From Buttiauxella warmboldiae (lineage in GTDB: Bacteria; Pseudomonadota; Gammaproteobacteria; Enterobacterales; Enterobacteriaceae): 45,754 bases of DNA. Of the stretch, positions 1 through 45,754 are shown one piece after another. The DNA lies in the NCBI RefSeq assembly GCF_003818135.1, contig NZ_RPOH01000002.1, forward strand, positions 1-45,754, given 5' to 3'. The first letter of the stretch is position 1. Each line of letters opens with the position of its first letter. Under the pieces are notes generated by a model that saw only the letters and a program-made list of their open reading frames with translations, had not been told where the DNA came from and did no database searches. Both the position numbers and the translations under genes were made by a program.

Positions 1-17
1 GGTTTGTCATCAGTCTG

Positions 18-46
18 AATGGGCGGGTTAACCGCCCATTGTTTTA
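18..46 (+). terminator. Rho-independent terminator of a gene left of the window
   Basis: A perfect 9-bp inverted repeat (AATGGGCGG, loop GTTAA, CCGCCCATT) is followed by GTTTTA on the + strand. It probably ends a + strand gene whose body lies outside the window. It could also stop the convergent peptidase gene, although the minus side lacks a T run. Confidence 0.7.
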
Positions 47-97
47 CTCCTCGCTTTATCCCATCCGCGGTAATAAAGATCTTCCCCTGTGCAGCAT

Positions 98-1330
98 TTA
101 TGACTTAGCCGCTAGCAGGCACAGTTTTAATGCCACATGATATGAAGCTTCAAATGCCGTGAGCGGTAAAAATTCGAACTTAGAGTGGAAGTTATGGGCC
201 CCGGTGAAGAAGTTAGGCGTTAACAGGCCTTTAGCGGAAAGTGCCGCACCGTCTGTGCCGCCGCGCATAGGAATAACTTTCGGTTCAATATTCAGCTCTT
301 TCATGGCAGCAAAAATTAAATCAATAGCCCGGCGATCGTCTTTAATCGCGTTACTGATATTGCTGTAGGTATCGCTGATGGTCACTTCCACTTTCGCTGT
401 TGGATGCTGCGCGGCTATTTTCTCTGCCGCATCACGGATTTGTTGCTTACGCTGAGCAAACATTTCCGCGTCAAAATCGCGGATGTTCGCTTTTAATAAA
501 GCTTCGTTTTGCGTGGTGTTCAAACCATTAAACCAAATGTAACCCTCGCGGCCTTCGGTATTTTCTGGCGTTTGTTGGCGATCAAAATGGCTAATAAAAT
601 CGTGGGCCAGCAACAGTGGGTTAACCAACACGCCTTTTGCAGACATCGGGTGCGCTGTGACGCCGGTAAAGCGAATCTCGGCATGGGCAGCATTGAAATT
701 TTCATACACCACTTCACCTAATTCACAGCAGTCGATGGTCCAGGCAAAATCAACATCAAAACGCGCCAAATCCAGGGCTTTTGCACCGCATAAGCCAATC
801 TCTTCATCGGGTACAAATGCCACGACAATATCGCCATGTTTTATCTCAGGCGTCAGGTTTTCCAGCAGCGTCATCACCACGGTGACGGCCGCTTTATTAT
901 CGGCACCTAAGACGCTGGTGCCGTCGCTAAAAATAATCTCTTCGTTCGGGTAAGCAAGGATTTCCGGGTGCTCAGCGGTACGCAGCCAGATATCTTTTTC
1001 CTGATTGAGGCAAAGATCCTCGCCGTTAAAGCGCAGTACCTGCGGGCGAATATGCGGTGACAGCCCCACATCGACGGTATCAATATGGGTAATAAACCCA
1101 ACGCGGGGGGCCGCGGCAACATTGCCTCGTTTAACCGCCGTTACCGTAGCATGTTCGTCGATAACGACGTCATCCATACCCAGCTCGCGTAGCTCACGCG
1201 CCAATAATTTCGCCATTTCGTGTTGGCCTGCGGTGCTTGGCAACGTGGTGGCTCCGGCCTGGCTTTGGCTGGTAATGGCAAGGTAGCGGAAGAAGCGTTG
1301 CGTTAATTGGTCAGTTAGCTGCGAGGACAT
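98..1330 (-). CDS. Peptidase T-like aminotripeptidase (M20B)
   Basis: A 410-residue cytosolic metallopeptidase of the PepT/M20B family, expected to remove the N-terminal residue from tripeptides. The di-zinc site motifs are in order: HIDTVD near residue 80, GADNKAA near 142, the catalytic pair DEEIG near 175, DCCE near 200, and a late His near GAHNFHSK. I start it at the second of two close ATGs because AAGGA abuts the first ATG (1336) with no spacer but sits 6 bases before ATG 1330. It diverges from a DppA-like binding protein, which suggests uptake and breakdown of small peptides. It differs clearly from E. coli PepT at the N-terminus, so it is probably a paralogue and I give no gene symbol. 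Confidence 0.88.
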   Translation of the reverse strand: MSSQLTDQLTQRFFRYLAITSQSQAGATTLPSTAGQHEMAKLLARELRELGMDDVVIDEHATVTAVKRGNVAAAPRVGFITHIDTVDVGLSPHIRPQVLRFNGEDLCLNQEKDIWLRTAEHPEILAYPNEEIIFSDGTSVLGADNKAAVTVVMTLLENLTPEIKHGDIVVAFVPDEEIGLCGAKALDLARFDVDFAWTIDCCELGEVVYENFNAAHAEIRFTGVTAHPMSAKGVLVNPLLLAHDFISHFDRQQTPENTEGREGYIWFNGLNTTQNEALLKANIRDFDAEMFAQRKQQIRDAAEKIAAQHPTAKVEVTISDTYSNISNAIKDDRRAIDLIFAAMKELNIEPKVIPMRGGTDGAALSAKGLLTPNFFTGAHNFHSKFEFLPLTAFEASYHVALKLCLLAAKS

Positions 1331-1453
1331 CGTCATTCCTTTTTTGGAATCTATTGGAGATATTCATTTGTTTGCAATCGGCTTTTAATGTTATTTATTA
1401 AGCTGGTTAGTACAAGCATTATTCTGGGTGACATTATAAATTACAGGGCAGGC

Positions 1454-3055
1454 ATGAAAACTTTCACGACAACAACCACCAAACTTGCATTGATCATCGC
1501 CGCGCTGACGGTCAGTTCAACTGTCGCGGCAAAAACATTGGTTTATTGTTCCGAAGGATCGCCGGAAAATTTTAACCCGCAGTTATATACCTCCGGGACC
1601 AGCGTTGATGCCAGCGCCGTACCGGTTTATAACCGTTTGGTTGATTTTAAAGTGGGCACCACCGAGCTACAGCCAAGCCTCGCAGAAAGCTGGGATATCA
1701 GCGAAGATGGCAAAGTTTATACTTTCCATTTGCGAAAAGGGGTGAAATTCCAGAGCAACAAATACTTTAAGCCCACCCGTGATTTTAACGCTGACGATGT
1801 CATCTTTTCGTTTATGCGTCAGAAAGATCCCAACCATCCCTACCACAATGTTTCCCATGGGCAATATTCCAATTTTGAAAGTCTGGAATTTGGCAAATTA
1901 ATCACCGCTATTGATAAAGTCGATGAGAATACGGTTCGCTTCACGCTGACGCACCCGGAAGCGCCATTTATTGCCGACCTGGGGTGGTATTTTGCCTCGA
2001 TTCTTTCCGCTGAATATGCCGATGCCATGTTAAAAGCAGGCACTCCAGAGCGCGTCGATATGGATCCTGTCGGTACCGGGCCGTTCCGCCTCGCACAATA
2101 TCAAAAAGACTCACGCATTCTGTTTACCGCTTTCCCCGAATACTGGCAGGGCAAGGCAAAAATCGACAGGCTCGTCTTTTCCATCACTCCGGATGCTTCG
2201 GTGCGATTCGCAAAGCTTGAGAAAAACGAATGCCAGGTGATGCCTTTCCCGAACCCGGCCGATCTGCCGCGTATGAAGGAGAACCCTGAGATTAACCTGA
2301 TGCAAAAGGCGGGACTAAACACAGGGTTCCTTGCGTTTAATACCCAAAAAGCACCGACGGATAATGTGAAAGTACGCCAGGCGCTGGCGATGGCTATCAA
2401 CAAGCCAGCCATTATTGAAGCGGTGTTCCGCGGTACCGGAACGGCGGCCAAAAACCTGTTGCCGCCGGGCGTGTGGAGCGCGGACGATGCGCTGAAAGAT
2501 TATGAATACGATCCGCAAAAAGCTAAGGCGTTGCTTACGCAAGCGGGTTTTGCCGATGGCTTGACGATTGACCTGTGGGCCATGCCGGTGCAGCGTCCGT
2601 ATAACCCTAACGCCAAACGGATGGCCGAGATGATTCAGGCCGACTGGGCGAAAATTGGCGTGACGGCAAAAGTGGTCACTTACGAATGGGGCGAGTATTT
2701 GAAACGGGTGAAAAGCGGTGAACATCAGGCGGCTCTGATGGGCTGGACTACCGCGACAGGGGACCCGGATAACTTCTTCGGCCCGCTGTTTACCTGCCGT
2801 TCAGCCGAGGGGGGCTCTAACTCCGCAAGATGGTGTTATCAGCCGTTTGATAAGCTGATTCTTGAAGCACGAACCTCTGGCGATCGCGAAAAACGCGTGG
2901 CGCTCTACAAGGAGGCGCAGCAGATGATGCACGATCGGATGCCAGCGGTGATGATTGCCCACTCAACGATTTTTGAGCCGGTACGTAAGGAAATTACCGG
3001 TTATGAAGTCGATCCGTTTGGTAAGCATATTTTCTATCAGGTGGATGTGAAGTAA
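1454..3055 (+). CDS. DppA-like periplasmic peptide-binding protein (SBP family 5)
   Basis: Solute-binding protein of an ABC peptide importer. It is 533 residues from the chosen ATG (E. coli DppA is 535). The N-terminus is a typical Sec signal peptide (MKTF..., hydrophobic core, STVAA-K cleavage). The mature part has the family signature DVIFSFMRQKDPNHPYH and the CQVMPFPNPADLPRM loop seen in DppA. An in-frame ATG 66 bases upstream would put about 22 residues before the signal peptide and is less likely. No permease or ATPase genes follow, so it must share a transporter encoded elsewhere, or act as a chemotaxis ligand-presenting protein for the MCP downstream (inference). Confidence 0.88.
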   Translation: MKTFTTTTTKLALIIAALTVSSTVAAKTLVYCSEGSPENFNPQLYTSGTSVDASAVPVYNRLVDFKVGTTELQPSLAESWDISEDGKVYTFHLRKGVKFQSNKYFKPTRDFNADDVIFSFMRQKDPNHPYHNVSHGQYSNFESLEFGKLITAIDKVDENTVRFTLTHPEAPFIADLGWYFASILSAEYADAMLKAGTPERVDMDPVGTGPFRLAQYQKDSRILFTAFPEYWQGKAKIDRLVFSITPDASVRFAKLEKNECQVMPFPNPADLPRMKENPEINLMQKAGLNTGFLAFNTQKAPTDNVKVRQALAMAINKPAIIEAVFRGTGTAAKNLLPPGVWSADDALKDYEYDPQKAKALLTQAGFADGLTIDLWAMPVQRPYNPNAKRMAEMIQADWAKIGVTAKVVTYEWGEYLKRVKSGEHQAALMGWTTATGDPDNFFGPLFTCRSAEGGSNSARWCYQPFDKLILEARTSGDREKRVALYKEAQQMMHDRMPAVMIAHSTIFEPVRKEITGYEVDPFGKHIFYQVDVK

Positions 3056-3062
3056 CCCAGGA

Positions 3063-3083
3063 GCGGGTACCAGCGGTACCCGC
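3063..3083 (+). terminator. Hairpin after the peptide-binding protein gene
   Basis: Perfect inverted repeat GCGGGTACC-AGC-GGTACCCGC immediately after the stop codon. There is no T run, so it may be a 3'-end stabilising hairpin and not an efficient intrinsic terminator. Confidence 0.5.
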
Positions 3084-3232
3084 CCGGACGGCTGAAAAGC
3101 TTCGGAGGCGGAAGGACTCTTCCCCGGTGATAAACCGGTGCCTGATGCCTGTTCATGACGGGGTTAGCCTGCAATCCGATTAACTTTCCACCAATGATTT
3201 GTTAACCCCGCCACAAAACGACAATTCTTTGC

Positions 3233-3260
3233 TCAACCATTTGTTTTGCCACGCCGATGA
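3233..3260 (+). promoter_or_regulatory. Putative sigma-28 (FliA) promoter of the first MCP gene
   Basis: TCAACCAT, 12 bases, then GCCGATGA resembles the flagellar consensus TAAAGTTT-N11-GCCGATAA. The spacer is one base long and the -35 half is imperfect. If used, transcription would begin near 3267, which excludes the upstream ATG at 3257 and supports the start at 3305. Confidence 0.5.
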
Positions 3261-3304
3261 CCTTGTTACCGCAACCTCCCTTTACCATAAGAGAAACCAA
3301 GGAC

Positions 3305-4987
3305 ATGGCAATTCCAATACTCACCCCACAAGGGGCCGTTCGTTTCTGGCACCATATTCGGTTAGTGCCGCTGTTTAGTTCTATTCTGGGCGGGATCTTA
3401 GTTCTGTTCGCGTTGTGTGTCGGGCTGGCGAGCTATTTTTTGCTGCAAAGCGATAAAGCGTTGCAGGATGTCACCAACGAAATTCAGGTGCGCATTGGGC
3501 TTTCCGATAGCGCCACCGATCTGCGCAGCGCGCGGCTGAATATTATCCATGCGGGTGCCGCAGGGCGCGTGGCAGACATGGAGGATATGAAATTCAATAT
3601 CGCCGAAGCGGAAAGATTAATTAAGCAAGCCCAGGCCAGCTTCGATATTTATATGGCGCGGGCGGATAAGGTCGATGCGCTGGATAGCCAATTGCGCACA
3701 CGCTTTGATGATTATCTGACTAAAGGCATGGCGCCGATGATCAAATATGCCAAAAACGGCATGTTTGAGGCGATCATCAACCATGAAAATGAAGCCGCCC
3801 GCCAGCTGGATGCTGATTACAACAAGCTATCAGAGCAGGCGGCACAAATTCGTACCGAACGTGCCGTAGCGCTTCACACCGAGGCCCAGGCACGCTCGCA
3901 TTTAAGCGTACTGGTGATGGCGGGGGCTTTTGCTATTGCGTTGTTCCTGACTATTTTTACCTTTGTCTTTTTACGCCGCGTGGTGATTCAGCCGCTGCAA
4001 CAGGCGGCCACGCGTATCGAACATATTGCGCAGGGGGATTTAACGCTTGCCGCGCAATCATACGGCAACAGTGAAATCGGTAAACTTAACCTGAACTTGC
4101 AGGAGATGCAGGCCTCGCTGACCCAGACCGTTAGTGCAGTGCGTATGGGGGCCGAAGCGATTTATCAGGGCACCAGTGAGATTTCAGCCGGTAATACGGA
4201 TTTATCGTCGCGAACCGAACAGCAGGTGGCCGCGCTTGAAGAAACGGCTGCCAGCATGGAGCAGCTAACCGCGACCGTAAAACAAAACGCGGATAATGCC
4301 CATCACGCGACCCGGCTTGCGGAAGAAGCCTCGCATAAAGCCAGCGACGGCGGGCGCATTGTCTCGGGGGTAGTGAGCACCATGAATAATATCTCTTCGA
4401 GCTCGAAGAAAATTTCTGAGATAACCGCGGTGATTAACAGCATTGCCTTCCAGACCAATATCCTGGCGCTGAATGCGGCGGTGGAAGCGGCACGTGCGGG
4501 AGAGCAAGGGCGCGGGTTCGCAGTGGTAGCGACCGAAGTGCGCACGCTGGCGCAGCGCAGTGCGCAGGCGGCCAAAGAAATTGAGGGGCTGATTAGCGAA
4601 TCGGTCTCGCTGATTGACAGCGGCTCCAGTCAGGTAGCTCATGCCGGTGAAACCATGACCGGCATTGTCGATGCAGTACGACGCGTCAGCGATATTATGC
4701 AGGAAATCGCCGCCGCGTCCGACGAGCAAAGCCGTGGTATCCAGCAGGTCGGCATAGCTATTCACGAAATGGATAGCGTCACGCAACAAAATGCCTCGTT
4801 GGTTGAGGAGGCGACGGCTGCCGCGAGCTCTCTCGAAGAGCAGGCCGCAGGTTTAACCGCCGCGGTCGGCATTTTTCGACTAAACGCTCACCATCAGCAT
4901 ATTAGCGCTGAAAAAGCCACGCAGCAGGCATCCTCATCTGCGCCACGCGCAGCGGTTGACGAAGGCGATAACTGGGCAACTTTTTAG
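3305..4987 (+). CDS. Methyl-accepting chemotaxis protein
   Basis: A 560-residue transmembrane chemoreceptor of the Tsr/Tar type: N-terminal TM helix (about 22-42), periplasmic four-helix-bundle sensor (about 43-195), second TM helix (about 198-222), HAMP domain, then the methylation helices and the conserved cytoplasmic hairpin tip ([23 protein letters not shown]). The C-terminus is DNWATF, a one-residue variant of the CheR/CheB tether NWETF, so it should be a high-abundance-type receptor. The ligand is unknown. Its position directly after a DppA-like protein makes peptide sensing attractive, as for Tap with DppA in E. coli (inference). Confidence 0.93.
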
Positions 4988-5015
4988 CCGTTACGGTAAG
5001 GAATAAGAGTGCGAC

Positions 5016-5039
5016 AGACTCCAGCCTGTGCTGGAGTCT
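5016..5039 (+). terminator. Hairpin after the first MCP gene
   Basis: Perfect 10-bp stem AGACTCCAGC-CTGT-GCTGGAGTCT about 30 bases after the stop. It lacks a T tract, so terminator function is likely but not certain. Confidence 0.55.
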
Positions 5040-5640
5040 CAGACTGCTGACCCACCCCATGTTTTTCGCCACACAAACAGAAACCATCAATAAAAAATCA
5101 GCAAAATCCATTTATTGATTTTCAGCCGATTAAATATCAACGCAACCAATAACAGATGCTGTTAATCAATCATTTATTAAATTTGCGCAGTCGATTACCC
5201 TGCATTTAATGATGTGATGAAACACGCAGAAAAATACTTTCCTCATTGAATGTTAAGATGGGATATGAAATTTTAGCCCTGCTAAAGCTCTTGTTTTGCC
5301 ATTACTTATTATTGCTGATAATTTATTTTCTACAGTTATTATTATAAGAGGCATAAAAGGTTGGTTTTAGTTTTCGATAAATAATGGAATAAATTATAAG
5401 ACCTGGGAAGTCAGGCCATATCATAGATGCATATTATAAATAACATGAAGTAAATAAAATTATTAGCGTCCACTATTTCTTTTCATTCAAAAAAGGAGGA
5501 TAGGGTAACGACTATGGCAGTGACATTATTCATTTCAGGATACGTATTAAAAACAGCTCGTCAGGGTGTGTTTTTATATCATTTTTTCGTAAAGGACTCA
5601 CACTGTCTATACCGGTCCTTACTTTTCTGAGGATTATGTT
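5040..5640. other. AT-rich intergenic region before the sugar-acid operon
   Basis: About 600 bases, markedly AT-rich compared with the flanking genes. Apart from a possible short leader ORF at 5514-5630 and an AGGA ribosome site at 5630-5633, I see no gene. It must hold the promoter of the transporter-dehydratase operon, but no operator palindrome is convincing. The base composition suggests silencing-prone, recently acquired DNA (inference). Confidence 0.6.
5514..5630 (+). CDS. Possible 38-residue leader ORF upstream of the MFS gene
   Basis: ATG 5514 opens a 38-codon frame (MAVTLFISGYVL...) whose TGA overlaps the AGGA ribosome site of the transporter gene 10 bases before its ATG, a layout typical of translational coupling. 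A good AGGAGG lies at 5494-5499, but its 14-base spacing is too long. The ORF also spans complementary AAGGAC and GTCCTT arms that could fold as a hairpin. I do not recognise the peptide; it may be chance. Confidence 0.22.
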   Translation: MAVTLFISGYVLKTARQGVFLYHFFVKDSHCLYRSLLF

Positions 5641-6996
5641 ATGAACCCGTCTTATTCCCACGATGACAGCACCATTCCTGCTGAGCAGAGCCCATCGGTT
5701 ACTGAAGATAACCTTTATAAAAAGGTGATATTTAGAATTATCCCCCTTTTTATGGTGTGCTATCTCTTTGCTAACCTTGACCGCGTAAACATCAGCTTTG
5801 CTAAGTTACAGATGCTGGAAACGCTGCAGTTTACCGATACCATCTATGCACTGGGCGCCAGCATGTTTTTCTGGGGCTATTTTTTCTTTGAAATTCCGGC
5901 CAATATGATCCTGCATAAGATCGGGGCCAGGCGCTGGATTGCGCTGATATTATTACTGTGGGGAGGGATCTCTGCGTTGACCATGGCAATACAGCCGATG
6001 TCTGCCGCCAGCGGTATTTCCGGCGCCACTATTTTCTATCTCCTCCGTTTGCTGCTTGGGGTCTGTGAGGCCGGATTTTATCCCGGGGTTATTCTCTATC
6101 TTAATTACTGGTTCCCCGCACATTTAATGAGTAAAGCCACCTCGGTCTTTCTGCTGGCATTACCCGTTGCTTCCGTATTAGGCGGGCCGTTATCGGGCTT
6201 AATTATGGAATATTCGCATATGGCTTATGGCCTTGAAGGCTGGCAATGGATGATGTTAATCGAGGGCATTCCCGCATCGTTACTGGGTATTTTCACCTAT
6301 TTCTGGCTTAGCAACGGTATTGATGATGCCGGGTGGCTGAGCGCGCAAGAAAAGAAAATGCTGCGCCATAACCTTGCCAGCGATAATACCCATAAACAAC
6401 ACAATTTTGCCGTGGCGCTCAAAGACCCGCGGATATGGATACTGTGCCTGATTATCCTGATGTACAACTCCGGCTATTACGGCATCACATTCTGGCTACC
6501 TTCTATTATCAGCTACAGCGGCGTACATAACGTCTGGATCATCGGCCTGATTACCGCCATCCCCTATCTGTTCGGGGCCATCGCGATGGTTTTAATCCCC
6601 TGGCATTCACGCAAGAAAAATGAACGACGCTTTCATACGGCTCTTCCCCCGTTAATCGGTGGGATATGCCTGATGCTGAGCGCATTTTGTATTGCCTGGA
6701 GTCTGACATTATCGATGTTCTTTATGACGCTGGCGGCTTTCGGCCTATTCGGCATGATGCCAATATTCTGGACGCTCCCGGGAACATTATTAAGCGGCGC
6801 CGCGGCAGCTGCAGGTATAGCCATGATTAACTCATTCGGCGCGCTGTCTGGTTTTATGGGGTCGTTTATTAGCGATATTGCTAAAAATATCACCGGCGAT
6901 ATTAATAACGGCACCTATTTACTGGGCGTCTGCATGTTTATATGTGGTTTGCTGTTCTTATTGCTGCCGTCAAAAATGTTTAATCCGCAAAAATAA
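5641..6996 (+). CDS. MFS transporter, anion:cation symporter family
   Basis: A 451-residue inner-membrane permease with about 12 TM helices. The first loop carries the ACS-family signature NLDRVNISFAKLQM, and CEAGFYPGVILYLNYWF follows near residue 140, as in the GudP, DgoT, RhmT and ExuT sugar-acid/proton symporters. It is followed 28 bases later by an acid-sugar dehydratase gene, so the likely substrate is a hexonate, pentonate or similar aldonic/aldaric acid. The ribosome site is AGGA seven bases before the ATG. The exact substrate cannot be read from the sequence. Confidence 0.9.
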   Translation: MNPSYSHDDSTIPAEQSPSVTEDNLYKKVIFRIIPLFMVCYLFANLDRVNISFAKLQMLETLQFTDTIYALGASMFFWGYFFFEIPANMILHKIGARRWIALILLLWGGISALTMAIQPMSAASGISGATIFYLLRLLLGVCEAGFYPGVILYLNYWFPAHLMSKATSVFLLALPVASVLGGPLSGLIMEYSHMAYGLEGWQWMMLIEGIPASLLGIFTYFWLSNGIDDAGWLSAQEKKMLRHNLASDNTHKQHNFAVALKDPRIWILCLIILMYNSGYYGITFWLPSIISYSGVHNVWIIGLITAIPYLFGAIAMVLIPWHSRKKNERRFHTALPPLIGGICLMLSAFCIAWSLTLSMFFMTLAAFGLFGMMPIFWTLPGTLLSGAAAAAGIAMINSFGALSGFMGSFISDIAKNITGDINNGTYLLGVCMFICGLLFLLLPSKMFNPQK

Positions 6997-7024
6997 CCTT
7001 CATGACTCAATCACGAGGTGAAAG

Positions 7025-8197
7025 ATGAAAATTGTCGATATTCAAACGCTGGTGGTCAATGCTGATATGCGAAACTGGGTATTTGTGAAAGTCATCACGG
7101 ACGTTGATGGTTTATACGGTTGGGGAGAAGGGACCCTTGAATGGAAGACCCGGGCCGTCGTCAGCGCCGTAGAAGATATTAAGCCGTTAATGCTTGGGCA
7201 GGATCCCCGTGATATTGAACAGGCATTTCGCCGAATGACGAAATTCCATTTCTGGCAGCCGGGCACTATTGCCATGACCGCGGTCAGCGCAATTGAGCAT
7301 GCTCTCTGGGACATTCTGGGTAAAAGTGTGGGGCTGCCGGTATGGCGCTTATTGGGAGGCAAAACGCATGAGGTCATCAAGGCCTATACCCATCTCGGCC
7401 AGGGAAATGCCAAAGCCATCTACGAAACCTTTGATAAAAATGCTTTTGTTGAGAAAGCGCTCGAAGTGATGGACATGGGGTATCGGGCAATGAAAATCCT
7501 GTTCGTACCGTACTGTCACTATACTTCGGCGGCCTCAGAACTCAGTATGGTTGAAGAGACCATTAGCGCGGTTCGCGAGGCGGTGGGTGAAGATGTGGAT
7601 ATCATGGTGGACTTCCATGGTCGTCCCGCCTCCACGTCGCTGGCCGTCCAGTATATAAAAGCCCTTGAACCGGCGAACCCGCTCTTTGTGGAAGAACCGA
7701 TACAGCCGGGCGATCCCGCCGCGATGCGTGATGTCATGATGAAGGTTGATTGCCCGGTTGCAACCGGTGAACGGCTTATTCAGTATAAAGAGTTCGAGCA
7801 GATCTTTATGCAGCGCGCAGTCAATATTATCCAGCCGGATTTAAGCCACTGTGGCGGCCTGTGGATGGCGAAGAAGATTGCAGCGGCGGCAGAAGGCGCC
7901 TACATCGGTGTGGCACCTCATAATCCGGCAGGGCCAATTGCTGGCACGGTAGCGCTGCACTTTGATGTCGCCACACCGAACTTCGTTATCCAGGAAGAGA
8001 TGATTGGCGCCGTACCGTGGTTCCATGACGTGGTGGATACACCTATCCGGATGGTCGATGGCTACTGGCAGATCCCTGAGAAACCCGGTCTGGGCGTTGA
8101 AGTGAATGAAGCGGAAGCTCGCAAACACCCTTATCAGCCGGAACCGCAAAGTGGCGCAGAAGCACAGTTGCCTGATGGTACCATCGTTAACTGGTAG
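7025..8197 (+). CDS. Acid-sugar dehydratase, enolase superfamily (galactonate dehydratase type)
   Basis: A 390-residue cytosolic mandelate racemase/muconate lactonizing family enzyme. Predicted Mg ligands are D196, E223 and E249. H198 (in DFHGR) and H299 (in APHNP) are the acid/base histidines expected of D-galactonate dehydratase DgoD, which has the same D-x-H arrangement. QPDLSHCGG near 270 also matches that subgroup. The product should be a 2-keto-3-deoxy sugar acid, the substrate class of the aldolase encoded at 9672. It is cotranscribed with the MFS gene (GAGGTG ribosome site). Overall divergence from DgoD leaves the substrate open: galactonate, a deoxy-hexonate or a pentonate are possible. 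Confidence 0.87.
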   Translation: MKIVDIQTLVVNADMRNWVFVKVITDVDGLYGWGEGTLEWKTRAVVSAVEDIKPLMLGQDPRDIEQAFRRMTKFHFWQPGTIAMTAVSAIEHALWDILGKSVGLPVWRLLGGKTHEVIKAYTHLGQGNAKAIYETFDKNAFVEKALEVMDMGYRAMKILFVPYCHYTSAASELSMVEETISAVREAVGEDVDIMVDFHGRPASTSLAVQYIKALEPANPLFVEEPIQPGDPAAMRDVMMKVDCPVATGERLIQYKEFEQIFMQRAVNIIQPDLSHCGGLWMAKKIAAAAEGAYIGVAPHNPAGPIAGTVALHFDVATPNFVIQEEMIGAVPWFHDVVDTPIRMVDGYWQIPEKPGLGVEVNEAEARKHPYQPEPQSGAEAQLPDGTIVNW

Positions 8198-8208
8198 TTA
8201 ACCTGCAA

Positions 8209-8236
8209 CAGGAGGCCATCAACAGATGGTCTCCTG
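8209..8236. terminator. Bidirectional hairpin between convergent genes
   Basis: CAGGAGGCCATC-AACA-GATGGTCTCCTG forms a 12-bp stem with one G-T pair. It lies between the dehydratase stop and the stop of the convergent dehydrogenase gene. Confidence 0.65.
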
Positions 8237-8257
8237 CGGCTGCTGATAGCGCCATGA

Positions 8258-9358
8258 TTAGCGTAGCGCTTTCAGACGGCGCCCCTGCGCGTCGGCGGCG
8301 CGCATCGCCGCTACAACGTTGGTTGGGTTTACCTCACAGGGCTCATTATGTATGGTTTCCCCCGGCTGGCAGGCCGCCTGCGCCGCTTTTAACAGCTCTT
8401 CATCACTAATGTCCTGCAAACCTATATCCCCAAGCGTGGTGGGGAGCCCAACGTCGAGGCAGAAACGGTACACGATATCAATAAGCTCGGGCTCGCGATC
8501 GGTAAGGATTAACATTGCGAGCGTACCAAATGCGACTTTTTCACCGTGCCAATAGCGATGGGTTTGCGGCAATACCGTCAGCCCGTTATGAATAGCGTGC
8601 GCCGCCGCCAGTCCTCCGCTTTCAAAACCCAGCCCGGAGAGCAGCGTATTGGCTTCAATCACATGCTCAAGGGCAGGGGTGACTTTCTGCTGCTCGCAGG
8701 CATTTTTAGCCTGTAGGCCATATTTCAGCAAGGTATCAAAACACAGCCGGGCGAGGCTGTATGCCGTCATTGGCCCCGGGCGCCCGGTCATATTGTCTGC
8801 GAGTTTAATCCGGCAATCTTCAGCCTCGAACCAGGTTGCCAGCGCATCCCCCATTCCTGACAGCAAAAAGCGAACCGGTGCCTGCGCAATAACCGCGCTA
8901 TCTACCACCACCACATCCGGATTGCGGGGGATCGTCAGATAACGTTTGAACTGGCCTTGAGGGGTGTAAATAACCACTAAAGAGCTGCAGGGGGCATCGG
9001 TAGAAGCAAGAGTAGGGACGATAACAATAGGCCGTTTTAACAACGCGCCTGCCGCTTTTGCAGTATCGAGTGTCTTCCCGCCGCCAATACCAACAATAAT
9101 CTCAGCGCTATAGCGCTCTGCAAGCTGAGAAACGCGATTGATTTCTTCATCAGAACATTCACTATTAAAGATCTCAACCTGGTAATCAATTTTTCCTTTA
9201 AGTGCGGTATTAATGGTGTCTCCCATCTTTTGATTAACCACGGGATCCTGAAGTAACAACGCCTTGTTTCCCAGCCTTAATATCTCCTGAGCTAAAGAGA
9301 GTTCTATTGCGCCTGCGCCTTGTACATAGCGCCCGGGGAAAATAGCTGTAGTAATCAT
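8258..9358 (-). CDS. GldA-like iron/zinc-dependent alcohol dehydrogenase
   Basis: A 366-residue NAD-dependent dehydrogenase of the glycerol dehydrogenase family (E. coli GldA is 367). The dinucleotide loop GIGGGKTLD is at 90-98, and the metal ligands D171, H254 and H271 fall at the same positions as in GldA. It lies on the opposite strand inside the sugar-acid cluster, divergent from the aldolase, so its physiological role may be reduction of the aldehyde released by that aldolase (glyceraldehyde, glycolaldehyde or lactaldehyde) and not glycerol oxidation. The ribosome site is GGAAAC before the ATG. Family is firm, substrate is inferred. Confidence 0.88.
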   Translation of the reverse strand: MITTAIFPGRYVQGAGAIELSLAQEILRLGNKALLLQDPVVNQKMGDTINTALKGKIDYQVEIFNSECSDEEINRVSQLAERYSAEIIVGIGGGKTLDTAKAAGALLKRPIVIVPTLASTDAPCSSLVVIYTPQGQFKRYLTIPRNPDVVVVDSAVIAQAPVRFLLSGMGDALATWFEAEDCRIKLADNMTGRPGPMTAYSLARLCFDTLLKYGLQAKNACEQQKVTPALEHVIEANTLLSGLGFESGGLAAAHAIHNGLTVLPQTHRYWHGEKVAFGTLAMLILTDREPELIDIVYRFCLDVGLPTTLGDIGLQDISDEELLKAAQAACQPGETIHNEPCEVNPTNVVAAMRAADAQGRRLKALR

Positions 9359-9671
9359 AAAGTTTCCTTATTAAATAAGTTCCACAGACGGAACGTGGGT
9401 GATGATTTGGCGTGTGTTATATAAAAATTGCATCATTAAGCCGCCAGCCATTAGCTTAAAACAAATCTAATACAGGGAGCCTTAATTTATTGCTGTCAGT
9501 CGTCATCGATATGTAAATATTAATAACGGATAAATAAAGTGGGGGCGATCACATAAATACCAACTATTCACTGACGGTAGTAAATAGCTATTGCTTCTGT
9601 TTTAACATCCGAGAATAATTCTTGTTGTTTTGTGGAATTTGATTTCCGTATATGAAACAGGATGCAATCAA
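9359..9671. promoter_or_regulatory. Divergent promoter region, dehydrogenase/aldolase
   Basis: A 313-base AT-rich region between divergent starts, expected to hold both promoters. A weak CRP-like element (GTGG-N7-TCACA) lies at 9539-9553. No operator for a dedicated regulator is obvious, and no regulator gene lies in the cluster. Confidence 0.4.
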
Positions 9672-10583
9672 ATGAATCTTGAAAAGTTTAACGGAGTTTT
9701 CCCTCCCGTCCCGACGATTGTTAATCACGAGGGGCAGCTGGACCGCGAGGGAATGGGAGCGATGCTTGATAAAGTCATTAATGAGGGGGCTAACGGCATG
9801 CTCATCCTCGGCAGCGGCGGTGAATTTTGTCATATGACGCACCCAATGCGCCTGGAAGTTGCTGAGTTTGCGCTAAATTATGTTGCGGGGCGCGTACCCG
9901 TCATGGTCGGTATCGCAGCACCTGGCACCCGGGAAACCATTGAATATGGGCTGCATGCCCAGCAGCATGGGGCTGATGCGGTGCTGGTGGTCAATCCTTA
10001 CTATGCCATTTTAAACCCTGAGTATATTTATCAACATTTTCGTACTATTGCTGAGAAGCTTAATACTCCCGTTCTGCTGTATAACTTTCCGGCCTTAACC
10101 GGGCAGGATATTGGCCTTGATGTGATTGAGCGTCTGGCCAGGGAGGTCCCTAATATTGTGGGCATTAAAGATACGGTGGATAACATCAGCCATATACGGG
10201 AAGTGATCAATCGCGTACATGCGTTTCGTCGGGACTTTCTCGTTTTTTCCGGATATGACGAGTATATGCTGGACACGCTGATTCTTGGCGGCAATGGGGG
10301 CATTCCGGCAACGTTTAATATTGCTCCGTCTATTACCGCCGGGATTTATAAATCTTTCGTGGCAAAAGATTATGAAGAAGCATTCAGGAAGCAACGCATA
10401 CTGGCGAAACTCTCTTCCCTGTATGCCATTGAGTCTCCTTTCTTCGGGGTGATTAAGGAGTGTATTAAAGCTACGGGAATGAATATATCAACCGAGGTTA
10501 TTGCGCCAACCTTAAAATTATCCGCAGAAAAAATAGCGCAGGCCAAAAGCATACTCCGGGCAGCAGGGGTCATTACCGATTAA
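9672..10583 (+). CDS. DHDPS-family aldolase (2-keto-3-deoxy sugar acid aldolase)
   Basis: A 303-residue class I aldolase of the DapA/NAL family, closest in feel to YagE/YjhH-type 2-keto-3-deoxy-aldonate aldolases. K166 (GIKDT) is the Schiff-base lysine and Y137 (LYNFP) the catalytic tyrosine; the pyruvate-binding loop is GSGGEF at 47-52 instead of the GTTGE of true DapA. It should split a 2-keto-3-deoxy acid into pyruvate and an aldehyde. ATG 9672 is chosen because AGGA (9659-9662) lies 9 bases before it; an upstream in-frame ATG at 9630 lacks a ribosome site. It completes the route permease, dehydratase, aldolase, dehydrogenase. Confidence 0.88.
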   Translation: MNLEKFNGVFPPVPTIVNHEGQLDREGMGAMLDKVINEGANGMLILGSGGEFCHMTHPMRLEVAEFALNYVAGRVPVMVGIAAPGTRETIEYGLHAQQHGADAVLVVNPYYAILNPEYIYQHFRTIAEKLNTPVLLYNFPALTGQDIGLDVIERLAREVPNIVGIKDTVDNISHIREVINRVHAFRRDFLVFSGYDEYMLDTLILGGNGGIPATFNIAPSITAGIYKSFVAKDYEEAFRKQRILAKLSSLYAIESPFFGVIKECIKATGMNISTEVIAPTLKLSAEKIAQAKSILRAAGVITD

Positions 10584-10598
10584 CCGTTTAGTTTCTCG

Positions 10599-10626
10599 GC
10601 CACGGAGAGCCTCCGTGGCTTTTGTT
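10599..10626 (+). terminator. Rho-independent terminator after the aldolase gene
   Basis: GCCACGGAG-AGC-CTCCGTGGC, a perfect 9-bp stem, followed by TTTTGTT. Confidence 0.88.
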
Positions 10627-10786
10627 GCCCCGGCATGAATAGGCCAGCGTCAACGCCTGCCCAGCCAACAGGTTTTCCTTCCTTACATTTCTGCCTGATA
10701 ACACCGCCGCTTAATTTTTTCCTCAATTTTAGCCATGCTATGTCTGATATGCTTAGTGTAAATAGGGTGTAAAATTAAGCCATATC

Positions 10787-10814
10787 CTTTGATTTACCAG
10801 ACATTACCCCCATA
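10787..10814 (+). promoter_or_regulatory. Putative sigma-32 (heat-shock) promoter of ycjXF
   Basis: CTTTGAT, 13 bases, CCCCATAA fits the RpoH consensus (CTTGAAA-N13-CCCCATnT) well, 44 bases upstream of ycjX. E. coli ycjX is a known RpoH regulon member, which supports the assignment. Confidence 0.6.
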
Positions 10815-10857
10815 ACTTCAACGATAAAAATAACCGACGCTCGCAACCAGGACGCAT

Positions 10858-12255
10858 ATGAACAGAATCAAGAATGAACTGCATGCCCTGATGAACGCAG
10901 GGGTGGACCGCCATTTGCGCCTCGCCGTAACTGGCCTGAGCCGCAGCGGGAAGACGGCTTTTATCACCGCGCTGGTGAATCAATTACTGAGCGTGCATAA
11001 CGGCGCGCGCTTGCCGTTACTTAGCGCGGTACGGGAAGAACGGCTGCTTGGCGTAAAACGGGTGCCGCAGCGTGATTTAGGCATGCAGCGTTTTACCTAT
11101 GACGAAGGGCTGGCGCAGCTTTATGGTTCGCCACCGGGCTGGCCTACGCCAACGCGCGGGGTAAGCGAAATGCGCCTTGCGCTGCGCTATCGCTCAAATG
11201 ATTCACTGCTGCGCCATTTTAAAGACGCCTCGACGCTGTATCTGGAAATTGTCGATTATCCGGGCGAATGGCTGCTGGATTTGCCTATGCTTGCGCAAAA
11301 TTATCTGAGCTGGTCGCGGCAGATGAGCAGCCTGTTGACCGGCGATCGTGCCGGGTGGTCGGCACCATGGCGCAAACTGTGCGAAGGGCTGGATCCGCTG
11401 GCCGTGGCGGATGAAAACCGTCTTGCGGAAATTTCGCAGGCGTGGACGGAGTACCTGCTGCGCTGCAAACGTGAAGGTTTGCACTTTATCCAGCCTGGGC
11501 GCTTTGTGCTGCCCGGCGATCTGGCTGGCGCGCCCGTGTTACAATTCTTTCCGTGGCCGGATGTGGATGGCGCTGGCGAATCGAAGCTCGCGCAGGCTGA
11601 CAAAACCACCAATATCGGAATGTTGCGCGCGCGCTTTGACTACTACTGTGAAAAAGTGGTCAAGGGATTCTATAAAAACCACTTTCTGCGTTTTGACCGA
11701 CAAATCGTGCTGGTGGATTGCCTGCAGCCGCTGAACAGTGGCCCACAGGCATTCAATGACATGCGCCTTGCGTTAACCCAGCTGATGCAAAGTTTCCATT
11801 ACGGCCAGCGTACGCTGTTTCGCCGCCTGTTTTCACCGGTTATCGACAAACTGCTATTTGCCGCGACGAAAGCAGACCACGTCACCGTCGATCAGCATGC
11901 CAATATGGTGGCGCTCCTGCAGCAGCTGGTACAGGACGCCTGGCAAAACGCGGCGTTTGAGGGGATCGATATGGACTGCATGGGGCTTGCGGCAGTGCAG
12001 GCAACACAAAGCGGGCTGGTGGATGTCCGGGGGGAACAGATCCCGGCATTACGCGGCCATCGTTTAAGCGATGGTGAGCCGCTAACGGTTTACCCAGGCG
12101 AAGTCCCGGCGCGTTTACCGGGCAGCGCATTCTGGGAGCAACAGGGTTTTCAGTTTGAGCAGTTCCGTCCACAGATGATGGATGTGGATCGGCCAATGCC
12201 ACACATTCGGCTGGATGCGGCGCTGGAGTTTTTAATCGGGGATAAATTGCGATGA
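10858..12255 (+). CDS. ycjX: YcjX family stress-associated P-loop NTPase
   Basis: A 465-residue DUF463 protein. The Walker A motif GLSRSGKT is at residues 26-33; VDYPGEW near 127 resembles a G3-like DxxG segment, and ATKADHV near 340 resembles an NKxD-type specificity motif. Its biochemical role is not established. In E. coli the gene responds to heat shock and is adjacent to ycjF and tyrR, exactly as here. The last four bases (ATGA) overlap the ycjF start, so the two are translationally coupled. The length matches E. coli YcjX. Confidence 0.95.
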
Positions 12256-13304
12256 ACGAACCATTAAAACCGCGCATTGATTTTGCGCAACCGCTGGCGG
12301 TGGAAAAAGAGCCTGTCTACAAAGCACCCCATGCCTTTAGCGAACCTGAAGCCGAAAAATTCACCCCGGCGCTCGGTATTTCAGAGGAGGCTGAAGAGAA
12401 CGGGCAGGCCGAAGCGGTCATTGAAGCGGCGCTGCATCCCAGGCGCAGCATCTGGCGACGTATGGTGCAGCTGGGGCTTGGGCTGTTTGGGGTAAGCGTA
12501 GTGGCGCAGGGTATCCAGTGGACGCATAACGCCTATATCACCCAGGACTGGATTGCGCTCGGCGGCGGCGTTGCCGGTGGGCTGATTGTTGCCGCCGGGA
12601 TAGGATCTGTCGCCACCGAGTGGCGTCGTTTATGGCGTTTGCGCCAGCGGGCAGAAGAACGCGACGAAGCGCGCGATTTAATGCATAGCCACGGTATGGG
12701 CAAAGGCCGGGCATTTTGTGAAAAGCTAGCCGCCCAGGCCGGGCTCGATCACGGTCACCCCGCGCTGCAGCGCTGGTATGCGGCCATTCATGAGACGCAA
12801 AACGATCGCGAAATCGTCGAGCTGTATGCGCGCCTGGTTCAGCCGGTGCTGGATAACCAGGCGCGGCGCGAAATTAGCCGTTCCGCAGCGGAATCAACGC
12901 TGATGATCGCCGTCAGCCCGCTGGCGTTAGTGGATATGGCCTTTATCGCCTGGCGTAATTTGCGCTTGATTAACCGTATCGCCGCGCTTTACGGCATCGA
13001 GCTGGGCTATTACAGCCGCATTCGTTTGTTCCGGCTGGTGCTGTTAAATATCGCTTTTGCCGGCGCCAGTGAACTGGTGCGCGAGGTGGGAATGGACTGG
13101 ATCGGGCAGGATCTCGCAGCGCGCCTCTCGACGCGGGCAGCGCAAGGGATCGGTGCCGGTTTACTGACGGCTCGCCTGGGCATTAAAGCAATGGAGCTGT
13201 GCCGTCCGCTGCCGTGGATTGACGGCGATAAGCCGAAGCTCGGTGATTTCCGCCGTGAACTGATAGGGCAATTAAAAGAGACGCTGAATAAACGTCCGAC
13301 CTGA
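12252..13304 (+). CDS. ycjF: YcjF inner-membrane protein (DUF697)
   Basis: A 350-residue membrane protein. It has an acidic N-terminal cytosolic stretch, two TM helices around residues 70-90 and 100-120 ([17 protein letters not shown] and [18 protein letters not shown]), then a DUF697 region with further hydrophobic helices near 210-270. It overlaps ycjX by ATGA and is probably its partner. Function is unknown; the co-conservation with YcjX suggests a GTPase-membrane anchor pair (inference). Confidence 0.94.
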
Positions 13305-13309
13305 TTCTC

Positions 13310-13334
13310 AGCGCCATATCATGCGCTTTTTCTT
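13310..13334 (+). terminator. Intrinsic terminator of ycjXF
   Basis: AGCGC-N8-GCGCT followed by TTTTTCTT, six bases after the ycjF stop. The stem is short but the T run is good. Confidence 0.65.
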
Positions 13335-13449
13335 GCCGCAGATAGGGTGAGTTCCCGGTAAGGCATTTGCCGGGTGCCACCTTCCTGAGTTTCCGCCTGG
13401 TATGCTTTACGGGCAACTTTACGCTAAAGCGCCTGATTTTCCAGCGCGC

Positions 13450-13467
13450 TGTCAATATTTGTTGACA
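13450..13467 (+). promoter_or_regulatory. TyrR box in the tyrR promoter
   Basis: TGTCAA-TATTTG-TTGACA is a perfect palindrome of the TyrR-box form TGTAAA-N6-TTTACA. Its right arm doubles as a consensus -35 (TTGACA). This agrees with the autorepression known for E. coli tyrR. Confidence 0.85.
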
Positions 13468-13536
13468 GATCGCTTCCCGCGAAAGGGTAACTGTCTTATC
13501 ATCCGGTGGTTATTGGCTATAAGGGTGATATTTCCC

Positions 13537-15099
13537 ATGCGTCTTGAAGTCTTTTGTGAAGACCGGCTTGGTCTGACTCGTGAATTGCTTGATCTGCTGG
13601 TGTTGCGCGGCATCGACCTGCGCGGTATCGATATCGACCCCATTGGCCGGATCTACCTCAATTTTGCGGAGCTGGAATTTAACAGCTTCAGCAGCCTGAT
13701 GGGGGAAATTCGCCGTATTGCGGGTGTGACCGATGTGCGCACCGTACCGTGGATGCCTTCTGAGCGCGAGCACCTGGCGCTGAGTGCGCTACTGGAGGCG
13801 ATGCCGGAACCCGTACTTTCGCTGGATATGAAAAGCAAAGTGGAACTGGCGAACCCGGCGAGCTGCCAGCTGTTCGGGCAATCCCAGGATAAGCTGCGCA
13901 ACCACAACGCCGCCCAGCTGATTAACGGCTTTAATTTCCAGCGCTGGCTGGAGGGGGCACCGGCAGAATCACATACTGAACATGTGGTGATTAACGGCCA
14001 GAATTTTCTGCTGGAAGTCACTCCTGTCACGCTTGAAGATGAAAACGGCACCCGCGTGCTGATGGGGGCGCTGGTGATGCTGCGCTCAACCGTGCGCATG
14101 GGGCGACAGCTGCAAAACCTGACGACTACCGACGTCAGTGCGTTCAGCCAGATTGTTGCCGTCAGCCCGAAAATGCGTCAGGTGGTCGATCAGGCGCATA
14201 AACTGGCGCTGCTGAATGCACCGCTGCTGATTGTCGGCGATACCGGCACCGGTAAAGATTTGCTGGCTCACGCGTGCCACCTTGGTAGCCCGCGCGCGCA
14301 GAAACCGTATCTGGCGCTCAACTGCGGCTCAATGCCGGATGACGTGGTGGAAAGTGAGCTATTCGGCCATGCGCCAGGGGCATACGCCAACGCGGTAGAA
14401 GGCAAAAAAGGCTTCTTTGAGCAGGCTAACGGAGGTTCGGTTCTGCTGGACGAGATCGGTGAAATGTCTCCGCGGATGCAAACCAAGCTGCTGCGTTTTC
14501 TCAACGACGGCACCTTCCGACGCGTTGGGGAAGAACACGAAGTGCATGTGGATGTGCGCGTGATTTGCGCCACGCAGAAAAACCTGATTGAGATGGTGCA
14601 AAAAGGGGAATTCCGCGAAGATCTCTACTATCGCCTGAATGTTCTGACGCTGAATCTGCCCCCGCTGCGGGATCGGCCGCAGGACATTATGCCGCTCACC
14701 GAACTGTTCGTGGCGCGCTTTGCCGATGAACAAGGCGTGCCGCGCCCGAAACTGGCTAACGATTTGAGCAATGTGTTAACGCGCTACGCCTGGCCTGGCA
14801 ACGTCCGCCAGTTGAAAAATGCGATTTACCGCGCATTAACGCAGCTGGAAGGGTATGAACTACGTCCGCAAGACATTCTGCTGCCGGATTTTGATACCGC
14901 GAGTCTGGTGGTGGGCGAAGAGGCGATGGAAGGATCGCTGGATGATATTACCAGCCGCTTTGAACGCTCAGTGTTGACGCAGCTTTATCGTACTTATCCA
15001 AGCACGCGCAAGCTGGCGAAACGCCTGGGGGTATCGCACACCGCGATTGCGAATAAATTACGTGAATATGGTTTGAATCAGCGTAAAACAGACGAGTAG
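13537..15099 (+). CDS. tyrR: Transcriptional regulator TyrR
   Basis: A 520-residue regulator of aromatic amino acid biosynthesis and transport. N-terminal ACT domain (MRLEVFCEDRLGLTREL), PAS domain (about 80-190), AAA+ domain (about 205-430; Walker A GDTGTGKD, Walker B VLLDEIGEM), and C-terminal Fis-type HTH (RKLAKRLGVSHTAIANKL). ATG 13537 is chosen because AAGGGTG lies 9 bases upstream and it aligns with the E. coli start; a longer frame from 13402 has no support. It is seven residues longer than E. coli TyrR (513) because it keeps GAYANAV at the GAFTGA loop, which E. coli TyrR has lost. Confidence 0.97.
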   Translation: MRLEVFCEDRLGLTRELLDLLVLRGIDLRGIDIDPIGRIYLNFAELEFNSFSSLMGEIRRIAGVTDVRTVPWMPSEREHLALSALLEAMPEPVLSLDMKSKVELANPASCQLFGQSQDKLRNHNAAQLINGFNFQRWLEGAPAESHTEHVVINGQNFLLEVTPVTLEDENGTRVLMGALVMLRSTVRMGRQLQNLTTTDVSAFSQIVAVSPKMRQVVDQAHKLALLNAPLLIVGDTGTGKDLLAHACHLGSPRAQKPYLALNCGSMPDDVVESELFGHAPGAYANAVEGKKGFFEQANGGSVLLDEIGEMSPRMQTKLLRFLNDGTFRRVGEEHEVHVDVRVICATQKNLIEMVQKGEFREDLYYRLNVLTLNLPPLRDRPQDIMPLTELFVARFADEQGVPRPKLANDLSNVLTRYAWPGNVRQLKNAIYRALTQLEGYELRPQDILLPDFDTASLVVGEEAMEGSLDDITSRFERSVLTQLYRTYPSTRKLAKRLGVSHTAIANKLREYGLNQRKTDE

Positions 15100-15139
15100 A
15101 TAGGGATTGAGCCGCATAATACAGAAGAGTTGTTAAGCT

Positions 15140-15158
15140 GCCCCCGCTTTGCGGGGGC
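15140..15158. terminator. Bidirectional hairpin between tyrR and tpx
   Basis: GCCCCCGC-TTT-GCGGGGGC, an 8-bp all-GC stem lying between the convergent tyrR and tpx stops. T runs are weak on both sides. Confidence 0.72.
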
Positions 15159-15165
15159 ATTCAGG

Positions 15166-15672
15166 TTAAGCCTGAAGGGCTTCCAGTGCAGCGTCATAGT
15201 CCGGCTCGTTAGTGATTTCGTTCACTAACTGGCTGAATACCACCTCATCATTTTCATTGATAACTACCACCGCACGGGCAGTCAGGCCTTTCAGTGCGCC
15301 TTCAGAAATGCCCACGCCATAAGCTTGCTGGAATTCCGGGTTACGTAGCGTAGAAAGCGTGACCACATTGTTCAGACCTTCTGCGCCGCAGAAGCGAGAC
15401 TGCGCAAATGGCAGGTCGGCGGAAACACACAGTACTACGGTGTTCTCCATCTCGGTGGCCAGCTGGTTGAATTTACGTACCGAAGCTGCACAAACGCCGG
15501 TGTCGATGCTTGGGAAAATGTTCAGTACCTTACGTTTTCCGGCAAACTGGCTCAGCGTCACATCAGAAAGATCTTTTGCGACCAGTGAGAAAGCTTCAGC
15601 TTTGTTGCCAGCCTGTGGGATATGACCTGCAACCGCTACAGGGTTGCCCTGAAAATGAACGATTTGTGACAT
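15166..15672 (-). CDS. tpx: Thiol peroxidase Tpx
   Basis: A 168-residue atypical 2-Cys peroxiredoxin, the same length as the E. coli enzyme. It reduces hydrogen and alkyl peroxides using thioredoxin. The peroxidatic C61 sits in DTGVCAASV and the resolving C95 in FAQSRFCG. The ribosome site AGGA lies 8 bases before the ATG. It is convergent with tyrR and divergent from ycjG, the E. coli arrangement. The space upstream, toward ycjG, holds a tandem repeat. Confidence 0.97.
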
Positions 15673-15728
15673 ATTTTATTTTCCTGTTTACATGTGATTA
15701 ACGCCGCAAACAGTGTATGTCACTATTC

Positions 15729-15854
15729 TTCATCTGAATATAAAAAACTGATACTGCAAGTAAAAGTGTTCATCATCTGAATATAAAAAATTGATACTGC
15801 AAGTAAAAGTATTCATCATCTGAATATAAGAAACTGATACTGCAAGTAAAAGTA
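15729..15854. repeat. Three-copy 43-bp tandem repeat between tpx and ycjG
   Basis: Three head-to-tail units: 15729-15768 (40 bp, lacking one CAT), 15769-15811 and 15812-15854 (43 bp each). They differ at only a few positions. Each unit contains TTCATCATCTGAATATAA and GATACTGCAAGTAAAAGT. There are no spacers, so this is a minisatellite and not CRISPR. It separates the tpx and ycjG promoters. Confidence 0.95.
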
Positions 15855-15899
15855 TTCTCTGGCTATACTCAGCAAACCAGGAAAATAACAGGCACAGCA

Positions 15900-16865
15900 A
15901 TGAGAACAGTCAAAGTTTACCAGCAAGCATGGCCACTCCATACGCCGTTTGTGATTTCACGAGGCGTTCGCAGCGAAGCCGTCGTGGTTGTCGTCGAGCT
16001 GGAAGAAGACGGGATTAAAGGCGTGGGTGAATGCACGCCTTATCCACGCTATGGCGAGAGCGGTATCTCGGTTGTGGCACAAATCACCACTATTATCCCA
16101 CTGCTGGAAAAAGGGATGACGCGTGCCCAGCTACAGGAGGCGCTCCCGGCAGGGGCGGCGCGTAATGCCGTCGACAGCGCATTGTGGGATTCAGAAGCCC
16201 GCCGCAGGGAACGAACGCTTAGTTTCATTGCCGGTGCTGAACTCCCGGAGCTCATCACCACCGCGCAAACGGTCAGTATTGCTGAACCAGAACAAATGGC
16301 CGCGGCGGCAAAACAGCTATGGGATAAGGGCGCACGATTATTGAAGGTCAAAATTGACGACCGTCTGATAGCGGAACGGATGGTGGCTATTCGCGCCGCA
16401 GTTCCGCAAGCGGTGTTAATCGTAGACGCTAACGAAGCCTGGCGCAGCGACGGGCTGGCGGCACGTTGCCAGCTGCTGGCGGATCTCAACGTGGCGATGC
16501 TCGAACAGCCTTTGCCGGCAAGCGAGGATAGCGCGCTGGCAAACTTTATCCACCCCTTGCCAATTTGCGCAGACGAAAGTTGCCATACTCGCGAAAGCCT
16601 GCCGGCGTTGAAAGGGCGTTATGAGATGGTCAACGTGAAGCTCGATAAAACCGGCGGCTTAACCGAAGCGCTGCTGTTGACCCAGGCCGCTCGTGAACAA
16701 GGCTTTGATGTGATGCTGGGCTGTATGCTGTGTACCTCAAGAGCGATAGCGGCCGCGCTGCCGCTGGCCGCTAAAGTACGGTTTGCCGATCTTGATGGCC
16801 CGACCTGGCTTGCGGTGGATGTTGAACCCGCACTGCATTTTGAAACCGGCAAACTGTATCCGTAA
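15900..16865 (+). CDS. ycjG: L-Ala-D/L-Glu epimerase
   Basis: A 321-residue enolase-superfamily epimerase, the same length as E. coli YcjG (AEE). It converts L-Ala-D-Glu, released from murein tripeptide, to L-Ala-L-Glu so it can be degraded. The catalytic lysine pair is K149/K151 (LKVKID) plus K247 (NVKLDK); Mg ligands are D176 (VDANEAW), E202 (EQPLP) and D225 (CADES). It lies next to mpaA and mppA, so uptake, amidase and epimerase steps of murein peptide recycling are grouped. The start lies 46 bases past the tandem repeat. Confidence 0.96.
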   Translation: MRTVKVYQQAWPLHTPFVISRGVRSEAVVVVVELEEDGIKGVGECTPYPRYGESGISVVAQITTIIPLLEKGMTRAQLQEALPAGAARNAVDSALWDSEARRRERTLSFIAGAELPELITTAQTVSIAEPEQMAAAAKQLWDKGARLLKVKIDDRLIAERMVAIRAAVPQAVLIVDANEAWRSDGLAARCQLLADLNVAMLEQPLPASEDSALANFIHPLPICADESCHTRESLPALKGRYEMVNVKLDKTGGLTEALLLTQAAREQGFDVMLGCMLCTSRAIAAALPLAAKVRFADLDGPTWLAVDVEPALHFETGKLYP

Positions 16866-16872
16866 CGGCTCG

Positions 16873-17580
16873 CTATTTTTGCCAGCGTAATAAGCCCATC
16901 ATTGCATCCAGATACTGTTCGCTCGCAGCATCAGCCGAGATGGGCGGAAACTCTGCGGTAATACAAGGCAAACCCAGGTCCGCACACCAGCTGCCAAATG
17001 AACCTGGCGTTTCGTAACCGACGCTGGTGACCAACGGCAGCGCAAACTCTTGCGCCAGCCACGCCCCCAGCGCCGTGTTAGCGGGATCTTCAATACAGCC
17101 TAAAGGATCGTGGAAGGAGACAACCCAGGCTGGCTGCAACGTGTGAATGAGCTGACACAGCGCTGCGGTTTCTGGCTCAGAACCCGGCTTTTCGCCGGTA
17201 GACAGCACGACATCGCGTTGATCTGCGCTGCTGTTCCAGCGGTAAACCGTGTTGCCAGGCTTCCAGTTAGCGGCCGGGAAATTACGATTCAGATCGACGC
17301 CATTTGCATTGGCACGTAGCCCGAGCTGGCAGCCGTCCGGATTCACGGCCAGGATCGCATGATGGTGGCGATGTTCGGGTTGCAGAGTGCGTAACGCGCA
17401 CGACAGGGCCACCATCGCCGCATTTTCGTCGCCATGGGTACCGGCAATGATTAACCCACTGCGCTGTTCGCCTGCCGTGGCCGGGAACCAAAGCAGGGGG
17501 GCGCCGAATACGGATTTACCATAGAGTTCGCAGCCGTGAGGCAAATGGCCTCGTTGTGAACGAGGGCGGTGGCCTGACAT
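16873..17580 (-). CDS. mpaA: Murein tripeptide amidase MpaA
   Basis: A 235-residue zinc carboxypeptidase (M14) that cuts the gamma-D-Glu-diaminopimelate bond of murein tripeptide in the cytosol. Zinc ligands lie in GTHGDEN and SFHDP, substrate motifs in NPDG and DLNRNFPAANW, and the catalytic Glu in TAEFPP. ATG 17580 is chosen because AAGGA lies 5 bases before it and the N-terminus then matches E. coli MpaA; the frame remains open 24 codons further upstream without a ribosome site. It is convergent with ycjG. Confidence 0.94.
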   Translation of the reverse strand: MSGHRPRSQRGHLPHGCELYGKSVFGAPLLWFPATAGEQRSGLIIAGTHGDENAAMVALSCALRTLQPEHRHHHAILAVNPDGCQLGLRANANGVDLNRNFPAANWKPGNTVYRWNSSADQRDVVLSTGEKPGSEPETAALCQLIHTLQPAWVVSFHDPLGCIEDPANTALGAWLAQEFALPLVTSVGYETPGSFGSWCADLGLPCITAEFPPISADAASEQYLDAMMGLLRWQK

Positions 17581-17846
17581 AAATGTCCTTACTGTGACGA
17601 GTTGCAGGGTATTATTAATATCAGTGTTTAGCCAAAAACTCATCTGAAACAAATGACCGCCGGGCCGCAGCGCTGACTCAATCAGCAGCAGCGTTAAAAA
17701 TCGTTGGCAATCTTGCTATAGTCAGCTATCAGTTTCGCAATGTAGCGCGTTTTTCTTAGTGGCAAAACAAGCTATTGCGATACATTAGCGGTCAGTTCTG
17801 GGCGTGATACTTCACTGACTAAAAATGAACCACTACAGGGCCACCC

Positions 17847-19466
17847 ATGAAAATACCTTTTCGTATGACCACTTGTGCATTAACGCTGGCTGGCTTGTGC
17901 GCCCCTGTCTGGGCGGCGGATGTCCCGGCGGGCACCAAACTTGCGGCAGACCAGAGCCTAGTTCGCCATATTAAAGATGAGCCTGCATCCCTTGACCCGG
18001 TAAAAGCCGTTGGCCTGCCTGAAATTCAGGTTATTCGCGATCTGTTTGAAGGCCTGGTCAATCAAAATGAGAAAGGGCAGTTAGAGCCGGGCGTGGCAAG
18101 CAAATGGCAAAGCAATGATAACCGCACCTGGACATTTACCCTGCGTGATAATGCCCGCTGGTCAGACGGAAGCCCGGTCACGGCGCAAGATTTTGTTTAT
18201 AGCTGGCAGCGGCTGGTCGATCCTGAAAACACTTCGCCATTTGCCTGGTTTGCAGCGCTTGCGGGTATCAACAACGCGCAGGCCATTATCGAGGGTAAAA
18301 TGCCGGCGGATAAACTCGGCGTGACGGCGGTAGATGCCAGAACGCTGCGCATCCAGTTAGATAAACCCGTACCGTATTTCCCCAATCTGACGGCTAACTT
18401 CTCCCTCTATCCGGTCCCGGAAGCGGTGGTGAAGAAGTTCGGCAATAGCTGGACCAGGCCCGGCAACCTGGTAGGTAACGGCGCTTATACCCTGAAAGAG
18501 CGTATCGTTAATGAAAAACTGGTCGCGGTGCAGAATAAAAATTACTGGGATAACAGCAAAACGGTGATTAGCCAGGTGACCTTTATCCCGATTAATCAGG
18601 AGTCTTCCGCCACCAAACGCTATCTGGCGGGGGACATTGATATCACTGAATCCTTCCCGAAAAATCTCTACCAGAAGCTGCTTAAAGATATCCCCGCAGA
18701 GGTTTATACGCCGCCACAGCTGGGCACTTATTATTACGCGTTTAACACCCAGAAAGGGCCAACCGCCGATCGGCGTGTGCGCCTGGCGCTCAGCATGACG
18801 ATTGACCGCCAGATTATGGCCGAAAAGGTACTCGGTACGGGTGAGAAACCCGCATGGCGCTTTACTCCGGATGTAACCGCAGGCTTTAAGCCGGAAACCT
18901 CTTCTTTTGAGCAAATGAGCCAGGAAGAAGCCAATGCGCAGGCCAAAACGCTGCTGCAGGCGGCGGGTTATGGCCCGAACAAACCGCTAAAGCTGACGCT
19001 TTTGTATAACACCTCAGAAAACCACCAGAAAATTGCTATCGCCGTGGCGTCAATGTGGAAGAAAAATCTGGGGGTGGACGTGAAGCTGCAAAACCAGGAG
19101 TGGAAAACCTATATCGACAGCCGTAACACCGGTAATTTCGATGTTATTCGCGCCTCGTGGGTGGGGGACTATAACGAACCTTCTACTTTCCTGTCGCTGC
19201 TGAGCGCATCCCATAGCGGCAATATTTCACGTTTTAATTCACCGGAATATGACAAGGTCCTGCAACAGGCAAGCCAGGAGACTACCGCTCAGGCGCGTAA
19301 TCAAGACTACAACCAGGCTGAAAAAATTATCCAGCAGCAGGCGCCGATCGCCCCGATTTATCAGTACACCAACGGCCGCTTAATCAAGCCGTGGCTGAAG
19401 GGCTATCCGATTAATAACCCGGAAGATGTCGCTTACAGCCGCACCATGTATATAGTCGCGCACTAG
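17847..19466 (+). CDS. mppA: Murein tripeptide-binding protein MppA
   Basis: A 539-residue periplasmic SBP family 5 protein (E. coli MppA is 537). The signal peptide ends near PVWAADVP. It binds L-Ala-gamma-D-Glu-meso-DAP and delivers it to the Opp importer. Family motifs include EPASLDPVKAVGLPE near residue 47 and the OppA-like VRDLFEGLVNQ region. With mpaA and ycjG beside it, the local genes cover murein peptide uptake and catabolism. In E. coli, ynaI-uspE-fnr follow; here they are absent and a diguanylate cyclase locus follows. Confidence 0.95.
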   Translation: MKIPFRMTTCALTLAGLCAPVWAADVPAGTKLAADQSLVRHIKDEPASLDPVKAVGLPEIQVIRDLFEGLVNQNEKGQLEPGVASKWQSNDNRTWTFTLRDNARWSDGSPVTAQDFVYSWQRLVDPENTSPFAWFAALAGINNAQAIIEGKMPADKLGVTAVDARTLRIQLDKPVPYFPNLTANFSLYPVPEAVVKKFGNSWTRPGNLVGNGAYTLKERIVNEKLVAVQNKNYWDNSKTVISQVTFIPINQESSATKRYLAGDIDITESFPKNLYQKLLKDIPAEVYTPPQLGTYYYAFNTQKGPTADRRVRLALSMTIDRQIMAEKVLGTGEKPAWRFTPDVTAGFKPETSSFEQMSQEEANAQAKTLLQAAGYGPNKPLKLTLLYNTSENHQKIAIAVASMWKKNLGVDVKLQNQEWKTYIDSRNTGNFDVIRASWVGDYNEPSTFLSLLSASHSGNISRFNSPEYDKVLQQASQETTAQARNQDYNQAEKIIQQQAPIAPIYQYTNGRLIKPWLKGYPINNPEDVAYSRTMYIVAH

Positions 19467-19481
19467 CCGTCAGGCTAAGTT

Positions 19482-19513
19482 AGCATCAGGTCCCGAAATC
19501 GAGGCCTGATGCT
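19482..19513. terminator. Hairpin between mppA and the small membrane protein gene
   Basis: AGCATCAGG and CCTGATGCT form a perfect 9-bp stem with a 14-base loop, followed by a short T run on the + strand. Probably a shared terminator for the convergent transcripts. Confidence 0.65.
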
Positions 19514-19514
19514 T

Positions 19515-19613
19515 TCAGGAAGCGGAAGTTGCATAGCCACCGGCGATAAACCAGGTGATAAATACCAGCGCCGCAATAATGATGGCTATCGGAAACAGTA
19601 CGCCAATTTTCAT
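19515..19613 (-). CDS. yoaK: YoaK-like 32-residue small membrane protein
   Basis: A 32-residue ORF that reads MKIGVLFPIAIIIAALVF then ITWFIAGGYATSAS. It has one TM helix (about 5-24). It resembles E. coli YoaK (32 residues, MRIGIIFP..., ...GGYAAPGA) as I recall it. It starts 11 bases after the stop of the diguanylate cyclase gene on the same strand, with GAGAGAAC as the ribosome site, so the two are cotranscribed. In E. coli yoaK also lies beside a diguanylate cyclase gene (dgcP/yeaP). Function is unknown. The symbol rests on similarity from memory. Confidence 0.82.
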   Translation of the reverse strand: MKIGVLFPIAIIIAALVFITWFIAGGYATSAS

Positions 19614-19624
19614 TGTTCTCTCAT

Positions 19625-20767
19625 TTATTCATCGCTAAAAGTTTGCCACTGGTTGCGGCCGTGTTTTTTGGCTTTATATAACGCGGCATCAGCCTGCGCG
19701 ATAAGCCTCGTGCTGGTAGTTTCCGGCCTGAGGTTGGCGATTCCCATACTGGTAGTCACATACCCCGTGACTGGCGACCCCACATGAGGAATGGCCAGCG
19801 CCTGGAGTTTCTGCCGGATCCGCTCCGCCACTTCTATCGCCTGCTGCTCGGTGGCCTCCGGGAGCAGTATAATAAACTCTTCACCACCAAAGCGTGCCAC
19901 GACATCCTGCGTTGAACGGGTTGCCGCCACAAGGCACTGAGCAATATTCACCAGACACTCGTCACCGGCCTGATGGCCATAATGGTCGTTATACTTCTTG
20001 AAGTAATCAACATCCAGCATCACTAAAGATAGCGGTGTGTGGCACTGCTGCTGACGCTGCATGGCTTTATCCAGCAGCAGATGGAACGAGCGACGATTGG
20101 CGATGCCGGTTAACGGGTCGAGGTTGGCCAGATCCTGTAGCTGTTTAATTAACACTCGGTTTTCTTGTTCACGACGGATAGCCAGAACAAACCAGCTGCG
20201 TAAAATCCGCCGCCCGGACTCAAACAGGCCGGCCAGAAGGAGATAGAGCAGCGCGTTTAGCAGGGTCAGGTCAGAGGGATAGATAAAGTTACAGAACAGT
20301 ATCACCACCCAGATGGGCAGGGTAAAACTCAGCAACACGCGACCATCAAAATAGAGTGAAATCAGCGCGGTGAAAATCAGCAGGGCGGCGAAGGGGAACA
20401 CAATTCGCGAATCACCACTGGCCAGCAGCAGATAAAAACAGCCCATCCATAACGCGCTGATAGCAATCAATGCCCCGGACAGCAGCTTGCTCAGCCATTC
20501 GGCGTGCTGGTCGTACGCCATGCGCAAAATGAATATGGTTGAGGATGAGATAGCCAGTATCAGCCCCATCAGTATTTCCAGCACGGGAAATGCGTCGGTA
20601 AGGCTGATGGTTTTCTCAAGCGGCGAAAAGTAGTGTCTGCCTAAAATAAACAGGCTGAACAACAGGTTAATCCACAAAAACCAGGGGCCGCTGACGGTGA
20701 TCGCCCGCTGGCGCATGGTCTTCAGGCGAAGGTCTAAATTAAGCGAATCGCTACGTCTTACTGGCAA
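19625..20767 (-). CDS. Membrane-bound diguanylate cyclase (GGDEF)
   Basis: A 380-residue protein with about six TM helices (residues 28-205) followed by a GGDEF domain (about 215-378). Active-site motif is GGEEF in ARFGGEEFIILLPEA, with LDPLTGIANRRSFH at the domain start and LDVDYFKKYND for Mg binding. It should make cyclic di-GMP. The inhibitory I-site RxxD is replaced by STQD, so product inhibition may be lost. The start appears to be TTG 20767 with GGAG seven bases upstream; ATG at residue 18 is an alternative. It is followed by the yoaK-like gene. Confidence 0.92.
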   Translation of the reverse strand: MPVRRSDSLNLDLRLKTMRQRAITVSGPWFLWINLLFSLFILGRHYFSPLEKTISLTDAFPVLEILMGLILAISSSTIFILRMAYDQHAEWLSKLLSGALIAISALWMGCFYLLLASGDSRIVFPFAALLIFTALISLYFDGRVLLSFTLPIWVVILFCNFIYPSDLTLLNALLYLLLAGLFESGRRILRSWFVLAIRREQENRVLIKQLQDLANLDPLTGIANRRSFHLLLDKAMQRQQQCHTPLSLVMLDVDYFKKYNDHYGHQAGDECLVNIAQCLVAATRSTQDVVARFGGEEFIILLPEATEQQAIEVAERIRQKLQALAIPHVGSPVTGYVTTSMGIANLRPETTSTRLIAQADAALYKAKKHGRNQWQTFSDE

Positions 20768-20933
20768 ACATCATCTCCGTATGCCGCACGGCATGTCTGA
20801 AGGGAAAAAAACAACATAAATGTAACATTTTTTATTGAATAAATTCAGCGCGTTTGCATTTATTTTCGAGTTACATAACAAAAGAAGATGGCTAGACTGA
20901 CATCAGAGATGGGTAACGCGTGGAGATAATGCA

Positions 20934-21917
20934 GTGGAAACCATTAAGGGACAGCAATTAAATGTGCCGGATGCCGTATTAGCCTGGCAATTGGACGGCA
21001 AAGGTGGGGTCGAAACGATTGAAGTTAACGATACCATTGATGCCGGGCATCCCGCCTGGCTGCATTTAAATTACGCCAATAGCGAAAGCGCTGAGTGGCT
21101 TGCGACAACGCCTTTGCTGCCCAATTATGTGCGTGATGCCCTGGCGGGGGAAAGTTTGCGCCCGCGAGTGACGCGGATCGGGGAGGGGACGCTAATCACG
21201 CTGCGCTGCATCAATGGCAGCACGGATGAACGGCCGGACCAGCTCGTAGCCATGCGTTTATACATTGATGAGCGGCTCATTGTCTCAACCCGGCAGCGCC
21301 GGGTGCTGGCGCTGGATGATGTGATAAACGATCTTAAAAAAGGTACCGGCCCAACGGATTGCGGAAGCTGGCTGGTGGATGTGTGTGATGCGCTGACCGA
21401 TCACGCCAGTGAGTTTATTGAACAGCTTCATGACAAAATTATCGACCTGGAAGATAACCTGTTGGATCAGCAAATTCCACCGCGCGGGTTTCTTGCGCTG
21501 CTACGCAAACAGCTAATCGTTATGCGCCGCTATATGGCCCCCCAGCGCGATGTGTATGCCCGTCTTTCAAGCGAACGTTTACCGTGGATGACTGACGATC
21601 ACCGTCGCCGGATGCAGGACATCTCCGACAGATTAGGGCGCGGGCTGGATGAAATCGATGCCTGTATTGCCCGTACGGCGGTGATGGCTGATGAAATTGC
21701 ACAGATGATGCAGGAAGCGATGGGCAGACGAACCTACACCATGTCATTAATGGCGATGGTCTTTTTACCCAGCACCTTTTTAACCGGGCTATTTGGCGTG
21801 AATTTAGGGGGCATCCCGGGCGGCGACTGGCATTTGGGCTTCAGCCTGTTCTGTATCATGTTGGTGGTTGTTATAGGCGGTGTTGCCTGGTGGTTACATC
21901 GTAGTAAATGGTTGTAA
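20934..21917 (+). CDS. zntB: Zinc transport protein ZntB
   Basis: A 327-residue CorA/MIT-family transporter, identical in length to E. coli ZntB. It has a large N-terminal cytosolic domain and two C-terminal TM helices. The first ends in the family loop GVN ([14 protein letters not shown]), the second in the basic tail WWLHRSKWL. It moves zinc across the inner membrane, driven by the proton gradient. It is divergent from the diguanylate cyclase and is followed by fnrS, as in E. coli. Confidence 0.96.
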
Positions 21918-21963
21918 AATTTAACATTTTTAACATTATGCCGATGAAAAAAGGCGGCGATAT

Positions 21964-21977
21964 TTGCGCAAGGTCAA
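21964..21977 (+). promoter_or_regulatory. FNR box of fnrS
   Basis: TTGCG-CAAG-GTCAA matches TTGAT-N4-ATCAA at 7 of 10 positions, centred about 42 bases before the FnrS start. This is the class II activator position. A -10 like TATCTC lies at 22003-22008. Confidence 0.75.
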
Positions 21978-22012
21978 TAAATGGAACGCCGGTTCAAGGC
22001 ACTATCTCTCTC

Positions 22013-22132
22013 GCAGGTGAATGCAACGTCAAGCGATGGGCGTTGCGCTCCATATTGTCTTACTTCCTTTTTTAGAATTACTGCATAGCACAATTGATTC
22101 GTACGAGCCGACTATTAGTCGGCTTTTTTTTT
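22013..22132 (+). ncRNA. fnrS: FnrS, anaerobically induced Hfq-binding sRNA
   Basis: The about 120-base sequence follows E. coli FnrS closely: GCAGGTGAATGCAACGTC at the 5' end, the GCGATGGGCGTTGCGC region, the CTTACTTCCTTTTTT single-stranded seed region, and a terminator (AGCCGACT-ATT-AGTCGGCT, T9) at 22106-22132. It is activated by FNR and represses mRNAs for aerobic enzymes (for example sodB, maeA, gpmA in E. coli). The location after zntB is conserved. Confidence 0.93.
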
Positions 22133-22182
22133 GTCTGTGCTATGTAGTCTATGCTTAAAAGGAGTGATGACAGGAGGCAATA

Positions 22183-22335
22183 ATGACTGATTCCAGAAGT
22201 ATGCTTATGAGCGACCCGACGTTTCCGGGTGAACCTACCCCAACACCCGATCCGATTCCAAAACCCCAGCCGATTCCGGATCCACCCGTAGAACCCGATC
22301 CCAGACCTATTATCGATCCGCCACCGCATATGTAG
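22183..22335 (+). CDS. Proline-rich small protein, 50 residues
   Basis: A perfect AGGAGG (22172-22177) lies 5 bases before the ATG. The 50-residue product starts MTDSRSMLMSDPTFPG and continues as a run of Pro-X repeats (PTPTPDPIPKPQPIPDPP...), ending IIDPPPHM. About 17 residues are proline. It has no signal peptide or TM segment, is probably extended (polyproline II), and is acidic. It begins 51 bases after the fnrS terminator. I do not know its function. The ribosome site and strong repeat bias argue for a real gene. Confidence 0.75.
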   Translation: MTDSRSMLMSDPTFPGEPTPTPDPIPKPQPIPDPPVEPDPRPIIDPPPHM

Positions 22336-22337
22336 AT

Positions 22338-22363
22338 GCCTCCCTCTCTCAGATAAGGGAGGC
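22338..22363 (+). terminator. Hairpin after the proline-rich ORF
   Basis: GCCTCCCT, 10-base loop, AGGGAGGC: a perfect 8-bp stem three bases after the TAG stop. The T run is poor. Confidence 0.6.
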
Positions 22364-22488
22364 CTCTTATACATAACAACTTGCACCTCACTCTGGCAAT
22401 CTGTCAGGGTGAGATTTGTAAGTTTCGCCGGTTTTCCGTTCACCTGAGCCGATAGTTATCTCTGCAACTTCTGGCGAGGGAAGAGGCT

Positions 22489-23409
22489 TTATTTGATTTC
22501 GATAACATCCAGCCGTTGTACCGGTATCTCGCTGTCGTCATCTTCTGGTTGCCAGCCCGCAGGCTGCATCGGCAACTCTTCACGGTCGAAGGCTAAATCG
22601 CCGCCATCAATGACTTCAGCGCCGTGTTGCAGGCCTTTGAAATCGAATAGCTCGGTGTCGCACAGATGCGACGGCACGACGTTCTGCATGGCGCTGAACA
22701 TTGTTTCGATGCGGCCAGGATAGCGCTTATCCCAGTCACGCAGCATCTCGCCAATAACCTGACGTTGCAGATTAGGCTGTGAACCGCATAAGTTACACGG
22801 AATAATCGGATACTCACGTGCGGTGGCAAAGCGCTCAATATCTTTTTCACGGCAGTAGGCCAGCGGGCGAATCACAAGATGCTTACCATCATCGCTCATC
22901 AATTTTGGCGGCATGCCTTTCAGCTTGCCACCGTAGAACATATTGAGGAACAGCGTCTGGAGGATATCGTCACGGTGATGGCCAAGCGCGATTTTGGTCG
23001 CCCCCAGCTCGGTCGCTGTACGGTAAAGAATGCCGCGGCGTAGGCGAGAGCACAGAGAGCAGGTGGTTTTACCCTCAGGGATCTTATCTTTAACGATTCC
23101 GTAAGTGTTCTCTTCGACAATTTTGTATTCAACGCCAATGCTTTCCAGATATGCCGGCAGAATATGCTCAGGGAAGCCCGGCTGTTTCTGATCGAGGTTG
23201 ACGGCGACCAGGCTGAAATTAATCGGCGCGCTCTGCTGCAAATTGCGCAGAATTTCCAGCATGGTATAGCTGTCTTTGCCACCGGACAGGCAGACCATAA
23301 TGCGGTCGCCTTCTTCAATCATATTGTAATCAGCGATCGCTTCACCTACGTTACGGCGCAGGCGTTTCTGTAATTTGTTCAGGTTATAAATTTCTTTTTG
23401 ACTGGTCAT
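22489..23409 (-). CDS. ttcA: tRNA 2-thiocytidine(32) synthetase TtcA
   Basis: A 306-residue PP-loop enzyme (E. coli 311) that thiolates C32 in certain tRNAs, using ATP and a [4Fe-4S] cluster. The PP-loop is SGGKDS at 42-47; cluster cysteines are C117 and C120 (CSLC) and C205 (PCNLC). The ribosome site is GAGAAA before the ATG. In E. coli K-12 the Rac prophage is integrated in ttcA; here ttcA is intact, and the space up to dbpA carries extra genes. Confidence 0.96.
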
Positions 23410-23572
23410 GGATTTCTCAGGCTAAACCAACACGCATAACGCGTAATACTGGCGTGTATGGTACGGATTGGCGCGACGAATACCAGCACGTTTTGCAGCG
23501 ATTTGCCATTGTGGGGCTGGCTGAATGACCAATGAAGCGGGCAAAAACATGACGGCGCTGGATTGTTAGTGA

Positions 23573-23601
23573 TTGCATGGGCAATTTCACTTATGTATTA
23601 T
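23573..23601 (+). promoter_or_regulatory. Stable-RNA-type sigma-70 promoter for the tRNA-like gene
   Basis: TTGCAT, exactly 17 bases, TATTAT, then GCGCCGCCGG as discriminator. A GC-rich discriminator starting GCGCC is typical of stringently controlled rRNA and tRNA promoters. Transcription would begin near 23608, about 60 bases before the tRNA 5' end. Confidence 0.7.
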
Positions 23602-23669
23602 GCGCCGCCGGTCTTTATCCCTGCTTGAAGTAAGCGATTGTAAGGGACATGCCCGGCGGTGTTACCAAA

Positions 23670-23743
23670 CCGCCACTAGCTCATCGGGAAGAGCGGCAAC
23701 AGCAGTGTTGTAGTACGGGGTTCGAGGCTCCGGTGGCGGACCA
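23670..23743 (+). tRNA. Atypical tRNA or tRNA-like RNA, anticodon undetermined
   Basis: The 74 bases fold as a cloverleaf. The acceptor stem is perfect over 7 bp (CCGCCAC/GTGGCGG), followed by T8 and A9. The D arm is GCTC/GAGC with loop ATCGGGAA (A14, G18, G19 present). The T arm is CGGGG/CTCCG with loop TTCGAGG (G53, T54, T55, C56, A58, C61 present). Discriminator is A73 and CCA is encoded. The anticodon arm is abnormal: GCAAC/GTTGT encloses only six bases (AGCAGT), and U33 is missing, so no normal anticodon can be assigned. C1-G72 with A73 recalls tRNA-Pro. It may be a regulatory tRNA-like RNA, a non-canonical tRNA, or a decaying copy. Confidence 0.68.
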
Positions 23744-23861
23744 AAACAACCATCTTAAAATGGTTCTCACTCTTCCATACGCTCTCTATCCTTCCTTAAA
23801 CAAATCTTTAGCCGATCGCTCTGGTTAAATATATTTGCGACAATAATTAAGCTAAATAAAT

Positions 23862-23996
23862 TCAGTTAATCGCCTCAATTTTATTAAGGAAGTGAAAAGA
23901 GTGAGCGGGGGGCGCGAAGGTATTTATCAGTATCAGAAGCCATGCCAGAATCACAAACGCTAAACAGAGCAGGGCGATTTTAAATCCACGTAGCAT
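23862..23996 (-). CDS. Possible 44-residue single-TM protein downstream of the bor-like gene
   Basis: From ATG 23996 the frame encodes a short basic N-terminus (MLRGFK), one strong TM helix (IALLCLAFVILAWLLILI) and a C-terminal tail with two His residues. It lies 66 bases after the Bor-like lipoprotein gene on the same strand. The ribosome site is weak and the frame extends to 24050. I do not recognise it. Hydrophobicity makes it plausible as a small membrane protein. Confidence 0.4.
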   Translation of the reverse strand: MLRGFKIALLCLAFVILAWLLILINTFAPPAHSFHFLNKIEAIN

Positions 23997-24062
23997 TGAA
24001 AATATCTTGTCGTATAACCCTGTAGTTTGATTAAAGCCAGCGCATGGCACTGGCAGTAAAAT

Positions 24063-24353
24063 TTATTTAGCGCAGTAAACGCGAGCATCACGCGGGGTAT
24101 AAATACCAAACGTAACAAAGCTCAGTAAGCCGTTCACGAAAGTCTGTTGAACTTCCGTACGAACAACTTTATCTGCACCGCCACATACCGCAGCCGCATC
24201 AATAGTTTTGGTTTGGCCAATACCGCTAACAAAGAAGTGGTGCGTCGTGGTTTGCTGAGGTTTTTCAGCAATCTCTTTATTGATGGTGAAACGTTGCTGC
24301 GCGCAGCCAGATAAAACCACGGTAGCGATAACTGCTATCATTAACTTTTTCAT
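24063..24353 (-). CDS. Bor-family lipoprotein
   Basis: A 96-residue lipoprotein. Signal peptide with lipobox LSGC (C17), then the Bor/Iss core: HHFFVSGIGQTKTIDAA, CGGAD, QQTFVNGLLSFVTFGIYTP and a C-terminal ARVYC. It is closely similar to phage lambda Bor, an outer-membrane serum-resistance protein expressed from the lysogen. No other phage gene is present, so it is either a domesticated moron or a chromosomal homologue. It lies between ttcA, a prophage integration gene in E. coli, and dbpA. Confidence 0.92.
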   Translation of the reverse strand: MKKLMIAVIATVVLSGCAQQRFTINKEIAEKPQQTTTHHFFVSGIGQTKTIDAAAVCGGADKVVRTEVQQTFVNGLLSFVTFGIYTPRDARVYCAK

Positions 24354-24672
24354 AACAACCCTTTTTTATTTATGGTAACCCTCAGCAGATTCTCACTGTC
24401 ATTAACGATAAGAAATCCGACCAGTGGTTAATGTAGCAATAATGTCGTTATTTTTATCCTCTGCCAAATAAATCCATCGGCATTGCCATGTGCGCAGCCC
24501 ACTCGTGCAGTCATAATGGTAAACATAATAGCGTGGCAAAAACTGACTCTATTGCTGTTTGTTATTCCCGCTGGCGGTACGATTTATGCCGGAAAATGCC
24601 GCGTTGTACCTGCGATTCTGCTAATATGCGCGCCAGACGCTGTCTGACAGCCCATTAATTGAGAGTATAACT
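24354..24672. other. Divergent intergenic region, bor-like/dbpA
   Basis: 318 bases holding the promoters of both divergent genes. I see no RNA gene or mobile-element end in it. Confidence 0.5.
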
Positions 24673-26046
24673 GTGACATCTTTTGCTACCCTGAACGTTC
24701 TGCCAGCAGAACAACTCGCCAACCTTACCGAGCTTGGTTACCACACCATGACGCCTGTTCAGGCGGCCGCGTTACCCGCAATACTGGCTGGGAAAGATGT
24801 CCGTGCGCAGGCCAAAACCGGCAGTGGTAAAACCGCCGCCTTTGGCCTGGGTTTACTGCAACATATTGATGCAAGCCAGTTTATTACTCAGTCGCTGGTA
24901 TTGTGCCCAACGCGCGAGCTGGCAGACCAGGTGGCTAAAGAGCTGCGTCGCCTGGCGCGCTATATGCCCAATATCAAGGTGCTGACGCTGTGCGGCGGAC
25001 AGCCGTTTGGCGCGCAGCGCGATTCACTGCAGCATGCGCCGCATGTGATTGTCGCCACGCCGGGCCGTTTGTTGGATCACCTGAAAAAAGAGACGGTGAA
25101 GCTTGATGCCCTGCAAACGCTGGTGCTCGATGAAGCAGACCGTATGCTGGATATGGGATTTGCTGACGCCATTGACGAGGTGATCGGCCATGCGCCGCAG
25201 GATCGTCAGACGCTGCTTTTCTCGGCCACGTGGCCAACAGCCATTGCATCGATCAGCTCCCGCGTGCAGCGCGCACCGGAAACTATCGAAATTGATTCCG
25301 TTGACGAATTGCCTGCCGTTGAGCAGCAGTTTTATGAAATCTCACGCAGTGGCAAAATCAGCCTGCTGCAAAAGCTGCTGAGCAAGCATCAGCCCGCATC
25401 TTGTGTGGTGTTCTGCAATACCAAAAAAGATTGTCAGGCGGTTTGTGACGCCCTGACGGAGAGCAATCAAAGCGTGCTGGCGCTGCATGGTGATATGGAG
25501 CAGCGCGACCGCGACCAGACGCTGGTGCGTTTTGCTAACGGCAGCAGCCGCGTGCTGGTAGCCACCGACGTTGCCGCTCGTGGTCTGGATATCAAGGCGC
25601 TGGAGATGGTCATTAACTATGAACTTTCCTGGGATCCGGAAGTTCACGTGCACCGCATCGGCCGTACCGCCCGCGCCGGGGAGAGTGGCTTAGCCATCAG
25701 CCTGTGTGCGCCGGAAGAAGCGCAGCGCGCCAGCGTACTGGCTGACATGCTGAATTTATCCCTCAACTGGCAGCCGGCACCTACGGGTGGCAGTATCAAA
25801 CCGCTTGAGGCAACCATGTCGACACTGTGCATCGACGGTGGCAAGAAAGCAAAAATGCGTCCGGGGGATATTCTCGGCGCCTTGACCGGCGATATGGGGC
25901 TGGACGGTACAGATATCGGCAAAATCGATGTGCATCCGATGCACGTGTATGTTGCGATTCGTGAGTCTGTGGCACGCCATGCGTGGAAGCAGCTGCAGCA
26001 GGGTAAAATTAAAGGCAAATCGGTTAAAGTACGTTTGCTGAAATAA
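24673..26046 (+). CDS. dbpA: ATP-dependent RNA helicase DbpA
   Basis: A 457-residue DEAD-box helicase, the same length as in E. coli, acting in 50S subunit assembly by binding hairpin 92 of 23S rRNA. Q motif MTPVQAAALP, Walker A AKTGSGKT near 48-55, PTRELA, DEAD near 154, SAT, and HRIGRTARAG motif VI. The C-terminal RNA-binding domain (about 380-457) ends KGKSVKVRLLK. The start codon is GTG at 24673. In E. coli dbpA lies between fnrS and ttcA in the same neighbourhood; here it is on the far side of ttcA. Confidence 0.96.
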   Translation: MTSFATLNVLPAEQLANLTELGYHTMTPVQAAALPAILAGKDVRAQAKTGSGKTAAFGLGLLQHIDASQFITQSLVLCPTRELADQVAKELRRLARYMPNIKVLTLCGGQPFGAQRDSLQHAPHVIVATPGRLLDHLKKETVKLDALQTLVLDEADRMLDMGFADAIDEVIGHAPQDRQTLLFSATWPTAIASISSRVQRAPETIEIDSVDELPAVEQQFYEISRSGKISLLQKLLSKHQPASCVVFCNTKKDCQAVCDALTESNQSVLALHGDMEQRDRDQTLVRFANGSSRVLVATDVAARGLDIKALEMVINYELSWDPEVHVHRIGRTARAGESGLAISLCAPEEAQRASVLADMLNLSLNWQPAPTGGSIKPLEATMSTLCIDGGKKAKMRPGDILGALTGDMGLDGTDIGKIDVHPMHVYVAIRESVARHAWKQLQQGKIKGKSVKVRLLK

Positions 26047-26056
26047 AGTTTTAACA

Positions 26057-26094
26057 CCTCTCCCTGCGATATTCGCGCGGGGAGAGGCTCTTTT
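26057..26094 (+). terminator. Rho-independent terminator of dbpA
   Basis: CCTCTCCC, 15-base loop, GGGAGAGG, then CTCTTTT. Confidence 0.82.
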
Positions 26095-26259
26095 GATTCC
26101 CTCTCGACTGCATTTAATCCCCCCTGCGAACTAACCGTGGTTTTCCCCTCTGTAAGTGGCATTCGTTCTGAATGTTAGATAATTTCACCAGATGTTAATG
26201 ATTTTCTGAGTGTTTACCGTTATCTTCGAAAAATCATTGTCACCGAGCAGGACTCCGGA

Positions 26260-26790
26260 ATGCGCAACAAATATACCTCGTTACAGATAACTCTTCATTG
26301 GCTGGTTTTTTTATTGATAGTGGGAGCGTATTGCGCGATGGAGCTGAAAGGCTTTGCGCCGCGTTCGTACCGGCCATTGTTTAATGCCACCCATGTGACT
26401 TGCGGGATCGGCGTCTTTTTTTTGATGATTGCACGTCTGTTAGTGCGCATTAAATATCGCGCCCCTCAAATTACACCGAAACCTCACCCTGCTATTACGG
26501 GGATCTCCCATTTAGTGCACACCATTATCTATCTGATGTTTATCGTGCTACCGATTCTGGGCTTTACTACGGTCTACTTCAAAGGCAGCGACTGGTCGGT
26601 GCTGGGGATCCCAATGCCGCATGCGGCTGAAGCCGATGAAGATAGGGAATTTGCCGTCAAGGGCTACCACCAGCTGATCGCCAATATGGGTTACTTCGTG
26701 ATCGGTATTCATGCCTTCGCCGCGCTGTTTCACCATTATGTCTGGAAAGACAATACCTTGCTGCGCATGATGCCAGGAAAAAAGGATTAG
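26260..26790 (+). CDS. cybB: Cytochrome b561 (superoxide:ubiquinone oxidoreductase type)
   Basis: A 176-residue four-helix diheme b-type cytochrome, the same length as E. coli CybB. Heme-ligand histidines are visible in ITLHWLVF (helix 1), ATHVTCGI (helix 2), SHLVHTIIY (helix 3) and IHAFAALFHHYVWKDNTLLRMM (helix 4). E. coli CybB oxidises superoxide and passes electrons to quinone. AGGA lies 7 bases before the ATG. Paralogues of this family exist (for example YceJ, YodB); the C-terminus fits CybB best. Confidence 0.88.
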   Translation: MRNKYTSLQITLHWLVFLLIVGAYCAMELKGFAPRSYRPLFNATHVTCGIGVFFLMIARLLVRIKYRAPQITPKPHPAITGISHLVHTIIYLMFIVLPILGFTTVYFKGSDWSVLGIPMPHAAEADEDREFAVKGYHQLIANMGYFVIGIHAFAALFHHYVWKDNTLLRMMPGKKD

Positions 26791-26806
26791 TCCCTGCTCC
26801 TTCAAG

Positions 26807-26830
26807 AGGCCGTAACACAGCGGCCTTTTT
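26807..26830 (+). terminator. Rho-independent terminator of cybB
   Basis: AGGCCG, 8-base loop, CGGCCT followed by TTTT. Confidence 0.9.
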
Positions 26831-26885
26831 AATCCTTAATAACGGTACCCACCCGAAGTTATCAATCAACACAAAATTCATGTAC

Positions 26886-26904
26886 GATACCCCCCTACAG
26901 TATC
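26886..26904 (+). promoter_or_regulatory. FrmR operator
   Basis: GATAC-CCCCCTACA-GTATC: a perfect 5-bp inverted repeat around a C-tract. This is the RcnR/CsoR-family type of site and lies directly upstream of the frmR ribosome site (AGGAGG, 26905-26910). Formaldehyde is expected to relieve repression. Confidence 0.82.
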
Positions 26905-26915
26905 AGGAGGCGCGC

Positions 26916-27191
26916 ATGCCACATTCACCTGAAGATAAAAAACGTATTCTGACGCGTGTACGCCGCATCCGCGGGCAGACAGAGGCGCTGGAACGCGCGC
27001 TGGAAAAGGGTGACGCCTGTATTGCCATCCTGCAACAAATTGCCGCCGTTCGCGGTGCGGCAAACGGCCTGATGGCCGAGATGATGGAAATCCATCTGAA
27101 AGACGAGCTGGTCGCCGGGGAAACCACCGAAGATCAGCGCGCCGCACGAATGGCTGAAGTCGCGCATTTGATCCGCTCTTATCTAAAATAA
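26916..27191 (+). CDS. frmR: Formaldehyde-sensing repressor FrmR
   Basis: A 91-residue DUF156 (CsoR/RcnR family) all-helical repressor, the same length as in E. coli. Formaldehyde sensing uses the N-terminal Pro2 and Cys35, both present, and H60 of the ancestral metal site is retained. ATG 26916 is chosen because AGGAGG precedes it by 5 bases and the frame then begins MPHSPEDKK as in FrmR; a frame opening at 26880 would run through the operator. It is followed by frmA with a 32-base gap. Confidence 0.95.
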   Translation: MPHSPEDKKRILTRVRRIRGQTEALERALEKGDACIAILQQIAAVRGAANGLMAEMMEIHLKDELVAGETTEDQRAARMAEVAHLIRSYLK

Positions 27192-27208
27192 AACTCACTC
27201 CCACCTGA

Positions 27209-28342
<1,134 letters not shown>

Positions 28343-28352
28343 CGATATATCA

Positions 28353-28390
28353 CCCCTGGCCGATTCCTGTGCGCGTGAATCGGCCAGGGG
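28353..28390. terminator. Bidirectional terminator, frmA/emrE-like
   Basis: A 14-bp perfect stem (CCCCTGGCCGATTC / GAATCGGCCAGGGG) with a 10-base loop, followed by GTTT, between convergent genes. Confidence 0.88.
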
Positions 28391-28414
28391 GTTTATCTGG
28401 TGCTGGAAGCGAGA

Positions 28415-28744
28415 TTAATGGGCGACTGATTTTGAGAACAGATTAATTACCAGCACTCCCAAAATAATTAACGCCATGCCCGCTATCGCAGGCCAGTCGA
28501 GCTTCTGTCCCAGAAAAATCCAGCCCACGGCGCCAATCAACACAATTCCTGCACCCGACCAAATCGCATAAATAATTCCGGTTGGGATGGTACGCATGGT
28601 TATCGATAAGCAATAAAACGCCACGCCGTAGAAAACGATAGTGACTACGCTTGGCCACAAACGGCTAAAGCCCTCTGAGAGTTTCAGTGAAGTCGTTGCA
28701 ATTACTTCCGCGGCAATGGCCACTACCAGCCAAAGATAAGTCAT
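28415..28744 (-). CDS. EmrE-type small multidrug resistance transporter
   Basis: A 109-residue SMR protein with four TM helices, one residue shorter than E. coli EmrE. The proton/drug-binding glutamate is E13 (IAAEVIATT). PTGIIYAIWSGAGIVLI in helix 3 and the C-terminal NLFSKSVAH match the Qac/EmrE class and not the guanidinium exporter Gdx/SugE class. It should export quaternary ammonium and other cationic compounds as an antiparallel dimer. GGGAG lies 8 bases before the ATG. No guanidine riboswitch is seen upstream. Confidence 0.88.
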   Translation of the reverse strand: MTYLWLVVAIAAEVIATTSLKLSEGFSRLWPSVVTIVFYGVAFYCLSITMRTIPTGIIYAIWSGAGIVLIGAVGWIFLGQKLDWPAIAGMALIILGVLVINLFSKSVAH

Positions 28745-28925
28745 CTCCGTTTCTCCCTCGCGATATCAGCCCGCCAATCTAAAGATCAAAGCCAGCGCTG
28801 GCAAGCAATTCTTACGAGGGTTATTCATGGTATTGAGCAGCAACAGAAAGCGGTTATTTGGCTATAACAGTTGAATGAATTAGCGTATTTTTAGTTCACT
28901 GATATAGAACAGAACCACCCGATAA

Positions 28926-30338
28926 ATGAAAAAATACCAGCAGCTTGCCCGGCAAATTATAGGCCAGATTACCCTTGGTGCATGGCTGCCGGGGGACAAA
29001 CTGCCGTCGCTGCGCGAGCAGGTAACCCTCAGCGGCATGAGTTTTATGACCGTCAGCCATGCGTATCAGACGCTCGAAAGCCAGGGCGTGATTGTTGCCC
29101 GGCCACAGTCTGGTTATTACGTGGCGTCTCGCCCGGCAGGGCGTGCCACGGTTGCGCCTGTGAAAGTCATGCGTGACGAAGCTGTAGATATTAATACCTA
29201 TATTTATGATATGTTGCAGGCCAGCTGTGACGCCAGCGTCGTGCCATTTGGCTCGGCATTTCCCGATCCGCGCCTGTTTCCGCTTCAGCAGCTGAATCGC
29301 TCGCTGGTGACCGTCAGCAAAACGGCAACCGCCATGAGCGTGATTGAAAACTTACCGCCGGGCAATGAAGCTCTGCGCCACGCCATTGCACGGCGTTATG
29401 CCCGGCACGGAATGCAGGTGTCACCGGACGAAATTGTCATCACCGCTGGCGCTCTTGAAGCGCTGAACCTGAGCCTGCAGGCGGTTACCGAGCCGGGTGA
29501 CTGGGTGATTGTGGAAAACCCGTGTTTCTATGGTGCGCTTCAGGCGCTGGAACGCCTGCGTTTAAAAGCGCTTTCTATTGCCACCGATCCGCAACACGGT
29601 ATCGACCTGGCGGCACTTGGACAGGTGCTCAACGACTATCCGGTGAAAGCCTGCTGGTTAATGACCAACGGTCAAAATCCGCTAGGCGTGACGTTGTCAC
29701 CCGAAAAGAAACGGCAGCTGGTTGAGTTACTGCAACAGCATAATGTGACGCTGATAGAAGACGACGTGTATAGCGAGCTGTACTACGGACGCGAACCCCC
29801 GTTACCGGCACGCGCTTACGATGAACGGGGTATCACGCTGCACTGTTCATCGTTCTCTAAATGCCTGGTGGCGGGGTTCCGCATTGGCTGGGTAGCGGCG
29901 GGAAAACATGCGCGCCGTATTCAGCAACTTCAGCTCATGAGCACGCTTTCCACCAGTTCACCGATGCAGCTGGCGCTGGCCGATTACCTGGCGACGAAGC
30001 GCTATGACAGCCATCTGCGCAAACTGCGGCGCACTCTGGCGGAACGTAAACAGCAAATCTGGCAGGAGCTGCATCAACATTTGCCGGCACAAGTTAAGCT
30101 CCATCATAGTGAACACGGCTATTTTTTCTGGATTGAGCTGCCGGAGTATATGGATGCCAACCTGCTGAGCGAACAGGCCATCGCCCATAAAATCAGTATT
30201 GCGCCGGGGAAAATGTTTACTACCGGGGGCGGCTGGCATAACTATTTTCGCCTCAACGCTTCATGGGCTTTGGGGGAGCGTGAACGGCAGGCTGTGGTCA
30301 CGCTCGCTGATTTAATTCACGACCAAATTAAGGCGTGA
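28926..30338 (+). CDS. ydcR: MocR-type regulator YdcR
   Basis: A 470-residue fusion of a GntR-type winged helix (residues 1-70; SLREQVTLSGMSFMTVSHAYQTLE) and a class I aminotransferase-like domain (about 110-465). The PLP lysine is in SSFSKCLVAGFRIG; the phosphate-binding and pyridine contacts (NPCFYGALQ, EDDVYSELY) are present. It is similar to E. coli YdcR (468) throughout. In E. coli it lies beside ydcSTUV-patD, the neighbours whose remains are found here at 31015-32804, but the target genes are not established. Confidence 0.94.
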   Translation: MKKYQQLARQIIGQITLGAWLPGDKLPSLREQVTLSGMSFMTVSHAYQTLESQGVIVARPQSGYYVASRPAGRATVAPVKVMRDEAVDINTYIYDMLQASCDASVVPFGSAFPDPRLFPLQQLNRSLVTVSKTATAMSVIENLPPGNEALRHAIARRYARHGMQVSPDEIVITAGALEALNLSLQAVTEPGDWVIVENPCFYGALQALERLRLKALSIATDPQHGIDLAALGQVLNDYPVKACWLMTNGQNPLGVTLSPEKKRQLVELLQQHNVTLIEDDVYSELYYGREPPLPARAYDERGITLHCSSFSKCLVAGFRIGWVAAGKHARRIQQLQLMSTLSTSSPMQLALADYLATKRYDSHLRKLRRTLAERKQQIWQELHQHLPAQVKLHHSEHGYFFWIELPEYMDANLLSEQAIAHKISIAPGKMFTTGGGWHNYFRLNASWALGERERQAVVTLADLIHDQIKA

Positions 30339-30363
30339 AAATGGAGTACCGTACTACCGGATT

Positions 30364-30391
30364 AACAGCCCCGAATAGCATCGGCTGTTTT
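30364..30391 (+). terminator. Terminator of ydcR
   Basis: AACAGCC, 12-base loop, GGCTGTT, running into TTTTA. Confidence 0.75.
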
Positions 30392-30457
30392 ACCGGGTGG
30401 CCCTACGTTTACCCAGTTTGCGAAACCGTATGGCATCTCGAGTCGGTTAACCTGGCC

Positions 30458-30892
30458 TCAGGCTGTCGGCTTTACCGCCAGCAATACGCAAGAGGCTTTA
30501 ATCAGGGCGATTAAACGGGTGCCGTTTTCCAGCGCCATTTCATCCGCAGCTTCGTTGGTAATAACCGCGGTTAACTCGGGGCCGCCATCAATAGTCACGT
30601 TAACGGTAGTATTCACCGCCCCACGCAATAACGAGAGTACCGTTCCGGGAAACTGGTTACGGGCAGAAAACTGGTAACCGCAATTCTCAGTGGCCAGCAT
30701 CACCCACGGTGCTTTGATAAGGGCAATGGCCTCTTTACCGGGTTTCAGATCTAAGGCTTGCCGACTCGAGCGAGTCACCATTGCCACCAGTTTACCGCCG
30801 CTTGCTAACGTCAGTTCAACCTCGTCATTGAGCGCGCCATCGGCGATGCGGCTGACCGTACCGGTAAGCTGGTTACGTGCAGATATAGTCAT
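30458..30892 (-). CDS. Two-domain molbindin (Mop/TOBE repeat, ModG-like)
   Basis: A 144-residue cytosolic protein made of two Mop domains: residues 1-70 (MTISARNQLTGTVSRI) and 72-144 (FSARNQFPGTVLSLL). The repeated SARNQ-GTV motif is the signature of molybdate-binding molbindins. The length equals that of ModG-type dimop proteins, which buffer or store molybdate as oligomers. It is transcribed alone, opposite to ydcR, and sits where ydcS-U are found in E. coli. No molybdate transporter is nearby. Confidence 0.88.
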   Translation of the reverse strand: MTISARNQLTGTVSRIADGALNDEVELTLASGGKLVAMVTRSSRQALDLKPGKEAIALIKAPWVMLATENCGYQFSARNQFPGTVLSLLRGAVNTTVNVTIDGGPELTAVITNEAADEMALENGTRLIALIKASCVLLAVKPTA

Positions 30893-31014
30893 GTTGTCTC
30901 CTGATGATAATAAACAGCAGCTTTAAGAGTAGAACATCAGCCAGAGATCATTTACTTCCCGGCAATCAAGCTTCGGCGTGGGGGAGTGAGTTGTCTATCA
31001 CATCCCGGTGAAAT

Positions 31015-31364
31015 TTCCTCGCGCTGGCAACTATACTTGCTTTGAGCCTCGGTACCCTGGCGATGGGGGTTCTTTGGCAAAAACGTTATCACGCTATTGC
31101 TGATTATTACCGGCCTGGCGCTGCTGACGGTATTCAAAATGATGAATTTTGCACCGGGTTTTTTCACCATCGTGGTGGGGTATGCAAGGTTTTGCGTGGT
31201 TATTGTGTTTAACAACGTCATTGCCCGATTCCGGCGCACCTCTTACAGCCTGATTGAGGCCTTGATGGGTTTGGGCACTGACGGCTGGCAGACCTTCCAT
31301 TCCGATTTTAGGGGCGTACTGACTGAGCCGTGGCGGAGATGAAGTCGCGGATAGCGGTAAATAA
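31015..31364 (+). pseudogene. ydcV: Remnant of ydcV (ABC permease), internally deleted
   Basis: Three collinear pieces of the YdcV permease can be read. About 31021-31079 gives [19 protein letters not shown]. About 31088-31290 gives [30 protein letters not shown] and [19 protein letters not shown], ending GWQTF, in a shifted frame. From 31308 the C-terminal LGAY-stop-LSRGGDE matches the end of YdcV (LGAWWLTREGD). The segment between GWQTF and LGA, including the EAA-loop region and last helices, is deleted. ydcS, ydcT and ydcU are gone. Intact patD follows 15 bases later. Confidence 0.88.
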
Positions 31365-31379
31365 CGAAAGGGTATCACT

Positions 31380-32804
31380 ATGCAAAGCCAACTGTTAATT
31401 AACGGCCAGTTAGTGCAAGGCCTGGGTGAAAAATTACCGGTCTACAATCCGGCGACCGGTGAGGTGCTGCTGGAAATAGCCGAAGCCACAGCGGATCAGG
31501 TAAACGAGGCGGTGCTGGCTGCGGATCGCGCCTTTTCCAACTGGGGGCAAACCACGCCGAAAGAGCGTGCGGAATATCTTCTCAAGCTGGCGGATGTGAT
31601 TGAACAACATGGTGAGGTATTTGCTCGTCTGGAGTCGCAAAACTGCGGTAAGCCGTATCACTGCGCACTCAATGATGAAATTCCGGCGGTGGTGGATGTG
31701 TTTCGCTTCTTTGCCGGGGCCAGCCGCTGCCTGAATGGCCTGGCGGCGGGAGAGTATCTGAGCGGGCACACTTCGATGATCCGCCGCGATCCGGTCGGCG
31801 TGGTGGCATCGATCGCCCCGTGGAACTACCCGTTAATGATGGCGGCCTGGAAACTTGCTCCAGCGCTTGCCGCAGGAAACTGCGTGGTGATCAAGCCCTC
31901 AGAAATCACCCCGCTTACCGCTTTTAAACTTGCCGAGCTGGCAAAAGATATTTTCCCGGCGGGTGTGTTAAACGTGCTGTTTGGCCGTGGGCAGACGGTC
32001 GGCGATGCGCTGACCGGACATAATAAAGTGCGTATGGTATCGCTAACCGGTTCGATTGCCACCGGCGAGCACATCATCAGCCATACCGCACCGTCGATTA
32101 AGCGCACCCATATGGAACTGGGCGGCAAAGCGCCGGTGATAGTGTTTGATGATGCAGATTTAGATGCGGTTGTAGAAGGTGTGCGCACCTTTGGTTATTA
32201 CAACGCAGGGCAGGATTGCACCGCCGCATGCCGTATCTACGCTCAGAAAGGGATTTACTACAAACTCGTTGAGAAGCTGGGCGAGGCCGTCAGCAGCCTG
32301 AAATATGGCGCGCCTGATGATGAATCTACCGAACTCGGGCCGTTGAGCTCCGCCGCCCATCTTGAACGGGTCAGTAATGCAGTTAATGCGGCCAAAGCGC
32401 TACCGCATGTGCAAGTGGTGACGGGCGGAGCAAAAGTCGAGGGGCCAGGATATTACTTCCAGCCCACGCTGCTGGCCGGTGCGAAGCAGGAAGATGACAT
32501 CGTGCAAAAAGAGGTGTTTGGCCCGGTGGTCAGCGTGACAACGTTTGATGACGAAGAGCAGGTGCTGGGCTGGGCGAACGATTCCAGCTACGGGCTGGCA
32601 TCCTCGGTCTGGACGCAGGATGTGGGGCGAGCCCACCGTCTTAGCGCTCGCTTGCAGTATGGCTGCACCTGGGTAAATACCCACTTTATGCTGGTTAGCG
32701 AAATGCCCCATGGCGGGCAAAAGCTTTCCGGTTACGGTAAAGATATGTCGCTGTTCGGCCTTGAGGATTACACCGTGATCCGCCATGTGATGATTAAGCA
32801 CTAG
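31380..32804 (+). CDS. patD: Gamma-aminobutyraldehyde dehydrogenase PatD
   Basis: A 474-residue NAD-dependent aldehyde dehydrogenase, identical in length to E. coli PatD (YdcW). It oxidises 4-aminobutyraldehyde to GABA in the putrescine transaminase pathway. Catalytic C280 (GQDCTAACR), E246 (HMELGGKAP), and the NAD loop [10 protein letters not shown] are present. GAAAGGG precedes the ATG. In E. coli it is the last gene of ydcSTUV-patD; here only a ydcV scar precedes it, so its original promoter is probably lost and expression may come from elsewhere. Confidence 0.95.
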
Positions 32805-33247
32805 CCATAAGGTAGATGGCTGTTATCGGATTGCAGCCACTTTACATAATATTTTATCCAATTCTTATGCTGGATTTTCTGCATGTAGCATTATTAATCC
32901 CCTCTATATCTGCCAGGATCCCTCCTTATTAAATAGCCGGAACGTTCAGGCTAAGGATTTTAATTTGTTTTTCCCAGTACAGATAAAAAGATAAGCATCT
33001 TGACGGCAGTCGACAGTGGATTTATTTTCATTTTAATTACGCAGTAATTACATTGTTATTATGACTGTATTGTGGAATGTGGCAAAAGAGATATTACTGG
33101 CACTCTCAATTTATTATTTATTAGCGCAGCTTATTAATTCTATTCTATCGCCTATATCACAGTTTACTCATTGCACAGGATATATCGCAGTAATATCAGG
33201 CCGGCATTCATTATTCCATGGCATATCTACTCAATATCAGGAGCTTT
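32805..33247. promoter_or_regulatory. AT-rich leader region of the OPT-DUF1177 operon
   Basis: About 440 AT-rich bases. TTGACG (33000-33005), 17 bases, TATTTT (33023-33028) is a reasonable sigma-70 promoter, about 220 bases before the OPT start. That would give a long 5' leader. I see no operator palindrome or riboswitch in it. Confidence 0.4.
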
Positions 33248-34828
33248 ATGTCACATCAACAGATTAAAAACAAAAAGGAAAATCAGTTAAACGATATTGG
33301 TACTCTCATCGTGATGATTCTGTTGTCTGTTGCAGGAGCAGTTATCGGCGTACAGCTGATTACGACTTTAGGCATGACGCCTAATACTTCGATTATCGGC
33401 GCTTTGTTTGCCATGCTGCTGGCACGCCTCCCGCTACATATTTTTAAACGTTATCGCTCAATTCATACGCAAAACCTGGCGCAAACCGTAATTTCCTCGG
33501 CAACGTTTGGTGCCGCAAACAGCCTGCTAATGCCGATCGCGATTCCTTATGTGATGGGGCAACCACAACTGATTATGCCCATGTTTGCTGGTGTGGCTGT
33601 GGCAATGTTACTTGATGCCTATCTGCTTTATCGCCTTTTCGACACCAGGGTTTTTCCTGCCAGTCATGCCTGGCCACCAGGCCTCGCGGCGGCTGAAGCC
33701 ATTAAAGCGGGGGATAAGGGGGGTCGTCAGGCCTGGCTATTAGTCGCAGGCGTACTGATTGGTCTTGCGGGGGCGATGGCTAAAATCCCTATGGCCGCTT
33801 TTGGTACGGCATTTATCGGTAACATCTGGGCGCTCAGTATGTTCGGCATCGGATTGCTTGTTCGCGCTTATACACAGCCGGTTGCCGGGTTAGATCTCAA
33901 TGTTTTGTATATTCCGCACGGTATGATGGTGGGAGCGGGACTTGTTTCGTTGCTTCAGGTGGTTCAGGTTGTTCGCGTTAAAAAATCTACTGATAGCAGA
34001 ACCCTATTGACCCAGCCCGCCACAGAAGTACGTAAGGCTCTCAGGCTTGGGACTTTTGGGTATCTTGCCATCGCTGTACTTCTGGCACTGAGCGCTGGGC
34101 TGTATAGCGAAATGTCGGTTGTTATGCTGATCGCTTTTGTTATTTATGCTGCTTTTGCCGCTTTCTTCCACGAGTTGATTGTTGGAATCGCCGCGATGCA
34201 TTCCGGTTGGTTTCCAGCATTTGCAGTGGCATTAATCACGTTGATCGTTGGGATTTTGATTGGTTTTCCTCCGTTAGCATTGTGCGTATTAACCGGTTTT
34301 ACTGCGGCAACCGGCCCCGCGTTTGCTGATATGGGATTTGATTTAAAAGCGGGGTTTATTCTCCGCGGTTACGGTCAGGATTTGAGCGCGGAATTGTCCG
34401 GGCGTCGGGTTCAGTTAATTGCCGCTTTACTGGCGTTTATTATCGCTATTCCGGTGGTGTGGTATGCGCATTCTGGTTACTTCTCTCAGGATTTAGTGCC
34501 GCCTGTTGCGCGCGTATTTGCCAAAACTATCCAGGCTGGCGCGCAGCCTGGAATCGCTCATAGCCTGCTTCTGTGGGCAATTCCAGGCGCGTTGATTCAG
34601 CTTATTGGTGGCCCGAAACGTCAAGCTGGCGTGCTGTTGGCAACCGGTTTGCTTATTAACAGTGTGATGGCCGGTTGGGCGGTGATCTGCGGTATCGCTC
34701 TACGTATTATTATTATCCGTCTTTGGGGTGAGAAAGGGCGTACACCCATGGAGGTTGTGGCAGCAGGTTTTATTGCAGGTGATGCGCTTTATAACTTCTT
34801 TACCTCTATGTTTGTTGCCAGGAAATAA
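33248..34828 (+). CDS. OPT-family transporter
   Basis: A 526-residue inner-membrane protein with about 13-15 TM helices of the oligopeptide transporter (OPT) family. Hydrophobic segments are dense from residue 17 (TLIVMILLSVAGAVIGVQL) to the end, with the loop HAWPPGLAAAEAIKAGDKGG near 145-165, a position where OPT proteins carry a related motif. ATG 33248 is preceded by AGGAG (33239-33243). It is followed by a DUF1177 gene on the same strand. Likely substrate is a peptide or peptide-like metal chelate, but it is not readable from sequence. Confidence 0.85.
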   Translation: MSHQQIKNKKENQLNDIGTLIVMILLSVAGAVIGVQLITTLGMTPNTSIIGALFAMLLARLPLHIFKRYRSIHTQNLAQTVISSATFGAANSLLMPIAIPYVMGQPQLIMPMFAGVAVAMLLDAYLLYRLFDTRVFPASHAWPPGLAAAEAIKAGDKGGRQAWLLVAGVLIGLAGAMAKIPMAAFGTAFIGNIWALSMFGIGLLVRAYTQPVAGLDLNVLYIPHGMMVGAGLVSLLQVVQVVRVKKSTDSRTLLTQPATEVRKALRLGTFGYLAIAVLLALSAGLYSEMSVVMLIAFVIYAAFAAFFHELIVGIAAMHSGWFPAFAVALITLIVGILIGFPPLALCVLTGFTAATGPAFADMGFDLKAGFILRGYGQDLSAELSGRRVQLIAALLAFIIAIPVVWYAHSGYFSQDLVPPVARVFAKTIQAGAQPGIAHSLLLWAIPGALIQLIGGPKRQAGVLLATGLLINSVMAGWAVICGIALRIIIIRLWGEKGRTPMEVVAAGFIAGDALYNFFTSMFVARK

Positions 34829-34829
34829 T

Positions 34830-34928
34830 ATGGAACCAGCCGCAGATCTCTTTCAGCCAATATTACACGCTGGTTGCACATTCATGTGTTTTTGGCCGTC
34901 AGGCATAATGTCCGGCGCGATATTATAA
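34830..34928 (+). CDS. Possible 32-residue ORF between the OPT and DUF1177 genes
   Basis: ATG 34830 overlaps the OPT stop region and has AGGA 5-6 bases upstream. It encodes MEPAADLFQPILHAGC and 16 further residues, ending 12 bases before the DUF1177 start. I do not recognise it. It may be a small coupled protein, a remnant of a larger gene, or chance. Confidence 0.3.
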   Translation: MEPAADLFQPILHAGCTFMCFWPSGIMSGAIL

Positions 34929-34940
34929 GAGGGTTTTATA

Positions 34941-35870
34941 ATGAGTTTGCAACAAACATTAACGGTATTTGAACTTATTGATAGTGCATATGTAAGCGGG
35001 CAGGATATTGTGGATTTATTCGTTCCCTATACTGGTATTACCGCTAGCACATCTCGGGTTGCTAGTCCGAAAGGCGGCACGGATTTTGTACGTATTATCG
35101 TGCCGGGTAGCAAGGGAAAAAGCAGCGGCGGCACAGCACCAACGCTGGGAATTATTGGTCGCCTTGGTGGAGTCGGTGCGCGTCCGGGACGTATTGGCCT
35201 GGTATCAGATGGTGACGGTGCGATTGCAGCACTTGCCTGCGCTCTAAAACTGGCTGATATGCAGCGAAAAGGAGATATCACCGCAGGTGATGTTATTATC
35301 ACCACACATATTTGCCCTAATGCGCCAACTCGCCCGCACGAGCCCGTAGATTTTATGGATTCACCAGTCGATGATGTAACCATGAACGCTAACGAAGTAG
35401 CCGATGATGTTGATGCCATTCTTTCTCTTGATACCACCAAAGGCAACCGCATTATCAATCATAAAGGGTATGCTATTTCGCCTACGGTTAAAGAAGGTTA
35501 CATCTTGCGTGTAGCGGAAGACTTACTGCGCATTATGGAAATGACCAGCGGTAAACCGGCGGTGACGTTCCCCATCACTACGCAGGACGTAACACCTTAC
35601 GGTAACGGTATATATCATCTGAACAGTATTCTACAGCCCTCAACGGTAACCAGTGCTCCAGTGGTAGGTGTGGCGATCACGACGGAATCGGTAGTGCCGG
35701 GCTGCGGTACTGGTGCCAGTCATGAAGTCGATATTGCGCTGGTAACCAAATTTGCTGTTGAAGTGGCGAAAGAGTATGGTCGTGGCAGCTGTCAGTTTTT
35801 TGATGCTGAGGAGTACCAGCTTCTGCTGTCACTGTATGGAAGCTTACGTCACCTGCAAAAACGATCATAG
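34941..35870 (+). CDS. DUF1177 family protein
   Basis: A 309-residue soluble protein matching the DUF1177 family along its length. Conserved blocks include TLGIIGRLGGVGARPGRIGLVSDGDG, THICPNAPTRPHEPVDFM, TTKGNRIINHKGYAISPTVKEGY and VPGCGTGASHEVDIAL. The H, D and E positions in these blocks suggest a metal-binding hydrolase, possibly peptidase-like; no activity is established that I know of. It is cotranscribed with the OPT transporter, so it probably acts on the imported compound. It is followed by a strong terminator hairpin. Confidence 0.88.
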   Translation: MSLQQTLTVFELIDSAYVSGQDIVDLFVPYTGITASTSRVASPKGGTDFVRIIVPGSKGKSSGGTAPTLGIIGRLGGVGARPGRIGLVSDGDGAIAALACALKLADMQRKGDITAGDVIITTHICPNAPTRPHEPVDFMDSPVDDVTMNANEVADDVDAILSLDTTKGNRIINHKGYAISPTVKEGYILRVAEDLLRIMEMTSGKPAVTFPITTQDVTPYGNGIYHLNSILQPSTVTSAPVVGVAITTESVVPGCGTGASHEVDIALVTKFAVEVAKEYGRGSCQFFDAEEYQLLLSLYGSLRHLQKRS

Positions 35871-35900
35871 CATCTCCAGGTTCCCATAGCCTGAGACGCA

Positions 35901-35924
35901 AAGGAAGGGGCGTTCCCCTTCCTT
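35901..35924. terminator. Bidirectional terminator, DUF1177/ydcH
   Basis: AAGGAAGGGG-CGTT-CCCCTTCCTT, a perfect 10-bp stem, between convergent genes. Confidence 0.82.
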
Positions 35925-35935
35925 AACAAACGAAG

Positions 35936-36151
35936 CTACCGACTGGCCTGCTTCAACATCTGATACAACTCATCTTTCAGCCGCAGTTTCTCTTTTTTCA
36001 TCTGTACGACCTTTTCGTTGTATCCCGTCCCTTGCGGCCCTCCCTTACGTAAGATCTCGTCGTCGAGCTGATTGTGCTTGTCAAACAAGCTGAGAAAGTG
36101 CGGGTTAGCGGATTTTAGTTTGTCGATCAATTCACGGTACTCAGGAAACAT
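35936..36151 (-). CDS. ydcH: YdcH family small protein (DUF465)
   Basis: A 71-residue, highly charged helical protein resembling E. coli YdcH (74). It begins MFPEYRELIDKLKSANPHF, and KEKLRLKDEL is the typical DUF465 coiled-coil end. ATG 36151 has AGGAGG six bases upstream; the open frame extends 85 codons further but without a start signal or family similarity. Function unknown. Confidence 0.93.
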   Translation of the reverse strand: MFPEYRELIDKLKSANPHFLSLFDKHNQLDDEILRKGGPQGTGYNEKVVQMKKEKLRLKDELYQMLKQASR

Positions 36152-36379
36152 TGCAAACCTCCTGGACTGTTGGTGATAAATGAATGGAGTGTGAACTGGC
36201 AGCGACTGCCAGCTGCAGTGTAGGCACCCCTTACTGTAAATTGAAAGCGCGGCCTGGTAAGGGTTTGTCAATCTGAGACCGGCAAGGCGAACTGGTGAAA
36301 TTGAGCGCATTTTAAGCATATGTCGGCTTGCAAAATGGCAATAATTGACAACGACAATCTCATCTTTACATGCTAAAAC

Positions 36380-36392
36380 ATATCTATGATAT
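36380..36392. promoter_or_regulatory. Candidate operator for the YqjI-like regulator
   Basis: ATATC-TAT-GATAT is a perfect inverted repeat about 28 bases before the reductase start, inside an AT-rich segment. PadR-family regulators bind such sites. Assignment to this regulator is by position only. Confidence 0.4.
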
Positions 36393-36420
36393 ATCTTAAA
36401 CAGCAAGAAATGAGAAACTT

Positions 36421-37182
36421 ATGATCTTACAAAGCAAGCCGAAACTTCCACAGCGCGTCAAAAATGAAATCAAATTTCGCGAGCTTATCGTCAAAAGCAA
36501 ACTCACGGTGGCCGGCTGTTTTCACCGTATTGTGTTCACCAGCCCGGAGCTGGCTGGCTTTTCCTCACAGGGTTTTGATGACCACGTGAAAGTCTTTTTC
36601 CCACCAGAAGGAGGGGAATTTATACGGCCCTCGGTCACCGATGACGGTATTGTCTGGGGGGAAGGGCCACGTCCACTTTCACGCGACTACACGCCATTGG
36701 CCTTTGATGCTGAGTTAAACGAGCTGACGCTGGATTTTTATATTCACGCTGGCGGCGTGGCAAGCATGTGGGCGGAAAAAGCGGGAGTGGGCGATGCGCT
36801 GCTTATTGGCGGGCCACGAGGATCGCTGGTGGTGCCGGTTGATTACGCTTTCCAGCTCTATGTCTGCGATGAAAGCGGTTTACCCGCGGTACGCCGTCGT
36901 TTAGCCGCGTTGCCTGCGCATATCAAACCCATAGTGCTGGTTAATAGCCACCACGCTCAGCCCCTCGATTATTTGCAGGAGTTTGCCCACGCACAGGTTG
37001 AGTGGCTCGACGCTGACGCAATTGCCAGCCGCATCAGCACTATTGAATTCCCGGAGACTGACTATTTCATCTGGCTTACCGGAGAAGGGCGTGATGTGAA
37101 GCAACTGAGTGATGAACTGCTGGAAAACCGAGGCCTGGATGCAGATTACGTGCGTGCGGTGGCTTACTGGCATCACAAATAA
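36421..37182 (+). CDS. YqjH-like siderophore-interacting ferric reductase
   Basis: A 253-residue flavoprotein of the ViuB/SIP family (E. coli YqjH is 254). N-terminal FAD-binding beta barrel with SRDYTPLAFD (RxYT motif near 98) and GGVASMWAE; C-terminal NADPH-binding fold ending EGRDVKQLSDELLENRGLDADYVRAVAYWHHK. It should release iron from ferric siderophores by reduction with NADPH. It is followed 14 bases later by a PadR-type regulator in the same direction, whereas in E. coli yqjH and yqjI are divergent. Confidence 0.9.
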   Translation: MILQSKPKLPQRVKNEIKFRELIVKSKLTVAGCFHRIVFTSPELAGFSSQGFDDHVKVFFPPEGGEFIRPSVTDDGIVWGEGPRPLSRDYTPLAFDAELNELTLDFYIHAGGVASMWAEKAGVGDALLIGGPRGSLVVPVDYAFQLYVCDESGLPAVRRRLAALPAHIKPIVLVNSHHAQPLDYLQEFAHAQVEWLDADAIASRISTIEFPETDYFIWLTGEGRDVKQLSDELLENRGLDADYVRAVAYWHHK

Positions 37183-37196
37183 AAAAGGAAACAAAT

Positions 37197-37769
37197 ATGA
37201 ATCACCATCATTTTTGCGCGAAACATGAATCTCACGAGCGGCATGGCTTACCCGGTGCCCATGGGCAGCACGAGCATGGCAGCATGGAAGGCAAAGCGAG
37301 AATGCGCCGTGAGCGCCTGTTTGACGCCAACGATATCCGTCTGTTGATTCTGCATTTTCTGTCTGACAGCAGCGCACACGGCTATGAGTTAATTAAATCT
37401 ATTGAAGCGACGGCCAAAGGCGAATATGTGCCAAGCCCCGGGATTATCTACCCGAATCTCTCGTTACTGGAGGAGATGGGGTTTATCACCGCCGTGCAGA
37501 GCGACAGCAGTAAAAAAGCGTGGATGTTAACCGGGGAGGGCCAGACTGAACTTGCCGCTCAGCAAGCACGTCTCGGCCCTGTCATCGCGAAGCTTGAATC
37601 GTTGGCTGTATTGGGTGATAACCGTCGGCTTCCCGAAATACAGCGTGCTATCCATAACTTTAAAATGGCGCTCAACACCCGGCTCGGCCAGAGCGATTTG
37701 CCCAGGGAGACGCTGTACAAAATTATCGACACCCTGGATCAAGCCGCGAAAGATATTGAGCGCAGCTAA
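37197..37769 (+). CDS. YqjI-like PadR-family metal-responsive regulator
   Basis: A 190-residue repressor. The N-terminal 30 residues are histidine-rich (MNHHHFCAKHESHERHG..., nine or so His and one Cys), the likely nickel/iron-binding tail as in E. coli YqjI. A PadR winged helix follows (about 45-120; SAHGYELIKSIEATAKGEYVPSPGIIYPNLSLLEEMG), then a dimerisation helix. It is shorter and has fewer cysteines than YqjI (about 207). It is cotranscribed with the reductase, so it should autoregulate the pair. AAGGAAAC is the ribosome site. Confidence 0.9.
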   Translation: MNHHHFCAKHESHERHGLPGAHGQHEHGSMEGKARMRRERLFDANDIRLLILHFLSDSSAHGYELIKSIEATAKGEYVPSPGIIYPNLSLLEEMGFITAVQSDSSKKAWMLTGEGQTELAAQQARLGPVIAKLESLAVLGDNRRLPEIQRAIHNFKMALNTRLGQSDLPRETLYKIIDTLDQAAKDIERS

Positions 37770-37793
37770 AATATGATTCTCATCGACGCAGCA

Positions 37794-37820
37794 TAAAGTT
37801 TTAGCGCTAAGTGCCGAAAC
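37794..37820 (+). promoter_or_regulatory. Sigma-28 (FliA) promoter of the second MCP gene
   Basis: TAAAGTTT, exactly 11 bases, GCCGAAAC. The -35 half is perfect and the spacing is canonical for flagellar class III promoters. It lies 33 bases before the MCP start. Confidence 0.85.
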
Positions 37821-37853
37821 TATATGCTTCTGTGGTCATGAGAAGATAAAAGC

Positions 37854-39518
37854 ATGTTAAATCGCATAAAAATTGTCACCAGCCTGCTATTTGTGCTGGG
37901 TTTATTTGGTGTATTACAAATGACGTCCGGCGGGCTGTTCTTTAACTCGTTGAAAAACGACAAAGAAAATTTCACCGTGCTGCAAACTATTCGCCAGCAG
38001 CAGTCCACGCTTAACGGCAGCTGGGTGGCATTACTGCAAACCCGTAACACGCTAAACCGTGCCGGTATTCGCCATATGATGGATACCAACAATACCGGTA
38101 GCGGTTCGACGGTCAATGAACTGATGCTGACGGCCAGCCAGTCACTGAAACAGGCGGAAAAAGAGTGGGCCAAATATGAAGCGCTGCCACGCGATCCACG
38201 CCAGAGTGAAGAGTCCATTACTGAGATCAAACGCAACTACGCCATTTATCACGGTGCGCTGGCCGAGCTGATTCAGCTGCTGGGGGCGGGCAAAATTAAT
38301 GAATTCTTCGACCAGCCAACGCAGAAATACCAGGATGGTTTCGAGAAAGAGTACCTCAATTACCTGTTGCAGAATGATGGATTGTATCAACAGGCGGTTG
38401 ATGACAATAACCGCTCCTATTCGCAGGCCATCTGGCTTCTTGTGGTGATTCTGATACTGGTTACGGCGGCCATTATTATTGTCTGGGTGGGCATCAGAAA
38501 AGCCCTGATTGCGCCGCTCCATCGCCTGATTGAGAGCATTCGCCATATTGCGGGCGGCGACCTGGTGCGCACTATTGATGTGGAAGGCACCAATGAGATG
38601 GGGCAGCTGGCAAGCACGCTGCGTCATATGCAGTCTGAGCTAATGAATACGGTAAGCAATGTTCGTAACGGCGCGAATGCGATTTATAGCGGTGCCAGCG
38701 AAATCTCTAGCGGCAATAACGATCTCTCCGCGCGGACCGAGCAGCAAGCGGCTTCACTTGAAGAAACGGCGGCCAGCATGGAACAGCTGACGGCGACCGT
38801 GAAGCAGAACGCGGAGAATGCCCGTCAGGCAAGCCAGCTGGCGCTGAGTGCCTCAGAGACGGCGCAAAAGGGCGGTAAAGTGGTGGATAACGTGGTCCGC
38901 ACCATGAACGACATCGCCAGCAGCTCGAAAAAAATCGCCGATATTACCAGCGTGATTGACGGCATTGCCTTCCAGACCAATATTCTGGCACTGAATGCAG
39001 CGGTAGAAGCCGCTCGTGCCGGTGAGCAAGGGCGTGGATTTGCCGTGGTTGCCGGTGAAGTACGTAACCTGGCAAGCCGTAGTGCGCAAGCTGCGAAAGA
39101 AATTAAGAGCCTGATTGAAGATTCCGTCAATAAAGTGGATACCGGTTCTACGCTGGTGGAAAGCGCGGGTGAAACTATGGATGAGATCGTCAATGCTGTG
39201 ACGCGCGTAACGGATATCATGGGTGAAATTGCCTCCGCATCTGACGAACAGAGCCGTGGCATCGACCAGGTGGGGCTGGCCGTTTCTGAGATGGACCGCG
39301 TGACGCAGCAAAACGCCGCACTGGTTGAGGAGTCCGCGGCAGCGGCCTGCGCGCTGGAAGAGCAGGCCAGCCGTCTGACGCAGGCGGTTGCGGTGTTCCG
39401 TATTAATCAGGAGGCGAAAACCGAATCCCATAGCGTGGTCCCGAAACGGGCTATCGCCCCGGTTTTAAACCGTAAAACATCCGCCAGCGATAGTAACGAA
39501 AACTGGGAAACCTTCTGA
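37854..39518 (+). CDS. Methyl-accepting chemotaxis protein with NWETF tail
   Basis: A 554-residue chemoreceptor of the Tsr/Tar class. TM1 about residues 7-28, periplasmic helical sensor (about 30-185; Tar-like, with [14 protein letters not shown] near 63), TM2 about 190-212, HAMP, methylation helices and the invariant tip [23 protein letters not shown]. It ends ENWETF, the exact CheR/CheB-binding pentapeptide, so it can be methylated autonomously and help adapt minor receptors. The sensor resembles Tsr/Tar amino-acid receptors, but the ligand cannot be assigned. Confidence 0.95.
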
Positions 39519-39531
39519 GTCTGAACGTTAA

Positions 39532-39553
39532 GGCGGGTATTGATTTACCCGCC
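39532..39553. terminator. Hairpin shared by the second MCP gene and hipT
   Basis: GGCGGGTA, 6-base loop, TACCCGCC between convergent stops. It includes the hipT stop codon. Confidence 0.6.
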
Positions 39554-40594
39554 GTTCTGCAGCTCCGCTTCATCCAGGCGCTGCAAACGATCAAGCCTTT
39601 GGTGATAACAACGCAGCGTCGCTTCCACATCGCCTGCGGGCATAAACGAGTCACGATAAACCGCGTCGACGATCCGGCTCTCTTTTTGCAGATCGTGAAA
39701 CAATTTAACAATCAGCTTACTGGCGAGGCCCATCCCAGAGCCCAGTGCCAGAAAATCCATCCCCAGATATTCGCCATACGCCGTTTTAAAACCTGGCGCT
39801 AATTCCCTGTCACCCTCTTCACAGCGGAGCAGTGGCAGCGCCAAAAAACCCGAACTAAAAATCGCCGGGTAGGGGGCGACGGAGACAAAATCATAAACGG
39901 GTGACAGCCTGGGCTCCCCGATGCGCGGATGGATCAGGCCGAAATTGCGCAGGTGCATATCGTTATTGCCCAGCAGCCAGGCATAGACGATACGGCGGAA
40001 CAGGTCGATTTTGAAGGCCAGGTTGTTGTTCACATGCTGCGTCAGAAATTCTGCCAGCTGCTGATAGCTCACATACTGCCTGCCATCGTTTCCCGTTTTG
40101 CCGTATTTCTCGCCGATATTCATGGCGGCATCCAGCTGCTCCTGATGAATTGCAGCCCCCGTATGCCTGTCGCGATCAAAGCGGCGGATGGCAAAAGCCA
40201 GCTCTCGTTCAGCCGCATTCGTTTCCGGCGCAAAACTTACCAGCCCGTGGGGAGGGACATCAAAACCCAGCCGCGCCATCAGCGTCATGGTCGCGTGTTC
40301 GTTTTCTGCCAGATGTGGGAACTCAGCAGGGCTTGGCTTGAGGATATACTCGCCCTGGTGCTCCACTACGGCAAATTCGTCTTCACGCACGACCATTTGT
40401 AATTTCGGCTGATAGCCGGAAATACTCATCCCACGCTGGGCTTTCGGCAGCTCATGAATAAACTCGCTGCGCGTAAAACCCAGCTGCGGGTTAACTCTGG
40501 CGGAGCCCGTCAGGTGCTTGAGGCCTCTGGTTGAATAGCCGGATGCCTGCTCCTTAGCCTGCACCAGCGGAGTCAAAAGAATATGGCAACGCAT
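39545..40594 (-). CDS. hipT: HipT-like serine/threonine kinase toxin
   Basis: A 349-residue HipA-fold kinase lacking the N-terminal subdomain 1 of classical HipA. The Gly-rich loop carries S57-I-S59-G in GMSISGYQPKLQ, the same SIS positions that are autophosphorylated in E. coli O127 HipT. Likely ATP lysine K86 (YILKPSP), catalytic D212 and N217 (NNDMHLRNFG), Mg-binding D235 (VYDFVS). The known HipT targets tryptophanyl-tRNA synthetase. It is the third gene of hipB-hipS-hipT, five bases after hipS. Confidence 0.93.
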   Translation of the reverse strand: MRCHILLTPLVQAKEQASGYSTRGLKHLTGSARVNPQLGFTRSEFIHELPKAQRGMSISGYQPKLQMVVREDEFAVVEHQGEYILKPSPAEFPHLAENEHATMTLMARLGFDVPPHGLVSFAPETNAAERELAFAIRRFDRDRHTGAAIHQEQLDAAMNIGEKYGKTGNDGRQYVSYQQLAEFLTQHVNNNLAFKIDLFRRIVYAWLLGNNDMHLRNFGLIHPRIGEPRLSPVYDFVSVAPYPAIFSSGFLALPLLRCEEGDRELAPGFKTAYGEYLGMDFLALGSGMGLASKLIVKLFHDLQKESRIVDAVYRDSFMPAGDVEATLRCYHQRLDRLQRLDEAELQNGG

Positions 40595-40599
40595 CGTTG

Positions 40600-40914
40600 T
40601 TACTCCTCCTGTAGGCTAACCAGCTGTACCGCGCCAATCAGATTTTTGCCGTTATCGATCAGCATACCGAGTAGATCCTGTTCGTCGCGCTGTTGTAGCT
40701 GGCTGTAACGCATTTTCAACCAGCCCTCCGGGGCGAGCGATGCGAAAAACGGGGGTAATGTTGGGCTGTGAAAGTGGCCGATGTGTATCGGCAAACTCAG
40801 CGACAGCGGCGGGCCGATGTAGTCTGCGCGATAGCTAAAAGCAAAACCACCGTCATCCTGGCTCAGTTCCCCCACGGCTTCACCGTATAACCATACGGCT
40901 ACACGGCGGCGCAT
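40600..40914 (-). CDS. hipS: HipS-like antitoxin (HipA N-terminal subdomain 1)
   Basis: A 104-residue stand-alone copy of the HipA N-subdomain 1 (VAVWLYGEAVGEL..., FSYRADYIGPPLSLSLP). In the HipBST system this small protein is the antitoxin, blocking the HipT active site with Trp65. Here tryptophan is also at position 65 (APEGWLK). It overlaps hipB by 16 bases and is followed five bases later by hipT, so the three are tightly cotranscribed. Confidence 0.92.
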   Translation of the reverse strand: MRRRVAVWLYGEAVGELSQDDGGFAFSYRADYIGPPLSLSLPIHIGHFHSPTLPPFFASLAPEGWLKMRYSQLQQRDEQDLLGMLIDNGKNLIGAVQLVSLQEE

Positions 40915-41222
40915 AGTTTTACCCCTAAGGCATCGGCAACGCGTAATACGGTGCCAAACTTAACCTGATCGGGGTCTTTAAACAGGCGCTTCAGGGTTGA
41001 GGCTGATACCCCCGTTTGCAGTTCAAGCGTTGGCAGATCGATATCCAGATCTTTCCGGCGCTGGTTCAGTTGCTGCCCAAGATGTATCGTCTCAGAGACG
41101 ATTTTTTCGTTTAGCAACAGGTCGGATTCCTGCGCCTGAAGCAGCAGCGTTTTTTTAACGTCATTCAATAATTCGCTCATGGCGTGCAGTTTGTCCGCCA
41201 GTGCAGCATTGTTATGGTTCAT
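40899..41222 (-). CDS. hipB: HipB-like DNA-binding protein
   Basis: A 107-residue protein with an N-terminal helical region (1-55) and a C-terminal Xre-type HTH (about 60-105; LPTLELQTGVSASTLKRLFKDPDQVKFGTVLRVADALGV). ATG 41222 is preceded by AAGG; an in-frame ATG at 41252 would add ten residues. In HipBST it augments HipS and represses the operon. The promoter region upstream carries repeated GGTC/GACC sites. Confidence 0.92.
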   Translation of the reverse strand: MNHNNAALADKLHAMSELLNDVKKTLLLQAQESDLLLNEKIVSETIHLGQQLNQRRKDLDIDLPTLELQTGVSASTLKRLFKDPDQVKFGTVLRVADALGVKLCAAV

Positions 41223-41447
41223 ATTTGACCTTTTATTGAGCATAATCATCAATAAAGACTATTTATGACCTTAAAAACCAGAAATATGTCATATATGGTC
41301 TATTTTCATAATAATTATTAAAAATGGGTCATTAATAATCTTTTGTCAATAAAAATGATCATAAAAGACCTTGAGTAGTAATAAATCGGAATAAAAAGGG
41401 TCATATATGACCATTTTAATAAGGGGGAAGACTTTGGCTAACCGAGG
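41223..41447 (-). promoter_or_regulatory. hipBST promoter with repeated operator-like sites
   Basis: Very AT-rich. It contains the perfect palindrome GGTCATATATGACC (41399-41412), a near copy GATCATAAAAGACC (41357-41370), and partial copies such as GGTCATTAATAATC (41327-41340), GTCATATATGGTC (41288-41300) and GACTATTTATGACC (41257-41270). Regular GGTC-N6-GACC-like sites suggest cooperative HipB binding. No other gene lies here. Confidence 0.68.
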
Positions 41448-42047
41448 TCAATCCATCGGGAATGACTTATCGTTGAGTAAGATATCGTGGATAAATGCCT
41501 GAATATCCTCTAAAGCCTGCTTACGAGCCTGCGGTGCACTGTCGATAATCAGCCGATCCGAATACCCGTTCAGCAATGAACCAAGCTGACGGGTAACACG
41601 CCAGACATCGGTGTGACGAAACACGCCACTCTCAATTCCCGCAGCAATAATGCTGGCCAGCAACGCCTCCCATTTTTCGCTCAGCGCCAGCGCCAGATCG
41701 GCATACGCCTTGTTATGCACCGCCAGGCGCCACAGCGAACCGTACAGCTCCCACACCGCATCGGCGCGGTCGGGTAAATAATCGGCAACAAAAGTCTGCA
41801 AACCCTGCTCGGGAGCAAGCGCCTGCGTTTTTTGCCTGAAGGCTTCCAGCTCCGCATACATAAAGCGAGAAAAGGCTGCAATGCACAACGTCTGCCAGTC
41901 CGGGAAGTAGTGGTAAATGTGGCTACGTGCAATACCAACCTGTTCTGTTAGCTCGCGGGTAGTGACCTTTTCGACCCCTTTTTCAGTAAACAGGGCTATC
42001 GCCGCATCAAGAATATTCTCTTTCAGAACAGACGCTTTTTGTTTCAT
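41448..42047 (-). CDS. TetR-family regulator
   Basis: A 199-residue repressor. N-terminal TetR HTH (about 8-55; ILDAAIALFTEKGVEKVTTRELTEQVGIARSHIYHYFPDW), C-terminal helical ligand and dimer domain. ATG 42047 has GAAGG nine bases upstream; the open frame starts 20 codons earlier but would read through an operator. It diverges from an ABC membrane-domain gene, with two palindromic operators in between, so it probably controls both. The ligand is unknown. Confidence 0.9.
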   Translation of the reverse strand: MKQKASVLKENILDAAIALFTEKGVEKVTTRELTEQVGIARSHIYHYFPDWQTLCIAAFSRFMYAELEAFRQKTQALAPEQGLQTFVADYLPDRADAVWELYGSLWRLAVHNKAYADLALALSEKWEALLASIIAAGIESGVFRHTDVWRVTRQLGSLLNGYSDRLIIDSAPQARKQALEDIQAFIHDILLNDKSFPMD

Positions 42048-42065
42048 CACCGTACCTTCGTTGAC

Positions 42066-42116
42066 TTTGAGCAAGCGCTCAAATACAATATTTTCAATCT
42101 TGAGCAACCGCTCAAG
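42066..42116. promoter_or_regulatory. Twin palindromic TetR operators
   Basis: TTTGAGC-AAGC-GCTCAAA (42066-42083) and CTTGAGC-AACC-GCTCAAG (42099-42116) are both perfect 7-bp inverted repeats with the same core. Their centres are 33 bases apart, about three helical turns, so two dimers would bind the same face of DNA. Confidence 0.88.
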
Positions 42117-42141
42117 AATAACAATTTAAGAATATAAAGTC

Positions 42142-43032
42142 ATGCATACCATCCCGACCGCGGCGCTTAAACCCTCGCGCGGCGCGCTGAATACTTTAAA
42201 GAAACTCGCCAGCCTGCACAGCAAAAAATTAGTGGTTACCCTGATGCTGGTGGTCGCCGAAAACATTATCTATCTGCTGTATCCGCTAATGGCCGGTTTC
42301 GCCATCAATGCCATTATCAAAGGCCAGCCGCTACATGCTTTACTGTATGCGCTGGTGGTGTTTGTGATGTGGGCGATCGGTGCGGCGCGCCGTAGCATGG
42401 ATACGCGCACCTTCGCCAGAATCTACGCAGGCCTTGCGGTGCCGGTGATCCTCGCCCAGCGGCAGGATGACCATAGCCACTCAACCATCGCCGCTCGTGT
42501 GACGTTGTCACGTGAATTCGTTAATTTCTTTGAAACGCACCTGCCGTTGTTGATTAGCTCGGTGGCTTCGATGGTCGGCGCGGTAGTGATGTTGTTGACT
42601 ATTGAATTCTGGACAGGCGTGGCGTGCCTGGCAGTGCTGATTTTCTTCGCGCTCTTTCTGCCCGGCTACACGCGCCAGAACGAAATGCTGTACGAGAAGC
42701 TCAACGATCGGCTGGAGAAAGAGGTGGGCTTTGTTGGCACGGCCAGTGAGAACACGCTCAATAAGCACTACAACTTTTTAGCACAGGTGCGTATTCGTCT
42801 TTCCGATCGTGAAGCCTTTGGCTATCTTTCGATTGGCATTGCCGCAGCGTTCCTGTTCGCCATGACTCTCTGGTTGATGGCCCTGAAAGGGGGCGGGAAC
42901 GCCGGGCATATTTACTCGGTTATGACTTATCTGTGGATGTTTGCTATGAGTCTTGATGACGGCCCATCGCTGCTTGAGAAATACTCGCAGCTTAGAGAGA
43001 TAGGCAAACGGGTGAACACCGGGCTGGCGTAA
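42142..43032 (+). CDS. ABC transporter six-TM domain protein without ATPase
   Basis: A 296-residue inner-membrane protein made of a single ABC exporter-type membrane domain with about six helices (for example LVVTLMLVVAENIIYLLYPL and GYLSIGIAAAFLFAMTLWLM). No nucleotide-binding domain follows: it ends shortly after the sixth helix (SLDDGPSLLEKYSQLREIGKRV). Full exporters of this type carry about 250 further residues. It could be an orphan partner for an ATPase encoded elsewhere, or have a non-transport role. It is under apparent TetR control. The ribosome site is weak. Confidence 0.8.
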   Translation: MHTIPTAALKPSRGALNTLKKLASLHSKKLVVTLMLVVAENIIYLLYPLMAGFAINAIIKGQPLHALLYALVVFVMWAIGAARRSMDTRTFARIYAGLAVPVILAQRQDDHSHSTIAARVTLSREFVNFFETHLPLLISSVASMVGAVVMLLTIEFWTGVACLAVLIFFALFLPGYTRQNEMLYEKLNDRLEKEVGFVGTASENTLNKHYNFLAQVRIRLSDREAFGYLSIGIAAAFLFAMTLWLMALKGGGNAGHIYSVMTYLWMFAMSLDDGPSLLEKYSQLREIGKRVNTGLA

Positions 43033-44244
43033 TTAACCCACCTCCGGCAATGCGCCAGCCGCTATCAGCGCCTGAATCACAATCACCGCGATGCCGCAGG
43101 CAAACACTAAAACCAGCAGCGGTTTACCGCCGGCCACACGGTAAGCCGCTCCTGCCTGTATCTGGCGGCTTTTCCATACCAGCAGCGACGGGATAATCAA
43201 TGCCAGGGTCGCCAGCGCCACTCCGGCATAACCCAGCGCCATCACAAAACCTTGCGGATAGAACAGGGCAAAGACCAGCGGAGGAACAAAGGTCATCAGC
43301 CCGGTTTGCAGCCGTCCCGATGCTTTACGGTTGCGGCTAAAGAGATCGCTCAGGTAATCAAACAGCCCCAGCGATACCCCTAAGAACGAAGTCGCCAACG
43401 CCAGGTCGGCAAACAGATGTACTGCCAGCTCAACGTGCGGCGAAGCAACCACTTCACGAACCGCCTGCAGCAAACCGTTCAGGCCAGAATGCTGGGCCAG
43501 CAGCCCGCTGAACACTCCAGAGTCAATAGCGCCAAGCGTTGCCAGCTGCCAGAAAATGTAGGCTACCAGCGGGATCGCGCTGCCGATGATAAACACCCAG
43601 CGCAGCTTGCGCAGATTACCATCCAGATAGCTGACGATGCTCGGCACGCTGCCGTGGAAGCCAAAAGAGGTGAAAATGACCGGAATAGCGGACAGCGCCA
43701 ACCCTTTTTCCACTGGCAGAGTCAGCAGATTAGTCTGGTGGATATGCGGCATCATTAACGCCAGCATGACGACCAGCATCACGATTTTGGCGCTGAATAA
43801 CACGCGGTTGAACACATCTACCATATGCGTACCGATGCAGACCACGCCTCCGGCAACCAAAGTGAACAGCAGCACCCCCGTTGAAACAGGGAGAGTGGTA
43901 GAAAACCACTGGTTCAGACTGACGGTTAACAGTTCACCGGCTCCGCTGATATACGCGGCCGTGAGGGCATACATCAGGAACAGCATACTAAAACCGGTGA
44001 GCCATTGTCCGGGCCTGCCAAGGTAGCGGTAGGCGAGGGTGCCAAGCCCGGTATCGGCTGAAACGTGTTGATAAACCTCCACCAGCAGCAGTGCGGTGTA
44101 GCACATCAGTCCCCATAAACTGATAAGCAGCAGAAGAGTCACCCCAAACCCGACTCCGGCTGAAGCCAGCGGCATTGCCAACATTCCTGCGCCAATAGTG
44201 GTTCCCGCCACGATAAAGATACTGCCAAGAGTGCGATTCCTCAC
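43033..44244 (-). CDS. tyrP: Tyrosine-specific transport protein TyrP
   Basis: A 403-residue HAAAP-family proton/tyrosine symporter with 11 TM helices, the same length as E. coli TyrP. It begins with the family signature [21 protein letters not shown]-like segment and keeps [19 protein letters not shown] near 190. The start codon is GTG at 44244 with GAGGG upstream. Two TyrR boxes precede it, so tyrosine represses and phenylalanine activates in the E. coli manner (inference). Its stop abuts that of the convergent ABC membrane-domain gene. Confidence 0.95.
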
Positions 44245-44312
44245 GATTCCCTCTGAATTTACGTTTTTAGTAATGACATTATGCCGCGCAGATTAAGGGA
44301 TTGGCGTAATGT

Positions 44313-44353
44313 CGTCAAACGTAAGTTACAATTGCTGTAATGTTATCTTTACA
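44313..44353 (-). promoter_or_regulatory. Strong and weak TyrR boxes of tyrP
   Basis: Strong box TGTAAT-GTTATC-TTTACA at 44336-44353 and weak box CGTCAA-N6-GTTACA at 44313-44330, centres 23 bases apart. This is the paired arrangement known for E. coli tyrP. Confidence 0.88.
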
Positions 44354-44394
44354 TCACTATATTTTATAACCCACAACACTCTTAGTGGCGTACA

Positions 44395-44499
44395 GCCGAT
44401 ACCTCTCATCTCCGCAGATGAGGCAGAAAACGTGCCTCCCTAAATGGAGGATCGAGTCAATGGGAATGGCTTGTGGAACGCTGGCTATCGGCATAGCGT
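44395..44499. other. Nested inverted repeats, possible structured RNA
   Basis: GCCGATA (44395-44401) can pair with TATCGGC (44486-44492), enclosing two perfect hairpins: CTCATCT-CCGC-AGATGAG (44405-44422) and CCTCC-CTAAAT-GGAGG (44435-44450). A further pair ACGCT/AGCGT (44478-44499) overlaps the closing stem. I do not recognise a known RNA family. Direction is unclear. No protein-coding gene is convincing here. Confidence 0.35.
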
Positions 44500-44571
44500 C
44501 TGGGCGTGACAGAAAATTATTTACGGCTATATAAATCAATGATTGGCAGGTTAATTCACCATTACATCAGA

Positions 44572-44597
44572 CTGAAGAGGGCATAAGCCCTCTTCAG
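44572..44597. terminator. Hairpin downstream of hsp20
   Basis: CTGAAGAGGGC-ATAA-GCCCTCTTCAG, a perfect 11-bp stem nine bases after the hsp20 stop. No clear T run. Confidence 0.65.
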
Positions 44598-44605
44598 GTG
44601 TACCA

Positions 44606-45106
44606 TCATTTCTGATGTTCAATCGCGTCGGACGCGCGGTGTTTATGTTCTATCGGAATGCGCTGCGGTTTTTCACTTTCGGGTACTTCCATCCGCAGAG
44701 CAATGTTGAGAAGACCGTCCTCCAGTTTTGCCGTCGTCACCTTCATATGCTCAGGGACACTGTAGCTTAACCGGAAATCCGCACGCTGAATGCCCTGGTA
44801 CAGCCAGCCGGAGCCAGCGGAATCCGCAGTGGCATCGTCACTGGTAGCGGTAGTTTTCTCTTTACTGCCGGAGACCGTCAGGCGTCCGCCGGCCGCCTCA
44901 ATCTCAAGCTCATGCTCCTTCCAGCCAGGAACACTGACCGTAAGTTCGAAGTGCTCCTCGTCCGTCTGCCGCAAATTGTATGGGGGCGTCAGGGACACGG
45001 GGCTGTCACCCGTCAACTGGCTGAACAGCCGGTCGATACGACTGAAGCGGTCAGAAAATACGGAATCGAAGAAAGGTGTGTTTACCGGGAAAATACGTAG
45101 CGACAT
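44606..45106 (-). CDS. Small heat-shock protein Hsp20
   Basis: A 166-residue ATP-independent holdase. The alpha-crystallin domain spans about 40-140 (YNLRQTDEEHFELTVSVPGWKEHELEIE to LSYSVPEHMKVTTAKLEDGLLNIAL), with the A-x-LxxGLLxI signature. The C-terminal RIPI is the conserved IxI oligomerisation motif. It has an unusual Thr/Ser/Ala-rich loop (residues 85-98). It is more distant from IbpA/IbpB and resembles accessory sHSPs of mobile loci. Its start lies only 5 bases from a truncated mig-14 on the other strand, so it probably arrived with the rearrangement. Confidence 0.9.
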   Translation of the reverse strand: MSLRIFPVNTPFFDSVFSDRFSRIDRLFSQLTGDSPVSLTPPYNLRQTDEEHFELTVSVPGWKEHELEIEAAGGRLTVSGSKEKTTATSDDATADSAGSGWLYQGIQRADFRLSYSVPEHMKVTTAKLEDGLLNIALRMEVPESEKPQRIPIEHKHRASDAIEHQK

Positions 45107-45111
45107 AGTGA

Positions 45112-45735
45112 ATGGCTAAGCAGCAGAAGTTCATCCTGCCTGATAGCACCAATAAGCTGTCGCTCGGCAACCGAATCAATGTAAAAAATGCAACCTATAC
45201 TCTTTTGCGAAAAAAGCAGGTTTGTTGGATTAAACACTCTTTTTCACCAAAAAATGAAAAGGCCAGAAGGAATGAGTTTAATAAATTCATCCGCAGCGGT
45301 GGCGAGGTTAAAAACTGCAACGATTTGTCTTCAGAAGATCTTGCCGGGATCTATCAGCAGCTATTTAAATTAAGATTCGCAGGCCGTGTGCGTTGTTACG
45401 AGTTTGATAATTTAATGACTATCTTTTCCGAGTTTAGAAATATGCTGTTTGGTCATATTCTGTATATCAATGGCAAACCCTGCGCTTATGATTTAATGCT
45501 TAAATCAGAAAGCGCAGGGGATGTTTATTTTGATGTGCCAAATGGCGGGCTGGATACCAATTACCTGCACCTGAGTATTGGAAGCGTTCTTATGTGGCTC
45601 AACATCAGGTCGGCCAGAGAGCTGTGTTCCTCTCTTAACAAGAAAATGACTATCTCGATTGGCGTTTTTGAACCGCAATGGGAATATAAAAAGAGATGGG
45701 CAACCGTGTCGTACGTTGGGAAAGTGATATGTTAG
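45112..45735 (+). pseudogene. mig-14: 5'-truncated mig-14 (antimicrobial peptide resistance)
   Basis: The 207-residue frame matches the C-terminal two thirds of Mig-14 (about 300 residues): KARRNEFNKFIRSGGEV, YQQLFKLRFAGRVRCYEFD, VYFDVPNGGLDTNYLHLS and the end WEYKKRWATVSYVGKVIC. Mig-14 is an inner-membrane-associated protein of Salmonella that aids survival against cationic peptides. About 95 N-terminal residues are missing; the join falls where hsp20 begins on the other strand. There is no ribosome site before ATG 45112. It is most likely inactive. Confidence 0.78.
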
Positions 45736-45754
45736 CTTGCTGACAAAGAAGGAA

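Follow-up and report, generated by a model that had tools for sequence, protein, structure and literature searches.

A tRNA-like gene of Buttiauxella warmboldiae, hereafter X, which occupies 74 bases (23670-23743, + strand) of the window, that is, of the whole stretch of 45,754 nucleotides analysed here, is probably a prophage-derived, non-decoding tRNA-like RNA that has been kept by selection and acts through its body. To judge from sequence comparisons, it is very likely that X is a working RNA with a job other than translation. Its origin, unforeseen in the preliminary description of this DNA, appears from homology to be a prophage tRNA family related to argN.

X is the sole tRNA-like call made by ARAGORN in the window ('tRNA-???'), and both its coordinates and its strand agree with those given in the preliminary description. 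The program draws an acceptor stem of 7 bp, a D stem of 4 bp, a T stem of 5 bp with one G.U pair, and an encoded CCA. The cloverleaf is also both the minimum-energy and the centroid structure of RNAfold (-32.3 kcal/mol, z = -2.66; 3 of 200 shuffles were equally stable), and the sequence carries U8, A14, G18 G19, T54 T55 C56 and A58 in what we take to be the usual tRNA position numbering; the complete arms, CCA end and invariant bases first noticed in the letters are thereby borne out. With stems of 7, 4, 5 and 5 bp, X has the cloverleaf and CCA end of a canonical elongator tRNA. What it lacks is the canonical anticodon loop of seven bases, together with U33 and any anticodon: the arm drawn by ARAGORN, identical to the one described earlier, is GCAAC-AGCAGT-GTTGT, with an outer G.U pair, a six-base loop and no anticodon, and the loops are of five or six bases in all eight orthologues. 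In the RNAfold structure the stem gains a further A-U pair, which leaves a four-base loop, GCAG. An Rfam search of region 23600-23850 gave no match at E <= 1, the tRNA model RF00005 thus missing X. Two other copies (L041 and L205) also fold as cloverleaves, with weaker z values (-1.88 and -1.00) and unexceptional stability (10 and 28 of 200 shuffles as stable), and neither argN nor a Lys-type member (L047) gave a cloverleaf at minimum energy. The parts of X are as follows.

23670..23743, + strand: X, putative non-decoding tRNA-like RNA gene (ARAGORN, RNAfold; 66 of 74 nt invariant in eight Buttiauxella)
23670..23676, + strand: acceptor stem 5′ strand CCGCCAC, partner 23733-23739; seven Watson-Crick pairs, the last co-varying in the family
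23679..23694, + strand: D arm GCTC-ATCGGGAA-GAGC (ARAGORN, RNAfold); invariant in eight genomes
23696..23700, + strand: anticodon-arm stem 5′ strand GCAAC (ARAGORN, RNAfold); last two bases differ among species
23701..23706, + strand: six-base loop AGCAGT, without U33 or anticodon; the variable part of X
23707..23711, + strand: anticodon-arm stem 3′ strand GTTGT (ARAGORN, RNAfold); invariant in eight genomes
23716..23732, + strand: T arm CGGGG-TTCGAGG-CTCCG; invariant in eight genomes
23733..23743, + strand: acceptor 3′ strand, A73 and encoded CCA; invariant in eight genomes

The gene order around X is ttcA (divergent from X), X, a Bor-family gene and dbpA, and the surroundings comprise four further features.

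22489..23409, - strand: ttcA, divergent neighbour and neutral yardstick (open frame; name taken from the preliminary description)
23573..23609, + strand: promoter-like block TTGCAT, 17-nt spacer, TATTAT, then GCGCCGCC; aligned in eight of eight Buttiauxella X loci
23610..23669, + strand: presumed 5′ leader of X, variable in length and sequence (25-60 nt in eight genomes)
24063..24353, - strand: Bor/Iss-family lipoprotein gene between X and dbpA; DNA about 70% identical to E. coli 'Bor family protein' and iss

A DNA search across 60 relatives returned matches in 11. X stands beside ttcA in eight of the 12 Buttiauxella genomes of that search, the window's included, whereas the other four (G008-G011) have ttcA but neither X nor the promoter-like block at its flank. 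Within the block, the first hexamer is TTGCAT at seven of the eight X loci and TTGCAG at one, and the second is TATTAT at five, TATCAT at two and TATGAT at one. A G+C-rich discriminator, which GCGCCGCC resembles, is a feature of stable-RNA promoters. A consensus promoter scan did not report the block, TTGCAT matching TTGACA at three of six positions, so that the promoter assignment rests on conservation and spacing. Six of the eight genomes have a tRNA-Gly(TCC) gene behind X (ARAGORN, alignment), and the window and B. agrestis have X but no tRNA-Gly there; X is therefore not merely a passenger of tRNA-Gly. Gene content shifts shortly past the CCA, the downstream flanks being mostly unalignable, and in at least two genomes (G006, G007) a PF00589 integrase domain is encoded some 0.8-0.9 kb downstream from the X-tRNA-Gly pair, given which the site may also be an island hotspot in Buttiauxella. 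Neither Q/lysis markers nor a neighbour tRNA were found at the window copy.

Three observations concern other parts of this genome. An FnrS-type sRNA (Rfam frnS, RF01796, 116.9 bits) lies beyond the 3′ end of ttcA at 22013-22127, + strand. Of 15 genomes compared, 14 have at their ttcA locus the sequence TATGGTACGGATT, which lies near the ttcA start in the window (23457-23469). In Escherichia, among others, an apparent integrase 3′ end, judged by eye, stands before this sequence, which may be an old phage attachment core. A second family member of 77 bases, with loop CATTTAA and A33, is present on contig C78 of the same genome (L263, 3042-3118, - strand), in surroundings that by eye include a TpsB-type transporter-like gene and an IS200-like transposase gene.

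Evidence for selection on X comes from the contrast between its body and its surroundings. In the eight Buttiauxella genomes the first 29 and the last 37 bases are identical, that is, 66 of 74 positions are invariant, and variation is limited to eight bases around the loop. This middle part occurs in five versions, ACAGCAGT, GCCGCAGT, ACCTCAGT, ACCACAGT (two genomes) and ATCATAG (three genomes), and the loops at the ttcA-linked locus are AGCAGT, CGCAGT, CTCAGT, CACAGT and CATAG. By comparison, 97 of 111 fourfold columns of ttcA are variable among the six Buttiauxella genomes with a full ttcA, pairs of genomes differing at 16-55% of these sites (median 46%), and the flanks of X are unalignable except for the promoter-like block and the G+C-rich stretch behind it. 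In a pseudogene all arms would change at the neutral rate; here none of the 66 body positions varies. Because these bases are invariant where ttcA fourfold sites are near saturation, decay of X is rejected, and action of selection on the X body is well supported by the alignments. The loop is demonstrably free to vary within Buttiauxella and between prophage copies. The suggestion of the preliminary description that selection kept the fold while decoding looked impossible is supported. Since the same body is found in several genera, part of the invariance could stem from recent horizontal spread.

The earlier remark on the lack of a tRNA here in E. coli is correct as regards the ttcA flank in two Escherichia genomes (L364, L367), but E. 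coli does have a relative of X, at yahM. Of 5426 complete E. coli genomes, 5119 carry at least 80% of the 100-bp segment that holds this relative, and 305 gave no match to it. Among 5123 matching records, 5107 have an identity of 99% or more with the query, as against 2020 of 5075 for the next 100 bp, which lie in the yahM frame and are not a strictly neutral yardstick. A DNA search of Escherichia found matches in 12 of 12 genomes: ten have one identical 81-base X, one (G425) has variants, and one (G393) only a distant argN-type copy. The ten identical copies are preceded by TTGACA-16-CATAAT (nine genomes) or TTGACA-15-CATATT (one genome); 91 of 169 promoter and leader columns are invariant among them, and 87 of 123 ttcA fourfold columns are variable in the same genomes. 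As the loop of the Escherichia X is invariant as well, the loop is not free everywhere.

No Rfam match was obtained for the E. coli yah copy (L041) at E <= 1, and the E. coli chromosome stretches L042, L043 and L044 have no RNA feature annotated on X. In the K-12 F128 record (L041) X lies at 4004-4084, and the annotated yahM frame (4074-4319) starts in its last 11 bases. It may be that yahM is a spurious gene, and that expression signals assigned to it stem partly from X. Passages of several papers treat yahM as an uncharacterised gene that is listed, promoter-mapped or differentially expressed (PMC7649339, PMC12389024, PMC5493296, PMC12132413). A protein reading was also considered, as an open frame in K-12 spans leader and X, and was rejected by eye because leader indels in other Escherichia break the frame. 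According to a passage of PMC10652928, the genome-reduced strain DGF-298 has none of a stretch of 125,568 bp found in W3110, in which both yahL and yahM lie; since this strain is viable without the region, X is not essential in the laboratory.

X belongs to a wider family. A pattern built on the T arm and the acceptor 3′ strand found at least 120 stretches in viral contigs and 64 in species genomes, and with other loci added 142 distinct family sequences were collected. Because the pattern itself selects intact T arms and acceptor 3′ strands, their conservation was judged only from the Buttiauxella and Escherichia alignments and from viral stretches chosen by their 5′ half. Of 61 such stretches, 49 are intact, ten have an altered T arm or 3′ acceptor strand and two are cut off. 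Two Clostridiales tRNA-Lys loci (L207, L219) were removed before the counts on 142 sequences and the body tree, and are still among the 203 loci surveyed below. Loops unfit for decoding were found in 112 of the 142 sequences, 83 being other than seven bases long and 29 having seven bases without U33; 25 are decoding-like, 22 of these with the Arg-type loops CTTCGAA, CTTCTAC, CTTCTAA or CTCCTAA, and five could not be parsed. The non-decoding members have about 74 different loops, an approximate count because the loops of L188, L213, L232, L269 and L272 are in a shifted register. When the 58-base body (X minus its anticodon arm) is considered, one identical body bears ten loops and another seven. 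A tree of these bodies calls for eight switches between decoding and non-decoding members, at least five of them forced, with most forks unresolved. Given these switches and the 25 decoding-like sequences, a role common to X and the decoding members is possible.

Several features of the family point to selection at the level of RNA structure. In an alignment of 50 sequences chosen from 101 distinct ones, 97.6% of stem cells are paired, as against 32-52% when the partner strand is slid. Compensatory change, which the preliminary description had suggested looking for, is seen at the last acceptor pair, C-G in 32 and U-A in 17 of the 50. Base 73 takes all four letters (A 56, T 39, C 12 and G 5 in 112 members), so it is unlikely that what matters is a single, fixed aminoacyl identity.

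Members sit in lambdoid prophages among normal tRNAs, and also at several chromosomal sites. Of the 203 loci, which are partly redundant, 88 have Q, holin, lysis or ydfR-type markers within 4 kb, 15 have ttcA, seven yah genes and 93 none of these, and a neighbour tRNA was called within 700 nt at 153. The 332 neighbour calls of ARAGORN are Met(cat) 120, Gly(tcc) 94, Thr(tgt) 65, Arg(tct) 42 and others 11; X at the same loci received 33 different names, as against the few anticodons of its neighbours. At prophage locus L042, which served as a control, three ordinary tRNAs scored 65-74 bits with Rfam, and X between them had no tRNA match at E <= 10. Chromosomal settings, in which frames were named by eye, include cytochrome bd-like and rcnR-like genes in Pseudocitrobacter, ydiY-like and thrS genes in Pluralibacter, and a LysR gene with a DsbD-like gene in Klebsiella. 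The search model R1 proved unspecific: all 392 genomes match at E <= 1e-6 among the matches listed, because ordinary tRNAs match too (many at 66.9 bits, with X-type places reaching 93 bits). One candidate, L293 (71.9 bits by R1), was rejected as X-type since it is a decoding Arg-type tRNA. None of 28 viral loci with ttcA had X by the model at E <= 1e-6.

Some variants deserve mention in their own right. The loop CCTTTAA, with C33, occurs at no fewer than 32 loci (L047 included), is frequent among the viral matches listed, and is annotated (L047, 4003-4079) or called as tRNA-Lys(UUU) despite C33. A side branch from Raoultella, Enterobacter, Kosakonia and Brenneria (L179, L182, L187, L201, L228) has loops parsed as 5-11 bases long, on a stem of the type TGCTT/AAGTA. 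One viral contig of 41,991 bases begins and ends exactly inside its own X loop (TA and AAT on either side of the break; L295 1-25, L339 4755-4787), which could reflect chance linearisation or a property of the site.

How might such an RNA work? We infer that X is transcribed, processed like a tRNA and not used in decoding. In Buttiauxella and Escherichia transcription would start at its own promoter, and in prophages X would be transcribed with the tRNA cluster. RNase P and 3′ trimming would then free a short, CCA-ended RNA of 74 bases in the window and 81 in Escherichia, which would adopt the L-shape of a tRNA. The ribosome would be unable to read it, because the loop is not of seven bases or is without U33, and the RNA would act via its acceptor stem, elbow and anticodon stem. 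Most likely it would serve as a decoy or competing ligand for some protein able to recognise tRNA bodies, whether a nuclease or toxin directed at tRNAs or an enzyme that handles them. The proposal draws on tRNA-cleaving defences, which passages of PMC10264068 and PMC11555353 present as a known pressure on phages; the decoy role is a guess, and we put it forward as a tentative one. It is tempting to speculate further, with as much reserve, that tRNA mimics are widespread and overlooked in Enterobacterales and their phages, including one in most E. coli beside yahM, that with their body kept and decoding abolished they protect genuine tRNAs against anti-phage nucleases or toxins that cleave tRNAs, and that hosts have co-opted them from prophages several times.

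Alternatively, X may be the tRNA-like element of a larger regulatory RNA, comparable to tRNAOther of Bacillus cereus, with leader and body regulating mRNAs and the tRNA part serving as a handle for stability or for a protein. Passages of PMC3399842 report tRNAOther within longer RNAs, and the partial conservation upstream of the Escherichia copies, given above, would fit such an arrangement. In Buttiauxella, however, the body is constant next to a leader of variable length and sequence, and the downstream flanks are mostly unalignable, which makes this explanation unlikely.

A conserved stem with a variable loop, the pattern seen in X, is typical of antisense and kissing-loop RNAs, and the loop might accordingly be a seed for which each copy has its own partner, hence the variability. 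Exact complements of the loops in 1-kb flanks number 23, whereas shuffling the loops between loci gave 13.2 on average and reached a value as high in 3 of 300 shuffles. These complements are nevertheless scattered, 13 of them are five-base matches from poorly parsed loops (L188, L213, L272), and no conserved partner site was found among the loop-complementary sites in these flanks. That one body bears ten loops also argues against a seed, and we regard this possibility as quite improbable.

Still less probable is a role at the DNA level, X being kept as the attachment site, or the scar, of integrases that target tRNA genes. The integrase domain downstream of X in G006 and G007 and the change of gene content soon after the CCA are in keeping with such a role. 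Yet hosts usually do not keep attachment sites base-perfect, as X is kept, and the promoter-like block is kept too. Furthermore, 59 of the 61 viral 5′ halves continue straight into the 3′ part and the other two end at contig ends, so that no element is seen inserted in the X loop and no split copy was found among these 61 stretches. The paired changes in the acceptor stem likewise point to RNA.

The two remaining explanations have very little probability. A decaying tRNA of a dead prophage, which the preliminary description had also entertained, could be suspected from the phage relatives with normal Arg anticodons (argN, TCG), the adjoining Bor-family gene and the ten damaged viral copies among 61, but the orthologues show no random decay in acceptor or T arms, not one of 66 body positions has changed in eight genomes with near-saturated fourfold sites, and the yahM-side copy is identical E. 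coli-wide. The idea that X is a tRNA of the ordinary or a frameshifting kind whose loop is unusual, or that a sequencing error hides a seven-base loop, finds some backing in the 25 of 142 members with seven-base U33 loops, but a six- or five-base loop recurs at the ttcA locus in eight of eight genomes, which excludes an error, and the five- and four-base loops found elsewhere could hardly present an anticodon.

As to the prior record, no description of the X family was found in the literature searched, which was mostly open-access and covered few subscription papers. Single members had already been annotated by depositors, as tRNA-OTHER/pseudo in Yersinia phage YeP1 and as tRNA-Lys in PhiR47_1. 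A passage of a preprint (PMC13192938) notes sequences resembling tRNAs close to prophage sRNAs and interprets them as remnants of insertions. It would be a considerable gap if E. coli, better studied than any other bacterium, had a conserved RNA gene that escapes the Rfam tRNA model. If X is indeed a selected, non-decoding tRNA-like RNA, it makes it possible to test what job a tRNA can do once decoding is removed and the rest kept, and it may partly explain why temperate phages carry tRNA clusters.

Among known systems, the closest relative by sequence is argN of Stx phages, a tRNA-Arg(UCG) gene in the order ileZ-argN-argO (phage Lahn2, AM072972), which is about 75% identical to X. Like the X family, argN has a CCGCCAT acceptor strand, a TTCGAG T loop, a site after Q and a neighbour tRNA with a CAT anticodon; unlike X, it keeps a normal loop (CTTCGAA), and the Rfam tRNA model gives it 53.6 bits, whereas the X copies scanned (window, L042, L041) are unmatched. 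By homology and by its site near Q and lysis genes with Met(CAT), Thr and Gly tRNAs, the X family fits the argN-type class of prophage tRNAs. A second system is tRNAOther of Bacillus cereus, which according to passages of PMC3399842 is likewise a tRNA-like gene beside a genomic island and is reported not to function in translation. X would qualify as a functional pseudo-tRNA of this type, being conserved and, as its loop suggests, non-decoding. The same source gives tRNAOther a Trp anticodon, of which X has none, and X differs further in occurring in Enterobacterales and their prophages with dozens of loop versions. Finally, phage tRNAs that resist the anticodon nucleases of the host resemble the X family in being phage-borne, in having altered anticodon loops and in lying in tRNA clusters, as described in passages of PMC10264068 and PMC11555353; the terms 'pseudo', 'decoy' and 'prophage' were looked for in PMC10264068 and not found. 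Those tRNAs are proposed in the same passages to keep decoding, their cleavage site being changed, whereas X has no anticodon, and since most members of its family have no usable one, X could not replace a cleaved tRNA. Because the anti-nuclease tRNAs still decode, X would represent a different answer to the same pressure.
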